Assembly (NCBI RefSeq): GCF_004343775.1 | Contig: NZ_PTXL01000003.1 | Location: forward strand, 186,001-250,000 | DNA length: 64,000 nt | Direction: 5' to 3' | Origin: Burkholderia sp. SRS-46 | Lineage (GTDB): Bacteria > Pseudomonadota > Gammaproteobacteria > Burkholderiales > Burkholderiaceae | In this document: piece by piece, positions 1-64,000 of the stretch | Numbering within the stretch: position 1 is the stretch's first letter | Layout of the letters: every line of letters starts with the position of its first letter | Notes under the pieces: model-generated | What the model was told of the DNA's origin: nothing | Databases searched by the model: none | What the model saw: only the letters and a program-made list of their open reading frames with translations | Program-made: the position numbers and the translations under genes

Positions 1-3000
1 CCGCCGAATTGCTTCCGCTTGCCGTCGCACCCACGCCGATGGCCGTCGAACCATTGCCGGTCGCTTGCGAGTTGTTGCCGACCGCCGTGCTGCTCGCGCC
101 GGATGCGACCGCGCCCAATCCGCCTGCGGAAGCGTTCGAGCCGCTCGGCGCCGGCGCGCCGTTCGGGCTGGACGGGTTGGACGTGAACGAGCCGCCGGTC
201 GAGCCGCCGGTATTGCTCGTCTTCTGGCTGATCAGCGTGGTCAACTGATTGGCAACCGCATCCAGCTGGGACACGTTGACCGCATCGGTCCCCACCCGGC
301 CGGCGGCCAGGCCCGTGATCTGCCGGTTGCCGACGTTGACCTCGCCCGCCGACGACTGCGGGCTGCTCAACCCGTATGCGACGTAATTGTTCAACGCGCC
401 AACCGCCGTCAGCGATCCGGCGCCGAGCGCGACGCTGTTGGCGAACGTCGCGCTCGCGCCGGCGCCCAGCGCCAGCGCATTGATCGCACTGCCCTGCGCA
501 CCCGAACCGAGCGCCACGCTGCCGGCATTCAGCGCGCGCGCATTCGCGCCCTGCGCGATCGACTGCGCGCCGCCGGCCGCCGCACCGCTGCCGAGCGCGA
601 GCGCATCCGCCTGCGCGGCGCTCGAGCCCTGCCCGATCGCCACGCCGCCGGGCGCCGTCGCATCGACGATCGCGCCGTTCCCGATGCCTACGCCGTTATC
701 GCCGTTCACGACGGTCGTCGGACCGACCGCGACCGACTCCGCGCCCACTGCCAGCGAATCGGTCCGCGCGGAGTTTGCGTGGAAGTACATCTGCCCGCTC
801 ACCGCGAACGACGACAGCGCGCCGGCCAGTTGCCGCACCGTGACCGCGTCCTGCGCCTGCGTGCCGTCCGCAACGTTGGTCAGTTGCCGATAGGTGTTGC
901 CGCTCGCGCTGCCGAACGACACCGCCCCGAGCAAGGTCTGGTCCGACGTGTTGAACGGAACTGCCCGACTGCCGATCGTCACCGAACCGGCACCCGACAG
1001 CACCGCTCGATCCGATACCGAACCCGAGCCGATCGCCACGCCACCCGCGATCGATGCGCTCGACTGCGCGCCAAACGCCAGCGCATTCGCCGCCTGCGCC
1101 TGCGCGCCGTTGCCGGCTGCCAGGCTGTTCGTTCCGCCCGCGATGGCCTGCGGGCCGATCGCGACGCTGTCGGTACCCGTCGCCTGGCTGTCGGCCGCGC
1201 TGGAGTTCGCGCGGAAATACTTGATGCCGCCGCCGTTCTGGATGTTGTTGACGGCATTCGTCACGCTGGTCACGTTCTGGTTCGTCGCGTACAGCTGCGA
1301 GCCGTTGACCGCGTCCGTGCTCGTCGGGCTCAATGCGCCGGCCGCGACGTTCGTGATCGTGTTCGGGCTACTGCCGCCGTGCTTGGCACTGAAAGCGCCG
1401 GCGCCGCCGTTCGCCGTCGGGTCCCACATCAGCGCGTCGTTCTGCACCTGGCTGACCTTCGAGCTGACTGCCTGCAGCTGGCTGACGTTCACGGCATCGG
1501 TCGGCGCGGCGCCTGCCGCGACGTTCGTGATGCGACGCTCGGCCCCCGCCGAACCCACCGACACTTCACCCGCGGGCGTCGCGCCCGCCAGCGGCGCAGT
1601 GCCGGGGTTGTATGCGGCAAGCCCCAGATTGGCGTTCGTCGTCGAATTCGCGCCGAGCGCGACCGAATTCGCGGTGGTCGCCTGCGCGCCGCCGCCGATC
1701 GCGACGCTGTCCGCGCCGGTGGCCTGGCTGTCCGCAGCCGTGGAATTGGCGTGGAAATACTTGATCCCGCCACCGTTGGTCATGTTGTTGATCGCCGTGG
1801 TATTCGCGGTGACCTGCTGGTTCGTCGCGTAGAGCTGCGAGCCGTTGACTGCATCCGTGCTGGTCGGGTTCAGCTGGCCGGCAGCGACATTCTGGATCTG
1901 CCGTTCCGCGCCGTTGGTGCCCATGCTCACCGCGCTCGTCGGATTCGCGCCCGCGAAGACGTAGTGGGTGCCGCCGATCGTCGCGCCGGATGTCGGGGTG
2001 ACCGCCGCAGACGTCGAATTGGCGCCGAGCGCGATATCGCCCGCATCGTTCGCGACGGCATTCGTGCCGATCGCGACACTGTCGGCACCAAGCGCGCGGC
2101 TGTCGACGCCGGTCGAATTGGCGTGGAAATACTTGACGCCCGCGGTCGTCCCGCCGCCACCGATCGCGTTCAGCACGTTCTGGACGGAGCTATACGTATT
2201 GCCCGCATAGCTGAGGTTCGCCGTCACGACGCCGGTCGCGCTGTTGTAGGTGCTGCCGCCGCCGAGGCTCGACGCGACGCTGCTGCCGAGCGTATTGACG
2301 CCGGACACCACCGAGAACAACTGCGATCCGTTGATCGCATCGGTGCTTGCCGCCGAGACCACGCCGGCGGCGACGTTTTGCAGTTGCCGCTCCTGGCCGG
2401 ACGCGCCGACCGACACGACGCCGTTGGCCGCGCTCGCGAGGCCGGCCGCGGTCCCGCCGTACAGCGCGGTCGTTCCGGTGTTCGGGGCGGCCGTCGTGCT
2501 GCCTGCGCCGAGGGCGACGCTGTTGGCGAGCGTGGCGTTTGCACCGGCACCCAGCGCCAGCGCGTTGATCGCACTGCTATGCGCGCCGGACCCGAGCGCG
2601 ACGCCACCCGCGTTCAGCGCGCTCGCGTTCGCGCCTTGCGCGATCGACTGCGCGCCGGCGGCCGTCGCACCGCTGCCGAACGCGATCGCGTCGGCCTGGG
2701 CCGAGCTCGCGCCCTGGCCGATGGCCACGCCACCGGGCGCGGTCGAATCGACGATCGCGCCATTGCCGATGCCCACGCCGTTGTTGCCGTTGACGACGGT
2801 CGTCGGGCCGACCGCGACGGAATCCGTGCCGACCGCGAGCGAGTCCGCCTGGGTCGAGTTCGCATGGAAGTACTTCTGGCCGGTTACCGCAAAGGACGAC
2901 AGTGCGTTGGCGAGCTGGCGCACGGTGACCGCATCCTGGGCCTGCGTGCCGTCCGCGACGTTGGTCAATTGACGATAGGTGCTGCCGCTTGCGTCGCCGA

Positions 3001-5746
3001 ACGACACCGCGCCGAGCAAGGTTCGATCGGACGTGTTGTACGGGACTGCACGGCTGCCGATCGTCACCGATCCGGCGCCGGACAGGACGGCCCGATCCGA
3101 TACCGAGCCCGAGCCGATCGCCACGCCGCCCGCGACCGATACGGTCGACTGTGCGCCGAGCGAGAGCCCGTTGGCAGCCGTCGCCTTCGCACCATTGCCG
3201 GCCGCGAGGCTGCCCGTTCCGCTCGCGATGGCCGCCGGGCCGACCGCGACGCTATCGGTGCCCGTCGCTTGACTATCCGCTGCCGTGGAATTGGCGTGGA
3301 AGTACTTGAGGCCATGCGAATTGATATTGTCGAGGGCCGAGCCGACGTTGTTGTTGACCGTCGTCGTGCCGTCCGCGTTGTACGTTGTGTACGACGGCGC
3401 GGAGATCGCGCCGGTCGTCGAGTTGTAGGTCGCACCGCCGCCGAGTGCCGCGGCCGTGCTGTTGCCAAGGTTGGTGGTCGTGCTGATGACCGTGCTCAGG
3501 CCGGTCGACAGTGAGCTGATACCGGTCGATGTCGAGGTCGAGAGCGAAGTGATTCCGGTCGACAGCGAGGCGACTCCGGTCGACAGTGAGCTAATACCGG
3601 TCGACGCGGACGTCGACAGCGAACTGATGCCAGTCGATGTGGAGGTCGACAGCGAGGCGACTCCGGTCGACAGTGAGCTAATACCGGTCGACGCGGAGGT
3701 CGACAGCGAACTGATGCCGGTCGACGTGGAGGTCGAGAGCGAAGCGACGCCGGTCGACAGTGAGCTGATGCCCGTGGACGCGGAGGTCGACAGCGAACTG
3801 ATGCCAGTCGAGGTGGAGGTCGAGAGCGAAGCGACGCCGGTCGACAGTGAGCTGATGCCCGTGGACGCGGAGGTCGACAGCGAGTTGATGCTTGTCGACG
3901 TGGAAGTCGACAGCGAAGCGACCCCGGTCGACAACGAGCTAATACCGGTCGACGCGGACGTCGACAGCGAGCTGACACCTGTCGACGTGGAAGTCGACAG
4001 CGAGGCGACGCCGGTCGACAACGAACTGATACCCGTGGACGCAGAGGTCGACAACGAGCTGATGCCGGTCGACGTGGAAGTCGACAGCGAAGCGATTCCG
4101 GTCGACAGCGAACTGATGCCCGTGGAAGTGGAGGTCGACAGCGAAGCGACCCCGGTCGACAGCGATCCGATGCTCGACAAAGTCGACGTCGACAGCGAAC
4201 CGATCGCGAGATTCGTCGCGTTGAGTTGCGAGCCGTTGACCGCGTCCGTGCTCGTGCCGCTGATCCGGCCTGCGGCGACATTCGTGATCTGGCGCTCGCT
4301 GCCGTTCGCACCCACGCTCACGACGCTTGCCGGAGTGGTGCCGGCAAAGCCGTACGTCACGCCACCAATCGTCGCACTCGCCGTCGGATTGGGCGCTGCG
4401 GTGATCGCCCCGGAGCCGAGCGCGACATCGCCCGCGTTGTTGGCGACGGCACCGGAACCGAATGCGAGCGCACCCGCAGCCGCAGCCTTCGACGTGTTGC
4501 CGAGCGCGATGGAGCCAACCCCTTGCGCGTTGTTCGCATTGCCGATTGCGAGTGCGCCGTCACCGCTCGCGGTGTTGTTCGCCCCCATCGCGACCGCGCC
4601 GTTGCCGGTCGCCGTGTTCGGATCACCGATTGCGACCGCGCCGTTTCCGCTCACCGTCTGCCCTTCGCCGAGCGCCACCGCGCCGGTTCCGCCGAGCACT
4701 TGAGAGTTGTGGCCGCCCGCGATCGAACCGGTGCCGGCAGCCACCGCCACTACGTTGCTGTCGCCGATGGCCACGGTCGACGCCGCGAGGGCTTTCGACA
4801 CGTTGCCGATAGCAGTAGCGTCCTGCGCAGCAGCCGTGGACATATAACCCAGCGCAAGGGATTGGACCGCGGTAGCCGACGCCTGGAAGCCAACTGCGGT
4901 CGCATAGTTGGCGGTCGCGGCAACGTCAGTGCCGATGGCAGTGGCCGATTGCCCGGTCGCTCCGGTGCCTGGAGCCGTGCGCTGGCCTACGTAAATGGAA
5001 TTGCCTCCGCTGCCAATGGCCTGATAGCCGAGCGCGACGGCGGCCGACCCGCTGGCGGTGGACCCCACGCCAGCCGAAAACGAATAATCTCCCAACGCGC
5101 GGGCACCGTAGCCGAGCGCGCTGGTGTCTTTCCCCGACGCGGTGGAAAGGTAACCGATAGCGCTGGCGAATTCCGCCGACGCAGTGGAGCTGACACCGAC
5201 AGCGGTGGCGTTCCACCCCGACGCAGTGGAGGTGGTGCCCAACGCGCTGGCGCCGACTCCAGTAGCACTGGCACTGCTTCCCAGCGCGATTGAATTGCCG
5301 CTGTTCGAGACCGCGTTCCCGCCCAGCGCCATCGAACCATTGCCCGTCGCCGCGGCGGTTGGGCCGAGTGCGATCGCGTTGACGCCGCTTGCATTGGTGT
5401 TGGCGCCAATCGCTGTAGCGCCGGGTTGACCGGCCGAGGCCATGGAGCCCGCACATGTGCTGGTGCCGTTAGCGCTGGCATAAGAGGGGGCCTTAGTGGC
5501 ATCGCAGGTCACCTGCGCCTGCGCGTACCCGCCCCATCCGCCCACACCAATCAGCGTCAGCGCGACGAGACGCCGTGGCGAAGTACTCCACCCGGCGTTC
5601 TCGCTTTTCGACGCATGAGCCGCCGCACCTTCCACGGGCGTGCTTCTCGACGAGGCAACCCGCTTCCCCCGCGCCCGATCAAGCTCGGACGCCGCAACCC
5701 ATGCTCCCAATGCCTCGTTCCAGATGGTCCTGAATGACTTGTTCAC
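1..5746 (-). CDS. Trimeric autotransporter adhesin (type Vc, YadA-like), 3' end beyond left edge
   Basis: Cell-surface adhesin. On the minus strand the frame is open for 1,915 codons from a GTG at 5746 (GAGG-type ribosome site just upstream) to the window edge. Residues 1-22 look like the extended signal peptide region of these proteins (NKSFRTIWNEALGAWVAASE), followed by a basic stretch and a hydrophobic core ending in GGYAQAQ near residue 78. Then come YadA-head repeats (AxALGxxSxAxG), neck motifs (TDAVNGSQL, for example around 4230-4290, 2320-2350, 1830-1860 and 1290-1320) and a long SLST-repeat stalk at about 3490-4215. The C-terminal membrane anchor is not in the window. The gene stands alone, with a 1.1 kb gene-free region upstream. 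The family assignment is firm; the ligand is unknown. Confidence 0.95.
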   Translation of the reverse strand, partial: MNKSFRTIWNEALGAWVAASELDRARGKRVASSRSTPVEGAAAHASKSENAGWSTSPRRLVALTLIGVGGWGGYAQAQVTCDATKAPSYASANGTSTCAGSMASAGQPGATAIGANTNASGVNAIALGPTAAATGNGSMALGGNAVSNSGNSIALGSSASATGVGASALGTTSTASGWNATAVGVSSTASAEFASAIGYLSTASGKDTSALGYGARALGDYSFSAGVGSTASGSAAVALGYQAIGSGGNSIYVGQRTAPGTGATGQSATAIGTDVAATANYATAVGFQASATAVQSLALGYMSTAAAQDATAIGNVSKALAASTVAIGDSNVVAVAAGTGSIAGGHNSQVLGGTGAVALGEGQTVSGNGAVAIGDPNTATGNGAVAMGANNTASGDGALAIGNANNAQGVGSIALGNTSKAAAAGALAFGSGAVANNAGDVALGSGAITAAPNPTASATIGGVTYGFAGTTPASVVSVGANGSERQITNVAAGRISGTSTDAVNGSQLNATNLAIGSLSTSTLSSIGSLSTGVASLSTSTSTGISSLSTGIASLSTSTSTGISSLSTSASTGISSLSTGVASLSTSTSTGVSSLSTSASTGISSLSTGVASLSTSTSTSINSLSTSASTGISSLSTGVASLSTSTSTGISSLSTSASTGISSLSTGVASLSTSTSTGISSLSTSASTGISSLSTGVASLSTSTSTGISSLSTSASTGISSLSTGVASLSTGITSLSTSTSTGISSLSTGLSTVISTTTNLGNSTAAALGGGATYNSTTGAISAPSYTTYNADGTTTVNNNVGSALDNINSHGLKYFHANSTAADSQATGTDSVAVGPAAIASGTGSLAAGNGAKATAANGLSLGAQSTVSVAGGVAIGSGSVSDRAVLSGAGSVTIGSRAVPYNTSDRTLLGAVSFGDASGSTYRQLTNVADGTQAQDAVTVRQLANALSSFAVTGQKYFHANSTQADSLAVGTDSVAVGPTTVVNGNNGVGIGNGAIVDSTAPGGVAIGQGASSAQADAIAFGSGATAAGAQSIAQGANASALNAGGVALGSGAHSSAINALALGAGANATLANSVALGAGSTTAAPNTGTTALYGGTAAGLASAANGVVSVGASGQERQLQNVAAGVVSAASTDAINGSQLFSVVSGVNTLGSSVASSLGGGSTYNSATGVVTANLSYAGNTYSSVQNVLNAIGGGGTTAGVKYFHANSTGVDSRALGADSVAIGTNAVANDAGDIALGANSTSAAVTPTSGATIGGTHYVFAGANPTSAVSMGTNGAERQIQNVAAGQLNPTSTDAVNGSQLYATNQQVTANTTAINNMTNGGGIKYFHANSTAADSQATGADSVAIGGGAQATTANSVALGANSTTNANLGLAAYNPGTAPLAGATPAGEVSVGSAGAERRITNVAAGAAPTDAVNVSQLQAVSSKVSQVQNDALMWDPTANGGAGAFSAKHGGSSPNTITNVAAGALSPTSTDAVNGSQLYATNQNVTSVTNAVNNIQNGGGIKYFRANSSAADSQATGTDSVAIGPQAIAGGTNSLAAGNGAQAQAANALAFGAQSSASIAGGVAIGSGSVSDRAVLSGAGSVTIGSRAVPFNTSDQTLLGAVSFGSASGNTYRQLTNVADGTQAQDAVTVRQLAGALSSFAVSGQMYFHANSARTDSLAVGAESVAVGPTTVVNGDNGVGIGNGAIVDATAPGGVAIGQGSSAAQADALALGSGAAAGGAQSIAQGANARALNAGSVALGSGAQGSAINALALGAGASATFANSVALGAGSLTAVGALNNYVAYGLSSPQSSAGEVNVGNRQITGLAAGRVGTDAVNVSQLDAVANQLTTLISQKTSNTGGSTGGSFTSNPSSPNGAPAPSGSNASAGGLGAVASGASSTAVGNNSQATGNGSTAIGVGATASGSNSA
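405..3320 (-). repeat. Internal duplication of head/neck module in the adhesin (offset 2,085 bp)
   Basis: Bases about 405-1235 and about 2490-3320 are near copies at a constant offset of 2,085 bp (695 codons). I checked the offset at three points: 429/2514, 621/2706 and 1201/3286. The offset is a multiple of three, so the copies are in frame and encode the same order of YadA-head repeats. Differences are mostly synonymous or conservative, which indicates an older duplication within the gene. Confidence 0.8.
3490..4215 (-). repeat. 87-bp tandem repeats coding the adhesin stalk
   Basis: Inside the adhesin gene an 87-bp unit (29 codons) recurs in register, with unit starts at about 3648, 3735, 3822, 3909 and 3996, plus partial or shortened units on either side. 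Each unit encodes a variant of TGISSLSTSAS, TGISSLST, GVASLSTSTS. Units differ mainly by single-base changes and some are shortened by a sub-unit, as expected from slipped-strand or recombinational expansion. The periodic Leu/Ile/Val pattern fits a trimeric coiled stalk. Confidence 0.88.
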
Positions 5747-6894
5747 CTTTGTTTCCCCTCGGTTTTCATGTACTTGATGACGCGACAGCGAACCTGGCGG
5801 AGAGCGAAGACGCTCCGCTCGTCTTCTTCCCCGCTCACACATTTCCTCTTACGCAAGACACTTCGGGTTACTAACTTCTGTACAGAAATATTTCATGCCT
5901 TCCTCGTGAAACATGTGCGCGAGCACGCAGCCGCCCACCTCGTGCGCTCGGTTGACGCGACTCGCAACGGCACACGCCGGCTATCGAATCGGGGGCGTCA
6001 ATGTCGCTGACGAAGCCGTACCGGAGTCTTTTTCAGACAGTGAGAACGCGCGAATACAGACCTTCGCCCCGAGCGAAGGACAGGCTCGCACAGCACAGGA
6101 TGCCGTGTTGGAGCGACTCAGGTGACCGACCGCCGAACCGCAAGGAAGTCGGTCAATTACCGCTTAGGGAGGGGAATGACGCCCGCTCGAACGAGCCGAC
6201 GCTTCATCCAGCCGTGCCTCGAGTGGCCATACTTTTCGTGCCTGTTTGATTTGATAGAGCACCATGCTTTTCCCCACTCCCACTCACCGCACAAAAAATG
6301 CGGACACTCGGACAAAAATCTTTATCTTTATAAAAATATCAATTATGAAATTTGTATTATTTTCATTTTTACCGCCCGCGCGATTCCATGATTTGATGCC
6401 CCGGTGTTCGGTGTCACATTGCAGTCTCTGCGATCCCAAATCCTGGGACATCCACGGCGTCAGACGGGCTGGTCTCTCAGGTCACAAGCCGACTTCGGTG
6501 ATATGGGCGTAGTGTGCAAGGATTCAGTCGGCCCGACTTTTTCCCGAGCGGAAATATTCTTTTCCGGAGCGGACATCCCAGCATTCATTTCGTATCCGGC
6601 ACCCGACCATTGCAGTGCAGCAACGAAATAGAATATGGAATAAAAATTCGCCCATAAAACACGGCTGCCATACGGCTCAAGGGGCTCAAGGCAAGAGCGC
6701 GCGTTGCGGCCGTCGTCGCATGCTCGCGGAATGCCTTCCACGACAAAAAAATGCCGCGCTGCCGCACGGGCCGGCGACCTCGCAGGATCCCAGGACATCT
6801 CTTTCGTGCGCTTCCGATTTTTGCAACAATGTCGCGCCCGCGGCTCGGGATGCAGTCAATCCCGTAAAACCCGCCTCCCACCTCGTTCGCAATC
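5747..6894. other. Gene-free region between adhesin and response regulator, with AT-rich island
   Basis: No convincing gene was found in 1.1 kb. Open frames here lack coding character and ribosome sites. Bases about 6290-6370 are strikingly AT-rich compared with the flanks (runs such as aaaaatctttatctttataa). The region must hold the adhesin promoter (reading left) and the response-regulator promoter (reading right). I could not fix a promoter. Confidence 0.6.
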
Positions 6895-7728
6895 ATGTCA
6901 TCCAGCTCGTCCAGTTCGATGTCGCTTCGCGCTGCGCCCGATCTCTCCGGCGCGCATATTCTCGTCGTCGATGATCGCCCGGACGAGCTGCGTTACCTGA
7001 TCGAGATCCTGCGTATCGCGCGCTGCCGGATCAGTGTCGCGTTCGACGGCTTGCAGGCCTACAACCGTGCCCAGGCCATCGCCCCGGACCTGATCCTGAT
7101 GGACGTGCGGATGCCCCGCATGGACGGCTTCGTCGCTTGCCGGCTGCTGTCGTCGGCGCCGTCGACTCAAGGCATCCCGATCATCTTCCTGACTTCCCTC
7201 GGCGACCTCGAGGATCGTATCGAAGGGCTCGAGATCGGCGCGATCGACTACATCATCAAGCCGTTCGAACCGGCCGAAGTGTTTGCGCGGATCCGGAATC
7301 ACCTGAAAAAGGCGGGCCGCAGCCGCGCCCACGAGCATCTGCCCGTGCTTCCGGACAGTCCGGGTGCCTTGCTGGTGCGCGCCGCGAGCGCGATCCTGCT
7401 GCGCGACCTGCGCAATCCGCCGGCGCTCGACGATCTCGCCAAGCTGGTCGGCACCTACGAAAAGCGCCTGTCCCGGGCGTTCCGCGACAATCTCGGCCAG
7501 ACGGTGTTCGAATATCTGCGCGATACGCGGCTGCGGACCGCGCAGCGCTTTCTCGCCGACACGTCGATGGGCATCGGGGATATCGCCGCGGAGGTCGGCT
7601 TTTCAACGGCAGGCAATTTCGCCACGGCGTTCCGCGAACGCTTCGGCGTCACGCCGTCGGATTGGCGCAAGCAAGGCAGCCGGGACGATATGACCGACAC
7701 CGGCGAAGCCTGCCGAGCCGATGCGTAA
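6895..7728 (+). CDS. Response regulator with REC receiver and AraC-type DNA-binding domain
   Basis: Cytoplasmic two-component regulator of 277 residues. After a Ser-rich N-terminus, residues 20-140 form a receiver domain: the acidic pocket is VVDDRPD, the probable phosphorylation site is Asp70 in DLILMDVRMP, and the conserved Lys is in IIKPFEP. Residues about 165-265 form an AraC-type double helix-turn-helix (IAAEVGFSTAGNFATAFRERFGV). No histidine kinase is adjacent. The next gene, convergent, encodes a TonB-dependent siderophore receptor, so a role in iron-uptake control is plausible by position only. Confidence 0.88.
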   Translation: MSSSSSSSMSLRAAPDLSGAHILVVDDRPDELRYLIEILRIARCRISVAFDGLQAYNRAQAIAPDLILMDVRMPRMDGFVACRLLSSAPSTQGIPIIFLTSLGDLEDRIEGLEIGAIDYIIKPFEPAEVFARIRNHLKKAGRSRAHEHLPVLPDSPGALLVRAASAILLRDLRNPPALDDLAKLVGTYEKRLSRAFRDNLGQTVFEYLRDTRLRTAQRFLADTSMGIGDIAAEVGFSTAGNFATAFRERFGVTPSDWRKQGSRDDMTDTGEACRADA

Positions 7729-7801
7729 GCGATCGAGCGCATCCATCCCGGGATGATGCGCACAACGCGTGCCGACCTTGCCTGCCGCCGCGCGCTCGCG
7801 C

Positions 7802-10018
7802 TTACCAGTCGTATTTCGCGGTGGCCAGCACGGTTCGCTCATTGCCGAACACGCAGACCTCGTACGAGTTGCAGCCGCTGACGTAGCGACGGTCGAACAG
7901 GTTCGCGACGTTCAGCGCGAATCGCCAGTTGCGGCTGTCGTAGTGCAGCGCGGCGTCGTACAGCGTATGGCTCGCGATCTTCAGCGAGTTGTCCGGCGCA
8001 CCCGCGGTCGCGCTCTGGTAGCGGATCCCGCTTCCGATCCCCAGGCCCGCGAGCGCGCCCGTATGCCATGTCCAGTCGGCCCACAGCGATGCCATCTGGC
8101 GCGGCAGCGGAACCGCGACCGGCCAGTTGTTCAGCGACGCGTCGTTCGCCTTCACATTCTTCACGTCCTGGTACGCGTATGACGCGACGACGGACAGCGC
8201 TCGCGTCACCTTGCCCACCATGCTCAGCTCGATGCCGCGCGAGCGCACCTCGCCGGTCTGCACGGATGACGTGCCGGTCCGATCGAGACTCATCGGTGCC
8301 CGCGACACGACGTTCGTCTGGATGATCTGGTAGACGGCCGCGCTCAGCGCAAGATTCTTCGCGGGCGACTGCCAGCGCAGGCCGGCCTCGGTCTGCCTGC
8401 CGCGCGTCGGCTTCGGCAAGCCGCCGCCAACCATCCGCACGCCGATGATCGGATTGAACGACGTCGAATAGCTGACGTACGGCGACAGCCCGTAGTCGCC
8501 CTGGTACGCGAGTCCGATGCGGCCCGAGAACGCACTGACATCCGCATCGGATTGCGTGCCGGCCGCGCGATCGTCCTTGCGCATGCTCACCCAGTCCTCG
8601 CGGCCGCCGAGCGTCAGCGTCCAGCGCTGCCATTTGATCTGGTCCTGCGCGTATACGCCGAACGAATTCATCGCCGTGTACTGATTGACGTGGCCCAGCG
8701 AGGTCGGGCCCGAGAAGATCGCGCTCGTGACCGGCGTGTAGACGGGATGGTAGAGATTCAAGGGCCGCGCCAGCGCGAGCCACACGCTGTCGGTCGTCGT
8801 CTGCCGGTTGTACTGGAGGCCGAGCAGCAGCCGGTGCTCGACCGGCCCGGTGCCGAAACGCGCCTCGGCGTTGTTGTCGATGTCGAAGCGGCTGTAGTTC
8901 AGCTGGAACAGCCCCGCGAAGCGCATCATGTTGGTCGTGCTGCCGGGAACCAGGCCGTTGCCGAACACCGATGCATTGTCGACCGACAGGTGCATCCAGC
9001 GCACGCTCTGGCGCAGTGTCCACATCGAATTCAGCGCGTGCTCGACCTGATAGCCGAGCGACCCTTGCTTCCTTCGGTAGGCGTTGAAGGTCGGATCGCC
9101 CGTGTAGACATCCGGTGACACGGGCCCGTTCGGGTTCGGCAGCACGGTGCCCCGCGCAGGCAGGAAATTGAGGGAAATGTCGCTCCGGTCCTGCAGATAG
9201 GATGCCGAAACCGTCAGCGACGTGTCGGCGTTCGGCCGCCAGCGGAACGACGGCGCAAGCGCCACGCGCCGATCCGGGTTCGGGCCGGTCAGCGCGTTGC
9301 CGTCGCGCGCGACGCCAACGAAGCGATACGCATACACGTTGTCGGGGTCGAGCTTGTCGCCGACGTCGAACATGAACTGCTTGCGCGCGTAGTTGCCGAT
9401 CTGAACGCCCGCTTCACGGACGCGTTCGCCGTCGGCCTGTTTCGTCCGGGCATCGACGTGCGCGCCCGGGTCGCCTGCCCCATACAGCCCCGACGCCGGC
9501 CCACGCAGCACCGTGACGCTGTCCATCATCTGCGGATCGACGCGCCATGTCGCGATGGCCGCCGCGTTCGGTGCGTGCAATCCGTCCACGAACAACGTGG
9601 GCGCAAAGCCGCGCAGCGCCGCATACCCGTCGGTGCGGCTGTCGGATCCGAACGTGGCAAAGCCGGGCACATATCGCAGCACCTGCGTGAGATCGGTCGC
9701 GCCGGTCATCTCGATCTGCTGCGCGGTGACCACGTTGATCGTCTGCGGAACTTCGGCGATCGGCGTGTCGGTCTTCGTGCCGGTCGCGGTACGGTTTCCG
9801 ACGAGCCCGCTGGACGATGCCTTTGCCGCATCGTTGACGGAGATCGCCGGCAGCGTGATGCCGCGCGCGGCATCGGTCGGTGCCGCCGCACCCGCTGCCG
9901 GAACACCGTTCGCCGGCTGTGCCGCCTGCGCGCAGGCGTTGCCGGCGTATGTTGCGCCTGTGATCACACCTGCGGCGATTGCGATCGCATGGCGTGCCGT
10001 GCTCGTTGCCCACTCCAT
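7802..10018 (-). CDS. TonB-dependent siderophore receptor
   Basis: Outer-membrane receptor for ferric siderophore import. The chosen ATG at 10018 has GGAG nine bases upstream (cggagcaacaaaag); an upstream in-frame start at 10069 lacks this. The 738-residue product begins with a signal peptide ending near ACAQA (residue about 31). A plug domain follows with the signature GTKTDTPIAEVPQTINVV and the LRYVPGF/LRGFAP blocks, and then a 22-strand-type barrel ending in an aromatic (YDW). The architecture matches the FhuA/FpvA siderophore-receptor subfamily. No siderophore biosynthesis genes are in the window, so the ligand cannot be named and may be a xenosiderophore. Confidence 0.92.
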   Translation of the reverse strand: MEWATSTARHAIAIAAGVITGATYAGNACAQAAQPANGVPAAGAAAPTDAARGITLPAISVNDAAKASSSGLVGNRTATGTKTDTPIAEVPQTINVVTAQQIEMTGATDLTQVLRYVPGFATFGSDSRTDGYAALRGFAPTLFVDGLHAPNAAAIATWRVDPQMMDSVTVLRGPASGLYGAGDPGAHVDARTKQADGERVREAGVQIGNYARKQFMFDVGDKLDPDNVYAYRFVGVARDGNALTGPNPDRRVALAPSFRWRPNADTSLTVSASYLQDRSDISLNFLPARGTVLPNPNGPVSPDVYTGDPTFNAYRRKQGSLGYQVEHALNSMWTLRQSVRWMHLSVDNASVFGNGLVPGSTTNMMRFAGLFQLNYSRFDIDNNAEARFGTGPVEHRLLLGLQYNRQTTTDSVWLALARPLNLYHPVYTPVTSAIFSGPTSLGHVNQYTAMNSFGVYAQDQIKWQRWTLTLGGREDWVSMRKDDRAAGTQSDADVSAFSGRIGLAYQGDYGLSPYVSYSTSFNPIIGVRMVGGGLPKPTRGRQTEAGLRWQSPAKNLALSAAVYQIIQTNVVSRAPMSLDRTGTSSVQTGEVRSRGIELSMVGKVTRALSVVASYAYQDVKNVKANDASLNNWPVAVPLPRQMASLWADWTWHTGALAGLGIGSGIRYQSATAGAPDNSLKIASHTLYDAALHYDSRNWRFALNVANLFDRRYVSGCNSYEVCVFGNERTVLATAKYDW

Positions 10019-10325
10019 CTTTTGTTGCTCCGTCGTGCGGCCGGCCGTTCGGTATGGCCTGCCCGTCAAAGAGCAACATTCATCCTGTGGTCGCCCCGTT
10101 GTGTCCCGAGAACGTCACATGCATCGGCGTGCTTCGTTCGGCTGCGCCGTGCACGGGCGCTTCGTCGATATCGGCAGAAAAGTGCATGATCTTTAATTGC
10201 CGGTGCTGGCCGAACCGACAGCGGATGCTTGTGAAGGGCATGTGACGTGGAGACAATAAGACCCGCTCGGCCGCGCTCGCCAACGCGCGTGCCTATGGGT
10301 TGCCGGCCTGAGCCGGCAGGTCGGG
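10019..10325. other. Intergenic region upstream of the siderophore receptor
   Basis: About 300 bases between the receptor start and the end of the VOC gene. No gene was found. It must carry the receptor promoter. I looked for a Fur-like palindrome and did not find a clear one. Confidence 0.5.
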
Positions 10326-10688
10326 CTATCGTGTCTGGATGAGCCGGATCAAACTGCCATCCGGATCGATCAGCGCCCCCACCGTTCCGCCCCACGCTTC
10401 GTGCTTCGGCCGGTGTGCCCGAGGCCAGCCAGTCGTTGTCTCGGGCACGCCGGCCGCCAGCACGACTTCGAAAAAGGCGTCGACGTCATCCAGCCGGAAG
10501 CAGCAGCTGAACCAGCTCGCGGCAGGGTCGAGATCGGGATGCGGGAAAAACTCCAGCAGCAGGTCGCCCCGCTCGAGAATCATCCAGCCATCGTCACGCC
10601 ACGCTTCCACGAAGCCGAGCTTCGCATAGAACCGCGACGTCGCGCCAAAATCGCGTGACGGGAGATTGGGGCTGGCAAAGTCGGTCAA
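10326..10688 (-). CDS. Bleomycin-resistance-like VOC (glyoxalase fold) protein
   Basis: Small cytoplasmic protein of 120 residues, the normal length for Ble-type proteins that bind and sequester glycopeptide drugs of the bleomycin group. It shows the single-domain vicinal-oxygen-chelate pattern: NLPSRDFxxTxxFYxxLGF at the N-terminus, WMILERGDLLLEFFPHPDLD in the middle, and GALIDPDGSLIRLIQ at the end. These segments match the BRP/Ble subfamily better than catalytic glyoxalases, since the canonical metal ligands are not obvious. The substrate is untested, and a general VOC function cannot be excluded. Confidence 0.82.
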   Translation of the reverse strand: MTDFASPNLPSRDFGATSRFYAKLGFVEAWRDDGWMILERGDLLLEFFPHPDLDPAASWFSCCFRLDDVDAFFEVVLAAGVPETTTGWPRAHRPKHEAWGGTVGALIDPDGSLIRLIQTR

Positions 10689-11089
10689 GGCAGGGCCTCC
10701 GTTCGAATCGACGAAAAATCCGGAATATACGGCATAAACATCCCGTCGCCGAAAAGCGAATGCGCAACCTTTACGTGTTGACTCACATCACTTCCGCCGA
10801 ATTCGGTACTTGCTCCCTATCCATGCAACGCATATACATATGATGGCGCACGACCGTTTCACCTGGTCCGCGCTGTCGTATTGATTTCGGCATCCGCATC
10901 AACCGCCAAATGGGTTCTTGAAGCCAGCTTCACCGTGCCCGCATGACGTTATTCGGCACATTATCCCGCCCGGCGTTTTGACATCTGAAATTATCTGTGC
11001 GGATTCCGCGCCCAGCCTCGCCGGTCAATTTGATGTCCCTTTCAATAACAACTGCGTTTAATGCAATAAAAACTGAAAAGGATCTGAAT
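10689..11089. other. Intergenic region between divergent VOC and amidohydrolase genes
   Basis: About 400 bases with no gene seen. It is moderately AT-rich toward both genes and must contain two divergent promoters. No operator could be assigned. Confidence 0.5.
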
Positions 11090-12982
11090 ATGTTCCATCG
11101 ACACCAGCTCGGATGTGCATGCTGCAGCCCCCATTTGCTGGCAGGCGCCCTGAGTCAAAACGAGCACGAATGGCAGGATCTGCTCAAGGAAGTGAGCCAG
11201 CTTGCAGCACACCGCGCGCCCGAGGCCGTCATCTTTCACGGCGGGCACATCTACCCGGACCCGGAGGATTGCAACACGCGCGTCGAAGCGCTGGGTATCG
11301 CCGATCACAAGGTCATCGCCGCGGGTACGCTGGACGAGGTGCGCCGACGCGTGCGGAGCAGCCACCCCGAAGCGCGCGAGCAGGGGCTCAAGAACGGTCA
11401 GACCTTGCTTCCCGGCTTGATCGAACCGCACGCGCATCTGCTGCCCAGCGCGGTTTTCCGCACCGGGCCCTGGCACGACCTGTCGGCGTTCGGCAGTCGA
11501 CACGACCCTCGGCACGCCCCTCAACCCGACCCTCAACGCGACCGCCAACAAAGACTGAACCCCGACTACAGCGCCAACGATATCCGCGACAAGCTCACGA
11601 AAGCCGTCCACGACGCGCAGGGCCGGGGAGAAAAATGGGTGTGCGGCAGCGGCGTCGACCCGTCGCTGATGCGTGAGTGGGTGGATATCGACAGCGACTG
11701 GCTGGACTCGATCAGCAAGGACATGTGCCTGTTCCTGATCAATGCCTCCGGGCATCTCGGCTATGCCAACACCGCCGCCTTGAAAGCCGCCAACCTCGAA
11801 GCCGGTTCCAACAAGGGCGTGCTGACCGAAACGCAGGTCACCCTGATGACGAACACCGTCCCCCGTGCAAAGCCGGCCGAGCTGCTGGTCGCATTGCGGC
11901 AGGTGATGTCGGAAGCGAACGAGCGCGGCATTACCACGCTGTTCGATGCCGGCGTGGGGATGGGGCTGGGGTTCTATGAAGTCGTCCTGCTGCAGGCGCT
12001 GGCGAGCACGCCGTGGATGACGGTTCGCATGGGCGGGGCGTTGTTCGGCAATAACAACCTCTGGCCGTTGTGGCTGAATCAATTCAAACCGCAGCTGGAC
12101 AGCCAGCCCGAGGCGTTGTTTACCATCCGCGCCATGAAGCTGATCGCCGATGGCTCCAACCAGGGGTTGACCGGCCTGCAAAGTACGCCATACAAGTGCT
12201 GCGGCGATCACGGCAAGCCCGGCGACAAGCACAGCGTACCCGGCGTCGGTCCGAACGGACTGTTCAATTTCACGCCGATCTCATCGCTCGCGCAGATCAT
12301 GCAGCAGGTCGATGCGGCGGGATGGCCGATCATGGTCCACGCGAATGGCGACGAAGCGATCGCCAACGTATTGGCGGCATACCAGATGGTGCTGAGCAAG
12401 GTGCCCCCGCCCGATTCGGAAACGCACAAGGCGGAAGAAGAACGCAAGCCGTTGCGCCATCGGATCGAGCATGCGTCGCTCCTCGACGACGACGATCTGC
12501 GCATCATGAAGCGGCTGGGCATCTCGCCCAGTTTCCTGATCGGCCACGTGGGCTACTGGGGGCGCGCGTTCCGGAACATCATTCTGGGCGAAGAACGCGC
12601 GCAGAAGCTAGATCGATGCAAGTCGGCGCTGCGCGAAGGCCTGCGCATCAGCCTGCACAGCGATCACTTCGTCTCGCCGCTGGGGCCGTTGCGCTATATG
12701 GACCAGGCGATGTGGCGCGCGATGGAAGCCGACCCGGAGCTTGCGGTGCTCAACGAGGCCGAATGCCTGAGCGCGCCGGAAGCGCTGCGCGCGGTGACCA
12801 TCGACGCGGCATGGCAATGCCACCTGGATGATCAGGTCGGTTCCCTGAAAGTGGGGAAACAGGCCGACCTCGTGCTCCTGCAAGACGATCCGCTGCACAT
12901 CAAGCCGACCGGTCCTTATCAACTGCGCGACATCAAGGTGCTGGAGACATGGGTCAGCGGGCGCAAGGTTTACGCCGCCTAG
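11090..12982 (+). CDS. YtcJ-type amidohydrolase with a frame-swapped internal stretch
   Basis: Metal-dependent hydrolase of the amidohydrolase superfamily, YtcJ/imidazolonepropionase-like branch, 630 residues. The ATG at 11090 has AAGGA upstream; an earlier in-frame start at 10997 has no ribosome site. Metal-site motifs are HAHLLPSAV (HxH), MVHANGDEA, RHRIEHASLL and the late Asp in SLHSDH. The N-terminus carries an unusual Cys cluster (LGCACCSP). Bases 11496-11555 read as poor codons in the gene frame but as uniformly GC-ending codons one base over, meaning two compensating frameshifts (see findings). It sits 88 bp upstream of a patatin gene on the same strand. The substrate is unknown. Confidence 0.87.
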   Translation: MFHRHQLGCACCSPHLLAGALSQNEHEWQDLLKEVSQLAAHRAPEAVIFHGGHIYPDPEDCNTRVEALGIADHKVIAAGTLDEVRRRVRSSHPEAREQGLKNGQTLLPGLIEPHAHLLPSAVFRTGPWHDLSAFGSRHDPRHAPQPDPQRDRQQRLNPDYSANDIRDKLTKAVHDAQGRGEKWVCGSGVDPSLMREWVDIDSDWLDSISKDMCLFLINASGHLGYANTAALKAANLEAGSNKGVLTETQVTLMTNTVPRAKPAELLVALRQVMSEANERGITTLFDAGVGMGLGFYEVVLLQALASTPWMTVRMGGALFGNNNLWPLWLNQFKPQLDSQPEALFTIRAMKLIADGSNQGLTGLQSTPYKCCGDHGKPGDKHSVPGVGPNGLFNFTPISSLAQIMQQVDAAGWPIMVHANGDEAIANVLAAYQMVLSKVPPPDSETHKAEEERKPLRHRIEHASLLDDDDLRIMKRLGISPSFLIGHVGYWGRAFRNIILGEERAQKLDRCKSALREGLRISLHSDHFVSPLGPLRYMDQAMWRAMEADPELAVLNEAECLSAPEALRAVTIDAAWQCHLDDQVGSLKVGKQADLVLLQDDPLHIKPTGPYQLRDIKVLETWVSGRKVYAA

Positions 12983-13070
12983 GCGGCAGACAGGCAGACG
13001 GTCGCGCCATGTGCGCGGCCCGCAGCGAAGCGGCATTCGTATCCCTCCCACCAGAACAAGGAGAAGCACG

Positions 13071-14060
13071 ATGACCTTCAAGATTCTCAGTTGCGACGGC
13101 GGCGGTATTCGCGGGTTCATCACCGCCCTGCTCATCCAGGACCTCGACAGGCGCAGCCAGATCATCGCGAAAGCGGACGGCTTTGCCGGCACGTCCACGG
13201 GCGGCCTGATCGCCCTGGGGCTCGCGCATGGCGCACCCATTGCGGATATCGTCGACATCTACCGAACGCAGGGCTCGGCGATCTTCAAGAAAAACAGCGC
13301 GTGGCTGGCGCAACAGCAAGCGCTCGAGCAGGGCGCCGAGCTGGCCGGACCGGGCATATGGGCGTGCCAGTACGTCAACACCGGGCTTCAGCAGATCGCC
13401 GGGACACTGCTCGGCACCAGCAAGCTGACCGATCTGTCGCGCCTCGTCGTGGTCAACTCGGCACGCTTGTGGGATCCGTCCACGAACAGCTGGGCGCCCT
13501 GCACTTTCTCGAACAGCAACAGCAACACCTACCGGGACATCCGGGCGCTCGATGCGGCGCTTGCGACATCGGCCGCGCCGTCCTATTTCCCGCCGTACGA
13601 AATCAACGGGCTCGGCTACTTCGCCGACGGCGGCGTGTTCGCGAACAACCCTTCCGTGGCCGCCATTGCCGAAGCGCTGGGCAACGGGCACGCAGGCAAC
13701 CTGAGCGACGTGCGCCTGCTGTCCCTCGGCACCGGGATGGGCGCGCACGGCATTCCGCCGGCTTCGATCGGCAACCCGTTGAACTGGGGCGTCACGAAGT
13801 GGCTATCGCCCTTCGCAAGCGGGACCATTCCCTCCGCGGCGCTGCTCGGGCTGACGATGGACACCACGGCGGGGATTGCCGCGCACCAGGCCGAGCAGAT
13901 TCTGAACAGCGGCTATCAGCGCGGAAATTTCCTGCTCGCGCAACCCATCGGCATGGACGAGTGGGAGAAGGTGCCGGAGATGGAGCAGGAAACCCAGGCG
14001 TACATGCGTTCCGCCGCGTGGCAAAGCGTGTGCGATTGGGTGGAGACGAACTGGCGCTGA
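13071..14060 (+). CDS. Patatin-like phospholipase
   Basis: Lipid acyl hydrolase with a Ser-Asp dyad, 329 residues. The ATG at 13071 has AAGGAG seven bases upstream (aacaaggagaagcacg). The oxyanion loop is CDGGGIRGF near residue 10, the nucleophile elbow is GTSTG near residue 43, and the catalytic Asp is in ADGGVFANNP. The sequence resembles bacterial patatins of the CapV/RssA style without an added domain. No signal peptide was seen, so it is probably cytoplasmic or membrane-peripheral. It follows the amidohydrolase and may share its transcript. Confidence 0.9.
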   Translation: MTFKILSCDGGGIRGFITALLIQDLDRRSQIIAKADGFAGTSTGGLIALGLAHGAPIADIVDIYRTQGSAIFKKNSAWLAQQQALEQGAELAGPGIWACQYVNTGLQQIAGTLLGTSKLTDLSRLVVVNSARLWDPSTNSWAPCTFSNSNSNTYRDIRALDAALATSAAPSYFPPYEINGLGYFADGGVFANNPSVAAIAEALGNGHAGNLSDVRLLSLGTGMGAHGIPPASIGNPLNWGVTKWLSPFASGTIPSAALLGLTMDTTAGIAAHQAEQILNSGYQRGNFLLAQPIGMDEWEKVPEMEQETQAYMRSAAWQSVCDWVETNWR

Positions 14061-14107
14061 TCGCGCGTTGATCACCGGCCGTCGCTCGCGACTGGCGGCG
14101 GCCGGTA

Positions 14108-15919
14108 TCACCGAAGCTGGAGCCGCTCGACACGCACCTCGACCGAATCCCTCGGCACCGTCAGCCGCGTGCAGCCAAGCAATGCGCCCGCGGGCGCGCT
14201 GCCATCCGGGTTCAGCGGCCGCACCTTGTTGAACACCACGGAAAAGCCCTCCGGCGTGACGGTGGCCGACGCGTAGCCCTGCGCGTCGTGGTCCGCATGG
14301 TGCAGATCGGGGTTGTTGGCCATCAGGAACGCATCGAGTTTGGCCGGCGTGGCCGCCAGCTGCGCAAGCGGCGTGCCGCTCCATGCCGCGTTCAGGTAAG
14401 CATAGAACGACGTGCTGCTGATGCCTGCGCAGACGAAATCGACGATCACGGGCGTACCGGTCGCCGGATCGGGGTCATCCCGCACGACGCCGCACTGGAA
14501 CGCGTGAAGATCCCCGCTGATCGCGACGATGTTGTGGATCCGCTGTTCCTTCAGGTACGAGAGCAGTTCGCGCTTGTGCGCCGGATAACCGTCCCATGAA
14601 TCGCAATCGACCACGAGGCGTGCGGCCGGATTCTTGGGCGCGCCCGGCATCACGGCCCACAGACGATTCAACATCACCTCGTTGCCCCACACCTTCCAGG
14701 TGGCGGGCGAGCCCTTCAACGTCGCCTTCCACCATTGCGCCTGCTCCGGGCCGAGCATCGACGGCGCGCGGCCGAGCTGCTCCGTATCCCGCGCCTCGAA
14801 GCGCTGCAGCACGTCCTGCTTGACGAAGTAGCGCGAGCCGGCCGCGTCGTCGCCATGGACCGGATCGTGCCCGCGTACGCGGGCTATCGCCGCCTCGCTC
14901 ACGACATGGTCGTCGCGATACAGCCGCTCGTCCGTCATGACCAGATGCATCAGCATGCCGAAGCGAAACTCGCGGTAGATGCGGATGTTGGCGTACGACG
15001 GATTGTCCGGCTCGAAGCGCACATCGCTCCAGTCGACCGGCAGGTACTCCGCCCACGCGCGATTGGCGTTGCGGCGGCGCCGTGTCTCCTGCTTTTCCTC
15101 GTTGGTGTAGACCTGATGATCCCGCCAGCAGTCGTCCGAAAACTCGTGGTCGTCCCAGATGGCGATCATCGGCAGGCGCTGGTGCAGCATCTGCAGGCGC
15201 GGGTCGGTACGATAGGTTCGATAGAGCATCCGGTAATCCTCGAGCGACTCGGCATACGCGCGACCGTCGGCGAGCCGCTTTCCATCGGGAAACCGCAGCG
15301 GAGGATGCGCCGCCTCGACCGTGCCGGGTTTCGCCGCGCCGACCGTTTCATAGATGTAGTCGCCCACGTGCACGACGAAATCGAGATCGCGCTCGGCCGC
15401 CAGCAAGCTCATCGCTTGCCAGTGATTGACGCTCCAGTCCTGGCAGGTGAGCCACGCGAAGCGAACCCGCTCATTGGCTTCGTCGGCGTCCGGCGCCGTG
15501 CGGGCGGCGCCGGCGACGCTCACGTCGTCGCCGGCGACGAACCGGTAGTGGTAAGTGGTCTTCGGCACGAGCGCCGTGACCTTCGCGCGCACGGTGTGGT
15601 CATAGGCGGCCCGTGCCCTCAGCGGCACGCTGGCGACGAGCGTCGAGAAATCCGGCTGTGTCGAGACTTCGAGCCGCAGCGGCACCGCGCGCGCCCCTTC
15701 CTTTGCCCGGGACGGCGCACCGTCGAGCGCGGGCACGCAGCGCGTCCAGAACACGATGGAGCGATCGCGCGGATCGCCGCTCGCGACGCCCTGCGGGAAC
15801 GCGTGGCGCCCCTTGCGTGCCGCGGTGCCGGGCGTAGCCGATCGCGGCGCGCCAAGCGTGCTCGTCGCAGCCGCGATCGTGAAAAAGGCCGACGATCTGA
15901 GGAAATGGCGGCGGTCCAT
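14108..15919 (-). CDS. phoD: PhoD-type alkaline phosphatase/phosphodiesterase, Tat-exported
   Basis: Periplasmic phosphatase of 603 residues, the family's usual length. The N-terminus has a twin-arginine signal (DRRHFLRSSAFF) and a hydrophobic stretch ending in GAP. A PhoD N-terminal domain follows (FPQGVASGDPRDRSIVFWTR), and then the metallophosphatase core with VHVGDYIYE, IWDDHEFSDD and ISGDLHAFQCG, which carry the Fe/Ca-ligand Asp, Asn and His positions. It is convergent with the patatin gene. The gene name reflects the family, not proven phosphate regulation; no Pho box was identified. Confidence 0.92.
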   Translation of the reverse strand: MDRRHFLRSSAFFTIAAATSTLGAPRSATPGTAARKGRHAFPQGVASGDPRDRSIVFWTRCVPALDGAPSRAKEGARAVPLRLEVSTQPDFSTLVASVPLRARAAYDHTVRAKVTALVPKTTYHYRFVAGDDVSVAGAARTAPDADEANERVRFAWLTCQDWSVNHWQAMSLLAAERDLDFVVHVGDYIYETVGAAKPGTVEAAHPPLRFPDGKRLADGRAYAESLEDYRMLYRTYRTDPRLQMLHQRLPMIAIWDDHEFSDDCWRDHQVYTNEEKQETRRRRNANRAWAEYLPVDWSDVRFEPDNPSYANIRIYREFRFGMLMHLVMTDERLYRDDHVVSEAAIARVRGHDPVHGDDAAGSRYFVKQDVLQRFEARDTEQLGRAPSMLGPEQAQWWKATLKGSPATWKVWGNEVMLNRLWAVMPGAPKNPAARLVVDCDSWDGYPAHKRELLSYLKEQRIHNIVAISGDLHAFQCGVVRDDPDPATGTPVIVDFVCAGISSTSFYAYLNAAWSGTPLAQLAATPAKLDAFLMANNPDLHHADHDAQGYASATVTPEGFSVVFNKVRPLNPDGSAPAGALLGCTRLTVPRDSVEVRVERLQLR

Positions 15920-15994
15920 CGATCCTCCCGAGACAGGTCACACCCGATCAATGTGCCACGTTTCAGCGTACCGCTTGACAAACATTTGAGCCCG

Positions 15995-16066
15995 TCAACG
16001 GAGATGTCCGCCCAATAGACCAAGCAGCCCAATGACGATCAGGTAGATCGCAACGATGAAGTTCAA
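15995..16066 (-). pseudogene. DUF3096-like small membrane protein remnant (C-terminal part)
   Basis: On the minus strand bases 16066-15995 encode LNFIVAIYLIVIGLLGLLGG and three further residues before a stop. This is the signature second half of DUF3096 small membrane proteins. The expected N-terminal hydrophobic half is not found in frame upstream (the frame reads RHRNDACVG), so it is either a truncated remnant or uses the TTG at 16066. It sits just upstream of phoD in the 490-bp gap between phoD and the porin; the rest of that gap (16067-16410) shows no gene. Confidence 0.5.
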
Positions 16067-16410
16067 TCCGACGCAAGCATCGTTCCTGTGCCGATATCGC
16101 CGGTCGGGCATGAACGTTGCGCGTTGCGTAAAAACATCGTTCGACACGCGACGCACTCCGAATGAATTCACCTATCGATATCCATCCGGCGCCGGATTGT
16201 CGTCGCCTCGCCTCCGTCTTCGGCGCAATGCCTCGGCAACAGCGTGCCGCGCCGACGCTATCGCGCCACGTTCGCCAACGGTTTGACACCGACGATTGCA
16301 AATCAGCCGCCCGCACGATTGCTATTCACCGATCGATCATTCGTCCGGCGTCGCGAGATCAATAGCATCGTGCTGCTCGCAGACGTACTCATAAAAACCC
16401 AAGGATATTC

Positions 16411-17595
16411 ATGAACAAGAAATCGCTGGCGGCAGGTTTGGTTTCGATCGCATCGATCAACGCATACGCGCAAAGCTCGGTCACGCTCTACGGGATCGTC
16501 GATGCCGGCATCGCATATACGAACAATCAGGGCGGCGCAAGCAACATCCAGCAATCGAGCGGCAAGCTGAGCGGCAGCCGCTGGGGGCTGAAGGGCACCG
16601 AGGATCTCGGCGACGGACTCAAGGCGGTCTTCACCATCGAAAGCGGCTTCAGGCCCAACGATGGCACGCTTGGCCAGGGGGGCCGCCTGTTCGGCCGTTC
16701 CGCGTATGTCGGCCTCGGCAAGACGGGCATCGGCACGCTGACCTTCGGCCGCCAGTACGAGCCGCTCGCCGATCTCGTCGCCCAGTACGCGGGATCGGGC
16801 TTCTGGTCGCCGGCGACCCATGTCGGCGACAACGACAACCTGAACCAGAGCTTCCGGTTAAACAACGCGGTGAAGTTCCGCAGCGACACGATCGGCGGTT
16901 TCACGGCCGACCTGTTGTACGCATTCAGCAACCAGGCGAGCGGCGGCGCCGGCTCGGGTTTCTCGAACAACAATGCGTGGGGGGTGTCCGCGAACTACGT
17001 CAACGGCCCGCTGTCGGTGGGCGGCGGCTACGTTCGGCTCAATCGTCCGAACGCGTCGTCGAACACGGGCGGCGCGGTCGGCGGCGCGACCAGCACGACC
17101 GGCAACGACTACAGCGGCGCGTTCTTCTACGGGCTGAACGGCGGCGTGCGCAAGCAGCAGATCAGCGTCGCGGGCCTGAACTACGCGCTCGGCCGCGCGA
17201 CGCTCGGCTTCGCGTGGAGCCACACGCAGCTCGACTATCTCGACGGCTCGTCGCGCAAGTTCAACAACTACGACGTGAACGCGCGCTACCAGCTCACGCC
17301 GGCAGCCACGTTGATCGGCGTGTATACGTTCACCGACGGCCGCGCGGACGGCCTGCCCGGCACCGGCGGCCGGACGCTGAAACCGCGCTGGCACCAGTTC
17401 ACGCTCGGTTTCGACTATGCGCTGTCGAAGCGCACCGATCTCTATCTGTCCGGCATCTACCAGCTCGCGGCCGGCGATCCGAGCACCGCGACGCCGGGCG
17501 GCTACCGGTCGATCGCGGCGATCTCGAACATCGGCAGCGCGTCGTCGACGAACCGCCAGGTCGCGGTCGTCAGCGGGCTGCGCGTGAAGTTCTGA
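16411..17595 (+). CDS. Gram-negative porin (OmpC/OpcP-like)
   Basis: Outer-membrane trimeric porin for passive diffusion, 394 residues. A short signal peptide ends at INAYAQ, and the mature protein begins SSVTLYGIVDAGI, the hallmark of beta-proteobacterial porins. The L3/constriction-region style block is GRSAYVGLGKTGIGTLTFGRQY, and the chain ends in VKF with the expected terminal Phe for BAM recognition. It stands alone; the next gene downstream has its own ribosome site after 190 bases. Confidence 0.94.
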   Translation: MNKKSLAAGLVSIASINAYAQSSVTLYGIVDAGIAYTNNQGGASNIQQSSGKLSGSRWGLKGTEDLGDGLKAVFTIESGFRPNDGTLGQGGRLFGRSAYVGLGKTGIGTLTFGRQYEPLADLVAQYAGSGFWSPATHVGDNDNLNQSFRLNNAVKFRSDTIGGFTADLLYAFSNQASGGAGSGFSNNNAWGVSANYVNGPLSVGGGYVRLNRPNASSNTGGAVGGATSTTGNDYSGAFFYGLNGGVRKQQISVAGLNYALGRATLGFAWSHTQLDYLDGSSRKFNNYDVNARYQLTPAATLIGVYTFTDGRADGLPGTGGRTLKPRWHQFTLGFDYALSKRTDLYLSGIYQLAAGDPSTATPGGYRSIAAISNIGSASSTNRQVAVVSGLRVKF

Positions 17596-17784
17596 CGTCG
17601 GCGCGGTGCGGCGCGCGAATAGAAAATCACAAATCGTTCTTTGGCGAATCGACGCGCCGCGTGCTTAACTTTGCGGGCCGGAAGCGCAGCATGGTGCGAT
17701 CGGCCCGGCATCACCGCAGCGGCCGCGCTTGCGCCGCACGAGCGCCCGCGCGTGCCGCGTGGTGCCTCGCAAAGGAGTCCCATC

Positions 17785-18984
17785 GTGAGCGAAACGCCCC
17801 TGACCGAACGCGGCATCGTGCCTGCCGCCCCATCCGCCTTCGTCGACGTTCGGTCGCCGGCCGACTTCCCGGACAGCCCCGTATCGCGCGCATTCGCGCA
17901 GCCGCTGATGCTCGGGCTGTTCCTGCCGATCCAGGCCGGCGGCTGGAGCGCGTCGACACTGCCGCGCACGACCGACTGGTCGTTCGACTACAACGCGGCA
18001 CTCGTCGAGAAAGCCGAGGCGCTCGACTTCGATCTCGTCTTCGCGCTGTCGCAATGGCTGCCGAAGGGCGGTTACGGCGGCGTGTTCGACGGCCAGGCGC
18101 TCGATTCGTTCATGACGCTCGCGGCGCTGACCGCGCGCACCGAACGCATCATCCTCGCCGCGACGAGCCACGTGCTTTACGGGCCGTGGCATCCGCTGCA
18201 TTTCGCGAAGTTCACCGCGACGCTCGACCACATCTCGCGCGGGCGCTGGGGGATCAACGTGGTGACCGGCCACCGCGCGGTCGAGCACGAGATGTTCGGC
18301 TGGCAACGGATCGCGCACGACCGGCGCTACCAGCTGGCCGCCGAATTCCTCGACGCGGTCCGGCAGCTCTGGGCGCAGCCGGACAACTTCAGCTACGAAC
18401 CGGCGCTGTCGAGCTGGCGCCTGAACGGCGCGTTCGTCACGCCGAAGCCGCGCTACGGCCGCCCGCTGCTGATCAACGCGACCGGCTCCGACGCCGGCAT
18501 CGCGTTCGCCGCACGCTATTCGGATGTCGTGTTCATCACGAGCCCGGCGGGCCCGGACATCGAGCCCACGCTCGCCGTGCTGCCCGCGCACACCGCACGC
18601 GTGAAGGCCGCCGCGGCCGCGCACGGCCGGACGATCCGCACGCTGATCAACCCGCTCGTGATTTGCCGCGAGACCGCGGCCGACGCACGCGCGTATCGCG
18701 ACGCGATCGTCGCACACGCGGACGAAGGCAGCTTCCATCGCTTCGACAGCGATGCGCACGCATGGCGCGGCGGGTTCGAGCAACGCGCGCAGGCGGCCGC
18801 GCGCGCGATCGGCGGCAATATCTCGATCACGGGGTCGCCGCAGGAGGTAGCCGACTATATCGTGCGCCTGCATCGCGCCGGCATCGACGGCGTGCAGTTG
18901 AGTTTCTACGACTTCCAGCCCGATCTCGACTTCTTCGGGCAACGCGTGCTGCCGCTGCTGCGCGAGGCCGGCCTGCGGAACTGA
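17785..18984 (+). CDS. LLM-class flavin-dependent monooxygenase (SfnG/SsuD-like)
   Basis: Bacterial-luciferase-type FMNH2-dependent monooxygenase, 399 residues. The GTG at 17785 is preceded by a perfect AAAGGAG at proper spacing; an earlier in-frame start at 17641 lacks one. Family blocks are GLFLPIQAGGW, FALSQWLPKGGYGG, GRWGINVVTGHRAVEHEMFG and SPQEVADYIVRLHRAGIDGVQLSFYD. The closest known functions are dimethylsulfone and alkanesulfonate monooxygenases. Convergent with it is an acyl-CoA-dehydrogenase-like flavoprotein, a pairing typical of organosulfur desulfurisation loci. The substrate is inferred from context only. Confidence 0.87.
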   Translation: MSETPLTERGIVPAAPSAFVDVRSPADFPDSPVSRAFAQPLMLGLFLPIQAGGWSASTLPRTTDWSFDYNAALVEKAEALDFDLVFALSQWLPKGGYGGVFDGQALDSFMTLAALTARTERIILAATSHVLYGPWHPLHFAKFTATLDHISRGRWGINVVTGHRAVEHEMFGWQRIAHDRRYQLAAEFLDAVRQLWAQPDNFSYEPALSSWRLNGAFVTPKPRYGRPLLINATGSDAGIAFAARYSDVVFITSPAGPDIEPTLAVLPAHTARVKAAAAAHGRTIRTLINPLVICRETAADARAYRDAIVAHADEGSFHRFDSDAHAWRGGFEQRAQAAARAIGGNISITGSPQEVADYIVRLHRAGIDGVQLSFYDFQPDLDFFGQRVLPLLREAGLRN

Positions 18985-19045
18985 CGCACGCCGAACGCGC
19001 CGAACGCGGCGGCATGCAAGGCACGCAGCGCACGGGGGAGCAAGA

Positions 19046-20263
19046 TCAGAAAACCCGCCCTTCCGTCAGGTGGGTGGTCACGCCGTTCAGCTCGTAGTCG
19101 CCGACGACCCGCGCCTTGTGCAGCAGCGGGTTGTGGCTGAAGATCGTGCGCAGGTTGCGCCAGTGACGGTCGAGGTTGTGCACGCGCGACGTCGCGGATG
19201 CGCCGCCGATCTCGAACAGCCGCTCCGCCGCATGCAGGGCGAGCTTGCTGACGACGAGCTGGGTGCGCGCCGTGGCGAGCGCGCCGTCGAGGACGCGCGC
19301 GTCGGCGTCCGGCGCGTCCGCAAGCATCGCGTCCGCCGAGCGGTCCAGCACGCGCGCGTTCTCGCGCACCAGCGCGTCGATGGCGTGGCTGTGCGCGGAC
19401 AGCTCGCCGACCACCTGCTGAACCAGCAGATCCTCGCGCGCCGACGGCGCCGGGCTGTGCAGCGCCGTACGCGCATGCCGCAGCACATAGTCCCGCGCAT
19501 CGGCCACCACGTTGCGGACGATCCCCGCGCCGACAGCGACGAGATGGAGCTGGCGCAGCGCGCCGGTGTGCCGGCCGACGAGCGTCGTACCGTCGCGCGT
19601 CGCGATTTCGTCGGCAAACACCTGCACATCGTCGAGCAGCAGGCTGCCGCTCGCCGTCATCCGCTGGCCCATCCCGTCCCAGTCGTCGACGATCTCCACG
19701 CCTTCGCGTCCGACCGGGATGATCGCGGCGACGGGCGCGCCCGTTTCGTCCTGCAGGTTGATGCGCGCGTAGTCCGCGAACGCGGTGCCGGTCGAATAGT
19801 ACTTGCGGCCGCTCACGCGGTAATGCTCGCCATCCCTGCGCAGCACGGTCGTGTTTTCGCCGGGCCGCGACGTGCCGCGCTCGGTCGACGCGCCGCCGAA
19901 GATCGCACCGGCGCGCACACGTTCGATCTGCACCTCGTTGAACGACGAGCGCGGCGACAGGCGCAGCGTTTCGGTCTGGTCGTAGTGGATGCGCAGCGCA
20001 TGCGCGAGATTCGAGTCCGCGGCGGCGAGCGCGGCGATCACGTCGAACAGGTCGACGAGCGTGCCGCCGAGGCCGCCTTGCTCGGGCGGGATGCGCAGCA
20101 CGCCGAACGCCGAGCGTCGAAACAGCCGAAAGCCTTCGAACGGCAGTTCGCGCCGCGCCTCGCGCAGCGCGGCGTCCGCGCCGATCGCGGCGGCCAGCGC
20201 CGGCAGCGTGGCGAGCGCGTCGCGCAGGCGGTCGTGCGGGCCGAGGACGTGAGCGGTGTTCAT
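19046..20263 (-). CDS. Acyl-CoA-dehydrogenase-like flavoprotein (SfnB/DszC-like)
   Basis: FAD/FMN flavoprotein of 405 residues with the acyl-CoA dehydrogenase fold: an N-terminal helical domain (GVLRIPPEQGGLGGTLVDLFDVIAAL), a middle beta domain (SGRKYYSTGTAFADYARI, DDWDGMGQRMTASGSLLLDDV) and a C-terminal helical bundle (RVHNLDRHWRNLRTIFSHNP). The RHWRN block is shared with SfnB, DszC and other flavin-reductase-coupled monooxygenases rather than true beta-oxidation enzymes. It is divergent from the LysR gene at 20554, which is a likely regulator. Confidence 0.85.
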   Translation of the reverse strand: MNTAHVLGPHDRLRDALATLPALAAAIGADAALREARRELPFEGFRLFRRSAFGVLRIPPEQGGLGGTLVDLFDVIAALAAADSNLAHALRIHYDQTETLRLSPRSSFNEVQIERVRAGAIFGGASTERGTSRPGENTTVLRRDGEHYRVSGRKYYSTGTAFADYARINLQDETGAPVAAIIPVGREGVEIVDDWDGMGQRMTASGSLLLDDVQVFADEIATRDGTTLVGRHTGALRQLHLVAVGAGIVRNVVADARDYVLRHARTALHSPAPSAREDLLVQQVVGELSAHSHAIDALVRENARVLDRSADAMLADAPDADARVLDGALATARTQLVVSKLALHAAERLFEIGGASATSRVHNLDRHWRNLRTIFSHNPLLHKARVVGDYELNGVTTHLTEGRVF

Positions 20264-20553
20264 TCGAGGAAGCCCAATGCGGAGGTCGGTTCGCGGCGCG
20301 CGCCACCGGGAAGCCGCCGCATGCGATGGGAAAAAGTATAGGGACGGGCGCCGGACGCGTGAAAAACCGATTTCAGCTTTGGTTATGCGTTCGCCAGGAT
20401 AGGCGTGCGCGTTCGGCGAGGCACCGTGGCGCGGACCGCTTCGCCGGCGAATTTTTCCGAACGGTGTGTACGAGTCCGCAACCGGGAGTTAGCATGCATG
20501 CCTGACGCCCGGCGGCTCGGGCGTGCATCACTTTTGTCCACGGAATTCCCCAT

Positions 20554-21462
20554 ATGAAGCTTTCCTTCGAGGCGCTCGAGGCGCTGGATGCGATCGACCG
20601 GACCGGCACCTTCGCCGAAGCGGCCGAACTGCTGCACCGCGTCCCGTCGGCGCTGACCTATCTCGTCCAGAAGCTCGAAAGCGATCTTGGCGTGGTGCTG
20701 TTCGATCGCAGCGGCCGTCGCGCGCGGCTGACGCAGGCCGGCCGCGTGATCGTCGACGAAGGCCGGCGCCTGCTGTTCGCCGCGGGCCAGCTCGAATTGC
20801 GGGCGCAACGGATCCAGTCCGGGTGGGAAGCCGAGCTGCGCATCTGCATCGACGAAATCATGCCGTTCGCGGCGCTGTGGCCGTACGTTCACGCATTCGA
20901 CAAGCTGAACATGGATACGCGCCTGCGCCTGTCGACCGAAGTGCTCGGCGGCTCCTGGGACGCGCTGATCACCCGTCGCGCCGACCTGATCGTCGGCGCG
21001 CCCGGCGAGCCGCCGGCGCTCGCGAACATCGTCACGCGCCCGATCGGCGAGATGCGGCACGTCTTCGCGATCGCGCCGCACCACCCGCTCGCGAGCGCGC
21101 CGGAGCCGCTGACGATGGCCGACGTCGCACGGCACCGGCGCATCGTCATCAGCGATACGTCCCGCGAGCTGACGCCGTGGTCGATCGATGTCGAGCCAGG
21201 CCAGCAGGTGCTCGCGGTATCGAGCCTCGCCGCCAAGGTCGCCGCGCAATGCGAAGGCCTCGGCGTGGGCGCGCTGCCGGCCTGCATCGCCGAGCGCGCA
21301 ATCGCCGACGGCAGGCTCGTCGCCCGCACGGTCACCGGGATGCGGGACGTCACGCAATGCTTCCTCGCGTGGCGCGACGACGAGATCGGCCGTGCGCTGA
21401 GCTGGTGGATCGAGCAGTTCGACCGACCGGACCTGATCGAACGATTCACCGCCGGCCACTGA
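20554..21462 (+). CDS. LysR-family transcriptional regulator
   Basis: DNA-binding regulator of 302 residues. The N-terminal winged helix-turn-helix covers residues 1-60 (FAEAAELLHRVPSALTYLVQKLES, a LysR-type recognition helix), followed by an effector-binding domain ending around residue 295. The ATG at 20554 follows a 290-bp gap shared with the divergent acyl-CoA-dehydrogenase-like gene, which it may control. An inducer cannot be predicted. Confidence 0.9.
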   Translation: MKLSFEALEALDAIDRTGTFAEAAELLHRVPSALTYLVQKLESDLGVVLFDRSGRRARLTQAGRVIVDEGRRLLFAAGQLELRAQRIQSGWEAELRICIDEIMPFAALWPYVHAFDKLNMDTRLRLSTEVLGGSWDALITRRADLIVGAPGEPPALANIVTRPIGEMRHVFAIAPHHPLASAPEPLTMADVARHRRIVISDTSRELTPWSIDVEPGQQVLAVSSLAAKVAAQCEGLGVGALPACIAERAIADGRLVARTVTGMRDVTQCFLAWRDDEIGRALSWWIEQFDRPDLIERFTAGH

Positions 21463-21474
21463 CGAAAACGGCCG

Positions 21475-24105
21475 TCAGGTCGCCAGGCTCGGCACGGCGG
21501 CCGGCCGCTCGATGCCGGCCAGCGTGCCGCCGAGCCGCATGAGTTCCGCGGCGAGCCAGCGCTCGCCGGTTTCGTCGCATCGCTGCAAGGCGGCGTCGAG
21601 CGCGGCCTTCGCTTCCTCGGTGCGGCCGTCGGCGGCGAGGCAGCGCGCGTACTGCGCGAGCAGGAACGTCCACGGCGCGCCGTAGCCCGTTGCCGACAAC
21701 GCATCGAGCGCGGCACGGAACTGCGCCGCCCGCGACGCGCCCGCACCGGTCGCGGACTTCACGCATTCGTCATAGCATTCGCAGCAGGCGAGCCACACGC
21801 GGAAGCCTGCCCGGCTCGCGCATGCGCGCAGCGCGGCAATGCCGCGCTCGGCGACGTCGAACGCGCCGGCGAGCAGTGCGACCGGTATCAGCCCCTCGGC
21901 CAGCACGTTGCCGATCACGGTGTCGGGCGCATAGCCGCATGCGAGGTCGAACGCCTGCGTCGCGTTGCGCAGCGCGTCGTCCGGCGCGCCGAGTGCCCAC
22001 TGCACGCGTGCGAACATCGCCTGCGCGACGATCCCGTGCTCGGGGTGCAGGCCCGCCTCGTGCCAACGCCGTTCGCCATACGCGCATGCGTTCAGCAACT
22101 GCTCGAGCCGGCGGTGCGCGGCTTCCTGCGCGCCCGCATAGTGGAGCGCGCTGGCCTCGGCATGCAACGCGAGCACCTTCGCCGAGCCGTGATCGAGCAC
22201 GTGCGCGCGCGTGCGCAGACGGCGCGCCCAACGCAATGCGTCGCGCGCGTCGCCGGCCTGCTGGCTTGCGCTCCATCGGCCCCACAGCGCGCGCAGCTCG
22301 TATTCGGCGTCCCCCTCCGCGACGGCGAGCGCATGCACCTCCGCCCAGGTCGCGTGCACCGTCTGCGTCGGGTTCGCCGTATAGGCCAGCGCAACCGCGA
22401 ACGCGGCGAGCAAGCGCATCCGCGTGTCGTCGGACACCGGCGCAACCTCCGGGTCCCGCGTCGCGGCCAGTGCGATGCGCGCCCGTTCGCAGCATTCGTC
22501 GACGAGCGACAGGTCGAACAGGCACGGCACCGCGACCGCCGCCAGCGCGATGCCGACCGCCTTGTCGCCGCACGGCGAGAACGCCCAATCGAGCGCGGCG
22601 CGCAGGTTGCCGAGCTCGTGCCGGACCGCCTCGAACCAGGCGGCCGCCCGCGCGTCGAACCGGCCTGCCGGCGCCTGGATGAACAGCGTATGGAAAAAGC
22701 GCGCATGCGCGAGCGCCGCCGCCTTGCATTCGCCGTTGTTCTCGAGTTGCTGCAGCGCATAGGCGCGCGTCGTCGCGAGCAGCCGGTAACGCGGCGCGCC
22801 GCGCGCGTCCTCGCGGATCAGCAGCGATTTCGCCACGAGGCCGGCGACCGCCTCGAGGATGGCCGTGCCCGACAGCCCCTGGCCTTCGACGACGTGCTCG
22901 ACCGCCTCGAGCGAGAAACTGTCGCGGAACACGCCGAGCCAGCGCAGCAGCACGCGCTCGTGATCGTCGAGCAGCCGGTAGCTCCAGTCGTACATCGCCT
23001 GCAGCGTCTGGTGGCGCGGCAGCGCGGTGCGGAAGCCGCCCGTCAGCAGCCGGAAGTGGTCGTCGAGATGCGTCGCCAGCACGTCGACGCCCAGCAGCGC
23101 CGCGCGGGCCGCGGCCAGCTCGATCGCGAGCGGCAGCCCGTCGAGGCGCCGGCAGATCGCCGACATCAGCAGCAGGCTGCGCGTATCCATCGGAAAGCCC
23201 TGGTCGGCCGCGCGCGCGCGGGCGATGAACAGTTGCACCGCGCTCGTCGCCAGGATCGCATCGCAGCCGGCGTCTTCGCCGGGCACGTTCAGCGGCGGAA
23301 CCGGGCGCAGCCATTCGCCGCGAATGCGCAGCGCCTCGCGGCTCGTCGCGAGGATGCAGAGGTCCGGGAGGGCGTCCGCGAGCGCGCCGGCGACCTGCGC
23401 GATCGCATCGATCACGTGCTCGCAGTTGTCGAACACGAGCAGCATCCGGCGATCGGCCAGGTGGGCGACGACGGTGTCGAGCGTGGCCGGCCCCGTGGGT
23501 TCCGCGATGCCGAGCGCGGCCGCGACCGCATCGGCCACGAAGCGCGGGTTCGACACGGCCGCCAGCGGCACGAATGCGACGCCGTCGGTGAAGCGCACCG
23601 CGACCTGCGTCGCCACCTCCACCGCGACGCGGGTCTTGCCGATGCCGCCGGCGCCGACCAGCGTCACGACGCTCGCGGCATCGAGCGCGGCGATCACTTC
23701 CGCGATCGTCTGCTCCCGGCCGATCAGCGCGGACGACACGACGGCGCGCCGCGGCAGCGGCAGCGCGTCGTGCGCCACCGGCTGCGCGTCCGGCGCGCAC
23801 GGCGCGGCGGCGGCATCGTGGCGAACCGCGAGCCGATAGCCTCGGCCGGGGACGGTCACGATCAGGTCGCGGTCGTCGGCGAGCGCCTTGCGCAGCGCGG
23901 CGACATGCACCTGCAGGTTGTTTTCCTCGACCACGGTGCGCGGCCAGACGCGCTGCATGATGTCGTCTTTCGATACCAGCGCGCCGTTCGCCCGGATCAA
24001 CAGCTCGAGAATGTCGAACGCGCGGCTGCCGATCCGCAGCAGCTCGCCGTTCGAGCGAATTTCACGCCTGTCGAGAAAGACTTGAAGGGCTCCAATGCGG
24101 ATCAT
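21475..24105 (-). CDS. wHTH-NTPase-TPR transcriptional regulator (COG3903 type), copy 1
   Basis: Large cytoplasmic signal-integrating regulator of 876 residues. Residues 1-95 form an OmpR/CadC-type winged helix (SRAFDILELLIRANGALVSK, GRGYRLAV). From about residue 120 there is an AAA/NB-ARC-like ATPase with the P-loop GAGGIGKT at 151-158 and a Walker B-type LLVFDNCEHV. The C-terminal half is helical and TPR-like. The start at 24105 begins at the winged-helix domain as in the paralogue; an in-frame ATG at 24165 would add 20 residues. Neither site has an ideal ribosome-binding sequence. It shares architecture with 27646-30453. Confidence 0.85.
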   Translation of the reverse strand: MIRIGALQVFLDRREIRSNGELLRIGSRAFDILELLIRANGALVSKDDIMQRVWPRTVVEENNLQVHVAALRKALADDRDLIVTVPGRGYRLAVRHDAAAAPCAPDAQPVAHDALPLPRRAVVSSALIGREQTIAEVIAALDAASVVTLVGAGGIGKTRVAVEVATQVAVRFTDGVAFVPLAAVSNPRFVADAVAAALGIAEPTGPATLDTVVAHLADRRMLLVFDNCEHVIDAIAQVAGALADALPDLCILATSREALRIRGEWLRPVPPLNVPGEDAGCDAILATSAVQLFIARARAADQGFPMDTRSLLLMSAICRRLDGLPLAIELAAARAALLGVDVLATHLDDHFRLLTGGFRTALPRHQTLQAMYDWSYRLLDDHERVLLRWLGVFRDSFSLEAVEHVVEGQGLSGTAILEAVAGLVAKSLLIREDARGAPRYRLLATTRAYALQQLENNGECKAAALAHARFFHTLFIQAPAGRFDARAAAWFEAVRHELGNLRAALDWAFSPCGDKAVGIALAAVAVPCLFDLSLVDECCERARIALAATRDPEVAPVSDDTRMRLLAAFAVALAYTANPTQTVHATWAEVHALAVAEGDAEYELRALWGRWSASQQAGDARDALRWARRLRTRAHVLDHGSAKVLALHAEASALHYAGAQEAAHRRLEQLLNACAYGERRWHEAGLHPEHGIVAQAMFARVQWALGAPDDALRNATQAFDLACGYAPDTVIGNVLAEGLIPVALLAGAFDVAERGIAALRACASRAGFRVWLACCECYDECVKSATGAGASRAAQFRAALDALSATGYGAPWTFLLAQYARCLAADGRTEEAKAALDAALQRCDETGERWLAAELMRLGGTLAGIERPAAVPSLAT

Positions 24106-24165
24106 GGCGAATCGGTCTTTCCTGAAATGAGTCTGCGGCGGCGGGCCCAGCATGCCGCCGTTCAT

Positions 24166-24605
24166 AACGCCGATGCTACGTCCTTCGCGCGCGTCGATGA
24201 TTTAAATATTCAGAATCCACCGATCAAATTTATTGAAATGACGCCGTGCAGCGCGGTGGACAAGGCACGACGGAGATGCGGCTCGGCTGGTCTTTCGGGC
24301 AATATTTCGACGATCGGCGCGCAAGTCGGTACTTCATTCCGGAAATCGTTTAAGTCGGGCGAATGGTCCGGCAGCACGCCATTCGGAATTCGACTAAATA
24401 TTCCATTTCCTCATTGCCTATTCACTCCGGCCGCCGACCGGGAATTCGACGCGATCGCCGCGCGGCACTTCAGAACAATTCAGGATTGGCTCAGGACTTT
24501 CGGCGCACGGCTGCGCACACTACAGCGCAGCGACGGCGCACCGGCCCGCTCACGCCCTTGCGCGCCGGCGGCGCTCCCTCACCGACACCGGACCCTATCC
24601 CCCTG
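24166..24605. other. Intergenic AT-richer promoter region
   Basis: About 440 bases between the divergent regulator and the amidohydrolase stub. Composition is noticeably lower in GC at 24200-24430. No gene was seen. It probably holds the regulator's promoter and once held the promoter of the now-broken amidohydrolase. Confidence 0.45.
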
Positions 24606-24767
24606 ATGAACGACGCCCCGACCGTCGACACGATCGTCTGCAACGGCAGGATTGCGGCGCGGCACGACAGCCGCGCGCGCATGACGGCGTCCGCGATCGA
24701 GGACGGCCCGCTTCCCGCGCCCCGCGCCGTGCGCGACGCGCCGCGCCGCCCGCCGGCCGCATGCTGA
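24606..24767 (+). pseudogene. Amidohydrolase (YtcJ-type) N-terminal stub
   Basis: A 53-residue frame from an ATG at 24606. It begins NDAPTVDTIVCNGRIAARHD and continues into TASAIEDG, which matches the first 35-40 residues of YtcJ-type amidohydrolases (compare VIFRNGRFTTLNPSRPTASAVAITDG in the intact gene at 33886). After that it runs into low-quality Arg/Pro-rich sequence and stops at 24767, overlapping the next gene's start. No metal-binding domain follows, so it is the decayed 5' end of a lost gene. Confidence 0.6.
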
Positions 24768-25420
24768 GGACGACGACGATGGGACGCAGCGTCGCCGGCA
24801 TCCGGATTCCCGACAGCGCGATCGCGTGCGCGGCGGCCGCGACGGTGGCCGCGCAGGAGCCGGAGATCCTGTACCGGCACGCGATGCGGGTGTTCCTGTT
24901 CGCGTCGCTCATCGGCCGGCGCCGCACGCTGGCGTTCGACCCCGACCTGCTGTACGTCGCCGCGCTGTTTCATCTCGTCGGCCTGACGGGGCGCTACCGG
25001 CATTCCCGCCAGCGGTTCGAGATCGACAGCGCGAATGCCGCGCACACGTTTCTCGCCGAACACGGCGTGCCGCCGGCGGACTCGGCCGACGCATGGCAAG
25101 CGGTCGCGCTGCATACGGCGTTCGGCCTCCATGCGCACATGGCGCCGCTCACGGCGCTGCTCGGCACGGGCATCGAGACCGAGTTGTTCGGCGCGCACTT
25201 CGACGAGGTCACCCGCCCCGAGCGCGATGCCGTGCTGCACGCGTGGCCGCGCGGCGCGGGTTTCAAGGAGCTGTTCCTCGAAGCGCTCGCCGAGGGCATC
25301 GCGCAGCGCGCGGCGACGACGTTCGGCAGCATCGGCGACGACGTGCAGGAACGGCACGACCCGAACTACCGCCGGATGAATTTCTGCGGCCGGGTGCTCG
25401 GCGCGAACTGGCCGGATTAG
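24761..25420 (+). CDS. HD-domain protein, cyanamide-hydratase-like, lacking the HD aspartate
   Basis: A 219-residue protein resembling small HD-superfamily hydrolases of the cyanamide-hydratase type: ILYRHAMRVFLFASLIG, then DPDLLYVAALFH, then RFEIDSANAAHTFLAEHG and a later LHTAFGLH. The metal-binding HD doublet is replaced: His71 is followed by Leu72 where the family has Asp, and the DGA-type block reads DSA. Loss of this Asp normally abolishes metal binding, so the protein is probably inactive or repurposed. It starts inside the stop of the amidohydrolase stub (ATGCTGA overlap). A start at 24779 is also possible. Confidence 0.72.
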   Translation: MLRTTTMGRSVAGIRIPDSAIACAAAATVAAQEPEILYRHAMRVFLFASLIGRRRTLAFDPDLLYVAALFHLVGLTGRYRHSRQRFEIDSANAAHTFLAEHGVPPADSADAWQAVALHTAFGLHAHMAPLTALLGTGIETELFGAHFDEVTRPERDAVLHAWPRGAGFKELFLEALAEGIAQRAATTFGSIGDDVQERHDPNYRRMNFCGRVLGANWPD

Positions 25421-25432
25421 GCTCGCGCCGGC

Positions 25433-25624
25433 TTACGCCTGCACGAACGCGAGCAGGTCCTCCGCCAGCCATTCGGCACGGGCCAGGTACAGCGCATGCG
25501 GCGCGCCCTCGTAGATCCGCCCCTCCGCGTGCGGCACCCGCCTCGCGGTCGCGGCGGCCGTCAGCGCGAGCCGCGCGGTCTGGTCGTCGTCGCCGTGGAT
25601 TACGAGCGTCGGCAGTTGAAATGG
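25433..25624 (-). pseudogene. Alpha/beta-hydrolase C-terminal remnant
   Basis: In the minus frame ending at 25433, about 62 residues are a clean alpha/beta-hydrolase C-terminus: LPTLVIHGDDDQTARLAL carries the catalytic-acid strand, GAPHALY the catalytic His, and DLLAFVQA the final helix. Upstream of 25624 this frame is meaningless; the intact coding frame there belongs to DUF3331. The 5' three quarters of the hydrolase gene is gone. The fragment resembles the equivalent part of the intact hydrolase at 26541 ([17 protein letters not shown]). Confidence 0.72.
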
Positions 25625-26031
25625 ATGATGACACTGTCGAGCTCGGTCGCGAGAATCATGTCCGCGCAGTTCGCCGGGCGCTTCGCGCCGCGCCACTGCG
25701 GCTTGTAGACGGCGTCGCCGATCCGGATCGCCTGCCCGCTCAGCGCGCAGCAGCTGCGCATGCGGGATTTCGCGCTGATCCAGCACTGTTCGTCGTAGCG
25801 AAAGCGCGTCGGGTCGCGCCACGACAGCAGCACCGCCGAGCTGGTCTGCCGCTCGGCGGCAACGATCGTGGCGCGACGCCGCGCGTAGCCGCTCGACGGC
25901 ATCGGCACGGCGTTGCGGTGGCGGCGGCCGGCGGCGTTCGTGTCGCGCAGCGACGCCAGCATCGCGCGGCCGGCCTCGGGGGACAAGTCGAGCAGCGTGA
26001 CCATCCGCGCCCAACGGCTGAATTCGTTCAT
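25600..26031 (-). CDS. DUF3331-type protein whose end runs into a hydrolase remnant
   Basis: A 143-residue protein of unknown function. The middle block (SWRDPTRFRYDEQCW, then CCALSGQAIRIGDAVYKP) is the DUF3331 signature found mainly in Burkholderia. The ATG at 26031 has AGGA about nine bases upstream. The last roughly 10 residues (VIIHFNCRRS) are read out of frame from the adjoining alpha/beta-hydrolase remnant, so the original C-terminus may have been lost at a deletion junction near 25624. Confidence 0.7.
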   Translation of the reverse strand: MNEFSRWARMVTLLDLSPEAGRAMLASLRDTNAAGRRHRNAVPMPSSGYARRRATIVAAERQTSSAVLLSWRDPTRFRYDEQCWISAKSRMRSCCALSGQAIRIGDAVYKPQWRGAKRPANCADMILATELDSVIIHFNCRRS

Positions 26032-26065
26032 GGCGGCATGTCCTGGGAAATGGCGCAAGGTTCAA

Positions 26066-26540
26066 GAGCGTCTCCCCCTCCGTTCACGTCGCTGTCGTCG
26101 ATGGCCGCCACGCAAACCCATGGCGACAGCGCGGCCGGGGCCGACATGGGATCGACGATAGCCGGCTTGCGATGAATAGTCCTTGAGCGGAGCTGAATCG
26201 TTCTGGTGTGCACGAGAACCGGGCGACGACCCGAAACGTCGCGCCTCGACACTTCCAGCGTCAACAACAGGAATCCGAATCATTCCTCGAATCCCGCGCG
26301 CACGGCGTTGCCGCTGCGTATCGGCCAGGCCGCCCGCACCCCGTTCATGAAAATTCAGATCGCTTCAGTACAAGCCCGCGGAGCGGCGTGTAGGCTGCCC
26401 GCTGTGTTCGTATCCGCCGCGATCGTCATCGCATCGCGACGGCGGGCGCCTGCCGGTTGTCGGGCGAGGTCGCCACGCCCCGATCACCTTCATCATCCGT
26501 TTCACGCGGTGTCGTTTCGCCGCACGCTCAAGGAGCCCCA
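26066..26540. other. Intergenic region upstream of the exported hydrolase
   Basis: About 475 bases with no gene supported; open frames here are shadows. It should contain the promoters of the DUF3331 gene (leftward) and of the hydrolase (rightward). Confidence 0.45.
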
Positions 26541-27524
26541 ATGCGTCCTACGCAAACCGACGCCGTTCCGTCGACCCGGCGTCGCGAGATGCTGTTCGCC
26601 GGCGCGACGGCCGTCGCCGCCGCAGCACTGCCCACGGCTGCCGCAGCAGCCGGCGCGCCGAAACAGGCCGCCGCCACTTCCGCCCATCACGGAGCCCATG
26701 CCATGAACACCATCACGACCAAAGACGGCACGCAGATCTACTACAAGGACTGGGGCACCGGCCGCCCGGTCGTCTTCTCGCACGGCTGGCCGCTGTGCGC
26801 CGACGCATGGGACGCGCAGATGCTGTTCCTGGTGCAGCACGGCTATCGCGTGATCGCGCACGACCGCCGTGGCCACGGCCGCTCGAGCCAGCCGTCGCAA
26901 GGCAACGACATGAACACCTATGCCGACGACCTCGCCGCGCTGCTCGACGCGCTCGACCTGCGCGAAGCCACGCTCGTCGGCCATTCGACGGGCGGCGGCG
27001 AAGTCGCGCACTACATCGGCCGCCACGGCACGAAGCGCGTCGCGAAGGCGGTGCTGATCGGCGCGGTGCCGCCGATCATGGCGAACACGGCCGCCTACCC
27101 GGGCGGCCTGTCGATCGACGTGTTCGACGGCATTCGCAAGAACGTCGCCGAGAACCGCTCGCAGTTCTACAAGGATCTCGCGGTGCCGTTCTTCGGCTTC
27201 AACCGGCCGAACGCGAAGGTGTCGCAGGGCACGATCGACGCGTTCTGGGCGCAGGGGATGATGGGCGGCATTCTCGGCCAGTATCAGTGCGTCAAGGAAT
27301 TCTCCGAGGTCGACTACACGGAAGACCTGAAGAAGATCGACGTGCCGACGCTGATCCTGCACGGCGACGACGACCAGATCGTGCCGATCGATCACTCCGC
27401 GCGCCTGTCGGCGAAGATCGTGAAAAATGCGCAGCTCAAGGTGATCGCCGGCGGCTCGCACGGAATGTGCGTCATCGACGCCGACAAGATCAACGCCGAG
27501 CTGCTCGCGTTCCTGAAGGCGTAA
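26541..27524 (+). CDS. Tat-exported alpha/beta hydrolase (non-haem chloroperoxidase/esterase type)
   Basis: Probable esterase or perhydrolase of 327 residues. The ATG at 26541 has AAGGAG seven bases upstream (caaggagccccaatg). A twin-arginine-like signal ([20 protein letters not shown]) precedes a core that itself begins like a cytoplasmic homologue ([20 protein letters not shown]). The oxyanion motif is SHGWPL, the nucleophile elbow is GHSTGG, the catalytic Asp is in LHGDDDQ, and the His is in GGSHGM. The sequence is close to arylesterase/chloroperoxidase family members. It faces the second large regulator, which may control it. Confidence 0.88.
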
Positions 27525-27645
27525 TCCGCCGGGGCCTGCGGCGGCACCGGGTGCGCCCGGCCGGTCGTTCGCGGGCCCCGTGCCCCTTCTTTTTCGCCGG
27601 CCTGGCGATCCAGTCATGCCGGCCACGCCCGCCCAACGCGAGCGG

Positions 27646-30453
27646 CTATGCGGTGTCGTCGTGCAGGGCGGCGGCTTCGCGCCGCGCGTGCGGCGGGTGT
27701 GCCGGCTGCGCGCCACCGTCGCCCGCGCACGCATGGAGACGCGCCAGGCGGCGCACGTCGGATGCGCGCGAGCGCAGGTCGAAGCGCCCGGCCAGGCTGG
27801 CAACCAGCGACGCTACCTGAGCGTCATGCCCGCGTTCGAGCAGATGGTCGGCGAGATCCAGTGCGGCACGCAGCTCCCACATGCCGGCGCCCTGCCCGCG
27901 TGCGACGCGCATCGCGTCGAGCAGGTGGCGGCGCGCGTCCTCCTCCTGCGCGCCGGCCAGATCCGCGTCGGCGTCGTTCGCCTGCTCGAGCATCGCCAGC
28001 CCTTTCGCGCGCAGCAGTTCCGGCACGAACAGATGCTCGCCACGTGCGCGACAACTTGCCAGCATGGCGTCGAGCTTCGCGCACGCTTCGCTCGCGCGGC
28101 CCGCGCGCGCCAGTTCTTCCGCCAGCACGACCGTCGCCGGCGCGAGCCGCCGCCGGAATCCGCTCGCTTCGAGACGCTGCAGAGCAGGCGCGAGGCGCAC
28201 GAGGCCGGCGCCCGGATACCCGGTCTGACTCTCGAATTGCGCTTGCAGGCATTCGGCATGGAGAAGCCAGATACCGAAGCGACGCCGCTCGGCCTCCGAG
28301 CGCAGTGCCGCAAGATAGCCGAGCGCCGCGTCGTGATCGCCGTACTGCAGCGCGAGCGGCACGGCGATCGCGCCGAGCACGACGCACAAGCGCGGCTCGT
28401 TCGCGTGCTGCCGCGCGCGCTCGACCGCATGCGCCACCAGCTGCATCGCGTGTTCCGGTTCGCCCTGGATCCACGCAAGCTGGGCGAGCGTCGCCTGCGA
28501 GAGCGTTGCCGCGCTGCTGCCCGAGCCGGCCGGCTCGTCGGCGTCGCCGAACGCCGACATCGCGGCCTCCAGCCGCTCGCGCGCCTGCGCATGCTCGCCG
28601 AAGCAATGAAGCGAAGTTGCGACCATGCTGGCCGCGAGCCACCGTTGCGCACGCGTGCCGCATCGTTCGGCCGCGCGCGCGAAGCGCGTCGCGTAGCGCA
28701 GCGATTCGTGGATGTCGCCGATCGCCAGCTTCGTATTCCATTGCCCCGCGAGCGCGCGTTTCTCGAACGCGTCGTTGCCCACGTGCGGCGGCAGCTCCGG
28801 CAGTTCGAGCATGCGATTCCACGACGTGTCGTCATCCGGATGCGGCGACGTCGTCGCGCATGCGGCATGCAAGGGGATATCGCCGCGTGTGCCGAATTCG
28901 CTCACTTGCGTCAGCGTAACGATCGGCAGCGTCGCGACGCCGGCCGCCAGTTCGCCGGCGTGGGTTCCCGCCGGCTGCCATACCGGCGCCGAAACCGGCC
29001 CTGATGCCGATGCCGATTTCAACCCGGCCGGCATCGCCGCCATTGCGCCGGCCTGCTCTCGCGCGTAGCGCGCACAGCGTGTGGCGACGCGCGCGAATTC
29101 CCCCTCGTTGCGCAGCTTTTCCAGCGCATACGCGCGGGTCGACTCCGTGAGCCAGTATTGCGCGTGGGCGCTGCGAAACTCGACGCTCAACAGCGACTTC
29201 GCGACCAGTTCGCCCAGCGCGCCGATCGTCTCGTCGACCGGCGTGCCGAACACCGCCGCCACCGCACCCACGGCATCGAACGTGAACGGACCGATGAAGC
29301 ATCCGAGCCGGCGAAACAGCGCCCGCGCGGCGGGGCTCAGCAGCGCATGGCTCCAGTCGAACGTCGCCCGCAGCGCTTGGTGGCGCGGCAACGCGGCCCG
29401 CAAGCCGCCCGTCAGCAGGTTCAGGCGATCGTCGAGACGCGATGCGACGCCCTCGATGCCGAGCGTCGCGACGCGCGCGGCCGCCAGTTCGATCGCCAGC
29501 GGCAGCCCCTCGAGACGCCGGCAGATGTCCCCGGCGAGCCGGAGGCCGACTTCGTCGGGTGCGCAACCGGCCGTCGCACGGACGCGGCAAAGGAACAGCT
29601 GGACCGCGGAACAGCCGGCAATCTCGTCGGCTCGCGCGCCGCTGCTCGGCACCGCGAGCGGCGCGACGCGCAACACGCGCTCGGCCGGGACGTGCAGCGG
29701 CTCTCGGCTGGTCACCAGCATGTGCAGCGCGTCGGTGCGCGCCGCGAGCGTCTCCACGAGGCTGGCGATCACGTCGACCACGTGCTCGGCGTTGTCGAGC
29801 ACGATCAGGCAGCGCGAGGCGGCGATCGCGTTGGCGATGCCGTCGAGGTCGGGCTCGCCGTGGCCCGCCAGGTCGAGCGCGGCCGCGAGCGCGCACAGCA
29901 CGTCGTCGTGCGTCGCGGCGCGCGCGAGCTCGACCCAGTACACGGTGTCGCGAGCGCGGCGCCGCAGGTCGCGGGCGACCTGCGCGGCGAGGCTCGTCTT
30001 GCCGATGCCGCCGGCACCAACCAGCGTGACGACGGGCATCCGGTCCAGCAAGTCGATGATCTGGCCGATCTCGGCCTGCCGCCCGATCAGCGGCGCGAAT
30101 GAAGGCCGCGGGCCGTCGCCGGGAAGCGGCGCGTCCGCAGGCCGAGTCGCCGGGGCGCCCGGGTGCGCGCCGGCCACCAGCATGTAGCCTCTGCCCGGCA
30201 CGGTCTTGATCAGGCCACGGTGGTCGCCGAGCAGCCTGCGCAATGCCGCGACATGCACCTGGAGGCAGTTTTCCTCGATGATCACGCCGGGCCAGACGGC
30301 GTCCATGATGTCGTCCTTCGACACCACGCGACCGTCCGCGCGATGCAGCACCTCGAGAATGTCGAACGCGCGCGCGCCGACGCGCAGCGGCGCGCCGTGC
30401 CGACGAATGTCGCGCTGCGCGAAGTCCACCGACAACGTCCCGATCTGGATCAT
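27646..30453 (-). CDS. wHTH-NTPase-TPR transcriptional regulator (COG3903 type), copy 2
   Basis: Paralogue of the gene at 21475-24105, 935 residues. The ATG at 30453 has a strong GGAGG five bases upstream. Residues 1-95 form the winged helix (GARAFDILEVLHRADGRVVSK, PGRGYMLVAG); an ATPase with P-loop GAGGIGKT and LIVLDNAEHVVD follows, then a long helical TPR-like half with a low-complexity insert around 28900-29050. It is convergent with the exported hydrolase and divergent from the AraC gene. Confidence 0.87.
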   Translation of the reverse strand: MIQIGTLSVDFAQRDIRRHGAPLRVGARAFDILEVLHRADGRVVSKDDIMDAVWPGVIIEENCLQVHVAALRRLLGDHRGLIKTVPGRGYMLVAGAHPGAPATRPADAPLPGDGPRPSFAPLIGRQAEIGQIIDLLDRMPVVTLVGAGGIGKTSLAAQVARDLRRRARDTVYWVELARAATHDDVLCALAAALDLAGHGEPDLDGIANAIAASRCLIVLDNAEHVVDVIASLVETLAARTDALHMLVTSREPLHVPAERVLRVAPLAVPSSGARADEIAGCSAVQLFLCRVRATAGCAPDEVGLRLAGDICRRLEGLPLAIELAAARVATLGIEGVASRLDDRLNLLTGGLRAALPRHQALRATFDWSHALLSPAARALFRRLGCFIGPFTFDAVGAVAAVFGTPVDETIGALGELVAKSLLSVEFRSAHAQYWLTESTRAYALEKLRNEGEFARVATRCARYAREQAGAMAAMPAGLKSASASGPVSAPVWQPAGTHAGELAAGVATLPIVTLTQVSEFGTRGDIPLHAACATTSPHPDDDTSWNRMLELPELPPHVGNDAFEKRALAGQWNTKLAIGDIHESLRYATRFARAAERCGTRAQRWLAASMVATSLHCFGEHAQARERLEAAMSAFGDADEPAGSGSSAATLSQATLAQLAWIQGEPEHAMQLVAHAVERARQHANEPRLCVVLGAIAVPLALQYGDHDAALGYLAALRSEAERRRFGIWLLHAECLQAQFESQTGYPGAGLVRLAPALQRLEASGFRRRLAPATVVLAEELARAGRASEACAKLDAMLASCRARGEHLFVPELLRAKGLAMLEQANDADADLAGAQEEDARRHLLDAMRVARGQGAGMWELRAALDLADHLLERGHDAQVASLVASLAGRFDLRSRASDVRRLARLHACAGDGGAQPAHPPHARREAAALHDDTA

Positions 30454-30731
30454 GGCTGCCTCCGGCGACCTTTCGACGACGGCCCGCCGAACGCTGCGGC
30501 ATCGGGCCGGAAATTGGCGCCCCGCGCCCCCTGTTGCATCAAACTCGACACGCCATGCCACGCGCGCAGCGCAAGTGTAGGCAGCCCCGGATCGCATGTC
30601 TTGAACGAAAATCCACCGCACGCCCGGCGAGCCGTGCATTTTCGTTCAATTGTACTTGGGGCAGTCACGCGTCCCGTATAAACTGGCCGCTGATTTCTCG
30701 CCTCCCGGGCACCCTTCAAGGATTCAGCGTC

Positions 30732-31640
30732 ATGTCTCATTCGTTCGTCGCGCCCGCCACGCCGGCGCCCAAGGACACGCTCGGATGCGTGTCGGGCCTG
30801 CTGTCCCGCGATGTCGAACATGTCGCGGACGGCCTCACGTTTCATCGCAAATGCATGCCGGCCGAGCAATTCGAGCGCATCGTGATGCCCGCCTGCGACC
30901 GCGGCTTCCTGGTCGGCATTTCCCTGAAGGACGGGCACCGCCGCACCTTGTATCGGGGTACCCAAAAAGCCGAAAGAGCGTTCCGGCACCACTCGATCTA
31001 CATTCGGGATTTCTCCGAGCATTTCCGCGCGGATCTCCACGGCAATTTCGATTTCGTGCTCGTGGAGCTGCCGCGGGCGTATCTCGACCGGCTCGGCGAG
31101 GAACACGGCGACGCGCTCATCAGCGGCCTGACCTGTGCTGCCGATACGCGCGACCCGGTGCTCGGTCATCTCGCGCATGCGGTCGCCGACAGCCTCGACA
31201 TGCCGGGCGCGCTCAATACGCTGTTCGTCGAGCAGATCGGGCTCGCGATCGGTACGCACCTCGCGCGGCGCTACGGCAGCGCGGCCCAAGGCGACCTCCA
31301 CCGCAAGGGCACGCTGTCGCCCGCGCACGTGGCGCGCGCGAAGGAGCTCCTGATGCAAAAGGCGAACCTTGGCCTGTCGCTCGCCGAAGTCGCGCAGGCC
31401 TGCAACCTGTCGCGCGGCTATTTCATTCGCGCGTTCTCGCAGGCCACCGGCCGCACGCCGCACCAGTGGCTGCTCGATCAGCGCGTGACCGAGGCACGGC
31501 GGCTGATCGAATCGACCGCCATGACGCTCGCCGAAATTGCCGCGGCCTGCGGGTTCGCGGACCAGAGCCATCTGAGCCGCGCGTTCGCGAAGGTGGTCGG
31601 CCATGCCCCCGGCGCGTGGCGGCGCGGCGCTGGCCGCTGA
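30732..31640 (+). CDS. AraC-family transcriptional regulator
   Basis: Regulator of 302 residues. The ATG at 30732 has AAGGA upstream (cttcaaggattcagcgtc). The N-terminal 190 residues form a sensing domain without a recognised ligand. The C-terminal 100 residues hold two helix-turn-helix units (LSLAEVAQACNLSRGYFIRAFSQATG and LAEIAAACGFADQSHLSRAFAKVVG). It is divergent from the large regulator and upstream of a DUF1275 membrane protein. Its target is unknown. Confidence 0.9.
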   Translation: MSHSFVAPATPAPKDTLGCVSGLLSRDVEHVADGLTFHRKCMPAEQFERIVMPACDRGFLVGISLKDGHRRTLYRGTQKAERAFRHHSIYIRDFSEHFRADLHGNFDFVLVELPRAYLDRLGEEHGDALISGLTCAADTRDPVLGHLAHAVADSLDMPGALNTLFVEQIGLAIGTHLARRYGSAAQGDLHRKGTLSPAHVARAKELLMQKANLGLSLAEVAQACNLSRGYFIRAFSQATGRTPHQWLLDQRVTEARRLIESTAMTLAEIAAACGFADQSHLSRAFAKVVGHAPGAWRRGAGR

Positions 31641-31777
31641 GCGCACGTCGCCCGACGGCGCTTGCGAAGAATTCAGAACGTTTCATGTGACCGCGCGCGC
31701 CGGTTCGCCTATCCTCGACGAGCGCTCGCTCGAGGCGCGCGCCACCGCCCCTGAACCCCCGACGTCCCGGAACACAC

Positions 31778-32458
31778 ATGAACGACACCCGACTGCCCGT
31801 GCTGCTTAGCTTCAACGGCGGCTTCGTCGACACCGCGGGCTTTCTCGCGCTGCAGGGGCTCTTCACCGCGCACGTGACCGGCAACTTCGTCACGCTCGGC
31901 GCCACGCTCGTGTCCGGCACGTCGGGCGCGATCGCGAAACTCGCGGCGCTGCCCGTGTTCTGCATCGCGATCGTGCTCGCGACCGTCTGCGCGAACCGGC
32001 TGAGCGCGCGCGGCGTCAATGCGCTGCGCGTGATGCTGCTCGCGCAGGCCGCGCTGCTGGCGGGCGGCGCGGCGCTCGCGGCAGGCGTCGGACCGTTTCC
32101 GAACAGCGATGCGCTGCCGGCACTGGCGACCGGCATGACGCTCGTCGTCGCGATGGCCGTGCAGAACGCGCTGCACCGCCTGCATCTGTCCGACGCCCCG
32201 CCGACCACGCTGATGACGGGCACCGTCACGCAGATCATGATCTCGCTCGGCGAGCGCATCGGTTCGGACGCGCCGCGCAAGCCGGGCGACGACGCGCGCC
32301 TGCGGAAGATGGCGATCAGCGTCGCCGCCTTCGCCGCCGGTTGCGGCGCGGCCGCCGGCCTTTATCTGGCGGCAGGCCTGTGGTGCCTGTTCCTGCCGCC
32401 GGTACTCGTGATGATCGGCTGGGCGTGCAGCGCCGCGCCGGCTAGCGCGCCGCGCTGA
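31778..32458 (+). CDS. DUF1275 (YoaK-like) integral membrane protein
   Basis: Inner-membrane protein of 226 residues with about six predicted transmembrane segments. The family signature is near the N-terminus (SFNGGFVDTAGFLALQGLFTAHVTGNFVTLG), with the loop TTLMTGTVTQIMISLGE later. Function is unknown for the family. It is followed by a bidirectional-looking hairpin at 32499-32521 and a convergent YcaC-like gene. Confidence 0.9.
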   Translation: MNDTRLPVLLSFNGGFVDTAGFLALQGLFTAHVTGNFVTLGATLVSGTSGAIAKLAALPVFCIAIVLATVCANRLSARGVNALRVMLLAQAALLAGGAALAAGVGPFPNSDALPALATGMTLVVAMAVQNALHRLHLSDAPPTTLMTGTVTQIMISLGERIGSDAPRKPGDDARLRKMAISVAAFAAGCGAAAGLYLAAGLWCLFLPPVLVMIGWACSAAPASAPR

Positions 32459-32491
32459 TCCCCCGCCTCGGCGCGTTCACCGCGCGCCGAT

Positions 32492-32521
32492 AAAAAAACT
32501 GCCGCGCCGTCGACGCGGCAG
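32492..32521 (-). terminator. Intrinsic terminator of the YcaC-like gene
   Basis: Stem CTGCCGCG/CGCGGCAG (8 bp) with a 7-base loop at 32499-32521. On the minus strand it is followed at once by seven U (plus-strand AAAAAAA at 32492-32498). It lies about 50 bases past the stop of the hydrolase at 32573. Confidence 0.8.
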
Positions 32522-32572
32522 CTTCTTCGTGGTTCGATTCCGGGGCGCGCATGACGCCCCGATCGACCGACC

Positions 32573-33259
32573 TTACTTCGCAGGCACCGCCGGGATGATC
32601 TCGTGGGCGTTCGCGGTACGCTGCTGCGCCTTGTGCACCATCGTGTACGCGTAGTCGACGCCGATCCCGTATGCGCCCGAATGCTCCTTCGCGATCGCCA
32701 TCACGGCGTCGTAGGTGCCGCGGTGCGCCCAGTCACGCTGCCATTCGAGCATCACCTGCTGCCAGGTCACCGGCACGACGCCGGCCTGGATCATGCGCTG
32801 CATCGCGTGGTCGTGCGCTTCCTTGGTCGTGCCGCCCGATGCGTCGGCCACCATGTAGATCTCGTAGCCGCCTTCCAGCATCGCGCACAGTGCGAACGTG
32901 TTGTTGCACACCTCGGTCCACAGGCCCGACACCACCACTTTCTTGCGACCGTTCTTCGCGAGCGCGTCGCGCACCTTCTGGTCGTCCCACGAGTTCATCG
33001 ACGTGCGCTCGAGCAGCGGGTGATCCGGGAACACGTCGAGCAGTTCCGGATACGTGTAGCCCGAGAAGCTCTCGGTCTCGACGGTCGTGATGATCGTCGG
33101 GATATCGAAGGTCTTCGCGGCCTTCGCCAGCCCGACCACGTTGTTCTTCAGCACTTGCCGGTCGATCGACTGCACGCCGAATGCCATTTGCGGCTGCTGA
33201 TCGATGAAGATCATCTGGCAGTTTTGCGGGGTGAGTACTTCGAGTTTCGGGTTGCTCAT
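32573..33259 (-). CDS. Isochorismatase-fold cysteine hydrolase (YcaC-like)
   Basis: Cytoplasmic hydrolase of 228 residues. The triad is visible: Asp in IFIDQQPQM, Lys in KNGRKKVVVSG, and the nucleophile Cys in LWTEVCNNTF. It is longer at the C-terminus than short YcaC proteins, with a tail GVDYAYTMVHKAQQRTANAHE, as in many proteobacterial members annotated as hydrolases of unknown substrate. A terminator follows. It is divergent from the XapX-led operon and separated from it by 340 bases with no gene. Confidence 0.88.
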   Translation of the reverse strand: MSNPKLEVLTPQNCQMIFIDQQPQMAFGVQSIDRQVLKNNVVGLAKAAKTFDIPTIITTVETESFSGYTYPELLDVFPDHPLLERTSMNSWDDQKVRDALAKNGRKKVVVSGLWTEVCNNTFALCAMLEGGYEIYMVADASGGTTKEAHDHAMQRMIQAGVVPVTWQQVMLEWQRDWAHRGTYDAVMAIAKEHSGAYGIGVDYAYTMVHKAQQRTANAHEIIPAVPAK

Positions 33260-33601
33260 GATTGCTTGATCCTCTCAATCTTCAAAACGTTACGGGCAGG
33301 ACGGCTTTCGCCGTACGACCGATACGACGAAGGCGCATGAAGCGCGCTTCGCCGCACCGGCGCCGCCGATCATTTCGGCGTCTTTATCATGCTAGCAACG
33401 TCCGTCTTAAATATCCTTAAATCTCCTTAATTCACCCTTCGTGCGCGTCTCAAGACCGCATCGCCTGCCTACAATCCAGTCGTCGCAGTGCTTGCCGCAA
33501 GCGAATTCCAGGCTTGCGCATCATTCGGCCGCGCCCCGCTCGCCCGCCACGGGCGTCATGCGCGCGGCCATCCCGCTCACGCACCGCCCGAGGTTCCACT
33601 C
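33260..33601. other. Divergent promoter region between YcaC-like gene and XapX operon
   Basis: About 340 bases without a gene, AT-richer around 33385-33430. It presumably carries both divergent promoters. No operator was identified. Confidence 0.45.
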
Positions 33602-33889
33602 ATGAAGATTTATGTCCTGTCGTTGCTCGCCGGCGTGCTCGTCGGCGTGATCTACAGCCTGCTGCACGTCCGCTCGCCCGCGCCTCCGCTCGTCGCGCTG
33701 GTCGGCCTGCTCGGCATCCTCGCGGGCGAGCAGATCGTGCCGGTCGCGAAGCAGATGCTGTCGGGCACCGCGTTCCATGCGGCATGGCGCGACTCGAAGT
33801 GCAACCAGCACATGTTCGGCGCATTGCCGGGGCGCAACGCCAACGCCACCACCCAGGTTGACAGCCATTCCACGGAGAACCGCGCATGA
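33602..33889 (+). CDS. XapX-domain small membrane protein
   Basis: A 95-residue protein with two hydrophobic segments (IYVLSLLAGVLVGVIYSLL and ALVGLLGILAGEQIVPV) matching the XapX domain (LLAGxLVGxxYxLLxVRSPAPP) followed by a polar tail. It is the first gene of an operon; its stop overlaps the next start (ATGA at 33886). Function is unknown, and XapX proteins commonly sit beside YtcJ-type amidohydrolases. Confidence 0.87.
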   Translation: MKIYVLSLLAGVLVGVIYSLLHVRSPAPPLVALVGLLGILAGEQIVPVAKQMLSGTAFHAAWRDSKCNQHMFGALPGRNANATTQVDSHSTENRA

Positions 33890-35775
33890 CCACGCCCAGC
33901 CCGAAATCGCCCGACGTCATCTTCCGCAACGGGCGCTTCACGACCCTGAACCCGTCGCGCCCGACCGCCAGCGCGGTCGCGATCACCGACGGCGTGTTCT
34001 CGGCCGTCGGCGACGATAGCGAGGTGATGGCGCTCGCGGCCGGCCACACGCAAGTCGTCGATCTCGGCGGTCGAGCGGCGCTGCCGGGCCTCATCGACAA
34101 TCACCTGCACATCATCCGCGGCGGGCTGAACTTCAATATGGAGCTGCGCTGGGACGGCGTGCGCTCGCTCGCGACCGCGATGGACATGCTGAAGCAGCAG
34201 GTGGCGATCACGCCGGCGCCGCAGTGGGTACGCATCGTCGGCGGCTTCACCGAACACCAGTTCGTCGAGAAGCGGCTGCCGACGATCGACGAACTGAACG
34301 CAGTCGCGCCCGATACGCCCGTCTTCATCCTGCACCTGTACGACCGCGCGATGCTCAATGCGGCCGCGCTGCGCGTCGTCGGCTACACGAAGGACACGCC
34401 CGAGCCGCCGGGCGGCGAGATCGTGCGGGACGCCCACGGCAACCCGAGCGGCCTGCTGCTCGCGAAACCGAACGCCGCGATCCTGTACTCGACGCTCGCG
34501 AAAGGCCCGAAGCTGCCGCTCGAATACCAGGTCAACTCGACGCGCCATTTCATGCGCGAGCTGAACCGGCTGGGCGTGACGGGCGCGATCGACGCGGGCG
34601 GCGGCTTCCAGAATTATCCGGAGGATTACGAAGTGATCCAGCAGCTCGCCGACGCGAAGCAGCTGACGATCCGCCTGGCGTACAACCTGTTCACGCAGAA
34701 GCCTCAGCAGGAGAAGGACGATTTCCTGAACTGGACAAAAACGTCGCGCTACAAGCAGGGCGACGACTATTTCCGCCACAACGGCGCGGGCGAGATGCTG
34801 GTGTTCTCCGCCGCGGACTTCGAGGATTTCCGCCAGCCGCGCCCGGACATGGCGCCGGAGATGGAATCCGATCTCGAGGACGTCGTGCGGATCCTCGCGC
34901 AGAACCGCTGGCCGTGGCGCATGCACGCGACCTACGACGAGACGATCAGCCGCGCGCTCGACGTGTTCGAGAAAGTGAACCGCGAGACGCCGCTCGCGGG
35001 GCTCAACTGGTTCTTCGACCACGCGGAGACGATCTCCGAGCGCTCGATGGATCGCATCGCGGCGCTCGGCGGCGGTGTCGCGGTGCAGCACCGGATGGCC
35101 TACCAGGGCGAGTATTTCGTCGAGCGCTACGGCTCGAAGGCCGGCGAGGCGACCCCGCCTGTCGCGAAGATGCTGTCGAAGGGGCTGAAGGTCTCCGCGG
35201 GCACCGATGCGACGCGCGTCGCGAGCTACAACCCGTGGGTGTCGCTGTCGTGGCTCGTGACCGGGCGGACCGTCGGCGGCCTGCGCCTGTATCCGCAGGC
35301 GAATTGCGTCGATCGCGAAACGGCGCTGCGGATGTGGACCGAGAACGTCACGTGGTTCTCGAACGAGGAAGGCAAGAAAGGCCGGATCGAAGTCGGGCAG
35401 CTCGCGGACCTGATCGTGCCGGACCGCGACTTCTTCGCGTGCGCCGAGGCCGACATCGCCGACACAACGTCGCTGCTGACGGTGGTCGGCGGCAAGGTCG
35501 TCTATGCGGCGGGGCCGTTTGCCGATCGCGACGCGCCGCTGCCGCCCGCGATGCCGGACTGGTCGCCGGTGCGCGCGTTCGGCGGCTATGCCGGCTGGGG
35601 CGCGGCAGGCGCCGACGGCCGGCCGCTGCACCGCGCGGCCGCGCAGATGTGCGGCTGCGCGAGCGCGTGCGGCGTGCACGGCCATGCGCATGCGCGCGCG
35701 TGGTCGAGCGAGGTGCCGGCGTCGGACCTGAAATCGTTCTGGGGCGCGCTCGGCTGCGCGTGCTGGGCGGTATGA
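33886..35775 (+). CDS. YtcJ-type amidohydrolase with Cys-rich C-terminus
   Basis: Metal-dependent amidohydrolase of 629 residues, translationally coupled to XapX (ATGA overlap). Family blocks are VIFRNGRFTTLNPSRPTASA, the metal motif LPGLIDNHLHIIRGG, WFFDHAETIS, AVQHRMAYQG, and the late Asp in VSAGTDATRVASYNP. An extra C-terminal segment after about residue 590 is Cys/His-rich (MCGCASACGVHGHAHARAW, then LGCACWAV), suggesting a metal site or disulfides. It overlaps the DoxX gene by ATGA. The substrate is unknown. Confidence 0.88.
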   Translation: MTTPSPKSPDVIFRNGRFTTLNPSRPTASAVAITDGVFSAVGDDSEVMALAAGHTQVVDLGGRAALPGLIDNHLHIIRGGLNFNMELRWDGVRSLATAMDMLKQQVAITPAPQWVRIVGGFTEHQFVEKRLPTIDELNAVAPDTPVFILHLYDRAMLNAAALRVVGYTKDTPEPPGGEIVRDAHGNPSGLLLAKPNAAILYSTLAKGPKLPLEYQVNSTRHFMRELNRLGVTGAIDAGGGFQNYPEDYEVIQQLADAKQLTIRLAYNLFTQKPQQEKDDFLNWTKTSRYKQGDDYFRHNGAGEMLVFSAADFEDFRQPRPDMAPEMESDLEDVVRILAQNRWPWRMHATYDETISRALDVFEKVNRETPLAGLNWFFDHAETISERSMDRIAALGGGVAVQHRMAYQGEYFVERYGSKAGEATPPVAKMLSKGLKVSAGTDATRVASYNPWVSLSWLVTGRTVGGLRLYPQANCVDRETALRMWTENVTWFSNEEGKKGRIEVGQLADLIVPDRDFFACAEADIADTTSLLTVVGGKVVYAAGPFADRDAPLPPAMPDWSPVRAFGGYAGWGAAGADGRPLHRAAAQMCGCASACGVHGHAHARAWSSEVPASDLKSFWGALGCACWAV

Positions 35776-36239
35776 ACGGCCTCATCCGCCGGATCGACGC
35801 GCACGCGGCCGCGCTGCTGCGGCCACTGGCGCGGAGCCGGTTCGTCCGCTGGCTGGCCCTGCTCGGCCTGTGCTCCGCCTATCTGCAGGGCGGCCTGCAC
35901 AAGGCCGGCGACTTCGGCGCGGCCATCGCCGAGATGCGGCACTTCGGTGTCGAGCCGGCCGCGCCGATCGCGGCGCTCGTGATCGCGGTCGAGCTGGTCG
36001 CTCCGCTGCTGATCCTCACCGGCGTGCTGCGCTGGCTCGGCGCCGGCGTGCTCGCGGGCTTCACGCTGTTCGCCGCGAGCGTCGCGAACGCGTTCTGGCA
36101 CGCACCGCCGGAGGCCCGCTTCGGGCTTACCGCCGCGTTTTTCGAGCACGTCGGGCTCGCGTGCGCGTTCGCGCTGGTTGCGCTGCACGACCTGCGCGAG
36201 CGCGAGGTGCCCGCCCCAACCGACGCCGGCTCCCGATAG
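35772..36239 (+). CDS. DoxX-family membrane protein
   Basis: Inner-membrane protein of 155 residues with four hydrophobic segments. The DoxX pattern is visible in FVRWLALLGLCSAYLQGGLHKAGDF and IAALVIAVELVAPLLILTGVLRWLGA. It starts in a 4-base overlap with the amidohydrolase (ATGA at 35772), so translation is coupled. Its role in the operon is unknown. Confidence 0.85.
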   Translation: MNGLIRRIDAHAAALLRPLARSRFVRWLALLGLCSAYLQGGLHKAGDFGAAIAEMRHFGVEPAAPIAALVIAVELVAPLLILTGVLRWLGAGVLAGFTLFAASVANAFWHAPPEARFGLTAAFFEHVGLACAFALVALHDLREREVPAPTDAGSR

Positions 36240-36266
36240 CCGGCCCATTGTGTATTGCCTACCGCC

Positions 36267-37208
36267 ATGTCAAAACCAACCATGAAACACCCTGCGCTGA
36301 AACTCAAGACGCTCGTCCTGTCCGCGGCACTCGGCCTCGCCGTTTCGATCGGCACCGTAAGCGCCGTGCACGCCGCGCAGCCGGCCCACACGGCAGCGAC
36401 CGTCGCCGTCGCACCGCAATACGATACGACCCACGTGTACGTCGCGCCCGAGGACGTCGAGCGCTTCGTCGCGAGCTTCCTCGCGACCTTCGGCGGCAAG
36501 AGCACGCCGCAGGTCGTCGCGACGGTCACGCCGACGCCCAGCTCGACCACGTCGCAACTGCTGCAGACACCATCCGGCACGGTGTCGCTGTTCGGCTTCA
36601 AGACGCCCGTGCCCTATCCGTTCGGCGCGGAGCGCACCGGCTACCTCGTGAGCGACATGGACCGCGCGATCCGCGATGCGCGGGCGGCCGGCGCGAGCGT
36701 GCTGGTCGAGACGTTCCCGGACCCGATCGGGCGCGACGCGGTGATCCAGTGGCCGGGCGGCGTCAACATGCAGCTCTACATCCACACGACGACGCCGAAC
36801 TACGCGCCGTTCGAACGCGTGCCGGAAAACCGGGTCTACGTGCCGCGCGACGTCGCGAACGCACTGATCCGCGGCTTCGTGCGCTTCTCACACGGCAAGG
36901 TGGTGTCCGATGTCGCGCAGGCGCCCGGCGTCGAGATCGGCCGGCCCGACGACCGCTATCGCCGGGTGCGGATCGAATCGCCGTTCGGCAAGATGGTCGT
37001 GCTCGTGACCGACGGCCACCTGCCCTATCCGTACGGCCGCGACACCACCGGCTATGAAGTCGCGAACCTGGCGGAGACGCTCGACAAGGCGAAGGCCGCG
37101 GGCGTGACCGTGCTCGTGCCGCCGTATTCGGCCGATGGACGCGACGCCGCGATCGTGCAGTTCCCCGGCGGCTACGTCGCCGAGATTCACCAGACGACGC
37201 AGCCGTGA
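36267..37208 (+). CDS. Exported two-module VOC (glyoxalase-fold) protein
   Basis: A 313-residue protein with a signal peptide (KTLVLSAALGLAVSIGTVSAVHA) and two similar VOC half-modules. The modules are marked by TPVPYPFGAERTGYLVSDMDRAI and HLPYPYGRDTTGYEVANLAETLDKA, each followed by a VxxPGGxxxxxH-like strand (WPGGVNMQLYIH, FPGGYVAEIH). A periplasmic location is likely, which is uncommon for this fold. The start could also be 36282. It overlaps the next gene by 4 bases (GTGA). Confidence 0.8.
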   Translation: MSKPTMKHPALKLKTLVLSAALGLAVSIGTVSAVHAAQPAHTAATVAVAPQYDTTHVYVAPEDVERFVASFLATFGGKSTPQVVATVTPTPSSTTSQLLQTPSGTVSLFGFKTPVPYPFGAERTGYLVSDMDRAIRDARAAGASVLVETFPDPIGRDAVIQWPGGVNMQLYIHTTTPNYAPFERVPENRVYVPRDVANALIRGFVRFSHGKVVSDVAQAPGVEIGRPDDRYRRVRIESPFGKMVVLVTDGHLPYPYGRDTTGYEVANLAETLDKAKAAGVTVLVPPYSADGRDAAIVQFPGGYVAEIHQTTQP

Positions 37209-38650
37209 CGCCCACCGCCCGCCGCGCGCGCGCCGCGCGGTTGCGCGCCTCGCTCGTCGCGTTGATGCCGCTCTGGCCGATGGCGGCCGCCGCGCAGGCG
37301 ACCGACGCGCCGATCGTCCCGGACGCGCTGCCGGCGCAGCGCCCCGCGATCATGACGAACCGCTGGCAGGAACGCTGGTATGCGCTCGCGAACCCGGCCT
37401 TGCGCACCGAGCCGCTCGACAGCCTCAAGTACATCCCGCTGTCGGCGACCGATCCGTACAGCTATGTCTCGCTGGGTGCGAGCCTGCGCGAACGGTTCGA
37501 ATCGTCCGACGCGGGCAATTTCGGCGTCGGGAAGACGGCGGGCGATTCGTACCTGATCCAGCGTTTTCGCTTCAACGTCGACGTGCACCTGAACCGGCAC
37601 GTCGAGCTGTACACCGAGTTCGAGGACGCGCGCGCGTTCGGCAAGAACACCGTGACGCCCGCCGACAAGAATCCGCTCGACCTGCGGCTCGCGTTCGTGT
37701 CGTTCGTGCAGCCCTTCGAAGCCGGCACGCTGAAGTTCCGCGTCGGGCGGCAGGATTTCCTGTTCGACTTGCAGCGCTTCGTGTCGTCGCGCGACGGCCC
37801 GAACGTGCGGCAATCGTTCGATGCCGTGTGGGCCAACTGGGTCAGCGGCCCGTGGCGCGTGATCGGCTTCGTCAGCCAGCCGGTGCAGTATCGCGACGAC
37901 AAGCCGTTCGACGACACCTCCAACCCGGGCATGCGGTTTCATACGATCCGGATCGAACGTCAGGTGCTCGGGAAGAACGAGCTCTCCGCCTACTATTCGC
38001 TGTACGAGCGCGACAACGCACGCTACATCGGCGCACGCGGCAACGAACGCCGCAACGTGTTCGACGCGCGCTTCGCGGGCGCGGCCAACGGCATCGACTG
38101 GGATCTCGAAGCGATGGGGCAGACGGGCCGCGTCGGCCCGGAAAGCGTGCGGGCGTGGGCGGCGGGTTCGCGATTCGGCTACACGTTCGCCAAGGCCGCA
38201 TGGACGCCCCGCGTCGGCCTGCAGATCGACGCGGCGTCCGGCGACCGGCATCCGGGCGACGGCACGCTCGGCACGTTCAATCCGCTGTTTCCGAACGGCT
38301 ACTATTTCACGCTCGCGGGCTTCACCGGCTATTCGAACCTCATCCACGTGAAACCGTCGATCACGGTCAAGCCGCTCCCGAAGCTCACGCTGCTCGGCGC
38401 GCTCGCGTTCCAGTGGCGCGCGACGACGGACGACGCGGTCTACACGCAGCCCGCCACCCCGGTCGCGGGCACCGCCGGACGCGGCACGCGCTGGACGGGG
38501 GCATATGCGCAGGTGCGCGCCGACTATACGTTCAACAGCCACCTGACGGGGGCCGTCGAAGGTGTCTACTACGCCGTCGGCGATACGATCCGCGCGGCGG
38601 GCGGCCACAACAGCGAGTACCTGGGGGTCGAGCTGAAGTTCGGGTGGTAA
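37205..38650 (+). CDS. Alginate-export-family outer-membrane porin (AlgE-like)
   Basis: Outer-membrane beta-barrel of 481 residues. The GTG at 37205 overlaps the previous stop (GTGA). The signal peptide ends near AAAAQA. The barrel region carries the family pattern (SLGASLRERFESSDAGNFG, QRFRFNVDVHLNRHVELYTEFEDARAFG, RVGRQDFLFDLQRFVSSRDGPNVRQSFDA) and ends in ELKFGW. Despite the family name, such proteins outside alginate operons are usually substrate-specific uptake porins. Here it is the last gene of the amidohydrolase operon and probably takes up that pathway's substrate. Confidence 0.87.
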   Translation: MTPTARRARAARLRASLVALMPLWPMAAAAQATDAPIVPDALPAQRPAIMTNRWQERWYALANPALRTEPLDSLKYIPLSATDPYSYVSLGASLRERFESSDAGNFGVGKTAGDSYLIQRFRFNVDVHLNRHVELYTEFEDARAFGKNTVTPADKNPLDLRLAFVSFVQPFEAGTLKFRVGRQDFLFDLQRFVSSRDGPNVRQSFDAVWANWVSGPWRVIGFVSQPVQYRDDKPFDDTSNPGMRFHTIRIERQVLGKNELSAYYSLYERDNARYIGARGNERRNVFDARFAGAANGIDWDLEAMGQTGRVGPESVRAWAAGSRFGYTFAKAAWTPRVGLQIDAASGDRHPGDGTLGTFNPLFPNGYYFTLAGFTGYSNLIHVKPSITVKPLPKLTLLGALAFQWRATTDDAVYTQPATPVAGTAGRGTRWTGAYAQVRADYTFNSHLTGAVEGVYYAVGDTIRAAGGHNSEYLGVELKFGW

Positions 38651-38728
38651 GCGCGCTCAAGGTCCAGGCCGGCAGCGTCCGCTCCTGGACAGCCATCCGC
38701 TGATCTTTCGAAATTTCTATCGCCGCTA

Positions 38729-38812
38729 AGTGAAGAGCGTATTGACTTCGAATTCGGTCGGCTCATGCGGGAAGTGCCGCATGCCGAGGTATGCGAGGCG
38801 CCAGTGGTCCAT
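38729..38812 (-). pseudogene. Tn3-family-like transposase N-terminal scrap
   Basis: 28 codons on the minus strand starting MDHWRLAYLGMRHFPHEPTE and ending EVNTLFT before a stop. This looks like the first residues of Tn3-family transposases with a DUF4158-type N-terminus (pattern HWxxxxLGxxxFPxxxxxFExxxFF). It is too short for certainty. Confidence 0.4.
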
Positions 38813-38930
38813 CGTGCGCACCCCGGAGCGGAAGACGGACTTTGAAGCGTAGCGACAAGCTATCCAGCAGACAATCGCGCGGTCGTCGTCGATTGGTTCC
38901 AAATTGTCTCCAGGACGCCGGGAGGCGTCG

Positions 38931-39077
38931 GTCATCCGTCACGCGGTTCTCTGGTACTTTAGCTTCCAGGTCAGCCTGCGCGACATCGAGAAGTGGTTGT
39001 TCGAGCGCGGCGTGATCGTTAGCCATGAATCGATTCGCCGGTGGGCCGAGAAATTCGGCGCGGGCTTCGACCGCCGG
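38931..39077 (+). pseudogene. IS6-family transposase remnant
   Basis: About 49 codons match the N-terminal part of IS6/IS26-type transposases: VIRHAVLWYFSFQVSLRDIE, then KWLFERGVIVSHESIRRWAEKFG. The catalytic DDE domain is missing; the frame runs into the upstream region of the VOC gene at 39116 and has no proper start. Confidence 0.75.
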
Positions 39078-39115
39078 GGATACCTTCACTGTATTGACCA
39101 ACTGAGAGGAATGCC

Positions 39116-39550
39116 ATGAATACCAACGGTACGCCGGAAGGTTTCAACACCATCACGCCGAATAGCATCGTCAGTAGCGTCGCCGACGCCGTCAAGTTCT
39201 ATCAGAAGGTGTTTGGCGCGGAAGAATTGCTACGCCTCAGTACGCCGGACGGCAAGGTGGTCCACTGCGAGTTGAAATTTGGCGACTCGCGCATCAATCT
39301 GGGCGAATCGATGGAGGGCTGGCCGGAACAGCCGCTGCTGGCGCAAATCTATGTGCCCGATTCGGATTCCACCTTCGCGCTGGCTATCAAGGAAGGTGCC
39401 AAGGAACTGAGTCCGATGACCGATATGTTCTTCGGCTCACGCGAGGGCCGCGTGATCGATCCGTTCGGTAACACCTGGACCATCGCCACGCATAAGAAAA
39501 AGGTGTCCGGCGAGGAAATGCAACGTCTGCTGAATGCGATGTACAGCTGA
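39116..39550 (+). CDS. PhnB-like VOC family protein
   Basis: A 144-residue single-module VOC protein. The PhnB/YdeE-like pattern is clear: SIVSSVADAVKFYQKVFGAEELLRL near the N-terminus, then GDSRINLGESMEGWP, and FGSREGRVIDPFGNTWTIATHK with the C-terminal metal-ligand-type Glu. GAGAGGAATGCC just before the ATG supplies a ribosome site. It directly follows an IS6 remnant, so it may have arrived on, or been exposed by, mobile-element activity. The substrate is unknown. Confidence 0.87.
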   Translation: MNTNGTPEGFNTITPNSIVSSVADAVKFYQKVFGAEELLRLSTPDGKVVHCELKFGDSRINLGESMEGWPEQPLLAQIYVPDSDSTFALAIKEGAKELSPMTDMFFGSREGRVIDPFGNTWTIATHKKKVSGEEMQRLLNAMYS

Positions 39551-39945
39551 TTCCGACAGGCAGGCTGGTTGGGCCAATCATAGTGCCGGCCTGCCTCCGC
39601 TCCAGTTGGTCTGCGATCACCGGACTCGGTGTCGCCGGCACGCGTCGGATCGAGGCGTTCTTTACTACGCACCCGGCACTGACTGGCCAACACGGCATCG
39701 AACTCGACATTTTGCTTCTGCATGCGCGGTTTTCGCCTGCCCGAGCGCCTTCGCGAAATCCGCCCCTGACGGCATCGCGCGCTCGGGCTTCGCTCAACTG
39801 ACAACCGCACCTGGAACCGGTGCGACGGCAGGCGCCGTCGTGCCTTCAGCGGGCGCATCAGGCAGTTGCGGTGGGCTGCCGGCTTGATTGCCGGACGCAC
39901 GCTCCACCTACGTCGAGCGTGGCCGGCCCGGGCGTTCGATGCAAC
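39551..39945. other. Gap between VOC gene and TetR gene
   Basis: About 395 bases with no convincing gene. A short minus-strand frame ending at 39794 (SGNQAGSPPQLPDAPAEG and onward, Pro/Ala-rich) looks like a detached protein tail, but nothing recognisable precedes it. Confidence 0.4.
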
Positions 39946-40551
39946 TCAGGCCTTCTCGCGCACGGCCATCTCCAGCGGCATCATCGCCGGGCCGATCGAC
40001 GCCAGCAGGCGATCCTTCGAAACCCCGTCGCGGGATTGCACGGAGATGCCGTGCAGTTGCGTCGCATAAAAATCGGCCAGCGCCTTCACGTCGGTCGCCG
40101 GCTTGAGCTGCCCCTGCGCCATCGCCTGTTGCAGGCGCTCGACGATCGACTGCGTGCGGGCGCGCCGAAGTTCCGCGAGCCATTCCATCACGCCGTCGTT
40201 CTCGGCCGTGCAGTTGGTGGCGGCTGACACCACCATGCAGCCATGCGGCTGGCCGCGCTTCGTATATGCGGCGACGGCGTCGCGCAGCATCCGTTCGATG
40301 GCCGCGCGAATGCCGGCCTCCTCGGCGAGCGCGCGATCGGCGAAGCCGCCATCGCCCTTCTCGTAAAGCGCCACCGCTTCGTGGAACAGCGCTTCCTTGC
40401 TGCCGAAGGCCGCATAGATGCGCGCCGATGCAATCCCCATCGCGTCGACCAGATCGGACATCGACGTGCCTTCGTAGCCGCGCCGCCAGAACGCGATCAT
40501 CGCGCGCTTCAGCGCAAGGTCGCGATCAAATTCTCTCGGCCGTCCTGCCAT
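39946..40551 (-). CDS. TetR-family transcriptional repressor
   Basis: A 201-residue repressor. The ATG at 40551 has AGGAGAGG immediately upstream; an upstream in-frame start lacks it. Residues 1-60 are the TetR helix-turn-helix (ALKRAMIAFWRRGYEGTSMSDLVDAMGIASARIYAAFGSKEALF), and the rest is a ligand-binding domain. It is divergent from the epimerase/hydrolase operon at 40665, its likely target, with a 113-bp shared promoter region. Confidence 0.92.
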   Translation of the reverse strand: MAGRPREFDRDLALKRAMIAFWRRGYEGTSMSDLVDAMGIASARIYAAFGSKEALFHEAVALYEKGDGGFADRALAEEAGIRAAIERMLRDAVAAYTKRGQPHGCMVVSAATNCTAENDGVMEWLAELRRARTQSIVERLQQAMAQGQLKPATDVKALADFYATQLHGISVQSRDGVSKDRLLASIGPAMMPLEMAVREKA

Positions 40552-40664
40552 CACCTCTCCTGTTCGCTGAATGCATCCCGCACGGATTTTATCGCGCGGG
40601 GCAGTTGACACACGATAAGCGTTCGCCCTATTCTTTGTCGATCAACAAATAATAGGAGTTGAAG

Positions 40665-41720
40665 ATGCGTACCATCAAGGGCCCGAGCCTCCATCTCGCG
40701 CAGTTCGCCGACGACGTCGCACCGTTCGACAGCCTCGCGGGCGTGGCCCAATGGGCCGCCGGCAAGGGGTTCAAGGCGTTGCAGGTTCCCGCGTGGGACG
40801 CCCGGCTGTTCGACGTGGTCACCGCCGCGGAAAGCCAGGCCTACTGTGACGACGTGGCCGGCATGCTGGCCGGGCATGGGCTGGCGATCAGCGAGCTGAC
40901 CACGCATATCTTCGGCCAGCTGGTCGCGGTGCATCCCGCGTATGACGCAATGTGCGACAACTTTGCTCCTGCAGCGCTGCGCGGCAACCCGGCCGGACGC
41001 ACGGCGTGGGCGCTGGAGCGGCTCGAACTTGCGGCGCGCGCGTCGCGCCGGCTGGGGTTGACGGAGATGGGAACCTTCTCGGGCTCGTTCGCGTGGCCGT
41101 ACCTGTTCCCGTTCCCGCAGCGGCCCGCAGGGCTGATCGAAGCCGCCTTCGACGAACTGGCCCGCCGCTGGCGGCCCATTCTCGACGCCTGCGACGAAAA
41201 CGGCGTCAACCTCTGCTACGAAATCCATCCGGCCGAGGACCTGCACGACGGGGTGTCGTTCGAGCGCTTCCACGAGCGCGTCGGTCAGCACCCGCGCTGC
41301 AAGATCCTGTTCGACCCGAGCCACTTCGTGCTGCAGCAGCTCGATTACCTCGACTACCTCGACATCTACCGCGAACACATCCGCATGTTCCACGTCAAGG
41401 ATGCGGAGTTCGTTCCGAGCGGCCGACAAGGCATCTACGGCGGCTATGCGTCGTGGGTCGAGCGCGCCGGACGCTTCCGCTCGCTCGGCGATGGCCAGGT
41501 CGATTTCAAGGCGATCTTCTCCAGGCTCGCGCAATACGACTATGCAGGCTGGGCCACTCTCGAGTGGGAGTGCTGCCTGAAGAACCAGGAGGACGGCGCG
41601 CGCGAAGGCGCCGAATTCATCGATCGCCACATCATCCGTGTGACGGAGCGCATCTTCGACGACTTCGCCGGTGCCTCGGTCAACCGGCAGCAGATCGATA
41701 CGATGCTCGGCATCGCCTGA
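40665..41720 (+). CDS. Sugar phosphate isomerase/epimerase (xylose-isomerase-like TIM barrel)
   Basis: A 351-residue TIM-barrel protein of the AP-endonuclease-2/IolE-like family. The ATG at 40665 has AGGAG ten bases upstream. Metal-ligand blocks are visible: CYEIHPAEDLHDG (Glu), FDPSHFVLQQLDYLDYL (Asp/His), FHVKDAEF (His/Asp) and TLEWECCLKN (Glu). It is the first gene of a three-gene operon with two alpha/beta hydrolases, divergent from a TetR repressor. The substrate is not predictable. Confidence 0.87.
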   Translation: MRTIKGPSLHLAQFADDVAPFDSLAGVAQWAAGKGFKALQVPAWDARLFDVVTAAESQAYCDDVAGMLAGHGLAISELTTHIFGQLVAVHPAYDAMCDNFAPAALRGNPAGRTAWALERLELAARASRRLGLTEMGTFSGSFAWPYLFPFPQRPAGLIEAAFDELARRWRPILDACDENGVNLCYEIHPAEDLHDGVSFERFHERVGQHPRCKILFDPSHFVLQQLDYLDYLDIYREHIRMFHVKDAEFVPSGRQGIYGGYASWVERAGRFRSLGDGQVDFKAIFSRLAQYDYAGWATLEWECCLKNQEDGAREGAEFIDRHIIRVTERIFDDFAGASVNRQQIDTMLGIA

Positions 41721-41749
41721 TTTAAATTAATTTATACGGACTACGATAT

Positions 41750-42631
41750 ATGTCGAACCAATCGTCACTACGCGCCGCCGGCGACGCCTTCGCGCATCAA
41801 TACGTGCGCATCGACGGCCAGCGCGTGCATTGCGTCACCACGGGCAGCGGCGCCCCGGTGCTGCTGATTCCCGGCTGGCCGCAGACCTGGTATGCCTGGC
41901 GCCACGTGATGCGTGCGCTGGCTGAACGGGGCTTCATGGCGATCGCCGTCGACCTGCCCGGCACGGGCTATTCCGACCGCCCCGATACCGGCTACGACAC
42001 CGGCCATACCGCCGCCACGCTGCATCGCGCGATGGTGCAGCTCGGTTTCGACACCTATCTGGTGGCCGGCCACGACGTCGGCATGTGGGTCGCGTATGCA
42101 CTGGCGAGCGACCAGCCCGACGCGGTGCGCGCGTTGGCGCTGACCGAGGCGGTGATCCCGGGCCTTGCGCCCGCGCCGCCGATCTTCGTGCCGCCGGAGG
42201 AAAACATTTTCCTCTGGCACTTCATGTTCAACCAGCTCGCCGACCTGCCCGAGACGCTGATTGCCGGGCGCGAACGCGCGTACCTCGATTTCATGTTCGA
42301 TCGCTGGTCGTTCCGGCGCGACTGCGTGGCCGTCGATGTGTACGCCGACGCATATGCCGCGCCCGGCGGCCTGCGTGGCGGCTTCGCCTATTACCGGGTC
42401 ATTCCCGAGACGATCCGCCAGAACCTCGCCCGCGCGGAGCGCAAGCTTCGCATGCCCGTGCTGGCCATCGGCGCCGAGCACGCGACGCGCGATGCGCCGT
42501 TGGTCACCTTGCGGGATCACGCGGTCGACCTGCAGGGTATCGTCGTGCCGGATTGCGGGCACTTCATCATGGAAGAAGCCGCCGACGCCTTCATCGGCCA
42601 CCTGCTGCCGTTCTTCGAACGGAGCCGTTGA
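41750..42631 (+). CDS. Alpha/beta hydrolase (epoxide hydrolase/haloalkane dehalogenase type)
   Basis: A 293-residue hydrolase. The HGxP-like oxyanion loop reads LLIPGWPQTWYAW, the nucleophile elbow is AGHDVGMWVAY (Asp nucleophile, as in epoxide hydrolases and dehalogenases), and the C-terminal His is in VPDCGHFIMEEAAD. It follows the epimerase after a 29-base AT-rich gap and is followed after 2 bases by another hydrolase, so the three are cotranscribed. Asp in the elbow argues against a plain esterase. Confidence 0.88.
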   Translation: MSNQSSLRAAGDAFAHQYVRIDGQRVHCVTTGSGAPVLLIPGWPQTWYAWRHVMRALAERGFMAIAVDLPGTGYSDRPDTGYDTGHTAATLHRAMVQLGFDTYLVAGHDVGMWVAYALASDQPDAVRALALTEAVIPGLAPAPPIFVPPEENIFLWHFMFNQLADLPETLIAGRERAYLDFMFDRWSFRRDCVAVDVYADAYAAPGGLRGGFAYYRVIPETIRQNLARAERKLRMPVLAIGAEHATRDAPLVTLRDHAVDLQGIVVPDCGHFIMEEAADAFIGHLLPFFERSR

Positions 42632-42633
42632 AC

Positions 42634-43572
42634 ATGCCGCTCGATCCGCGACTTGCCGCCTGGCTCGATCAACTGCCCGCTGCCGATGCGCGCGTGTCGC
42701 TCGCCGAATTGCGCGCAGTGACGGACCAGTCGTTACGGGCCTGGCATGGCCCGCTGGAAACCGTGGCCCGCAGCGAAACCTTCGAGGTGCCCGCACGCGA
42801 CGGGCAATCGATACGCGTGCGCGCCTATTGGCCGGCGGCCATCCGCGACAGCGCATCGCCGCAGCCGGCGATCGTGTATGCCCATGGCGGGGGATGGTGC
42901 CTCGGAACGCTCGCGCTCTACGACAACCCTTGCAGCGCGCTGGCGAACGCGACGCAATGCGTCGTGCTGTCGGTGGACTACCGGCTCGCGCCCGAACATG
43001 CGTTCCCCGTGCCCCTGGAGGATTTCTGCGACGCGCTGGCCTGGGTGTTTGCGCATGCGGCCGGCCTCGGCATCGACCCGGCGCGGATCGCCGTCGGCGG
43101 CGACAGTGCCGGCGGCAATCTGGCGGCGGCGGCATGCCTGGTCGCGCGTGACCACGGCGGCCCGCCAATCGCGCATCAGTTGCTGCTGTACCCGCCGCTG
43201 GATGCGTCGATGAACACGGCGTCCTACCGGGATTACGGGCAAGGCTATTACCTCACGTCGGACGTCATGCGCTATTGCTTCGACATGTACCTTGCCGATC
43301 CGGCCGATGGCCGCTCGCCCTATGCGTCGCCGTTGCTCGCGGCGACACACGCGGCGCTGCCGCCGGCAACGCTGCTCGTATGCGAATACGATCCGTTGCG
43401 CGACGAGGCCGAAGCCTATGCGGAGAAGCTTCGGCAGTCCGGCGTGCCGGTGCAGGTGGAATGGCTGCCGGGCATGATTCACGCCTGCATCCATATGTGC
43501 GGACTGACGCCGGGGGCCCGACGCATATTCGACGTCGCAGGCGAGCGGATCGCGCAATGCTTCCGGCGATGA
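42634..43572 (+). CDS. Alpha/beta hydrolase of the hormone-sensitive-lipase family
   Basis: A 312-residue esterase. The ATG at 42634 is two bases after the previous stop. HSL-family marks are HGGGWCLGT (oxyanion hole), GDSAGGNLA (nucleophile Ser), YDPLRDEAEAY (Asp) and GMIHACIHM (His). The family acts on short acyl esters or lactones. Operon context with an epimerase and an Asp-nucleophile hydrolase suggests stepwise breakdown of an esterified or lactone compound; this is inference. Confidence 0.9.
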   Translation: MPLDPRLAAWLDQLPAADARVSLAELRAVTDQSLRAWHGPLETVARSETFEVPARDGQSIRVRAYWPAAIRDSASPQPAIVYAHGGGWCLGTLALYDNPCSALANATQCVVLSVDYRLAPEHAFPVPLEDFCDALAWVFAHAAGLGIDPARIAVGGDSAGGNLAAAACLVARDHGGPPIAHQLLLYPPLDASMNTASYRDYGQGYYLTSDVMRYCFDMYLADPADGRSPYASPLLAATHAALPPATLLVCEYDPLRDEAEAYAEKLRQSGVPVQVEWLPGMIHACIHMCGLTPGARRIFDVAGERIAQCFRR

Positions 43573-43617
43573 CGGCCCGCCTCTCCAGGCCGACTGCCCG
43601 CCCCGGACGAGGCGGAC

Positions 43618-44829
43618 TCAACCCGCTTCCATCGCCCGCCGCACCGACAGCGCGATGCCGTCCGCCGCGCGCCGCACCTCGTCGAGCGACGGAAACGACG
43701 GCGCGATCCGCAGATGCCGGTCGTCCGGATCCTTGCCGTACGGGAAGGTGGCGCCGGCGGGCGTCAGCACGAGCCCGGCCTCGGCCGCGAGCGCGACCGT
43801 GCGCTTCGCGTGCCCCGGCGGAACCAGCAAGTCGATGAAATACCCGCCTTCCGGCCGCGTCCACGACACGTCGGGCAGATCGGCAAAATGTTCGCCGAAT
43901 GCATGATGCACCGCATCGAACTTCGGCCGCAGCAGCGCGCGATGGCGCGCCATCAACGCGTCGAGCCCCGCGCGATCGCGCAATGCATGAACGTGGCGGA
44001 GCTGGTTCAGCTTGTCCGGGCCGATCGTGCGGATCGACTGATGCCGCTGCCACCAGTCGACGTTGCGTCGCGACGACGCGAGAAACGCCACGCCGGCGCC
44101 GCCGAACGTCACCTTCGACAGCGATGCGAACACCAGCGCGCGATCCGGATACCCGGCCGCCGCGCACGCGTCGATCACGTTCGGCGTCGCATGCGCCACG
44201 TCCGTCAGGTGATGGAATCGATACGCGTCGTCCCAGAACAGCCGGAAATCGCCTGCCGCGGCCGGCATCGACGCGAGCCGCCGGACCGTGTCGGCCGAGT
44301 AGATCGTGCCGCTCGGGTTGCTGTACAACGGCACGCACCAGATGCCCTTGATCGACGGATCGTCGCGCACCAGCGCCTCGACGGCGTCCATGTCGGGGCC
44401 GTCGTCCCGCATCGGCACCGGGATCATGCGAATGCCGAGCGCCTCGCAGATCGAGAAATGCCGATCGTAGCCGGGCACCGGGCACAGGAACGCGACGTCG
44501 CGCTGCGTGCGCCACGCCGGCGCTTCGGGCACACCGAACAGCACGGCGAACGCGAGCGCGTCGTGCATCAGCGCCAGGCTCGAATTGCCGGCCGCGACGA
44601 CCTGCGCCGCGTCGACATCGAGCAGCGCCGCACCGAATTCGCGCGCTTCCGGCAAGCCGAGACCATGCCCGTAGTTGCGGCAGTCGAAGCCGTCGCGCGA
44701 CAGATGCCCGGCGTCGCCGGCCGCCGCGAACAACGCACTCGCCAGGTCGAGCTGCTCGGGCGCGGGCTTGCCGCGCGACATGTCGAGCCGCATGCCCAGT
44801 TGAAGGAATGCATCGTAGGTGGTCGGCAT
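43618..44829 (-). CDS. PLP-dependent aminotransferase, class I/II
   Basis: Fold-type I aminotransferase of 403 residues from the ATG at 44829 (GGGGA upstream; an in-frame start at 44910 is less likely). The PLP-site blocks are GNSSLALMHDALAFA (phosphate loop), CVPLYSNPSGTIYS, WDDAYRFHHL (Asp) and FASLSKVTFGGAGVAF (Schiff-base Lys). The sequence resembles aspartate-aminotransferase-like enzymes related to the MocR catalytic domain, but without a DNA-binding domain. It is convergent with the hydrolase operon. Confidence 0.9.
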   Translation of the reverse strand: MPTTYDAFLQLGMRLDMSRGKPAPEQLDLASALFAAAGDAGHLSRDGFDCRNYGHGLGLPEAREFGAALLDVDAAQVVAAGNSSLALMHDALAFAVLFGVPEAPAWRTQRDVAFLCPVPGYDRHFSICEALGIRMIPVPMRDDGPDMDAVEALVRDDPSIKGIWCVPLYSNPSGTIYSADTVRRLASMPAAAGDFRLFWDDAYRFHHLTDVAHATPNVIDACAAAGYPDRALVFASLSKVTFGGAGVAFLASSRRNVDWWQRHQSIRTIGPDKLNQLRHVHALRDRAGLDALMARHRALLRPKFDAVHHAFGEHFADLPDVSWTRPEGGYFIDLLVPPGHAKRTVALAAEAGLVLTPAGATFPYGKDPDDRHLRIAPSFPSLDEVRRAADGIALSVRRAMEAG

Positions 44830-45151
44830 GATGTTGGTCCCCGCCGCGCTTGCGGCCGCATGATTGAATGCAGCCAGTATGCAAGCCGTTCGATGATCGA
44901 ACCAACGCATTGTTTTGAATGCTTCGATCAGATTTTCTGATGCTGTTGCGCGCTCGCGGTTGCGACTCGATCGACGACAGCCCGAGAAACCCGATTGGCA
45001 TCCGGCGCGCTGCCGACACTTTCGGTTCGGCGTCGAGCAGAGGCGACTCGGGTCACTGGCATTGCGCCTTTTCTGCTGTTGTCGAATTTCATTGCGGCGC
45101 GGGCTCCAGCGGCCCTACCTGCGAATGAGGACACGTCGGCGCTCCCAGGGA
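44830..45151. other. Intergenic region
   Basis: About 320 bases between aminotransferase and acetyltransferase genes. Open frames on both strands lack recognisable content. No gene is supported. Confidence 0.4.
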
Positions 45152-45589
45152 TCAGGGCCGCCACACCAGCTCGGCACTGCGTGACGTTTCCGTCACGCAT
45201 GCGAAGCCGAGTCGCTCGTAGAGACGCCGCGCCGGATTGCCGTGAAGCACGCTCAACGAAACCGCCGCGCCTTCGTGCGTTGCTTCGTCCAATACCCTGC
45301 GCAGGATGATTTCGCCGATTCCATGGCCCTGGCGGTCGGGCAAGATCTGGATCTGGTGCAGGTGCCACTCACCGCCGGTGCGACTCAGCTTGAGAAGCCC
45401 GATGCGGACCTCCCCGTCGCACACAATGCTGGCGTCCTCGAAGTTCGCGGAGATGCGCTGGTAATGCGCGTCATCGTCGGTCGGCATCGCCGCGCGCTGC
45501 AGATGCTCGGTCATCGTGAGCTTGCGAAGGCTCAGGAGAAACGGCACGTCGGCGGGTGTCGCCGCGCGCCATTCGATTTTCAGACGCAT
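45152..45589 (-). CDS. GNAT-family N-acetyltransferase
   Basis: A 145-residue acetyl-CoA-dependent acyltransferase. The core motif A is HLHQIQILPDRQGHGIGEIILRRVLDEA (Q/RxxGxG/A pyrophosphate loop), and motif B is VLHGNPARRLYERLGFACV. The start at 45589 gives the typical N-terminus (RLKIEWRAATPADVPFLL); in-frame starts at 45622 or 45643 would add up to 18 residues with no better ribosome site. The acceptor is unknown. Confidence 0.87.
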   Translation of the reverse strand: MRLKIEWRAATPADVPFLLSLRKLTMTEHLQRAAMPTDDDAHYQRISANFEDASIVCDGEVRIGLLKLSRTGGEWHLHQIQILPDRQGHGIGEIILRRVLDEATHEGAAVSLSVLHGNPARRLYERLGFACVTETSRSAELVWRP

Positions 45590-45758
45590 GACAGGGCTCG
45601 ATTTTTCTGCACGAAACTGCATTGTGGACTTTTCGGGGGACAATTTGTGTCGGCTGCAAGCCGTTGCCGCGCACCGGGGCCGGGGTATCGGGGCGCGGTC
45701 GGCGGACGAATGGCGGACGGACCGTTAGTTGCGAACTGGCGGGACGTCATCGAGGAAT

Positions 45759-47528
45759 TCACGCCTCATGCCGCAACGCGACGGCGCCCGCCTCGTCCCG
45801 CGCGTGCCGGATCGGCAACCGGATCGAGAACGTCGAGCCGCGCCCCGGTTCGCTGGCCACTTCGATGGCGCCGCGATGACGCTCGACGATGCCGTGCGAC
45901 ACCGACAGCCCGAGCCCGGTCCCCTGCCCGACCGGCTTGGTCGTGAAGAACGGATCGAAGATCCGGCGCACGACGTCGGGCGACATGCCCTTTCCGGTGT
46001 CGCTGATCGCGATCGTCACGTGGTCGCCGTCGCTCGTGGTGCGAATCGTGATGACGCCGCGCCCGGAGATCGCCTGCGCGGCATTGACGAGCAGGTTCAT
46101 GAACACCTGGTTCAATTGCGACGGCAGGCACTCGACCTGCGGCACGTCGCCGTACTCGCGCACGATGTCGGCCTTGTACTTCAGCTCGTTGTGGACCACG
46201 TTCAGCGTGCTCTCGAGCCCGGCGTGGAGATCGACGACGCTCCATTCGCCGCTGCCCGGGCGCGAGAAGTCGCGCAGGTCCTGCACGATGCGCCGCACCC
46301 GCATCGTCCCGTCGATCGATTCCTCGATCAGCGTCGCGATCTCGTCGCGGATGTAGTCGATGTCCGCCTCGCGCCCCGCGGCCGTCAGCGCATCGCGGGT
46401 TTCAGCGTCGTGCCTCGACATCGCGGCTTCGTGCGCGGCGACCACGTCGAGCAGGCCGCGCACCCAGGCCCTCAGCGTATTGAGATTCGCGCTGACGAAG
46501 CCGATCGGATTGTTGATCTCGTGCGCGACGCCGGCCGCGAGCTGGCCGATCGACGCCAGCTTTTCCGACTGCAGCAGTTGCACGTGGGTTTCCTCGAGCG
46601 CGTGCAGCAGGCGCCGCTGCTCGTCCTTTTCCTGTTCGAGGCGGGCCTGCGCCGCCTTGCGCTCCTCGATCTCGCGCATCATGTGCGCGCGAGTGCGCTG
46701 CAGCATCTCGGTGGTCAGCTCGTAGCGGCGCAGCGCGTGATTGAGCTCCGCCGTGCGCCGCAGCACGAGATCGTCGAGCATGTCGGTGATGCCGCTGAGG
46801 AACATCGTGCGCGCGTCGAAGCGCGAGAGCATCAGCGTCACGATCAGGATCGCCAGCGTGAACAGCGCGACCGTCGTCGCCAGCCACGGCGCGTCGATGC
46901 CTTTCGCCGCGCCGCAACGCGCGTCCGGCGCGAAATGCGCGGCCGCCATCGCCGTGTAGTGCATGCCGGTGATCGCGATGCCCATCAGCGTGGCCGCGCC
47001 CGCGCGGCGCGCGCCCGCGAATCCCGCATTGCGCGTGCGCAGCGTCTGGGCCAGCCACAGTGCGGCGGTGGACGCCAGCACCGCAACGCCGATCGACGCG
47101 GCGAACAGGGCGGAGTCGTAGCGAATGCCCGGCCGCATCTGCATCGCGGCCATGCCCATGTAATGCATGCCGGCGATCCCGCCGCCCATCAGCACGCCGC
47201 CGGCAAACAGCCGCAGCCGCGGCAGCGTGGCGCGCGTGGCCACGCTCAGCGCGAAGTACGACACGAGCACCGCGATCGCCAGCGATATGCCCGTGTCGAC
47301 CAGGTCGTATCCGAGCGGAATCGGCAGCGAGAACGCCAGCATCCCGACGAAGTGCATCGACCAGATTCCGGTGCCCATCGCGGCCGCGCCGCCGCTCAGC
47401 CATGCACGCTTGAGCCTCGGCTTGTCGAGCTGCGAAATGAACCTGGCCAGGTCGAGCGCCGTGTACGAAGCCAGCGTCGCGATCACGAGCGACAGCAGGA
47501 CGAGCGGCAGATGGTAGGTACCGTGCAT
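45759..47528 (-). CDS. Membrane histidine kinase with MHYT sensor domain
   Basis: Two-component sensor of 589 residues. The N-terminal seven-helix MHYT domain shows three repeats (WSMHFVGM, GMHYMGM, GMHYTAM), thought to bind a metal and sense diatomic gases or redox state. A coiled-coil linker follows, then the H-box (GVAHEINNPIGF), N-box (NLLVNAAQAISG) and G-boxes (DTGKGMSPDV, GTGLGLSVSHGI). It lies downstream of the response-regulator gene at 47620-49032 with a 91-base gap that contains four GCCGT repeats. The pair probably forms one operon and one signalling system. Confidence 0.92.
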   Translation of the reverse strand: MHGTYHLPLVLLSLVIATLASYTALDLARFISQLDKPRLKRAWLSGGAAAMGTGIWSMHFVGMLAFSLPIPLGYDLVDTGISLAIAVLVSYFALSVATRATLPRLRLFAGGVLMGGGIAGMHYMGMAAMQMRPGIRYDSALFAASIGVAVLASTAALWLAQTLRTRNAGFAGARRAGAATLMGIAITGMHYTAMAAAHFAPDARCGAAKGIDAPWLATTVALFTLAILIVTLMLSRFDARTMFLSGITDMLDDLVLRRTAELNHALRRYELTTEMLQRTRAHMMREIEERKAAQARLEQEKDEQRRLLHALEETHVQLLQSEKLASIGQLAAGVAHEINNPIGFVSANLNTLRAWVRGLLDVVAAHEAAMSRHDAETRDALTAAGREADIDYIRDEIATLIEESIDGTMRVRRIVQDLRDFSRPGSGEWSVVDLHAGLESTLNVVHNELKYKADIVREYGDVPQVECLPSQLNQVFMNLLVNAAQAISGRGVITIRTTSDGDHVTIAISDTGKGMSPDVVRRIFDPFFTTKPVGQGTGLGLSVSHGIVERHRGAIEVASEPGRGSTFSIRLPIRHARDEAGAVALRHEA

Positions 47529-47619
47529 GGTCGCGCCCGGTCAGGTGAAGGTATCGTTGCCGTGCCGTGCCGTGCCGTGCGGGCCGGTCGTGCGGCGTGG
47601 CGAGCGCGCCGCGCCGCCG

Positions 47620-49032
47620 TCACCCGGCCGGGCCGCCGGCCTGCGGCGCGGGCTTCTGCGCGTTCGGCGCGGCGAGCACCAGGATGTCGAACGACGTGCC
47701 CTCCCGCGCTTCGAAGCGGCGCACGAGGTCGATCTGATGGGCCGACATCACGCTGCCCTTCGTCATCAGCAGCACGCCGCGATGGGTGCGCAAGTCGTCC
47801 GCGAGTTGCATCCCTTCGCGCAGTTGCGCGGATTTCACTTCCGACACGGACGACGCGATGCCCAATGTCGCGGGCTCCCGCATCAACGCCACGAAGCGTT
47901 CGACGATCTGCGGGTCGTAGCGCACGCCGGCCTGCGACGTGATGACATCGAGCGCCTGCTCGACGGAATGCGGCGGGCCGATCTCGCCGACGCGCAGCCC
48001 CTCGAAATCGCGCGCGACCGCGACGATCCGCGAGCCGAGCGGAATATCGATGCCCGCGAGGCCATTCGGCGTGCCCCGGCCGTTGAACCGTTCGTACTGG
48101 TGCAGCACGATCGACGCGACCTGGTGCAGCTGCGCGACCGGCGTCAGCACCATCTGCCCGCGCAGCGGATGCTGCAGGAACAGCCGCAGCTCGTCCGTCG
48201 TCATGCGGCTGAGCGGCTTGTGCAGCAGTTCGTCGGGCAGCGACAGCTTGCCGATCCCGTGCAGCAGCCCGGCGTAATAGACGTCCTGCGCATGCAGGCT
48301 GGACATGTCGGACGCGAGCGCGAGGTGCCGCGCGATCTCGCCGATGCGCATCGACTGTCCGCTGGCGGCCCCGCAGCGCATTTCGATCATGCTCGCGCAC
48401 ACCTGCACCATCGCCGTGAAATTGCTTTTCAGGTCGCGCTGCGCCGCTTCCAGGAACATCACGGTCTGCCCCAGTTCCTCGGTGCGGGCCCGCACCTGGG
48501 TTTCGAGCTCCGTGTTGAACTGGCGCAACGCGTCGTTCTGCGCCTGCGTCAGCGCCGCCAGCCGCGCGGCCTCGCGCCTCAGGTGCCGCTGTTCGAGCGC
48601 CTGCTCGATCGTCAGCAGCAGGTCCTGGTCATCCCACGGCTTGTTCAGGTAGCGATAGATGCCGCCTTCGTTGATCGCCTGCACCACCGAGTCGATTTCC
48701 GAATAGCCGGTGAGCAGGATGCGCATCGTGTCGGGATACAGCTCCCGCGTGCGGGCGAGGAACGTCGCGCCGCTCATGTGCGGCATGCGCATGTCCGACA
48801 CGATCAGGTCGACGTCGGTCGACGCCAGTATCTCGAGCGCCGCCTCGCCGCCGTCGGCGGTCAGCACCTCGTAGCGCGCCGGCCTGAGCAGGCGCCTGAG
48901 CGCCGACAGCACGGGCGGCTCGTCGTCGACGAGCAGGATCACGGGCGCGGCAGGCAGGCCGTCGGCCGGCTGCGTCGCGTCGACTGTTGCATCGGGTGCG
49001 GGACTACTGCCGTTTGTTTCCGGCGTCGTCAT
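47620..49032 (-). CDS. Response regulator with degenerate HD-GYP output domain
   Basis: A 470-residue response regulator. The receiver domain spans residues 30-150 (VDDEPPVLSAL, phospho-acceptor Asp80 in LIVSDMRMP, Lys in YLNKPW). A coiled-coil segment at about 155-200 leads into an RpfG-style HD-GYP fold, but key residues are changed: HGIGK at 258-262 instead of HDIGK, HQYERFNGRGTP at 311-322 instead of HHERxDGxGYP. It is therefore unlikely to degrade c-di-GMP. A C-terminal region follows to residue 470. It is upstream of the MHYT kinase in the same orientation. Confidence 0.87.
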   Translation of the reverse strand: MTTPETNGSSPAPDATVDATQPADGLPAAPVILLVDDEPPVLSALRRLLRPARYEVLTADGGEAALEILASTDVDLIVSDMRMPHMSGATFLARTRELYPDTMRILLTGYSEIDSVVQAINEGGIYRYLNKPWDDQDLLLTIEQALEQRHLRREAARLAALTQAQNDALRQFNTELETQVRARTEELGQTVMFLEAAQRDLKSNFTAMVQVCASMIEMRCGAASGQSMRIGEIARHLALASDMSSLHAQDVYYAGLLHGIGKLSLPDELLHKPLSRMTTDELRLFLQHPLRGQMVLTPVAQLHQVASIVLHQYERFNGRGTPNGLAGIDIPLGSRIVAVARDFEGLRVGEIGPPHSVEQALDVITSQAGVRYDPQIVERFVALMREPATLGIASSVSEVKSAQLREGMQLADDLRTHRGVLLMTKGSVMSAHQIDLVRRFEAREGTSFDILVLAAPNAQKPAPQAGGPAG

Positions 49033-49436
49033 GATGGCCCTCGTCTTGGTTTTTCACGCCTTGTCTGCAACATCGGCCTGCGGCGCCGTTCCTGTATCAG
49101 GGAAAACACGGAGATGCGATCGTTCGTGAGCCGGTGCGGCATCCACGATTCAGCTCCGCCTTTCAAATTCCATTTTTCACCTTTCCCTATACTTTCGCCA
49201 CAACGCGTGGCATTCGTCTCCGCGAGAAAACCAACAAGTCCAGGCGCTCCTGGTGCAAGGAATGGGCAACGGCACCGAGAAATCCGGCGCCGACATCATG
49301 GTCGTGGCCGTTGCCGCGCTGACATCCGCATTCCCGAATGGCAAAGTGGAAGAAGTTGGCCCGGAGATCCTTCAACTCATGAAGGACTTTGAAGACAGGC
49401 CGATTCGACGCACGGGCCCCGCTTCGGCGGGGTTTT
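49033..49436 (+). other. Possible orphan small ORF or gene tail on the plus strand
   Basis: Between two minus-strand genes, the plus strand has a frame with good codon use from about 49217 to 49410. It includes NQQVQALLVQGMGNGTEKSG and continues ADIMVVAVAALTSAFPNGK, VEEVGPEILQLMKDFED. An internal ATG is at 49262. It runs without a stop into a plus-strand intrinsic terminator at 49417-49437, which a genuine gene would not do, so it may be a decayed 3' end. No family was recognised. Confidence 0.3.
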
Positions 49437-49437
49437 T
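49417..49437 (+). terminator. Plus-strand intrinsic terminator
   Basis: Stem CCCCGC/GCGGGG with a TTCG tetraloop (49417-49432) followed by TTTTT at 49433-49437. The T-run is on the plus side only, so it ends plus-strand transcription, yet both neighbouring annotated genes are on the minus strand. It overlaps the last codon of the acetyltransferase at 49437. Confidence 0.75.
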
Positions 49438-49877
49438 CATGCGCGCTCGCCGGCCGATTCCAGCAGCAGATATTCGCCGTCGCCCGAGAAGCCCGCGCCG
49501 ATCTCGACGAAGCGGCACGCGCGATAGAACGCCAGCGCCGCGTCGTTCGCGCGCAGGCACTTGAGCCGGTAGCGCGTTGCCGGCCAGCCCGGCAGCGCAT
49601 GCAGCAGCGCCCGGCCGATGCCGCGCCGCAGCTGCTGCTGGTCCACGTACAGGTGATGGATGAAATGGTCCGGCTCCCAGACCGACACGAAGCCGACCAG
49701 TTGCCCCGCTTCGTCCTCGGCCACCCGCAGCCGTTCGCCTTGCGTCTGTGCGTCGAAATCCGCCAGCGCGAACGCATCGTCCGGCTGCCACGCGAAGGTC
49801 GCGCGCCGCGCACGCAGGAACAGCTCGCGCAAGGCCGGCGTATCCGCGGCCACGGCATCACGAACGACGATCGTCAT
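49437..49877 (-). CDS. GNAT-family N-acetyltransferase
   Basis: A 146-residue acetyltransferase. It begins TIVVRDAVAADTPALRELFL; the acetyl-CoA-binding motif is HHLYVDQQQLRRGIGRALLHAL, followed by LRANDAALAFYRACRFVEIG. It sits 13 bases after azlD-like 49891 in the same direction and could be the last gene of the radical-SAM/Azl operon. If cotranscribed it might modify a pathway product or confer self-protection, but this is only positional. Confidence 0.88.
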   Translation of the reverse strand: MTIVVRDAVAADTPALRELFLRARRATFAWQPDDAFALADFDAQTQGERLRVAEDEAGQLVGFVSVWEPDHFIHHLYVDQQQLRRGIGRALLHALPGWPATRYRLKCLRANDAALAFYRACRFVEIGAGFSGDGEYLLLESAGERA

Positions 49878-49890
49878 GGGTCGCCCGCGC

Positions 49891-50241
49891 TCATGCCACG
49901 ACGCGCCCGATCGAAGCGATCAGGTGCCCGCCGGCCCCGAAGTGCAGCATCAGAAAATAAACCGTCGACGACAGGACGACCGACAACAGCACGCCCACCC
50001 GCGGGAGAAACGTCAACAGCCCGAGCAGGAGCGCGAAGGCGGCCACGGCCTCGGCCGGATGCGTCTTCACCTCGCTGAGGAAACAGTACGCCACCAGGTT
50101 GACGAATACGGCGATCGGCAGGAGCTGGCGCAGCATTTGCTGGCGCTGGTTGTCGAACGGCAGCCGCACGATGCTCGGCAGCACGCGCACCACAAGGCTG
50201 ACTCCGAGCAGCAGGAGCGTTCCCAACATCGCGTTATTCAT
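49891..50241 (-). CDS. azlD: AzlD-like small subunit of branched-chain amino-acid exporter
   Basis: A 116-residue membrane protein with about four hydrophobic segments and the AzlD pattern (LLGVSLVVRVLPSIVRLPFDNQRQQMLRQLLPIAVFVNLVAY). It starts inside the end of the AzlC-like gene (ATGAATAA overlap), the usual arrangement for this two-subunit exporter of branched-chain or analogue amino acids. Here the pair is the distal part of a radical-SAM operon. Confidence 0.88.
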   Translation of the reverse strand: MNNAMLGTLLLLGVSLVVRVLPSIVRLPFDNQRQQMLRQLLPIAVFVNLVAYCFLSEVKTHPAEAVAAFALLLGLLTFLPRVGVLLSVVLSSTVYFLMLHFGAGGHLIASIGRVVA

Positions 50242-50962
50242 GGCCGGCCATCCCTGTTGTCTTCACCAGCAGCACATAGACGACCGCGATCCCCGGAATC
50301 CAGAAATACACCGGCCCCAGCAGATACTGCAGCACGAAGACGGCCACGAAGCCGATGACAATCGCCTTGCGCGGCGACACCGCCGCCGGTTGCCGCGCCC
50401 GCTCCGCCCGGCGCTTGCGCACGAAGTCGTAGATGTTCAGCAGCCCCAGCGCCAGCAGGATGGCGCTGACGGGGTAGGTCACGCCGGCCAGCGTCGACTT
50501 GACCACCGGCGGCAGGAACGCCGCCAGCGCGACGCCGGCCGCCGTCGACAGGCACCAGAACGCCGTGATCGTCCCGCGGATCACGAAGCGGCTGGCCACC
50601 CCGTCCGACTGCGTCTCGGTGGCATACGATTCGTCCGCCAGCCAGTGGGCGAGCGACACCTTCCCCAGCAGATTGACCTTCAGCGGCGCGGTGGCCGTCA
50701 GCGACATCGGCACGTAACGCAGGTTCATGCTCAGGATCACGAGAAAGGCCAGCCCCAGCGACGAGATGTCGATGCCCCTCGACGCGAACCCGAGGTAGGC
50801 GAACTGGCCGCTGCCGGTGAAGCCGATCAGGCTCATCAGAAAGACTTCGAAGGGTGTCCAGTTCAACTGCGCGGCGAGCACCCCGAAGAGCACGCCGATC
50901 GGCGTGAGGGCCAGCCCGACCGGGACGGTGCGCAAGAGTGCGGAGGCCGCGACGTTCCTCAC
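50234..50962 (-). CDS. azlC: AzlC-like large subunit of amino-acid exporter
   Basis: Inner-membrane permease of 242 residues. The GTG at 50962 has GGGGAGG five bases upstream and overlaps the stop of the radical SAM gene (GTGA), so translation is coupled. Family marks are LLRTVPVGLALTPIGVLFGV, SLIGFTGSGQFAYLGF, NLRYVPMSLTA and LADESYATE. AzlC/AzlD exports branched-chain amino acids and toxic analogues. Its coupling to peptide-modifying radical SAM genes suggests the exported solute is a product of this operon. Confidence 0.9.
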   Translation of the reverse strand: MRNVAASALLRTVPVGLALTPIGVLFGVLAAQLNWTPFEVFLMSLIGFTGSGQFAYLGFASRGIDISSLGLAFLVILSMNLRYVPMSLTATAPLKVNLLGKVSLAHWLADESYATETQSDGVASRFVIRGTITAFWCLSTAAGVALAAFLPPVVKSTLAGVTYPVSAILLALGLLNIYDFVRKRRAERARQPAAVSPRKAIVIGFVAVFVLQYLLGPVYFWIPGIAVVYVLLVKTTGMAGHE

Positions 50963-52728
50963 GAGGCCTCCCCGACGGAGTGCATCGACACGGCGGCACG
51001 CTGGCTGTCCTGCGCCCGCTCCGGACGGCACAGGTTCTGGGCCGAGATCGGCTCGACGACGAGGTCCGGCAGGAAGGCCTCGTCGAGGTAGTTCTTGATA
51101 TTCAGCATCGTTTGATAGAAGACGGTGTCGAGATGATCCAGGGCCTGGCGGATTTCGTCGGCATAGGTTTCGTACTGCGCGACAAAGCCGTCCCGCGTCA
51201 GGCTGTGCGCCTCCGCCTGTTGCACCAGCGCCAGGAAGAAATCGGCGGAGCGCCGCTGCACGGCGGCCTTGGCGGCAAACAGCGCGGCGACCTCGCACTG
51301 CTCGACCAGCTCCCCCTCGAGCAGGTTGCCGCCGATCACCGAGAGCATGCGGGCCATGTTGATGTCGATGTCGCGCATCGTCGAATCTTCCCTGCGGAGC
51401 AGGTCGACGTCGGCCAGGTCCGTGAGCACGTCGGCGATGCCCTGCACATACTTGTTGACGAACGCGATGCTGTCGACCTTGTAGTGCGAATACTCCGGCG
51501 TCAGCATGCCGCTCGCGGCCAGGTCCTTGTTCATCTCCAGCCCCGGATACGCATGCACCCGGCAGCTCATGTTGTAGAGGGTTGCGTGCTGGATGCGCAG
51601 CAGGAAGCTGACGTTGCGCCGCAAATCGCGGAACGTCGTATACGGATTGAACATCAGGAACCCGCTCGAGCTCGTCACGACGTTGTACTTCTGGAAGATC
51701 TCGACCGACGAGAGATTCTTGCTGGCGCTCGAGCCCTTGTTGAGCATCTTGAGCTGGTCGTCCGATCCGGCCTCGATGCCCATGAGCACGGAGATCAGGC
51801 CGGAGCGCTTGAGCAGGTCCACCACCTCGTCCTGCCCGTTGAACGAATCGGTGCGGCAGAAGATCTCGTACTCGACGCTCAACCCCTTCCGGATGATCCG
51901 CTCGGCGAATTCGCGCACGCGCGGCAGCCCGCGCTTGGGGCCCGGGAAGTTCTCGTCGCCGAAATACACCACCGGATAGATGTCGAGCCCCTGGTACTTG
52001 TTCAGCAGCGTCTCCAGCTCGTCGACGATGTTTTCCGCCGAGCGCGGCCGCCAGCGCGCGCCGCCGCCGATGTTGAAGAATTTGTATGCATTGCAGAACG
52101 AACACTTGGCGGGGCAGCCGCGGCTGCCGAGCATGGCGATCGCCGGCCGCAGCCCGGCCTTCAGCGCGCGTTCGAGCGTGTCGCGCGCCGGGAACGGCAG
52201 CGTGTCGAGATCCTCGATCGCCGGGCGGTCCTTGTTCTGCACGGCCTTGCCGGACGCGTCGCGATAGGCGACGCCCAGCACCTCCGGCAACGGCTGGCCC
52301 GACTCGTTGAACGTCAGCTCGCAGAGCTCCAGAAACGTGACTTCGCCCTCGCCGCGCACGATGAAGTCGATCTCGGGGTGGTTCTCGAGGATATCGACGG
52401 TCGCGTAGGTCGCATGCTCGCCGCCCAGCACGACCCGGGCGCCGGGGTGGACGCCCTTCACGAGCCGGGCAAGCTTGATCGCCTCTTCGAAGGTGTTGTA
52501 TTCGAGCGTGATGCCGATCAATTCGGGCGCGGCAACGCGCACCTCCTCGAAGATCTGATCGGTGGACAGCGCCAGCGCATAGCCGTCGATGATCTCGACG
52601 TTCGAGTAGCCGAACTTGCGCAGGTAAGCCGCGAGATAGCCAAGGCCGAGGTGTTCCGTCGGGTTGTTGTGAAGATACTCCGCCGACTTCTTGTGGGCGT
52701 TGACCAGGATGATCTTGTTGGCAGGCAT
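50959..52728 (-). CDS. Cobalamin-type radical SAM protein 1
   Basis: A 589-residue B12-binding-domain radical SAM protein. Residues 1-150 form a Rossmann-like B12-type domain (ILVNAHKKSAEYL, HLGLGYLAAYLRKFG, VVLGGEHATYA, FIVRGEGE). The cluster motif is CPAKCSFC, with Cys205, 209 and 212, and the core extends to about 430. The C-terminal 150 residues are helical, as in the two paralogues. The classic DxHxxG cobalamin motif was not seen, as is common in this superfamily. It lies 20 bases after paralogue 2 and is coupled to azlC. It is a likely methyl- or carbon-skeleton-modifying enzyme; the reaction is unknown. Confidence 0.88.
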   Translation of the reverse strand: MPANKIILVNAHKKSAEYLHNNPTEHLGLGYLAAYLRKFGYSNVEIIDGYALALSTDQIFEEVRVAAPELIGITLEYNTFEEAIKLARLVKGVHPGARVVLGGEHATYATVDILENHPEIDFIVRGEGEVTFLELCELTFNESGQPLPEVLGVAYRDASGKAVQNKDRPAIEDLDTLPFPARDTLERALKAGLRPAIAMLGSRGCPAKCSFCNAYKFFNIGGGARWRPRSAENIVDELETLLNKYQGLDIYPVVYFGDENFPGPKRGLPRVREFAERIIRKGLSVEYEIFCRTDSFNGQDEVVDLLKRSGLISVLMGIEAGSDDQLKMLNKGSSASKNLSSVEIFQKYNVVTSSSGFLMFNPYTTFRDLRRNVSFLLRIQHATLYNMSCRVHAYPGLEMNKDLAASGMLTPEYSHYKVDSIAFVNKYVQGIADVLTDLADVDLLRREDSTMRDIDINMARMLSVIGGNLLEGELVEQCEVAALFAAKAAVQRRSADFFLALVQQAEAHSLTRDGFVAQYETYADEIRQALDHLDTVFYQTMLNIKNYLDEAFLPDLVVEPISAQNLCRPERAQDSQRAAVSMHSVGEAS

Positions 52729-52748
52729 GGTGTCTCCGTCTCGCCGGT

Positions 52749-54443
52749 TCAGGCGGCATGCGCCGATTCGGCACGCGTTGCCCCGGCCGGGGCCGGTTGG
52801 CTTTCCAGCGCCGCATTCGCACGGTCGAGGAAGCGTGCATAGGACGACTCGAGCTCGTCGATCCGATCGGACAGCGTGTCGAAGAACCGATCCTTCTCCG
52901 GCCCGCGCTCGATATCGGGCTCGTTGCGCTCGAACCGCTCCATGACGCTCATGAAGAAGTCGAAAGCCAGGGTCTGGATGTCCTTCTGGGCACGGTCGAT
53001 CTGGTCCGATTCATCCCAGTCGCACGGAATGCTGAGGCGCGACAGCTCGTACGACATGATCGCGAAGTTGAATTCCACGAACCGGCCGACGGTGTCCAGC
53101 CGCTGCACGACGTCGTTCTGCGAAATGTCCATGTAGGCCGCGAATCGGGCCACCCGGGCATCGCGGAACTTGTATTCGTAAACCCCGTCGTAGTCGTCCG
53201 CGCCGGTCAGCAGCCCTTGCTCGCGCAGGTACGGAACGAACTCGTTGCCGCCATAGACGTCCAGCCGCGTCGAGAGATTCCAGACCGACGCATGGTGGAT
53301 CTTGCGCAGGTAGAGCGCATTGCGGCGCAGCGACGTGAACGAGCTGTACGGCAGGAACATGATGAAGCCGCTGGACGGCGTCGTCACGTTGTTGGTCTTG
53401 AGGTTGTCCAGCGCCTGGTCGATCTGGTGGACGGTGACGGCCTTGCGGAACAGCTTGAGCTCCTGGTCGTCGGACGCCTCGATGCCCATGAACACGCGCA
53501 CCATGCCGGCCTCGCGCAGGCGGCGCACGAGTTCGTAGTCGTCGTGGAACGTGTCCGCGCGCAGGAACGTTTCGAACATGATGCGAATGTCGCGCCGGAT
53601 GATCTCGTCGGCCAGCTCGTACGCATGGCGCCTCGCCTTGTTCCCCGGGCCGATGAACGTGTCGTCGTAGAACAGGATCACGGGATCGGCGTCGGCCGCA
53701 TAGCGGTCGACCAGCCCCTCGATCTCGTCGACCACGTTCGACGCGGAGCGGTGGCGCCACGGCCGCCCGCCCCCTTCGTTGTAGACGTGGGACGCATTGC
53801 AGAATAGGCAGCGCGCATAGCAGCCCCGGCTGCTCAGCACGGGAATGGCCGGCTGGATCCCCTTGCGAACGGCCCGCGCCAGCACCTGCCGGTCCGGGAA
53901 CGGCAGCTCGTCGAGGTTCTCGATGGCGCTCGTCGCCGGAATCTTGACGATGGAGCCGTCCTGCGAGCGGTAGAGGAGCCCGCCGATCTGGAGCCGCGTG
54001 CCGACGCCGTCCTTCAGGTACCGATAAAGGGCGATCATCGAGAATTCGCCCTCGCCGCGAATCACGAAATCGATCTCGGGGACTTTCGCCAGCACCTTTT
54101 CGCCGCAATAGGTGAAGTGAAGCCCGCCGAGCACGATCCGTGCATCGGGGCAGCGGCGCTTGATCTCCCGCCCGATCTCGATGGCATCGCCCGCGTTGCG
54201 CGACAGGGCCGTGATGCCCACGAGCACCGGACGCTCCCGTTCGCACAGTGCGGCGATCTCGCTCGCGCCAACCTTGTCGAGGTCGCAATCGACGATCAGC
54301 GTGCGTGCGCCGGCCGTCGCGAGGGCGCTCGACAGGTACGCGAGCGCGAGGTTCTCGCAGGTGAATTCCGCCGCTTCGGCCGTGCCGCTCGGTGGATTGC
54401 GGGGATTCACCAACAGCACATCGAAGTCGTTCGACAGGTCCAT
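52749..54443 (-). CDS. Cobalamin-type radical SAM protein 2
   Basis: Paralogue of the flanking radical SAM genes, 564 residues from the ATG at 54443, which has AGGA eight bases upstream (in-frame ATGs at 54452 and 54461 are alternatives). The N-terminal B12-type domain is FDVLLVNPRNPPSGT, IVLGGLHFTYC, FVIRGEGE. The cluster motif is CYARCLFC, with Cys208, 212 and 215. A helical C-terminus follows (LSDRIDELESSYARFLDRAN). It is separated from the upstream 55-residue peptide gene by an intrinsic terminator, so it depends on readthrough or its own promoter. Confidence 0.88.
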   Translation of the reverse strand: MDLSNDFDVLLVNPRNPPSGTAEAAEFTCENLALAYLSSALATAGARTLIVDCDLDKVGASEIAALCERERPVLVGITALSRNAGDAIEIGREIKRRCPDARIVLGGLHFTYCGEKVLAKVPEIDFVIRGEGEFSMIALYRYLKDGVGTRLQIGGLLYRSQDGSIVKIPATSAIENLDELPFPDRQVLARAVRKGIQPAIPVLSSRGCYARCLFCNASHVYNEGGGRPWRHRSASNVVDEIEGLVDRYAADADPVILFYDDTFIGPGNKARRHAYELADEIIRRDIRIMFETFLRADTFHDDYELVRRLREAGMVRVFMGIEASDDQELKLFRKAVTVHQIDQALDNLKTNNVTTPSSGFIMFLPYSSFTSLRRNALYLRKIHHASVWNLSTRLDVYGGNEFVPYLREQGLLTGADDYDGVYEYKFRDARVARFAAYMDISQNDVVQRLDTVGRFVEFNFAIMSYELSRLSIPCDWDESDQIDRAQKDIQTLAFDFFMSVMERFERNEPDIERGPEKDRFFDTLSDRIDELESSYARFLDRANAALESQPAPAGATRAESAHAA

Positions 54444-54497
54444 ATGGCGCATCCTGCTCATAGGAAATGGACGCCCGAGTGCGATCGCGCTGGGGCG

Positions 54498-54536
54498 AAA
54501 AAGAGGTTCCGCCGCGGTGCACCGCGGCAGAACCTC
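54498..54536 (-). terminator. Intrinsic terminator/attenuator after the peptide gene
   Basis: A 34-base near-perfect hairpin at 54503-54536: GAGGTTC pairs with GAACCTC, then one mismatch, then GCCGCGGT pairs with ACCGCGGC. On the minus strand it is followed directly by UUUUU (plus AAAAA at 54498-54502). It begins 12 bases after the stop of the 55-residue peptide and lies 55 bases before the next radical SAM start. Such a partial terminator would give far more peptide message than enzyme message. Confidence 0.9.
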
Positions 54537-54547
54537 AGGCAACGCGA

Positions 54548-54715
54548 TTACTCGCCGTCCTTCCGGACTTCGACGTCGCTTGCCTTGTCGGCGTGCCCTT
54601 GCTGCGCGGCTTCCTGCAGCTTGGCGGTCTTGACTTCGTTCAGCTTCTTCCAGATTTCGGTCGACAGCTTCACGTTCTGGTCATTGCCTTTGGGGGCCAT
54701 GAGGTTGATAGCCAT
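54548..54715 (-). CDS. 55-residue peptide, candidate RiPP-type precursor
   Basis: Small gene missed by length cut-offs. The ATG at 54715 has a textbook AAGGAG six bases upstream, and the stop is at 54548. The peptide starts MAINLMAPKGNDQNVKLSTE, has a central amphipathic helix-like part with the only Trp at residue 22 (IWKKLNEVKTAKLQEAAQQG), and a charged tail ending VEVRKDGE. There is no Cys, and only two Ser and two Thr, so it is a poor azole substrate but could be a substrate for radical SAM chemistry on Trp, Lys or aliphatic residues. It lies 80 bases after radical SAM 3 and is followed by a terminator. No homologue is recalled; the precursor role is inferred from size, strong ribosome site and context. 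Confidence 0.8.
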   Translation of the reverse strand: MAINLMAPKGNDQNVKLSTEIWKKLNEVKTAKLQEAAQQGHADKASDVEVRKDGE

Positions 54716-54795
54716 GACTTCTCCTTGGTTGACACGTTAAAGACGTGGCGTGAGCCACACGGAATTGCTCGCCAGCCCGCTTCGGCCGGACAGAT

Positions 54796-56484
54796 TCACC
54801 GCCCTAGTCCGGCTGGCGAAGCAACAGCAAGGTCGTCAGCGGATCGTTCGCTGATCAACCAATCATGTAACCCATGCAGCGCCGTGCTGAATTCGGTCTC
54901 GAGACTGTCCAGGGAATCGCCCAGTTCGCCCAGGTAGGCATGCCGGTCGTCGGCGATGGCCCGGGCATCGCCGGCGCCCTCGAAGTGCGCAATGGTCTGC
55001 AGGAAATACTGAACGTTCAGGCCGTTGATCGATTGCAGCCGCGTCATCGCCGGCGCCGCGATCCGGTTGGCCTTGGCCTCGTCCAGGCCGTGGATTTCGA
55101 CCGCGTTGAGAATGCGGTTCAACTCGGTGGAGACATGGCGCGGCAGCGCGTTGTCCCGCACGATTTCCACTTCGTCGTTGAGATGCAGCAGGTGGTCGGA
55201 CAAGCGCCCCATCATCGGTTCCTGGAAGCGGTACGAGTACACCTTGTTGGACTTGTCGTACCCTTGCAGCAGGCCCTTCTCGCGAAGCTCGTCCACCAGC
55301 TTCACGCCGGGAAAGAGCTGCAGCCGCTGCGACAGGTTCCAGAACGACGCATAGCCGAAGCGCGCCAGCAGCGTGGCCGTGGTGCGGATACCCTGCACCG
55401 TGCTGTACGGGTTGAACATGATGACGCCCGCGGTCGGCCCCAGCACGCGATGGCGCCGCAGCAGATCCAGGCCCTCGGTCAGCCGTTCGGTGGTGATGTC
55501 CTTCCCGTAGAAGCCCAGATCCTGCTGGTCGAACGATTCGATGCCGACGAAGGCCGCCTCCAGCCCGGCGCGCTTCAGGTCCGCCACGACCTCGTCGTCG
55601 TCGCCCTTGAGCGAATCGCCGCGCAGGTAAACCTCGAATGGCATGACCACGCCGCGGCGGACGATTTCGTGCGCCAGATCCCGCGCCCACGCCTTCGAGC
55701 GATTGCTTCCGTCGATGAAATTGGCGTCGTAGAAATAGAGCTTCTCGACGTTGCCCTTGAGGAAATAGTGCTCGTAGAGATGCTCGAGCTCGTCGACCAC
55801 GTTCTTGACCGTACGCCGCCGGATGGCCGCGCCGCCTCCCAGCCGCAGGTACTTGTTCGCGTTGCAGAAGGTGCACTTGAAGTTGCAGCCGCGCTGCGCG
55901 ATCACGCCGATCGCGGTCTTGAGATCGCGCCGGCGACAGTAGTCCAGCGTCGCGCGGTCGGCCAGCGGGAGCCCGTCCAGGTCTTCGATGCCGGGCCGGT
56001 CGGGATTCTTGAAGAGCGTGTTGGTGCGGATGTCCCGGAAATAGACGCCTGCGACGCCCAGCAGCTTGGGCGCCTTCTTCACCAGCTCCACGACCGCCTC
56101 TTCGCCTTCGCCGCGCACGACCGCCTGGATGGCCGGATGCCGGGCGAGGATTTCCTCGGCCGCATACGTGCAGTGCTCGCCGCCGACGAAGACGTAGACG
56201 TTGTCGAGCATCTGGCGCGCCAGCTCGGCGACTTCCAGCGCCGAGTCGAAGTTCAGGTAGTTCGCGGTCAGGCCGACGAAGTCCGGCTCGAATGCGAGAA
56301 AGGCGCCGACCGCCGCGTCGTTGGACAGGTTGTGCGCATAGCAGTCGAGGATCCTCACGACATGCCCGTCTTTCTTGAGCGCGGCGGACAGCAGGCCCAA
56401 CCCGAGATGCTCCATGATCGAGTAATGATCTTTCTCTCGATCGACGATCTTGATGTTGGGATTGATGAGAAGTACCTTAGCCAT
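54796..56484 (-). CDS. Cobalamin-type radical SAM protein 3
   Basis: Third paralogue, 562 residues, starting in an 8-base overlap with the M16 peptidase stop. The B12-type domain covers residues 1-150 (VLLINPNIKIVDREKDHYSI, HLGLGLLSAALKKDG, FVGGEHCTYA, VVRGEGE). The cluster motif is CNFKCTFC, with Cys200, 204 and 207. The GGGAAIRRRTVKNVVDELE block and helical C-terminus are shared with the other two. It is divergent enough from them to suggest separate reactions rather than recent duplication. Confidence 0.88.
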   Translation of the reverse strand: MAKVLLINPNIKIVDREKDHYSIMEHLGLGLLSAALKKDGHVVRILDCYAHNLSNDAAVGAFLAFEPDFVGLTANYLNFDSALEVAELARQMLDNVYVFVGGEHCTYAAEEILARHPAIQAVVRGEGEEAVVELVKKAPKLLGVAGVYFRDIRTNTLFKNPDRPGIEDLDGLPLADRATLDYCRRRDLKTAIGVIAQRGCNFKCTFCNANKYLRLGGGAAIRRRTVKNVVDELEHLYEHYFLKGNVEKLYFYDANFIDGSNRSKAWARDLAHEIVRRGVVMPFEVYLRGDSLKGDDDEVVADLKRAGLEAAFVGIESFDQQDLGFYGKDITTERLTEGLDLLRRHRVLGPTAGVIMFNPYSTVQGIRTTATLLARFGYASFWNLSQRLQLFPGVKLVDELREKGLLQGYDKSNKVYSYRFQEPMMGRLSDHLLHLNDEVEIVRDNALPRHVSTELNRILNAVEIHGLDEAKANRIAAPAMTRLQSINGLNVQYFLQTIAHFEGAGDARAIADDRHAYLGELGDSLDSLETEFSTALHGLHDWLISERSADDLAVASPAGLGR

Positions 56485-57742
56485 TCGCTACCCCATGGCA
56501 GATGAGCGGCGGCGCCCGGAGCACGGCTTCGGTCACCTCCTGCAGGCTCTGCGGTGTCACGCCCCGGATAAAGTCCAGGTCGTCCTCGTAGTCGAAGTAC
56601 CGATCGAACCACATCTCGTGCTTGAGCAGCCGCATCAGCCGATTGCGCGGATCGTCGAGGCGCATCAGCAGCGTGCGCACGAGCGCCTGCCGGGCCTCTT
56701 CCTGCACCCCGCGGCCCTGCACGATGGCCGGCATGGCCGCCGCGAGCTCGAAGACATGCTCCATCACCCGTTCGAGCTTGTCGTAGGCCACCATCCCGCG
56801 GATGATCAGATGCCCGTGGTCCTTGAACAGATGGCACTCCGAATTGACGGCATACAGCAGCGCCTTGTCGACGCGCAGTGCCTTGAAGAGCACCGAATGC
56901 TCGTCCTCGCCGAAGATCAGGCTCATCGCATAAAGCGACACGCGGCGATCGTCGAAGCGCGGGAACGCCGGGTAGCCGAGCATGAAATAGCCCACCCCCA
57001 ACGAGGTCGGAATCGGCGCGCGGCGCGCGGTAAAGCCGTGCGCCGGCATCGGCCGGACCGCCTCCGCCACGGGCGAGCGCGGCAACTTCCCGAGCGTGCG
57101 TTCGACCGATGTCAGCAGCCCGGTCGACAGCATATCGCCGACGAGTGCCACCGCGATCTTGCCGTGCCGGTTGTCGTCGCCGATGGCGCGATGCACCTTC
57201 GCGCCGGCCAGCGCCGCGATATCGGCCACCCGCCCCCCGATGGGGCGCCACATCCGCTCGTCGCCGTAGGCGGCCTTGAGGAACTCGTCGTCGATCCGGC
57301 TGATCTCGCTGCTCTCGAGCGTCGCGACCTCCTCGACGAGAACGGAGCGCTCCTGCTCGACGGCTTCGTCGTCGAGCGGTTGCGGATTCAGGAACGCGTC
57401 GAGCCATTCCCCGAGCACCGCGGCGTCCTGTTTCAGCGCGCACACGACGAAGTAGGTTTCGTTTCGCTCGGTGAAGGCCTCGACCGACAGCACCCTCGCC
57501 TTGGCGGGCCCGATCATCCGGTTGACCTGGGCCACCCGTGCGTGCTCGCAGAAATGGGCCAGCCCCGCTTCGCCGGACGGATCGTCATAAGCGCCCCGGC
57601 CGACGCCCACCCCCATCGAAATGGCGTGCATGCCGGGCGCCGATTCCCAGATCAGCGACACACCGTTGACGATCGAGCGCATGCCCCGGCCCTGCGGGAC
57701 GACGGGAGTGCGCTGCGCGTCGAGACTCAAGCTGTTTTGCAT
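56477..57742 (-). CDS. M16-family (insulinase-type) zinc metallopeptidase
   Basis: Peptidase of 421 residues. The inverted zinc motif HFCEH is at residues 63-67 (DPSGEAGLAHFCEHARV), and the distal Glu is in LVEEVATLESSE about 75 residues later, so it appears catalytically complete. A second non-catalytic M16 module follows. M16 enzymes trim leader peptides in some RiPP pathways and in PQQ maturation. It is the first gene of the radical SAM operon. The ATG at 57742 lacks a clear ribosome site; 57682 is an alternative start. Confidence 0.88.
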   Translation of the reverse strand: MQNSLSLDAQRTPVVPQGRGMRSIVNGVSLIWESAPGMHAISMGVGVGRGAYDDPSGEAGLAHFCEHARVAQVNRMIGPAKARVLSVEAFTERNETYFVVCALKQDAAVLGEWLDAFLNPQPLDDEAVEQERSVLVEEVATLESSEISRIDDEFLKAAYGDERMWRPIGGRVADIAALAGAKVHRAIGDDNRHGKIAVALVGDMLSTGLLTSVERTLGKLPRSPVAEAVRPMPAHGFTARRAPIPTSLGVGYFMLGYPAFPRFDDRRVSLYAMSLIFGEDEHSVLFKALRVDKALLYAVNSECHLFKDHGHLIIRGMVAYDKLERVMEHVFELAAAMPAIVQGRGVQEEARQALVRTLLMRLDDPRNRLMRLLKHEMWFDRYFDYEDDLDFIRGVTPQSLQEVTEAVLRAPPLICHGVANG

Positions 57743-57858
57743 GGACAGATGCGCGGTGACGAATCGGGAAACACGGCACGCGTTTCAGCGCCGCGCATAG
57801 CGCGACACGCCCCATCGGGCGTGCCTGCCGCAACGGCATCAGCACGAACACGAACCAT
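57727..57858 (-). CDS. Doubtful 43-residue ORF overlapping the M16 start
   Basis: Minus-strand ATG at 57858 with AGAGGG six bases upstream. The peptide begins MVRVRADAVAAGTPDGACR and ends DSSPRICPCKTA, overlapping the M16 start by 16 bases. The Cys/Ser-containing end would suit azole formation by operon B. Against it: codon third positions are much less GC-biased than in neighbouring genes, and the frame extends upstream to 57969, as random frames do. Confidence 0.22.
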   Translation of the reverse strand: MVRVRADAVAAGTPDGACRAMRGAETRAVFPDSSPRICPCKTA

Positions 57859-58499
57859 GACGCCCTCTCTGTCGAATGAATGTGGTCCCGAACGGCCATC
57901 GGTCAGCGAACCGGCATCGCAATCGATGAAGGTCGACGCGCGATCGGAAAACTCGACGCGTTGGCGCATTCTCGTTGCTTCGTCCGGCAAGGGCCCGGGT
58001 CATGCAGCAGTCTTGTTGCTCTTTTGATTCCTGATGCAGTCATGCTCTCGGCCGCGCCCCCATTGCCACCCGCGACTGCGCGCAAGCGCGTCGAATCGCT
58101 TTATGCCGTTTCATTCAACTTCGGCAATCCACGCGGAGACCGACCCGGGGAGACATGCTATCCGATTTATCCGGAAATTGAATCTGTGAAAATTAAAAAA
58201 ATGCGTCTCGCGACGCATGATTTGATTTAGGTAAATAAATTCGGATGGAACCGATTCCGTGCTCGAACCGCATTTGAACCAAAGCGAACCGGCATCGCAA
58301 GGCATGGCTCTATTAGTTAAATTGTTTAACGCCACAAAACAATTAATGGAATCATTCCGTTCGCATCGATTCCCGCCGAAGCGTTACACCATTCCTGCTT
58401 CGGGATGTTCATGCCAATTCGTGAAAACACTCTAAAGCTGGCCGGGTACGGCATCAAATATCAAGTCGGTTTTTCGTGAACGCCTTACCCCAAAGCCGG
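57743..58499. other. Gap between the two peptide-modification operons
   Basis: About 757 bases. It holds the terminator at 58191-58218, an AT-rich stretch at about 58160-58420, and an exact 18-base direct repeat (AGCGAACCGGCATCGCAA) at 57905-57922 and 58283-58300. The promoter of the M16-led operon must lie here. A 28-codon minus frame (58412-58326, MNIPKQEWCNASAGIDANGM and onward) has no ribosome site. No gene is firmly supported. Confidence 0.5.
58191..58218 (-). terminator. Intrinsic terminator closing the YcaO operon
   Basis: Stem ATGCGTC/GACGCAT with a 4-base loop at 58201-58218, followed on the minus strand by UUUUUU, AA, UUUU (plus AATTAAAAAA at 58191-58200). It lies about 280 bases past the stop of the cysteine-protease gene and separates transcription of the YcaO operon from the radical SAM operon. 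Confidence 0.75.
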
Positions 58500-58970
58500 C
58501 TACGGAAGCCGTGCTGCGACGTGCGACGACACGAACGTGCCGGACCAGTCATAGTGGTCGCGATATGCACGGCGAAAGTCGTCATAGGCGCAATCACCCG
58601 GCCCATGCAGCGAATCGGCGACGACAAGCCCTGCTTCACCGCGGATGCCGTGCAGCACGACCAGATGCCACCCGATGAAATGGCGCATGCAGGCAAGCAC
58701 CGGATGCCCCGCGGCGATCTGCGCGCGCAACTCTTCAAGCGCCAGGGCGCGCTGGAACTCCCCGAATTGCAGCCCTGCCGCGGCGAGCGCCCGCGCCGGC
58801 GCGCAGGCCTGATCGAAATTGTCGCCGAGCACCGAGCGGGCGAACTCGGCCTGTCCGGGCAGTGGCGTGTGTCCGTAGTAACGCTTGAGCGCCACGCACA
58901 CGGCGGCCCAGCACAGCATGCGTCCGGCTTGCTGCTCGACCTGCAGCGGCAACAGCAGGCTGCCGGCCAT
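58500..58970 (-). CDS. Papain/C39-like cysteine protease
   Basis: A 156-residue protease-like protein. The catalytic signature is QQAGRMLCWAAVCVALKRYYG (Gln oxyanion residue, nucleophile Cys in CWAA), with the His in FIGWHLVVLHGI and the supporting Asp in VVADSLHGPGD. It resembles stand-alone papain-like C39_2 proteins, lacking the ABC-transporter part of bacteriocin exporters. Its ATG directly follows the previous stop (TGAATG). It is last in the YcaO operon and is a plausible leader-cleaving enzyme. Confidence 0.8.
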   Translation of the reverse strand: MAGSLLLPLQVEQQAGRMLCWAAVCVALKRYYGHTPLPGQAEFARSVLGDNFDQACAPARALAAAGLQFGEFQRALALEELRAQIAAGHPVLACMRHFIGWHLVVLHGIRGEAGLVVADSLHGPGDCAYDDFRRAYRDHYDWSGTFVSSHVAARLP

Positions 58971-61217
58971 TCAGCCGACCACCACGACGCGCCGGTCTTC
59001 CAGACGACGGACCGTCACTGCGCAGTCGCTGACCGGGCAGTCGAGCCGTTGCGCGAGCTGTGCGATGGACAGCGGTTCGTCCAGACCCTCGACGATCGTG
59101 CGCTCGAGGCCGGTCAGTTCGATCGGAGCCAGGTAACGCTTGAAGCGGACCTGCAAGCATTCGCCGCTGCGCACGATCGATGCGATCGCGCCGCTCGGCT
59201 GCACGATGAATCGCGCCAGCACGTCGTTTTCGCCGGCCGGAACCAGGTAGTGCCGCCCGGCATGCAGCAACTCGGTCACGCCGTAGCGCCAGCAGGACCA
59301 GCACGCTTCGCGCACGGTCGCCGGCAACTCCACGCCGCAGCGAGAATCCGACAGCAAGGTCTGTACGGCGGCAAGATCGATCTGCGGAAACTGCGCGGCC
59401 ACGAGGCCTGACACCAATCGGTTCAGCGCGTCGTATTGCGCGCCGGCGAAGGGCGGCGCGCCGGCCTTCTGCCACGACGCCGCGATCGCCCAGCCTTCGG
59501 TCGCGATGCAAAGCTCCGCCTGCCCAGGCTCGCTCAGCCGCGCAAACCCGATCGTACGCGCTGAGGGAGCTAAGGCGATGCCGCGTGCCGTGGCGGCATC
59601 GCCGAGTGCCTTGCTCAGGACGGCCGAGATTTGCTCGACGTCGGCTTCACGGTCGTTCAGCGGCTTGCCGAGCACCGCTTGTGCGACGCGTGGCGCGAGT
59701 GCCTCGGGCAACGGATTCGAAAGCCAGTGGATCGCGGCGCGCAGCCAGTTGTCGACCGCCGCTTCTGTGTCGCCGCGCAGATTGTCCAGTTGCGCGTGGC
59801 ACAGGTTCATGTAGAGCAAGTCGCTTTCGGTCCGCGCGCTGGAGGTCACGAAGAATGCTCGCCGGTAATACAGCGTCGCTTCGTCCAGCGCACCGATCTT
59901 CTTGTAGATGCGCGCCAGGTTCAGGCAGTTGATGTAGATCAGGTGCCAGTCTCGTCCGGGCAAATCCTGCAGGCGGCTCTCGATCTCCTTTTCCAGCGCG
60001 AGCGCCCCGTCGACGTCGCCGGATTTCAGTTTCGCGAGTGCCGAGATGTTCAGCAGGTACAGCGCCAGGCGCGGCGCGCTGTCCGGATCGAAATGCTGAC
60101 GTGCCAGCTCGAAATAGCTGTTCGCGACGCGCGCGTGGCCGGTCATCACGAGACCCCAGGCCTTGCTTTGATACAGCGACGCCTTGACGGCGTCGGGCAT
60201 CGCCTCGTCGGGCAGCATGCCCTGTGCCGCGCGCTCGAACTTCATCAACGCGATGGCGATATTCTGCTTGCGCGCCTCGACCGCCGCACGCAGCAGCGGA
60301 TCGAGTGCGCCGGTGTCGATGCGATCGAGGATCGTCAGCGCGGCATCGTAGCCGCCTTCGGCGAAACACTGCCCCGCCGAGGCCAGCAGGAATTCGACAT
60401 TCTGGGCCGGCGCATGCAATGCCAGGCAGGTCTGAAGATACGCGGGCAGTGCCAACGATCCCAACCGCTGCAGTTCGCCGGCGCCGGGCCTGTCGCTGCG
60501 CGCGTTCGGCGCGATCAACAGGCTGCCGTCGCGCACACGCAGATGCGGCGGCAGCGGCGAATCCGCGTTGGCGAGCCATTCCTCGCGCACGAGGCCGGCG
60601 AGCGCACTGCCCGCATGCCGTGGTGCTTGCGCGGGCGGCGTATCGAATGCCACCCATTCGATACCGGCGGCCGGCGCAGGCACGCCGTCTCCGCAGGCAA
60701 TGCACCACAGGTCGAAACCATGGCACTGCGCTGCATCGGCGAGCAATCTGAGCAGGTGCAGATTTTCGCTGCCCCAGACATGCCCGTTCTGCGGCGCCAC
60801 GACGAATACGTGGCTGATCGCGTAGGCACGAACACGGGCAGCGATGCGGCTCGCACAATCGTGAGCGGTCGCGAAATTGCGATCGCCGCCGCCTTCCGCG
60901 TCGATCAGCTGGCTGACCGTATCGGCATACGCGTCGGAGCTCCGGTTGCCGGCGTGAAGATCGGGCTGTATCGGTTGCGGATCAGGGAGGTCCAGTTGCC
61001 GGCACAGCTCGCGGGCCAGCCAGTGACCGCGCCACGGCCCGCAGCTCAGGTCCGAGAATATGCACTGCCGGCCGGGTTCGGACACGCCCGCGTCGCGCGC
61101 CAGCTGTGCGAAATCGTGAAAGCCGTAAACGGTGATCCGCCGCGCGTGCGGCCCTCTGACGATCGGCAGAGCCTGAGGCAGTGTGTCAGCCGTGTGTGAC
61201 GTCATGATCGCTCGCAC
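58971..61217 (-). CDS. Large TPR-like protein of the YcaO operon, with C-terminal winged-helix-like end
   Basis: A 748-residue protein not assignable to a named family. The N-terminal 220 residues are a mixed alpha/beta domain (ITVYGFHDFAQLARDAG, SHVFVVAPQNGHVWGSENL). The middle, about 260-520, is built of TPR-like helix pairs (LYQSKAWGLVMTGHARVANSYFELARQHF, NCLNLARIYKKIGALDEATLYYRRAFF). The end (TGLERTIVEGLDEPLSIAQL, AQRLDCPVSDCAVTVRRLEDRRVVVV) looks like a small winged helix, possibly a peptide-recognition element. It overlaps SagB's end by 32 bases (or 20 with an ATG at 61205). It may be a scaffold or leader-binding subunit. Confidence 0.75.
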   Translation of the reverse strand: MRAIMTSHTADTLPQALPIVRGPHARRITVYGFHDFAQLARDAGVSEPGRQCIFSDLSCGPWRGHWLARELCRQLDLPDPQPIQPDLHAGNRSSDAYADTVSQLIDAEGGGDRNFATAHDCASRIAARVRAYAISHVFVVAPQNGHVWGSENLHLLRLLADAAQCHGFDLWCIACGDGVPAPAAGIEWVAFDTPPAQAPRHAGSALAGLVREEWLANADSPLPPHLRVRDGSLLIAPNARSDRPGAGELQRLGSLALPAYLQTCLALHAPAQNVEFLLASAGQCFAEGGYDAALTILDRIDTGALDPLLRAAVEARKQNIAIALMKFERAAQGMLPDEAMPDAVKASLYQSKAWGLVMTGHARVANSYFELARQHFDPDSAPRLALYLLNISALAKLKSGDVDGALALEKEIESRLQDLPGRDWHLIYINCLNLARIYKKIGALDEATLYYRRAFFVTSSARTESDLLYMNLCHAQLDNLRGDTEAAVDNWLRAAIHWLSNPLPEALAPRVAQAVLGKPLNDREADVEQISAVLSKALGDAATARGIALAPSARTIGFARLSEPGQAELCIATEGWAIAASWQKAGAPPFAGAQYDALNRLVSGLVAAQFPQIDLAAVQTLLSDSRCGVELPATVREACWSCWRYGVTELLHAGRHYLVPAGENDVLARFIVQPSGAIASIVRSGECLQVRFKRYLAPIELTGLERTIVEGLDEPLSIAQLAQRLDCPVSDCAVTVRRLEDRRVVVVG

Positions 61218-62007
61218 ACAGGCCGTTCAGATACAGAATCGAGTGGTTGAGCCCGTCCAGCCCGAGTAGTTCGTTGACCAGACGGTCGTAGAATCCGCCC
61301 AGGTTGATCGCGCCGAAGCCGAGTGCGGTCGCGCCCAGGTTGATGTTCTGCGCGACGTGGCCGGCCTCGAATAGCGTGAAGCGGTAGCCCTTGTCGCGAT
61401 ACTTGAACACCGAGCGCTCAAACAGGGCGGTGATGAATATCGTGACCGACAGCTTCGTGGCGAGATCGCTCTGAAATTCCACCAGCGCCCGAGCGAGCGC
61501 GTCATCGTAGTTGCCCGGCCGGATCGAATGCAGCGCGTTCGCTTCGGGCGAATAGTGATAGATGCCGGCCGGCAGTCCTTCGACGCAGCCGGCATGGTAG
61601 AAGTACAGCTCCAGCGGATACAGCGCGCCGCCGGACGGAACGGTGCGAAACCCGCGGTCGATATACGGATTGTCCCGGTTGTCGCGCGTGACGCCGTACG
61701 CGAAATGCAGCACGGTGCGCAGTTGCAGCAGCGAAATGGGCGTCGGCCGGATGTCGTGTGGCGTGACACGGCCGAGCACCGTTTCGGCGAAGCCGCGCTC
61801 GATCGGCGCCAGCGCATCGGGCAGCGCAATGGTCGCCAGGTTCCGGTACGGCAGGCTTGGATAGAGGTTGCTCATCTCCTCCACCACGCGCTCGCGCGGC
61901 AGCGCGATGTCGTAGTGACCGGTTTTCGAGCTCTCGTGGAACTGCTCCCAGGCCGTGCCCGCGAATTCGCCGGCCAGCTCCGTGTCGAGCCACTTCGTGT
62001 TCAGCAT
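61186..62007 (-). CDS. SagB-type FMN-dependent dehydrogenase
   Basis: Nitroreductase-fold oxidoreductase of 273 residues from the ATG at 62007. Family blocks are RPTPISLLQLRTVLHFAYGVTR, the FMN-phosphate loop RTVPSGGALYPLELYFY, GIYHYSPEANALHSIR, and AGHVAQNINLGATALGFGAINLGG. SagB-type enzymes oxidise azolines to azoles in TOMM biosynthesis. It lies 53 bases after the YcaO gene, in keeping with a YcaO/ThiF/SagB synthetase. Confidence 0.9.
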   Translation of the reverse strand: MLNTKWLDTELAGEFAGTAWEQFHESSKTGHYDIALPRERVVEEMSNLYPSLPYRNLATIALPDALAPIERGFAETVLGRVTPHDIRPTPISLLQLRTVLHFAYGVTRDNRDNPYIDRGFRTVPSGGALYPLELYFYHAGCVEGLPAGIYHYSPEANALHSIRPGNYDDALARALVEFQSDLATKLSVTIFITALFERSVFKYRDKGYRFTLFEAGHVAQNINLGATALGFGAINLGGFYDRLVNELLGLDGLNHSILYLNGLCASDHDVTHG

Positions 62008-62060
62008 CGGTCTGTCTCGCAAAAAGAAAGGCGCGCAATAGAAACACGCATGGGTCTTGC

Positions 62061-63392
62061 TCAGGGGAACGGATGCGGGTAACGGTAATCGCCGTCCGCC
62101 GCCGTGATGCCGCGGTAGCCGAGGCGCTGCGGGAGGGTCCACAGCCGCTTGCCGCCCAGGGCGCGGTGGTGATACCCCATGAACAGCGGGTGATAGCCCG
62201 GCACCAGCGCACGCACCACCGTCAGCCCCAGTTCGCGGACATCGGGCGTCGTGATGTCGCACGCGAGCGCACGGTAGCCGGAATGCCGGATGCGCGACAC
62301 GACGCGGTCGAGCTGCTCGCGTGCGCTGCCGCCGGAGAGATCCGGCATGTCGTGCACGTCGATGCTGGACTCGGACTGGAACAGAAATTCCGCATGACGC
62401 GTGACTGCCGGATTGGTCCAGAAATTGACGTGGTCGACTTGTCCGATGATGTTGTCGAACTCGTCGTCGCGCGCGACCGGTTCAACTTCGCTTTTGATCT
62501 GGAATGCGTAGCGTTCGGTGTGCGCCAGTTCCTCGAGCGCCTTCCTCACCGCCTCCTCGGCACCGGGTGCCGCCGAGGCAGCGACGACGATCGGAACGTA
62601 ATCGCGCTCGTGGCGCCCGACGGCCAGCACCACGGGTACGCCGGTTTCGTTGCTGATGTCCATCAGATGGATGCGGTAGCCGACGTCCTCGAAACGCGCC
62701 ACCAAATCGCGATTGGCGGCCGACAACGTCGCGATGCGAATGCGCGGCCGCGGCAGGCGTGCCTGCCACGTGATCGAGAAACAGTCGCGTTCGATCACCT
62801 CGCACAGGCCGCCGAGCGCCGCTTCCTTGTAGCTGCAATGGCACGACAGGCCGGTCGAGATCGGCTGCGCGATCGGCGATTCGTCGCCGCCCTCGTAGAA
62901 GAAGTAAGGCACATAGACCATCGCGGCCGGCACGTGAATCGCGGCGCCGGTCGCCAGATCCACCGCGGGCGTCCAACGGACCGGCGACCCGGTCGTGAAC
63001 GGGTCGAACATGAAGCCGTCGAAGCGGTGCTGCTGTTCCGAATACAATGCGAAGTCCGCCGGATGCACGCAGTCGAACGGCGCCTGGTCGTACGTCACCA
63101 GCGGAAAATCGCGCTTGTCGTAGATCGCCGCGCAATACCGTTCGATCGCCTCGCCGATCGCCTTTGCGAGCGCCATGCTGCGCGTGGTCGCGGCGCCGCC
63201 GCCCACCGCGAAATTTCGGTATTGGCCGAATGCCTCGGTATTGGCCGCCGTGCAGTTGAAGCGGATGAAGCGGGGCGAATCCGCCTCGGCGGGATGCTCG
63301 CGCACCTGCGTGATCAGTCCGACATGCTCGTCGACGAGGAGGGGCAGAACGTCCGTCAGGCGCGCGAGCGGCGCGTTCATGTCAATCTTCAT
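62061..63392 (-). CDS. YcaO-family azoline-forming cyclodehydratase (PxPxP type)
   Basis: ATP-dependent YcaO enzyme of 443 residues. The ATP/Mg-binding Glu motifs are present: ALAKAIGEAIERYCA (Glu81, Glu84) and YKEAALGGLCEVIERDCFS (Glu190, Glu198, Glu201). The C-terminus ends in PHPFP, the PxPxP motif needed by TOMM cyclodehydratases and absent from ribosomal-protein and thioamide YcaOs. It starts in an 11-base overlap with the ThiF-like gene. Predicted reaction: backbone cyclisation of Cys/Ser/Thr in a precursor to azolines, together with the ThiF-like partner. Confidence 0.92.
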   Translation of the reverse strand: MKIDMNAPLARLTDVLPLLVDEHVGLITQVREHPAEADSPRFIRFNCTAANTEAFGQYRNFAVGGGAATTRSMALAKAIGEAIERYCAAIYDKRDFPLVTYDQAPFDCVHPADFALYSEQQHRFDGFMFDPFTTGSPVRWTPAVDLATGAAIHVPAAMVYVPYFFYEGGDESPIAQPISTGLSCHCSYKEAALGGLCEVIERDCFSITWQARLPRPRIRIATLSAANRDLVARFEDVGYRIHLMDISNETGVPVVLAVGRHERDYVPIVVAASAAPGAEEAVRKALEELAHTERYAFQIKSEVEPVARDDEFDNIIGQVDHVNFWTNPAVTRHAEFLFQSESSIDVHDMPDLSGGSAREQLDRVVSRIRHSGYRALACDITTPDVRELGLTVVRALVPGYHPLFMGYHHRALGGKRLWTLPQRLGYRGITAADGDYRYPHPFP

Positions 63393-64000
63393 AATGGCCC
63401 ACGGTCTGGCGGATTTCGTTCCACGCTTCCGTCGAAGTCAGTTGCTTGTGAACGTTCGTCTGCGGATGCGTGCGCAGTGCGCTGCACACCGGGCAGCGCG
63501 GCGCCTTCAGCAATTTGCGGCGGCTCATGCTTCCGTTCAGCAGATTGATTTCGCACAGCGTGCCGACTTCCCATTGGATATTCGATTTGAACTTGACGAG
63601 GTCGAACTGCGCGACGCTTGCCAGTACCTGCAGCATCGACCGATGGTACGCGGCCACATGCTGACCGTGGTACGCGTGACGCTCCATGAAGCGCTTTTCC
63701 TCAAATCCGCCGGCATTGGAATTCTGGCGCGTCTTCAGGCAGGCAAAGCATGCCGAATCGCCCGGTATCACGAGCGGCCCGCAATAGCCGACCAGGTTCT
63801 GCAGTAGCACCGGGTAGAACGCAATGCCGTTCGTCACCGCGTGTTCGTTCCAACGTTCGAGCAGAAAGGCCCCGCCGAACTCGGACGCCGCGACGACGAA
63901 GCCACACGCCGACGATGCTTCGTCAAGGAAGGTGTCCTCGTCGACAATATGGCTGCGTCGGCTGCGCCAGAATGCGGCGTCCAGCTCGAATCCGTCGTCG
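63382..64000 (-). CDS. ThiF/E1-like cyclodehydratase partner (ocin-ThiF-like), 5' end beyond right edge
   Basis: The last 205 residues of a gene whose start lies beyond the window; the frame is open to base 64000. It has the C-terminal traits of E1-like TOMM partner proteins: GYCGPLVIPGDSACFACLKT with one CxxC, and CPVCSALRTHP with a second CxxC, together forming a structural Zn site. These proteins bind the leader and present the substrate to YcaO. It overlaps the YcaO start by 11 bases, so translation is coupled. Confidence 0.85.
   Translation of the reverse strand, partial: DDGFELDAAFWRSRRSHIVDEDTFLDEASSACGFVVAASEFGGAFLLERWNEHAVTNGIAFYPVLLQNLVGYCGPLVIPGDSACFACLKTRQNSNAGGFEEKRFMERHAYHGQHVAAYHRSMLQVLASVAQFDLVKFKSNIQWEVGTLCEINLLNGSMSRRKLLKAPRCPVCSALRTHPQTNVHKQLTSTEAWNEIRQTVGHYED

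Follow-up and report, generated by a model that had tools for sequence, protein, structure and literature searches.

To understand what is made by a group of genes in which a short peptide gene lies amongst three cobalamin-binding radical SAM proteins, a peptidase and a pair of putative exporter proteins, we examined a seven-gene operon, here termed operon A, in the window, a stretch of 64,000 nucleotides from Burkholderia sp. SRS-46. The host genome is 8.59 Mb in size and is close to Burkholderia stagnalis. We favour the reading, to which we give a probability of roughly one half, that operon A is a self-contained peptide-templated pathway, in which the peptide PEP would be the precursor or scaffold modified by the radical SAM proteins RS1, RS2 and RS3 (RS1-3), the M16 peptidase would release the product and AzlC/AzlD (AzlCD) would export it.

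Gene organisation of operon A

Operon A runs on the minus strand from 57742 to 49891 and comprises, in order, M16, RS1, PEP, RS2, RS3, AzlC and AzlD. The first-pass annotation had placed an M16 peptidase on the same strand as three B12-type radical SAM proteins, a strongly initiated, Cys-free gene of 55 residues and AzlC/AzlD, assignments that our domain and motif analysis bears out. The M16 peptidase (56477..57742, minus strand, 421 aa) matches Pfam PF00675 (E 2e-11) and PF05193 (E 1.4e-10) and retains an intact HxxEH active-site motif (HFCEH at residue 63); its nearest solved sequence is 3hdi (E 8.5e-25), and it shares 89% amino acid identity with the M16 peptidase of B. stagnalis. RS1 (54796..56484, minus strand, 562 aa), RS2 (52749..54443, minus strand, 564 aa) and RS3 (50959..52728, minus strand, 589 aa) each contain Pfam B12-binding and Radical_SAM domains. 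The start of RS2 was taken at the ATG at 54443, following the B. stagnalis annotation, and not at the TTG at 54542, and its Pfam scan used a 570-aa form, six codons longer than the assigned one. PEP, the candidate precursor or scaffold (54548..54715, minus strand), has a strong ribosome-binding site, AAGGAG, ahead of its ATG, and directly 3′ of it lies a terminator- or attenuator-like hairpin (54503..54536, minus strand) of 15 pairs followed by TTTTT. The operon ends with an AzlC-family membrane protein (50234..50962, minus strand, 242 aa, GTG start; PF03591, E 3.2e-23) and an AzlD-family membrane protein (49891..50241, minus strand, 116 aa; PF05437, E 5.7e-6). Against the NCBIfam azlC model, AzlC scores 23 bits, far below the cut-off of 332. 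The Pfam scan of AzlC ran from 50950, four codons short of the start at 50962 that we assigned following B. stagnalis; for AzlD, a later start is annotated in that species.

Overlaps of 4-8 bases had been reported at most junctions, which overstates their number: they are present at three of the six (M16/RS1, 8 bases; RS3/AzlC, 4 bases; AzlC/AzlD, 8 bases), the others being gaps of 80 bases (RS1-PEP), 104 bases (PEP-RS2, with the hairpin inside) and 20 bases (RS2-RS3).

Operon A is conserved as a unit in Burkholderia stagnalis

According to its annotation, B. stagnalis contains the same seven genes in identical order. The two operons are 92.4% identical over 7881 aligned bases, the match (49909-57778) beginning within the final codons of AzlD and ending shortly upstream of M16, and dN is well below dS in each of the six genes that gave values, all but AzlD (for this comparison the B. 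stagnalis M16, 424 aa at full length, was begun two codons past its annotated ATG). The flanks differ between the two genomes on both sides. Upstream of operon A in B. stagnalis, an MFS gene adjoins M16, and the window genome has a thiazole/oxazole peptide operon in between, with the MFS match resuming at 66067-67508. Downstream in B. stagnalis are a LuxR gene and an AMP-binding/ketoacyl-synthase cluster. Since the seven genes keep a fixed order in two species with different surroundings, operon A acts as a unit.

Both neighbouring systems were considered as partners of operon A. Linkage with the LuxR and AMP-binding/ketoacyl-synthase cluster of B. stagnalis was rejected: the AMP-binding gene, the sole query taken from that cluster, lies about 80 kb from operon A in the window genome (at C16:324368, against about 235900-243700), and a further genome, G018, contains the AMP-binding gene without a match to operon A. 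The thiazole/oxazole peptide operon (58500 to about 64920) is adjacent to operon A on the same strand in the window genome, an arrangement that would favour a single pathway with shared enzymes. We consider this very improbable, given that the operon A site of B. stagnalis lacks the thiazole operon, that the B. stagnalis genome (G009) gives no YcaO gene match at E 1e-40, that another genome, G013, contains the YcaO gene and no operon A match, and that the thiazole operon has a candidate precursor of its own. The adjacent thiazole-peptide operon is a system separate from operon A.

B. stagnalis YJ-2, which carries operon A, is a cultured soil isolate, and in the available text of the paper on its genome the predicted clusters number 20, of which one or more are RiPP-like (PMC12195442). 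Its replicon plas2 is also the best record in the plasmid collection for another part of the window, positions 20001-45000 (91% identity, 65% query coverage).

PEP looks like a real gene

The translation of PEP is MAINLMAPKGNDQNVKLSTEIWKKLNEVKTAKLQEAAQQGHADKASDVEVRKDGE, without Tyr and without Cys, and the same 55-codon frame is annotated in B. stagnalis as a hypothetical protein (WP_155628734.1). The two PEP genes differ at 11 bases without any indel, and the excess of changes at third positions is slight (7 of 11, P 0.039). All six amino acid changes fall within residues 36-46, leaving residues 1-35 and the C-terminus, residues 47-55 (DVEVRKDGE), invariant; a span that short has a P of 0.0005 in a test chosen after the changes were known. 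With 6 amino acid changes, where the permutation null averages 8.2, the total is only weakly low (P 0.087). dN is 0.048 and dS 0.159, and GC3 is 0.82, compared with 0.85-0.92 in the other six genes. We rejected the possibility that PEP is a chance ORF, since the frame is kept without indel, the changes are clustered and dN is lower than dS; judged by this comparison, PEP looks like a real gene. It has no match in Pfam or NCBIfam at E values up to 10, and amongst solved structures only 5le2 (E 0.017) and 8fiq (E 0.86) were returned. In both species a precursor-like peptide gene stands beside modifying enzymes, as the putative substrate of RS1-3. Co-occurrence of peptide and enzymes across species, with specific residues of the peptide conserved, had been anticipated in the first-pass annotation. 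This expectation is borne out in both species found, where residues 1-35 and 47-55 are kept, but these are two sister species only and the co-occurrence may therefore represent one evolutionary event.

The hairpin that follows PEP folds at -34.3 kcal/mol (z -6.4) in the window and at -32.5 kcal/mol (z -5.9) in B. stagnalis, and on the strength of these z values we regard it as beyond chance, despite a plain terminator scan that was not (one found, against 0.4 +/- 0.6 in shuffles). Between the species, two pairs are changed in both bases and a third in one base, and none of the 15 is lost; hence the pairing is conserved through compensatory change. Terminators that lie within an operon, just downstream of a small gene, generally mark that gene for production in excess of the genes behind it, and the position of this terminator-like hairpin suggests that PEP is probably made in excess of the downstream genes.

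The conserved, variable and conserved segments of PEP also fit the leader, linker and core of a conventional RiPP. Residues 1-35 would then be the leader, 36-46 the linker and DVEVRKDGE a core with C-methylated valines, with M16 removing the leader and a multi-residue peptide being exported. AzlCD systems export branched-chain amino acids and their analogues, a role that for this pair agrees with the family names only, and are not known to export peptides, which argues against such a product. We consider the conventional RiPP unlikely, and return below to the enzymes that might make it.

RS1-3 are related cobalamin radical SAM proteins with different residues at the position of OxsB Asn186

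With an N-terminal B12-binding domain and a CxxxCxxC core (CNFKCTFC at residue 200 of RS1, CYARCLFC at 208 of RS2 and CPAKCSFC at 205 of RS3), RS1-3 have the features of class B cobalamin-dependent radical SAM enzymes. Amongst solved sequences, OxsB is the best match to the radical SAM proteins (E 3.6e-33), followed by TokK, and OxsB is likewise the best match to RS3 (E 4.4e-26). Asn186 of OxsB sits under the cobalt, as described in the available text of PMC13331322. The residue aligned with it is Asn75 in RS1, Leu80 in RS2 and Glu76 in RS3, and Glu is found here only in RS3 and its orthologue amongst 47 aligned rows. The occurrence of Asn, Leu and Glu at this position in the alignment points to three different chemistries, and RS1-3 are thus probably chemically different from one another. 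The type of reaction cannot be read from the family, because cobalamin radical SAM enzymes of peptide pathways may either methylate, as ApyD does (PMC10635010, available text), or cross-link, as does BipD (PMC12707348, available text).

None of RS1-3 scores above the cut-off of any NCBIfam model, RiPP models included. Their best model is BchE (117, 159 and 176 bits, respectively, against a cut-off of 481), and scores with TIGR03975, the model for RiPP maturation radical SAM C-methyltransferases, are 55.9, 95.6 and 97.9 bits (cut-off 281.85). OxsB and BchE are thus the closest solved and curated relatives of RS1-3, and RS1 keeps the Asn of OxsB; unlike the role that we propose for RS1-3, however, both act on non-peptide substrates, a nucleotide in the case of OxsB. 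Pfam and NCBIfam scans of the seven proteins gave no match to RRE-type models, which are weak detectors. We rejected a defence function: PADLOC gave just weak matches of RS1-3 to PDC-M51A (E 1.1e-7 to 6.6e-9).

In the more careful of two trees, built on 25 rows that we selected from the 55 of the other, RS1-3 and their B. stagnalis copies form one clade (UFBoot 96/SH-aLRT 94), in which long branches separate RS1-3 and the join of RS1 and RS2 carries a long-branch warning. The same six rows group in the quick 55-row tree (SH-aLRT 94), which included 48 of the 106 relatives left after length filtering. ApyD falls outside this group on a long branch, its row having been read from the first Met and probably including a spurious N-terminal extension. 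The nearest other clade consists of proteins from Burkholderia and other Pseudomonadota.

Orthologues of operon A were found in two species only

Amongst the collections searched, orthologues of operon A were found only in the window species and B. stagnalis. With RS1 as query at E 1e-60, matches came from 2 of 61 relatives and, within the class, from the host genome alone (1 of 369); at E 1e-50, a single plasmid record out of 72,556 matched. In the genus, a radical SAM alignment (A1) matched 4 of 65 genomes (1e-50); the same four came up amongst 398 of the family (1e-60), and 7 of 398 genomes of the phylum, host included, matched at 1e-70; the genus, family, class, phylum and relative sets overlap. 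Three radical SAM matches occur only in the window genome and in B. stagnalis (G009), two other genomes (G024 and G450) having two weaker relatives each. In a collection of 84,980 species, relatives were found in 137 of 253 pattern-matched stretches, and amongst the best 80 of these 137, which were kept, B. stagnalis has 95% identity and the next by score 32%; the pattern scan requires exact short patterns and therefore divergent orthologues could be missed. A search of viral contigs returned eight weak relatives.

The other genes follow the same distribution. At E values up to 1, PEP matched 5 of 61 genomes, two of them clearly (3e-31 and 1e-26) and three at chance-like values (0.2-0.8), and it matched one plasmid record. 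Amongst loci L016-L104, relatives of M16, AzlC, AzlD and PEP at E 1e-3 were confined to the two from B. stagnalis, and none was detected at 1e-4 in loci L114-L129.

Near the nearest radical SAM relatives, 8 of 9 scanned ORFs matched models. These neighbours include ketoacyl synthase, AMP-binding, phosphodiesterase, DegT aminotransferase and methyltransferase genes, UDP-GlcNAc 2-epimerase (twice) and a SPASM radical SAM protein. As most are of non-peptide type, the wider radical SAM group does not look peptide-specific, which counts against an automatic RiPP reading; the SPASM neighbour may provide a peptide link for one of the loci. The first-pass annotation had held that its peptide reading would be refuted if homologous radical SAM genes regularly occurred without any small ORF or belonged to a known non-peptide pathway. 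This is partly the case, though only for relatives at about 30-37% identity.

The same neighbourhoods, with their polyketide-like and sugar-nucleotide genes, favour an explanation in which RS1-3 have a small-molecule substrate (a lipid, sugar, nucleotide or amino acid, for instance) and PEP is an accessory small protein, whether chaperone, partner or regulator, with M16 and AzlCD serving another step or immunity. The solved match to OxsB fits it too, as does BchE as the top model for RS1-3, though far below cut-off. It accounts less well for the peptidase that heads operon A, for the hairpin that PEP has of its own, as expected of a gene made in excess, and for the confinement of the changes in PEP to a single 11-residue stretch. 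We regard an accessory role for PEP as possible, though not probable.

Comparison with characterised pathways

The first-pass annotation could assign this gene combination to no described class. Our survey agrees, since amongst the matches listed in open-licence literature (titles and abstract starts) we found no described pathway with this combination of genes. Only two papers there name both AzlC and radical SAM, one on acid tolerance in Fibrobacter and the other on oral biofilm.

PQQ biosynthesis employs the peptide PqqA, PqqE and PqqF/G, and PqqE is a SPASM-type radical SAM protein that acts on a Glu/Tyr peptide. Operon A likewise combines a small peptide, radical SAM proteins and an M16 peptidase, and a small product, as in PQQ biosynthesis, is proposed for it. 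In contrast to the PQQ pathway, RS1-3 contain B12-binding domains and have no SPASM match, PEP is without Tyr, and Pqq models gave no match in the operon A proteins.

The pearlin tmo pathway to 3-thiahomoleucine is similar in its components: a leucine-like amino acid is made on a short carrier peptide with the help of a metalloprotease, a transporter, a cobalamin radical SAM enzyme and other enzymes (PMC9303977, available text). The pearlin product is thus a single amino acid resembling leucine, and a small amino-acid-like product exported by AzlCD is what we propose for operon A. Unlike tmo, which has one radical SAM enzyme, operon A has three, and it is without PEARL, MNIO or an M50/M103 protease, having M16 and AzlCD instead. 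Characterised pearlin clusters contain a TldD/E-like or M50 protease, according to the available text of PMC10885120; the peptidase of operon A is of the M16 family. No PEARL was found in the seven genes, and PF04738 matched neither of two genomes (the host, G000, and B. stagnalis, G009) in a search in which the control was also without match. By analogy, operon A may work like the pearlin or PQQ pathway, and its seven genes lack defining features of either.

Several cobalamin radical SAM enzymes acting on one peptide are a feature of bottromycin and proteusin pathways, and the three such methyltransferases named for bottromycin in the available text of PMC5682303 provide a precedent for the conventional RiPP considered above. 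The same text gives a Cx7Cx2C motif for the bottromycin and polytheonamide enzymes, whereas RS1-3 have CxxxCxxC and no Cx7Cx2C, which speaks against this precedent, and PEP is without a Pfam or NCBIfam match. Aminopyruvatide (apy) is, like operon A, from Burkholderia, and ApyD is a peptide-methylating enzyme (PMC10635010, available text), but the seven genes of operon A include no MNIO or P450. With the ApyD model NF050148, RS1-3 score 91.7, 85.3 and 102.1 bits, below the cut-off of 750, and ApyD has no match in the host genome at E 1e-100. Peptide-templated radical SAM biosynthesis is our preferred assignment for operon A, with a real chance that it is a new class.

A proposed pathway for operon A

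In the peptide-templated pathway that we favour, an excess of PEP would be produced and would bind to RS1-3 as precursor or scaffold. RS1, RS2 and RS3 would have arisen by duplication followed by divergence in the environment of the cobalt, so that each might install a different radical modification on PEP (C-methylation, a cross-link or ring formation). M16 would then cut the modified part from PEP, a task that enzymes of this family perform in certain other peptide pathways; M16 proteases act in the removal of class III lanthipeptide leaders, for example (PMC10885120, available text). Finally, AzlC/AzlD would export a small amino-acid-like product. We infer that PEP is the substrate, that the chemistries differ and that M16 releases the product, and likewise the sequence of the steps, what the product is and that it is exported. 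A narrower and rather doubtful version would make operon A a PEARL-less peptide-scaffold class, in which RS1-3, with three different cobalt environments, successively modify a stretch inside PEP or at its C-terminus, M16 frees one or two of the residues so rebuilt, and a branched non-proteinogenic amino acid, possibly an antimetabolite, leaves through AzlCD.

If PEP is modified, operon A would represent the triplication of one ancestral cobalamin radical SAM enzyme within a single operon, the copies having drifted to different residues under the cobalt. RS1-3 would then be a natural set for studying what the lower face of cobalamin contributes to the choice between methylation and ring or bond formation. 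Through this pathway, products derived from peptides would be connected with AzlCD, a family of amino-acid exporters, and release by M16 with cobalamin radical SAM chemistry. Operon A is compact and could be tested by co-expression.

The region upstream of M16

The leader/promoter region upstream of M16 (57840..58398, minus strand) is conserved with B. stagnalis, at 77-78% identity (77.6% over the match at 57840-58356), and contains a block of 35 bases (58224-58258) that is identical except for one base. A cobalamin riboswitch was rejected, as Rfam gave no match in the window at the gathering score; on the other strand of the leader, Rfam returned a chance-level snoRNA match (E 3.3). We also rejected the idea that the true precursor is hidden in the leader, since six of the seven minus-strand ORFs of at least 20 aa are broken in B. 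stagnalis. The remaining one (58295-58227, 22 aa) has the same ends and an unbroken frame in the two species, and may encode a short leader peptide upstream of M16.

Sequences flanking operon A

Upstream of operon A (minus strand, 57742-49891) lies a 35-base block (window 58224-58258) that differs at a single base from its counterpart in B. stagnalis and sits inside a 22-codon ORF (58295-58227, 22 aa) that is open in both the window genome and B. stagnalis. The block is likely to be a promoter or operator, or else a piece of the 22-codon ORF. No sigma-70-type match was found within 57700-58520. In the window genome, the block is followed on the same strand by a terminator-like hairpin (58218-58201).

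Beside operon A, a thiazole/oxazole peptide operon occupies window positions 58500-64000 and continues to about 64923 (L008:7613-7924, in the locus that spans past the window edge). It encodes a SagC/leader-binding protein, a SagD-type YcaO, a SagB-type dehydrogenase, a protein of 748 aa that weakly matches HTH and TPR domains, and a C70/C39-like cysteine protease, and its candidate precursor, located barely outside the window edge, has the C-terminal end SSCCCTCTPACCCTAVAVVKAAA. This operon is absent from the corresponding site in B. stagnalis. There, operon A is adjoined by an MFS gene of the metabolite/H+ symporter type, which shares 93% identity with that of the window genome (window coordinates 66055-67503, L008:9056-10504); its product may be a second transporter for the product of operon A.

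Related genes in other genomes

A copy of the YcaO gene of the thiazole/oxazole operon (73-83% identity) is present in another Burkholderia genome (G013:C346:21964-23191), in which a search for operon A gave no match. The match to this copy is split into three overlapping pieces, which therefore lie in different frames, as would be expected of either a broken gene or assembly errors.

B. stagnalis plas2 also carries a cluster (L135, 213898-226435) in which a LuxR-type regulator precedes genes for AMP-binding, GNAT, C45 peptidase, ferredoxin, MFS, acyl carrier and ketoacyl synthase proteins. Operon A and the AMP-binding gene of this cluster are separable. Two further Burkholderia genomes (G024:C1 and G450:C27, loci L114-L117) each contain two cobalamin radical SAM genes approximately 13 kb apart. 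In G024 they are accompanied by genes of the ketoacyl synthase, AMP-binding, type I phosphodiesterase and DegT aminotransferase families, and this region probably represents a different, uncharacterised pathway.
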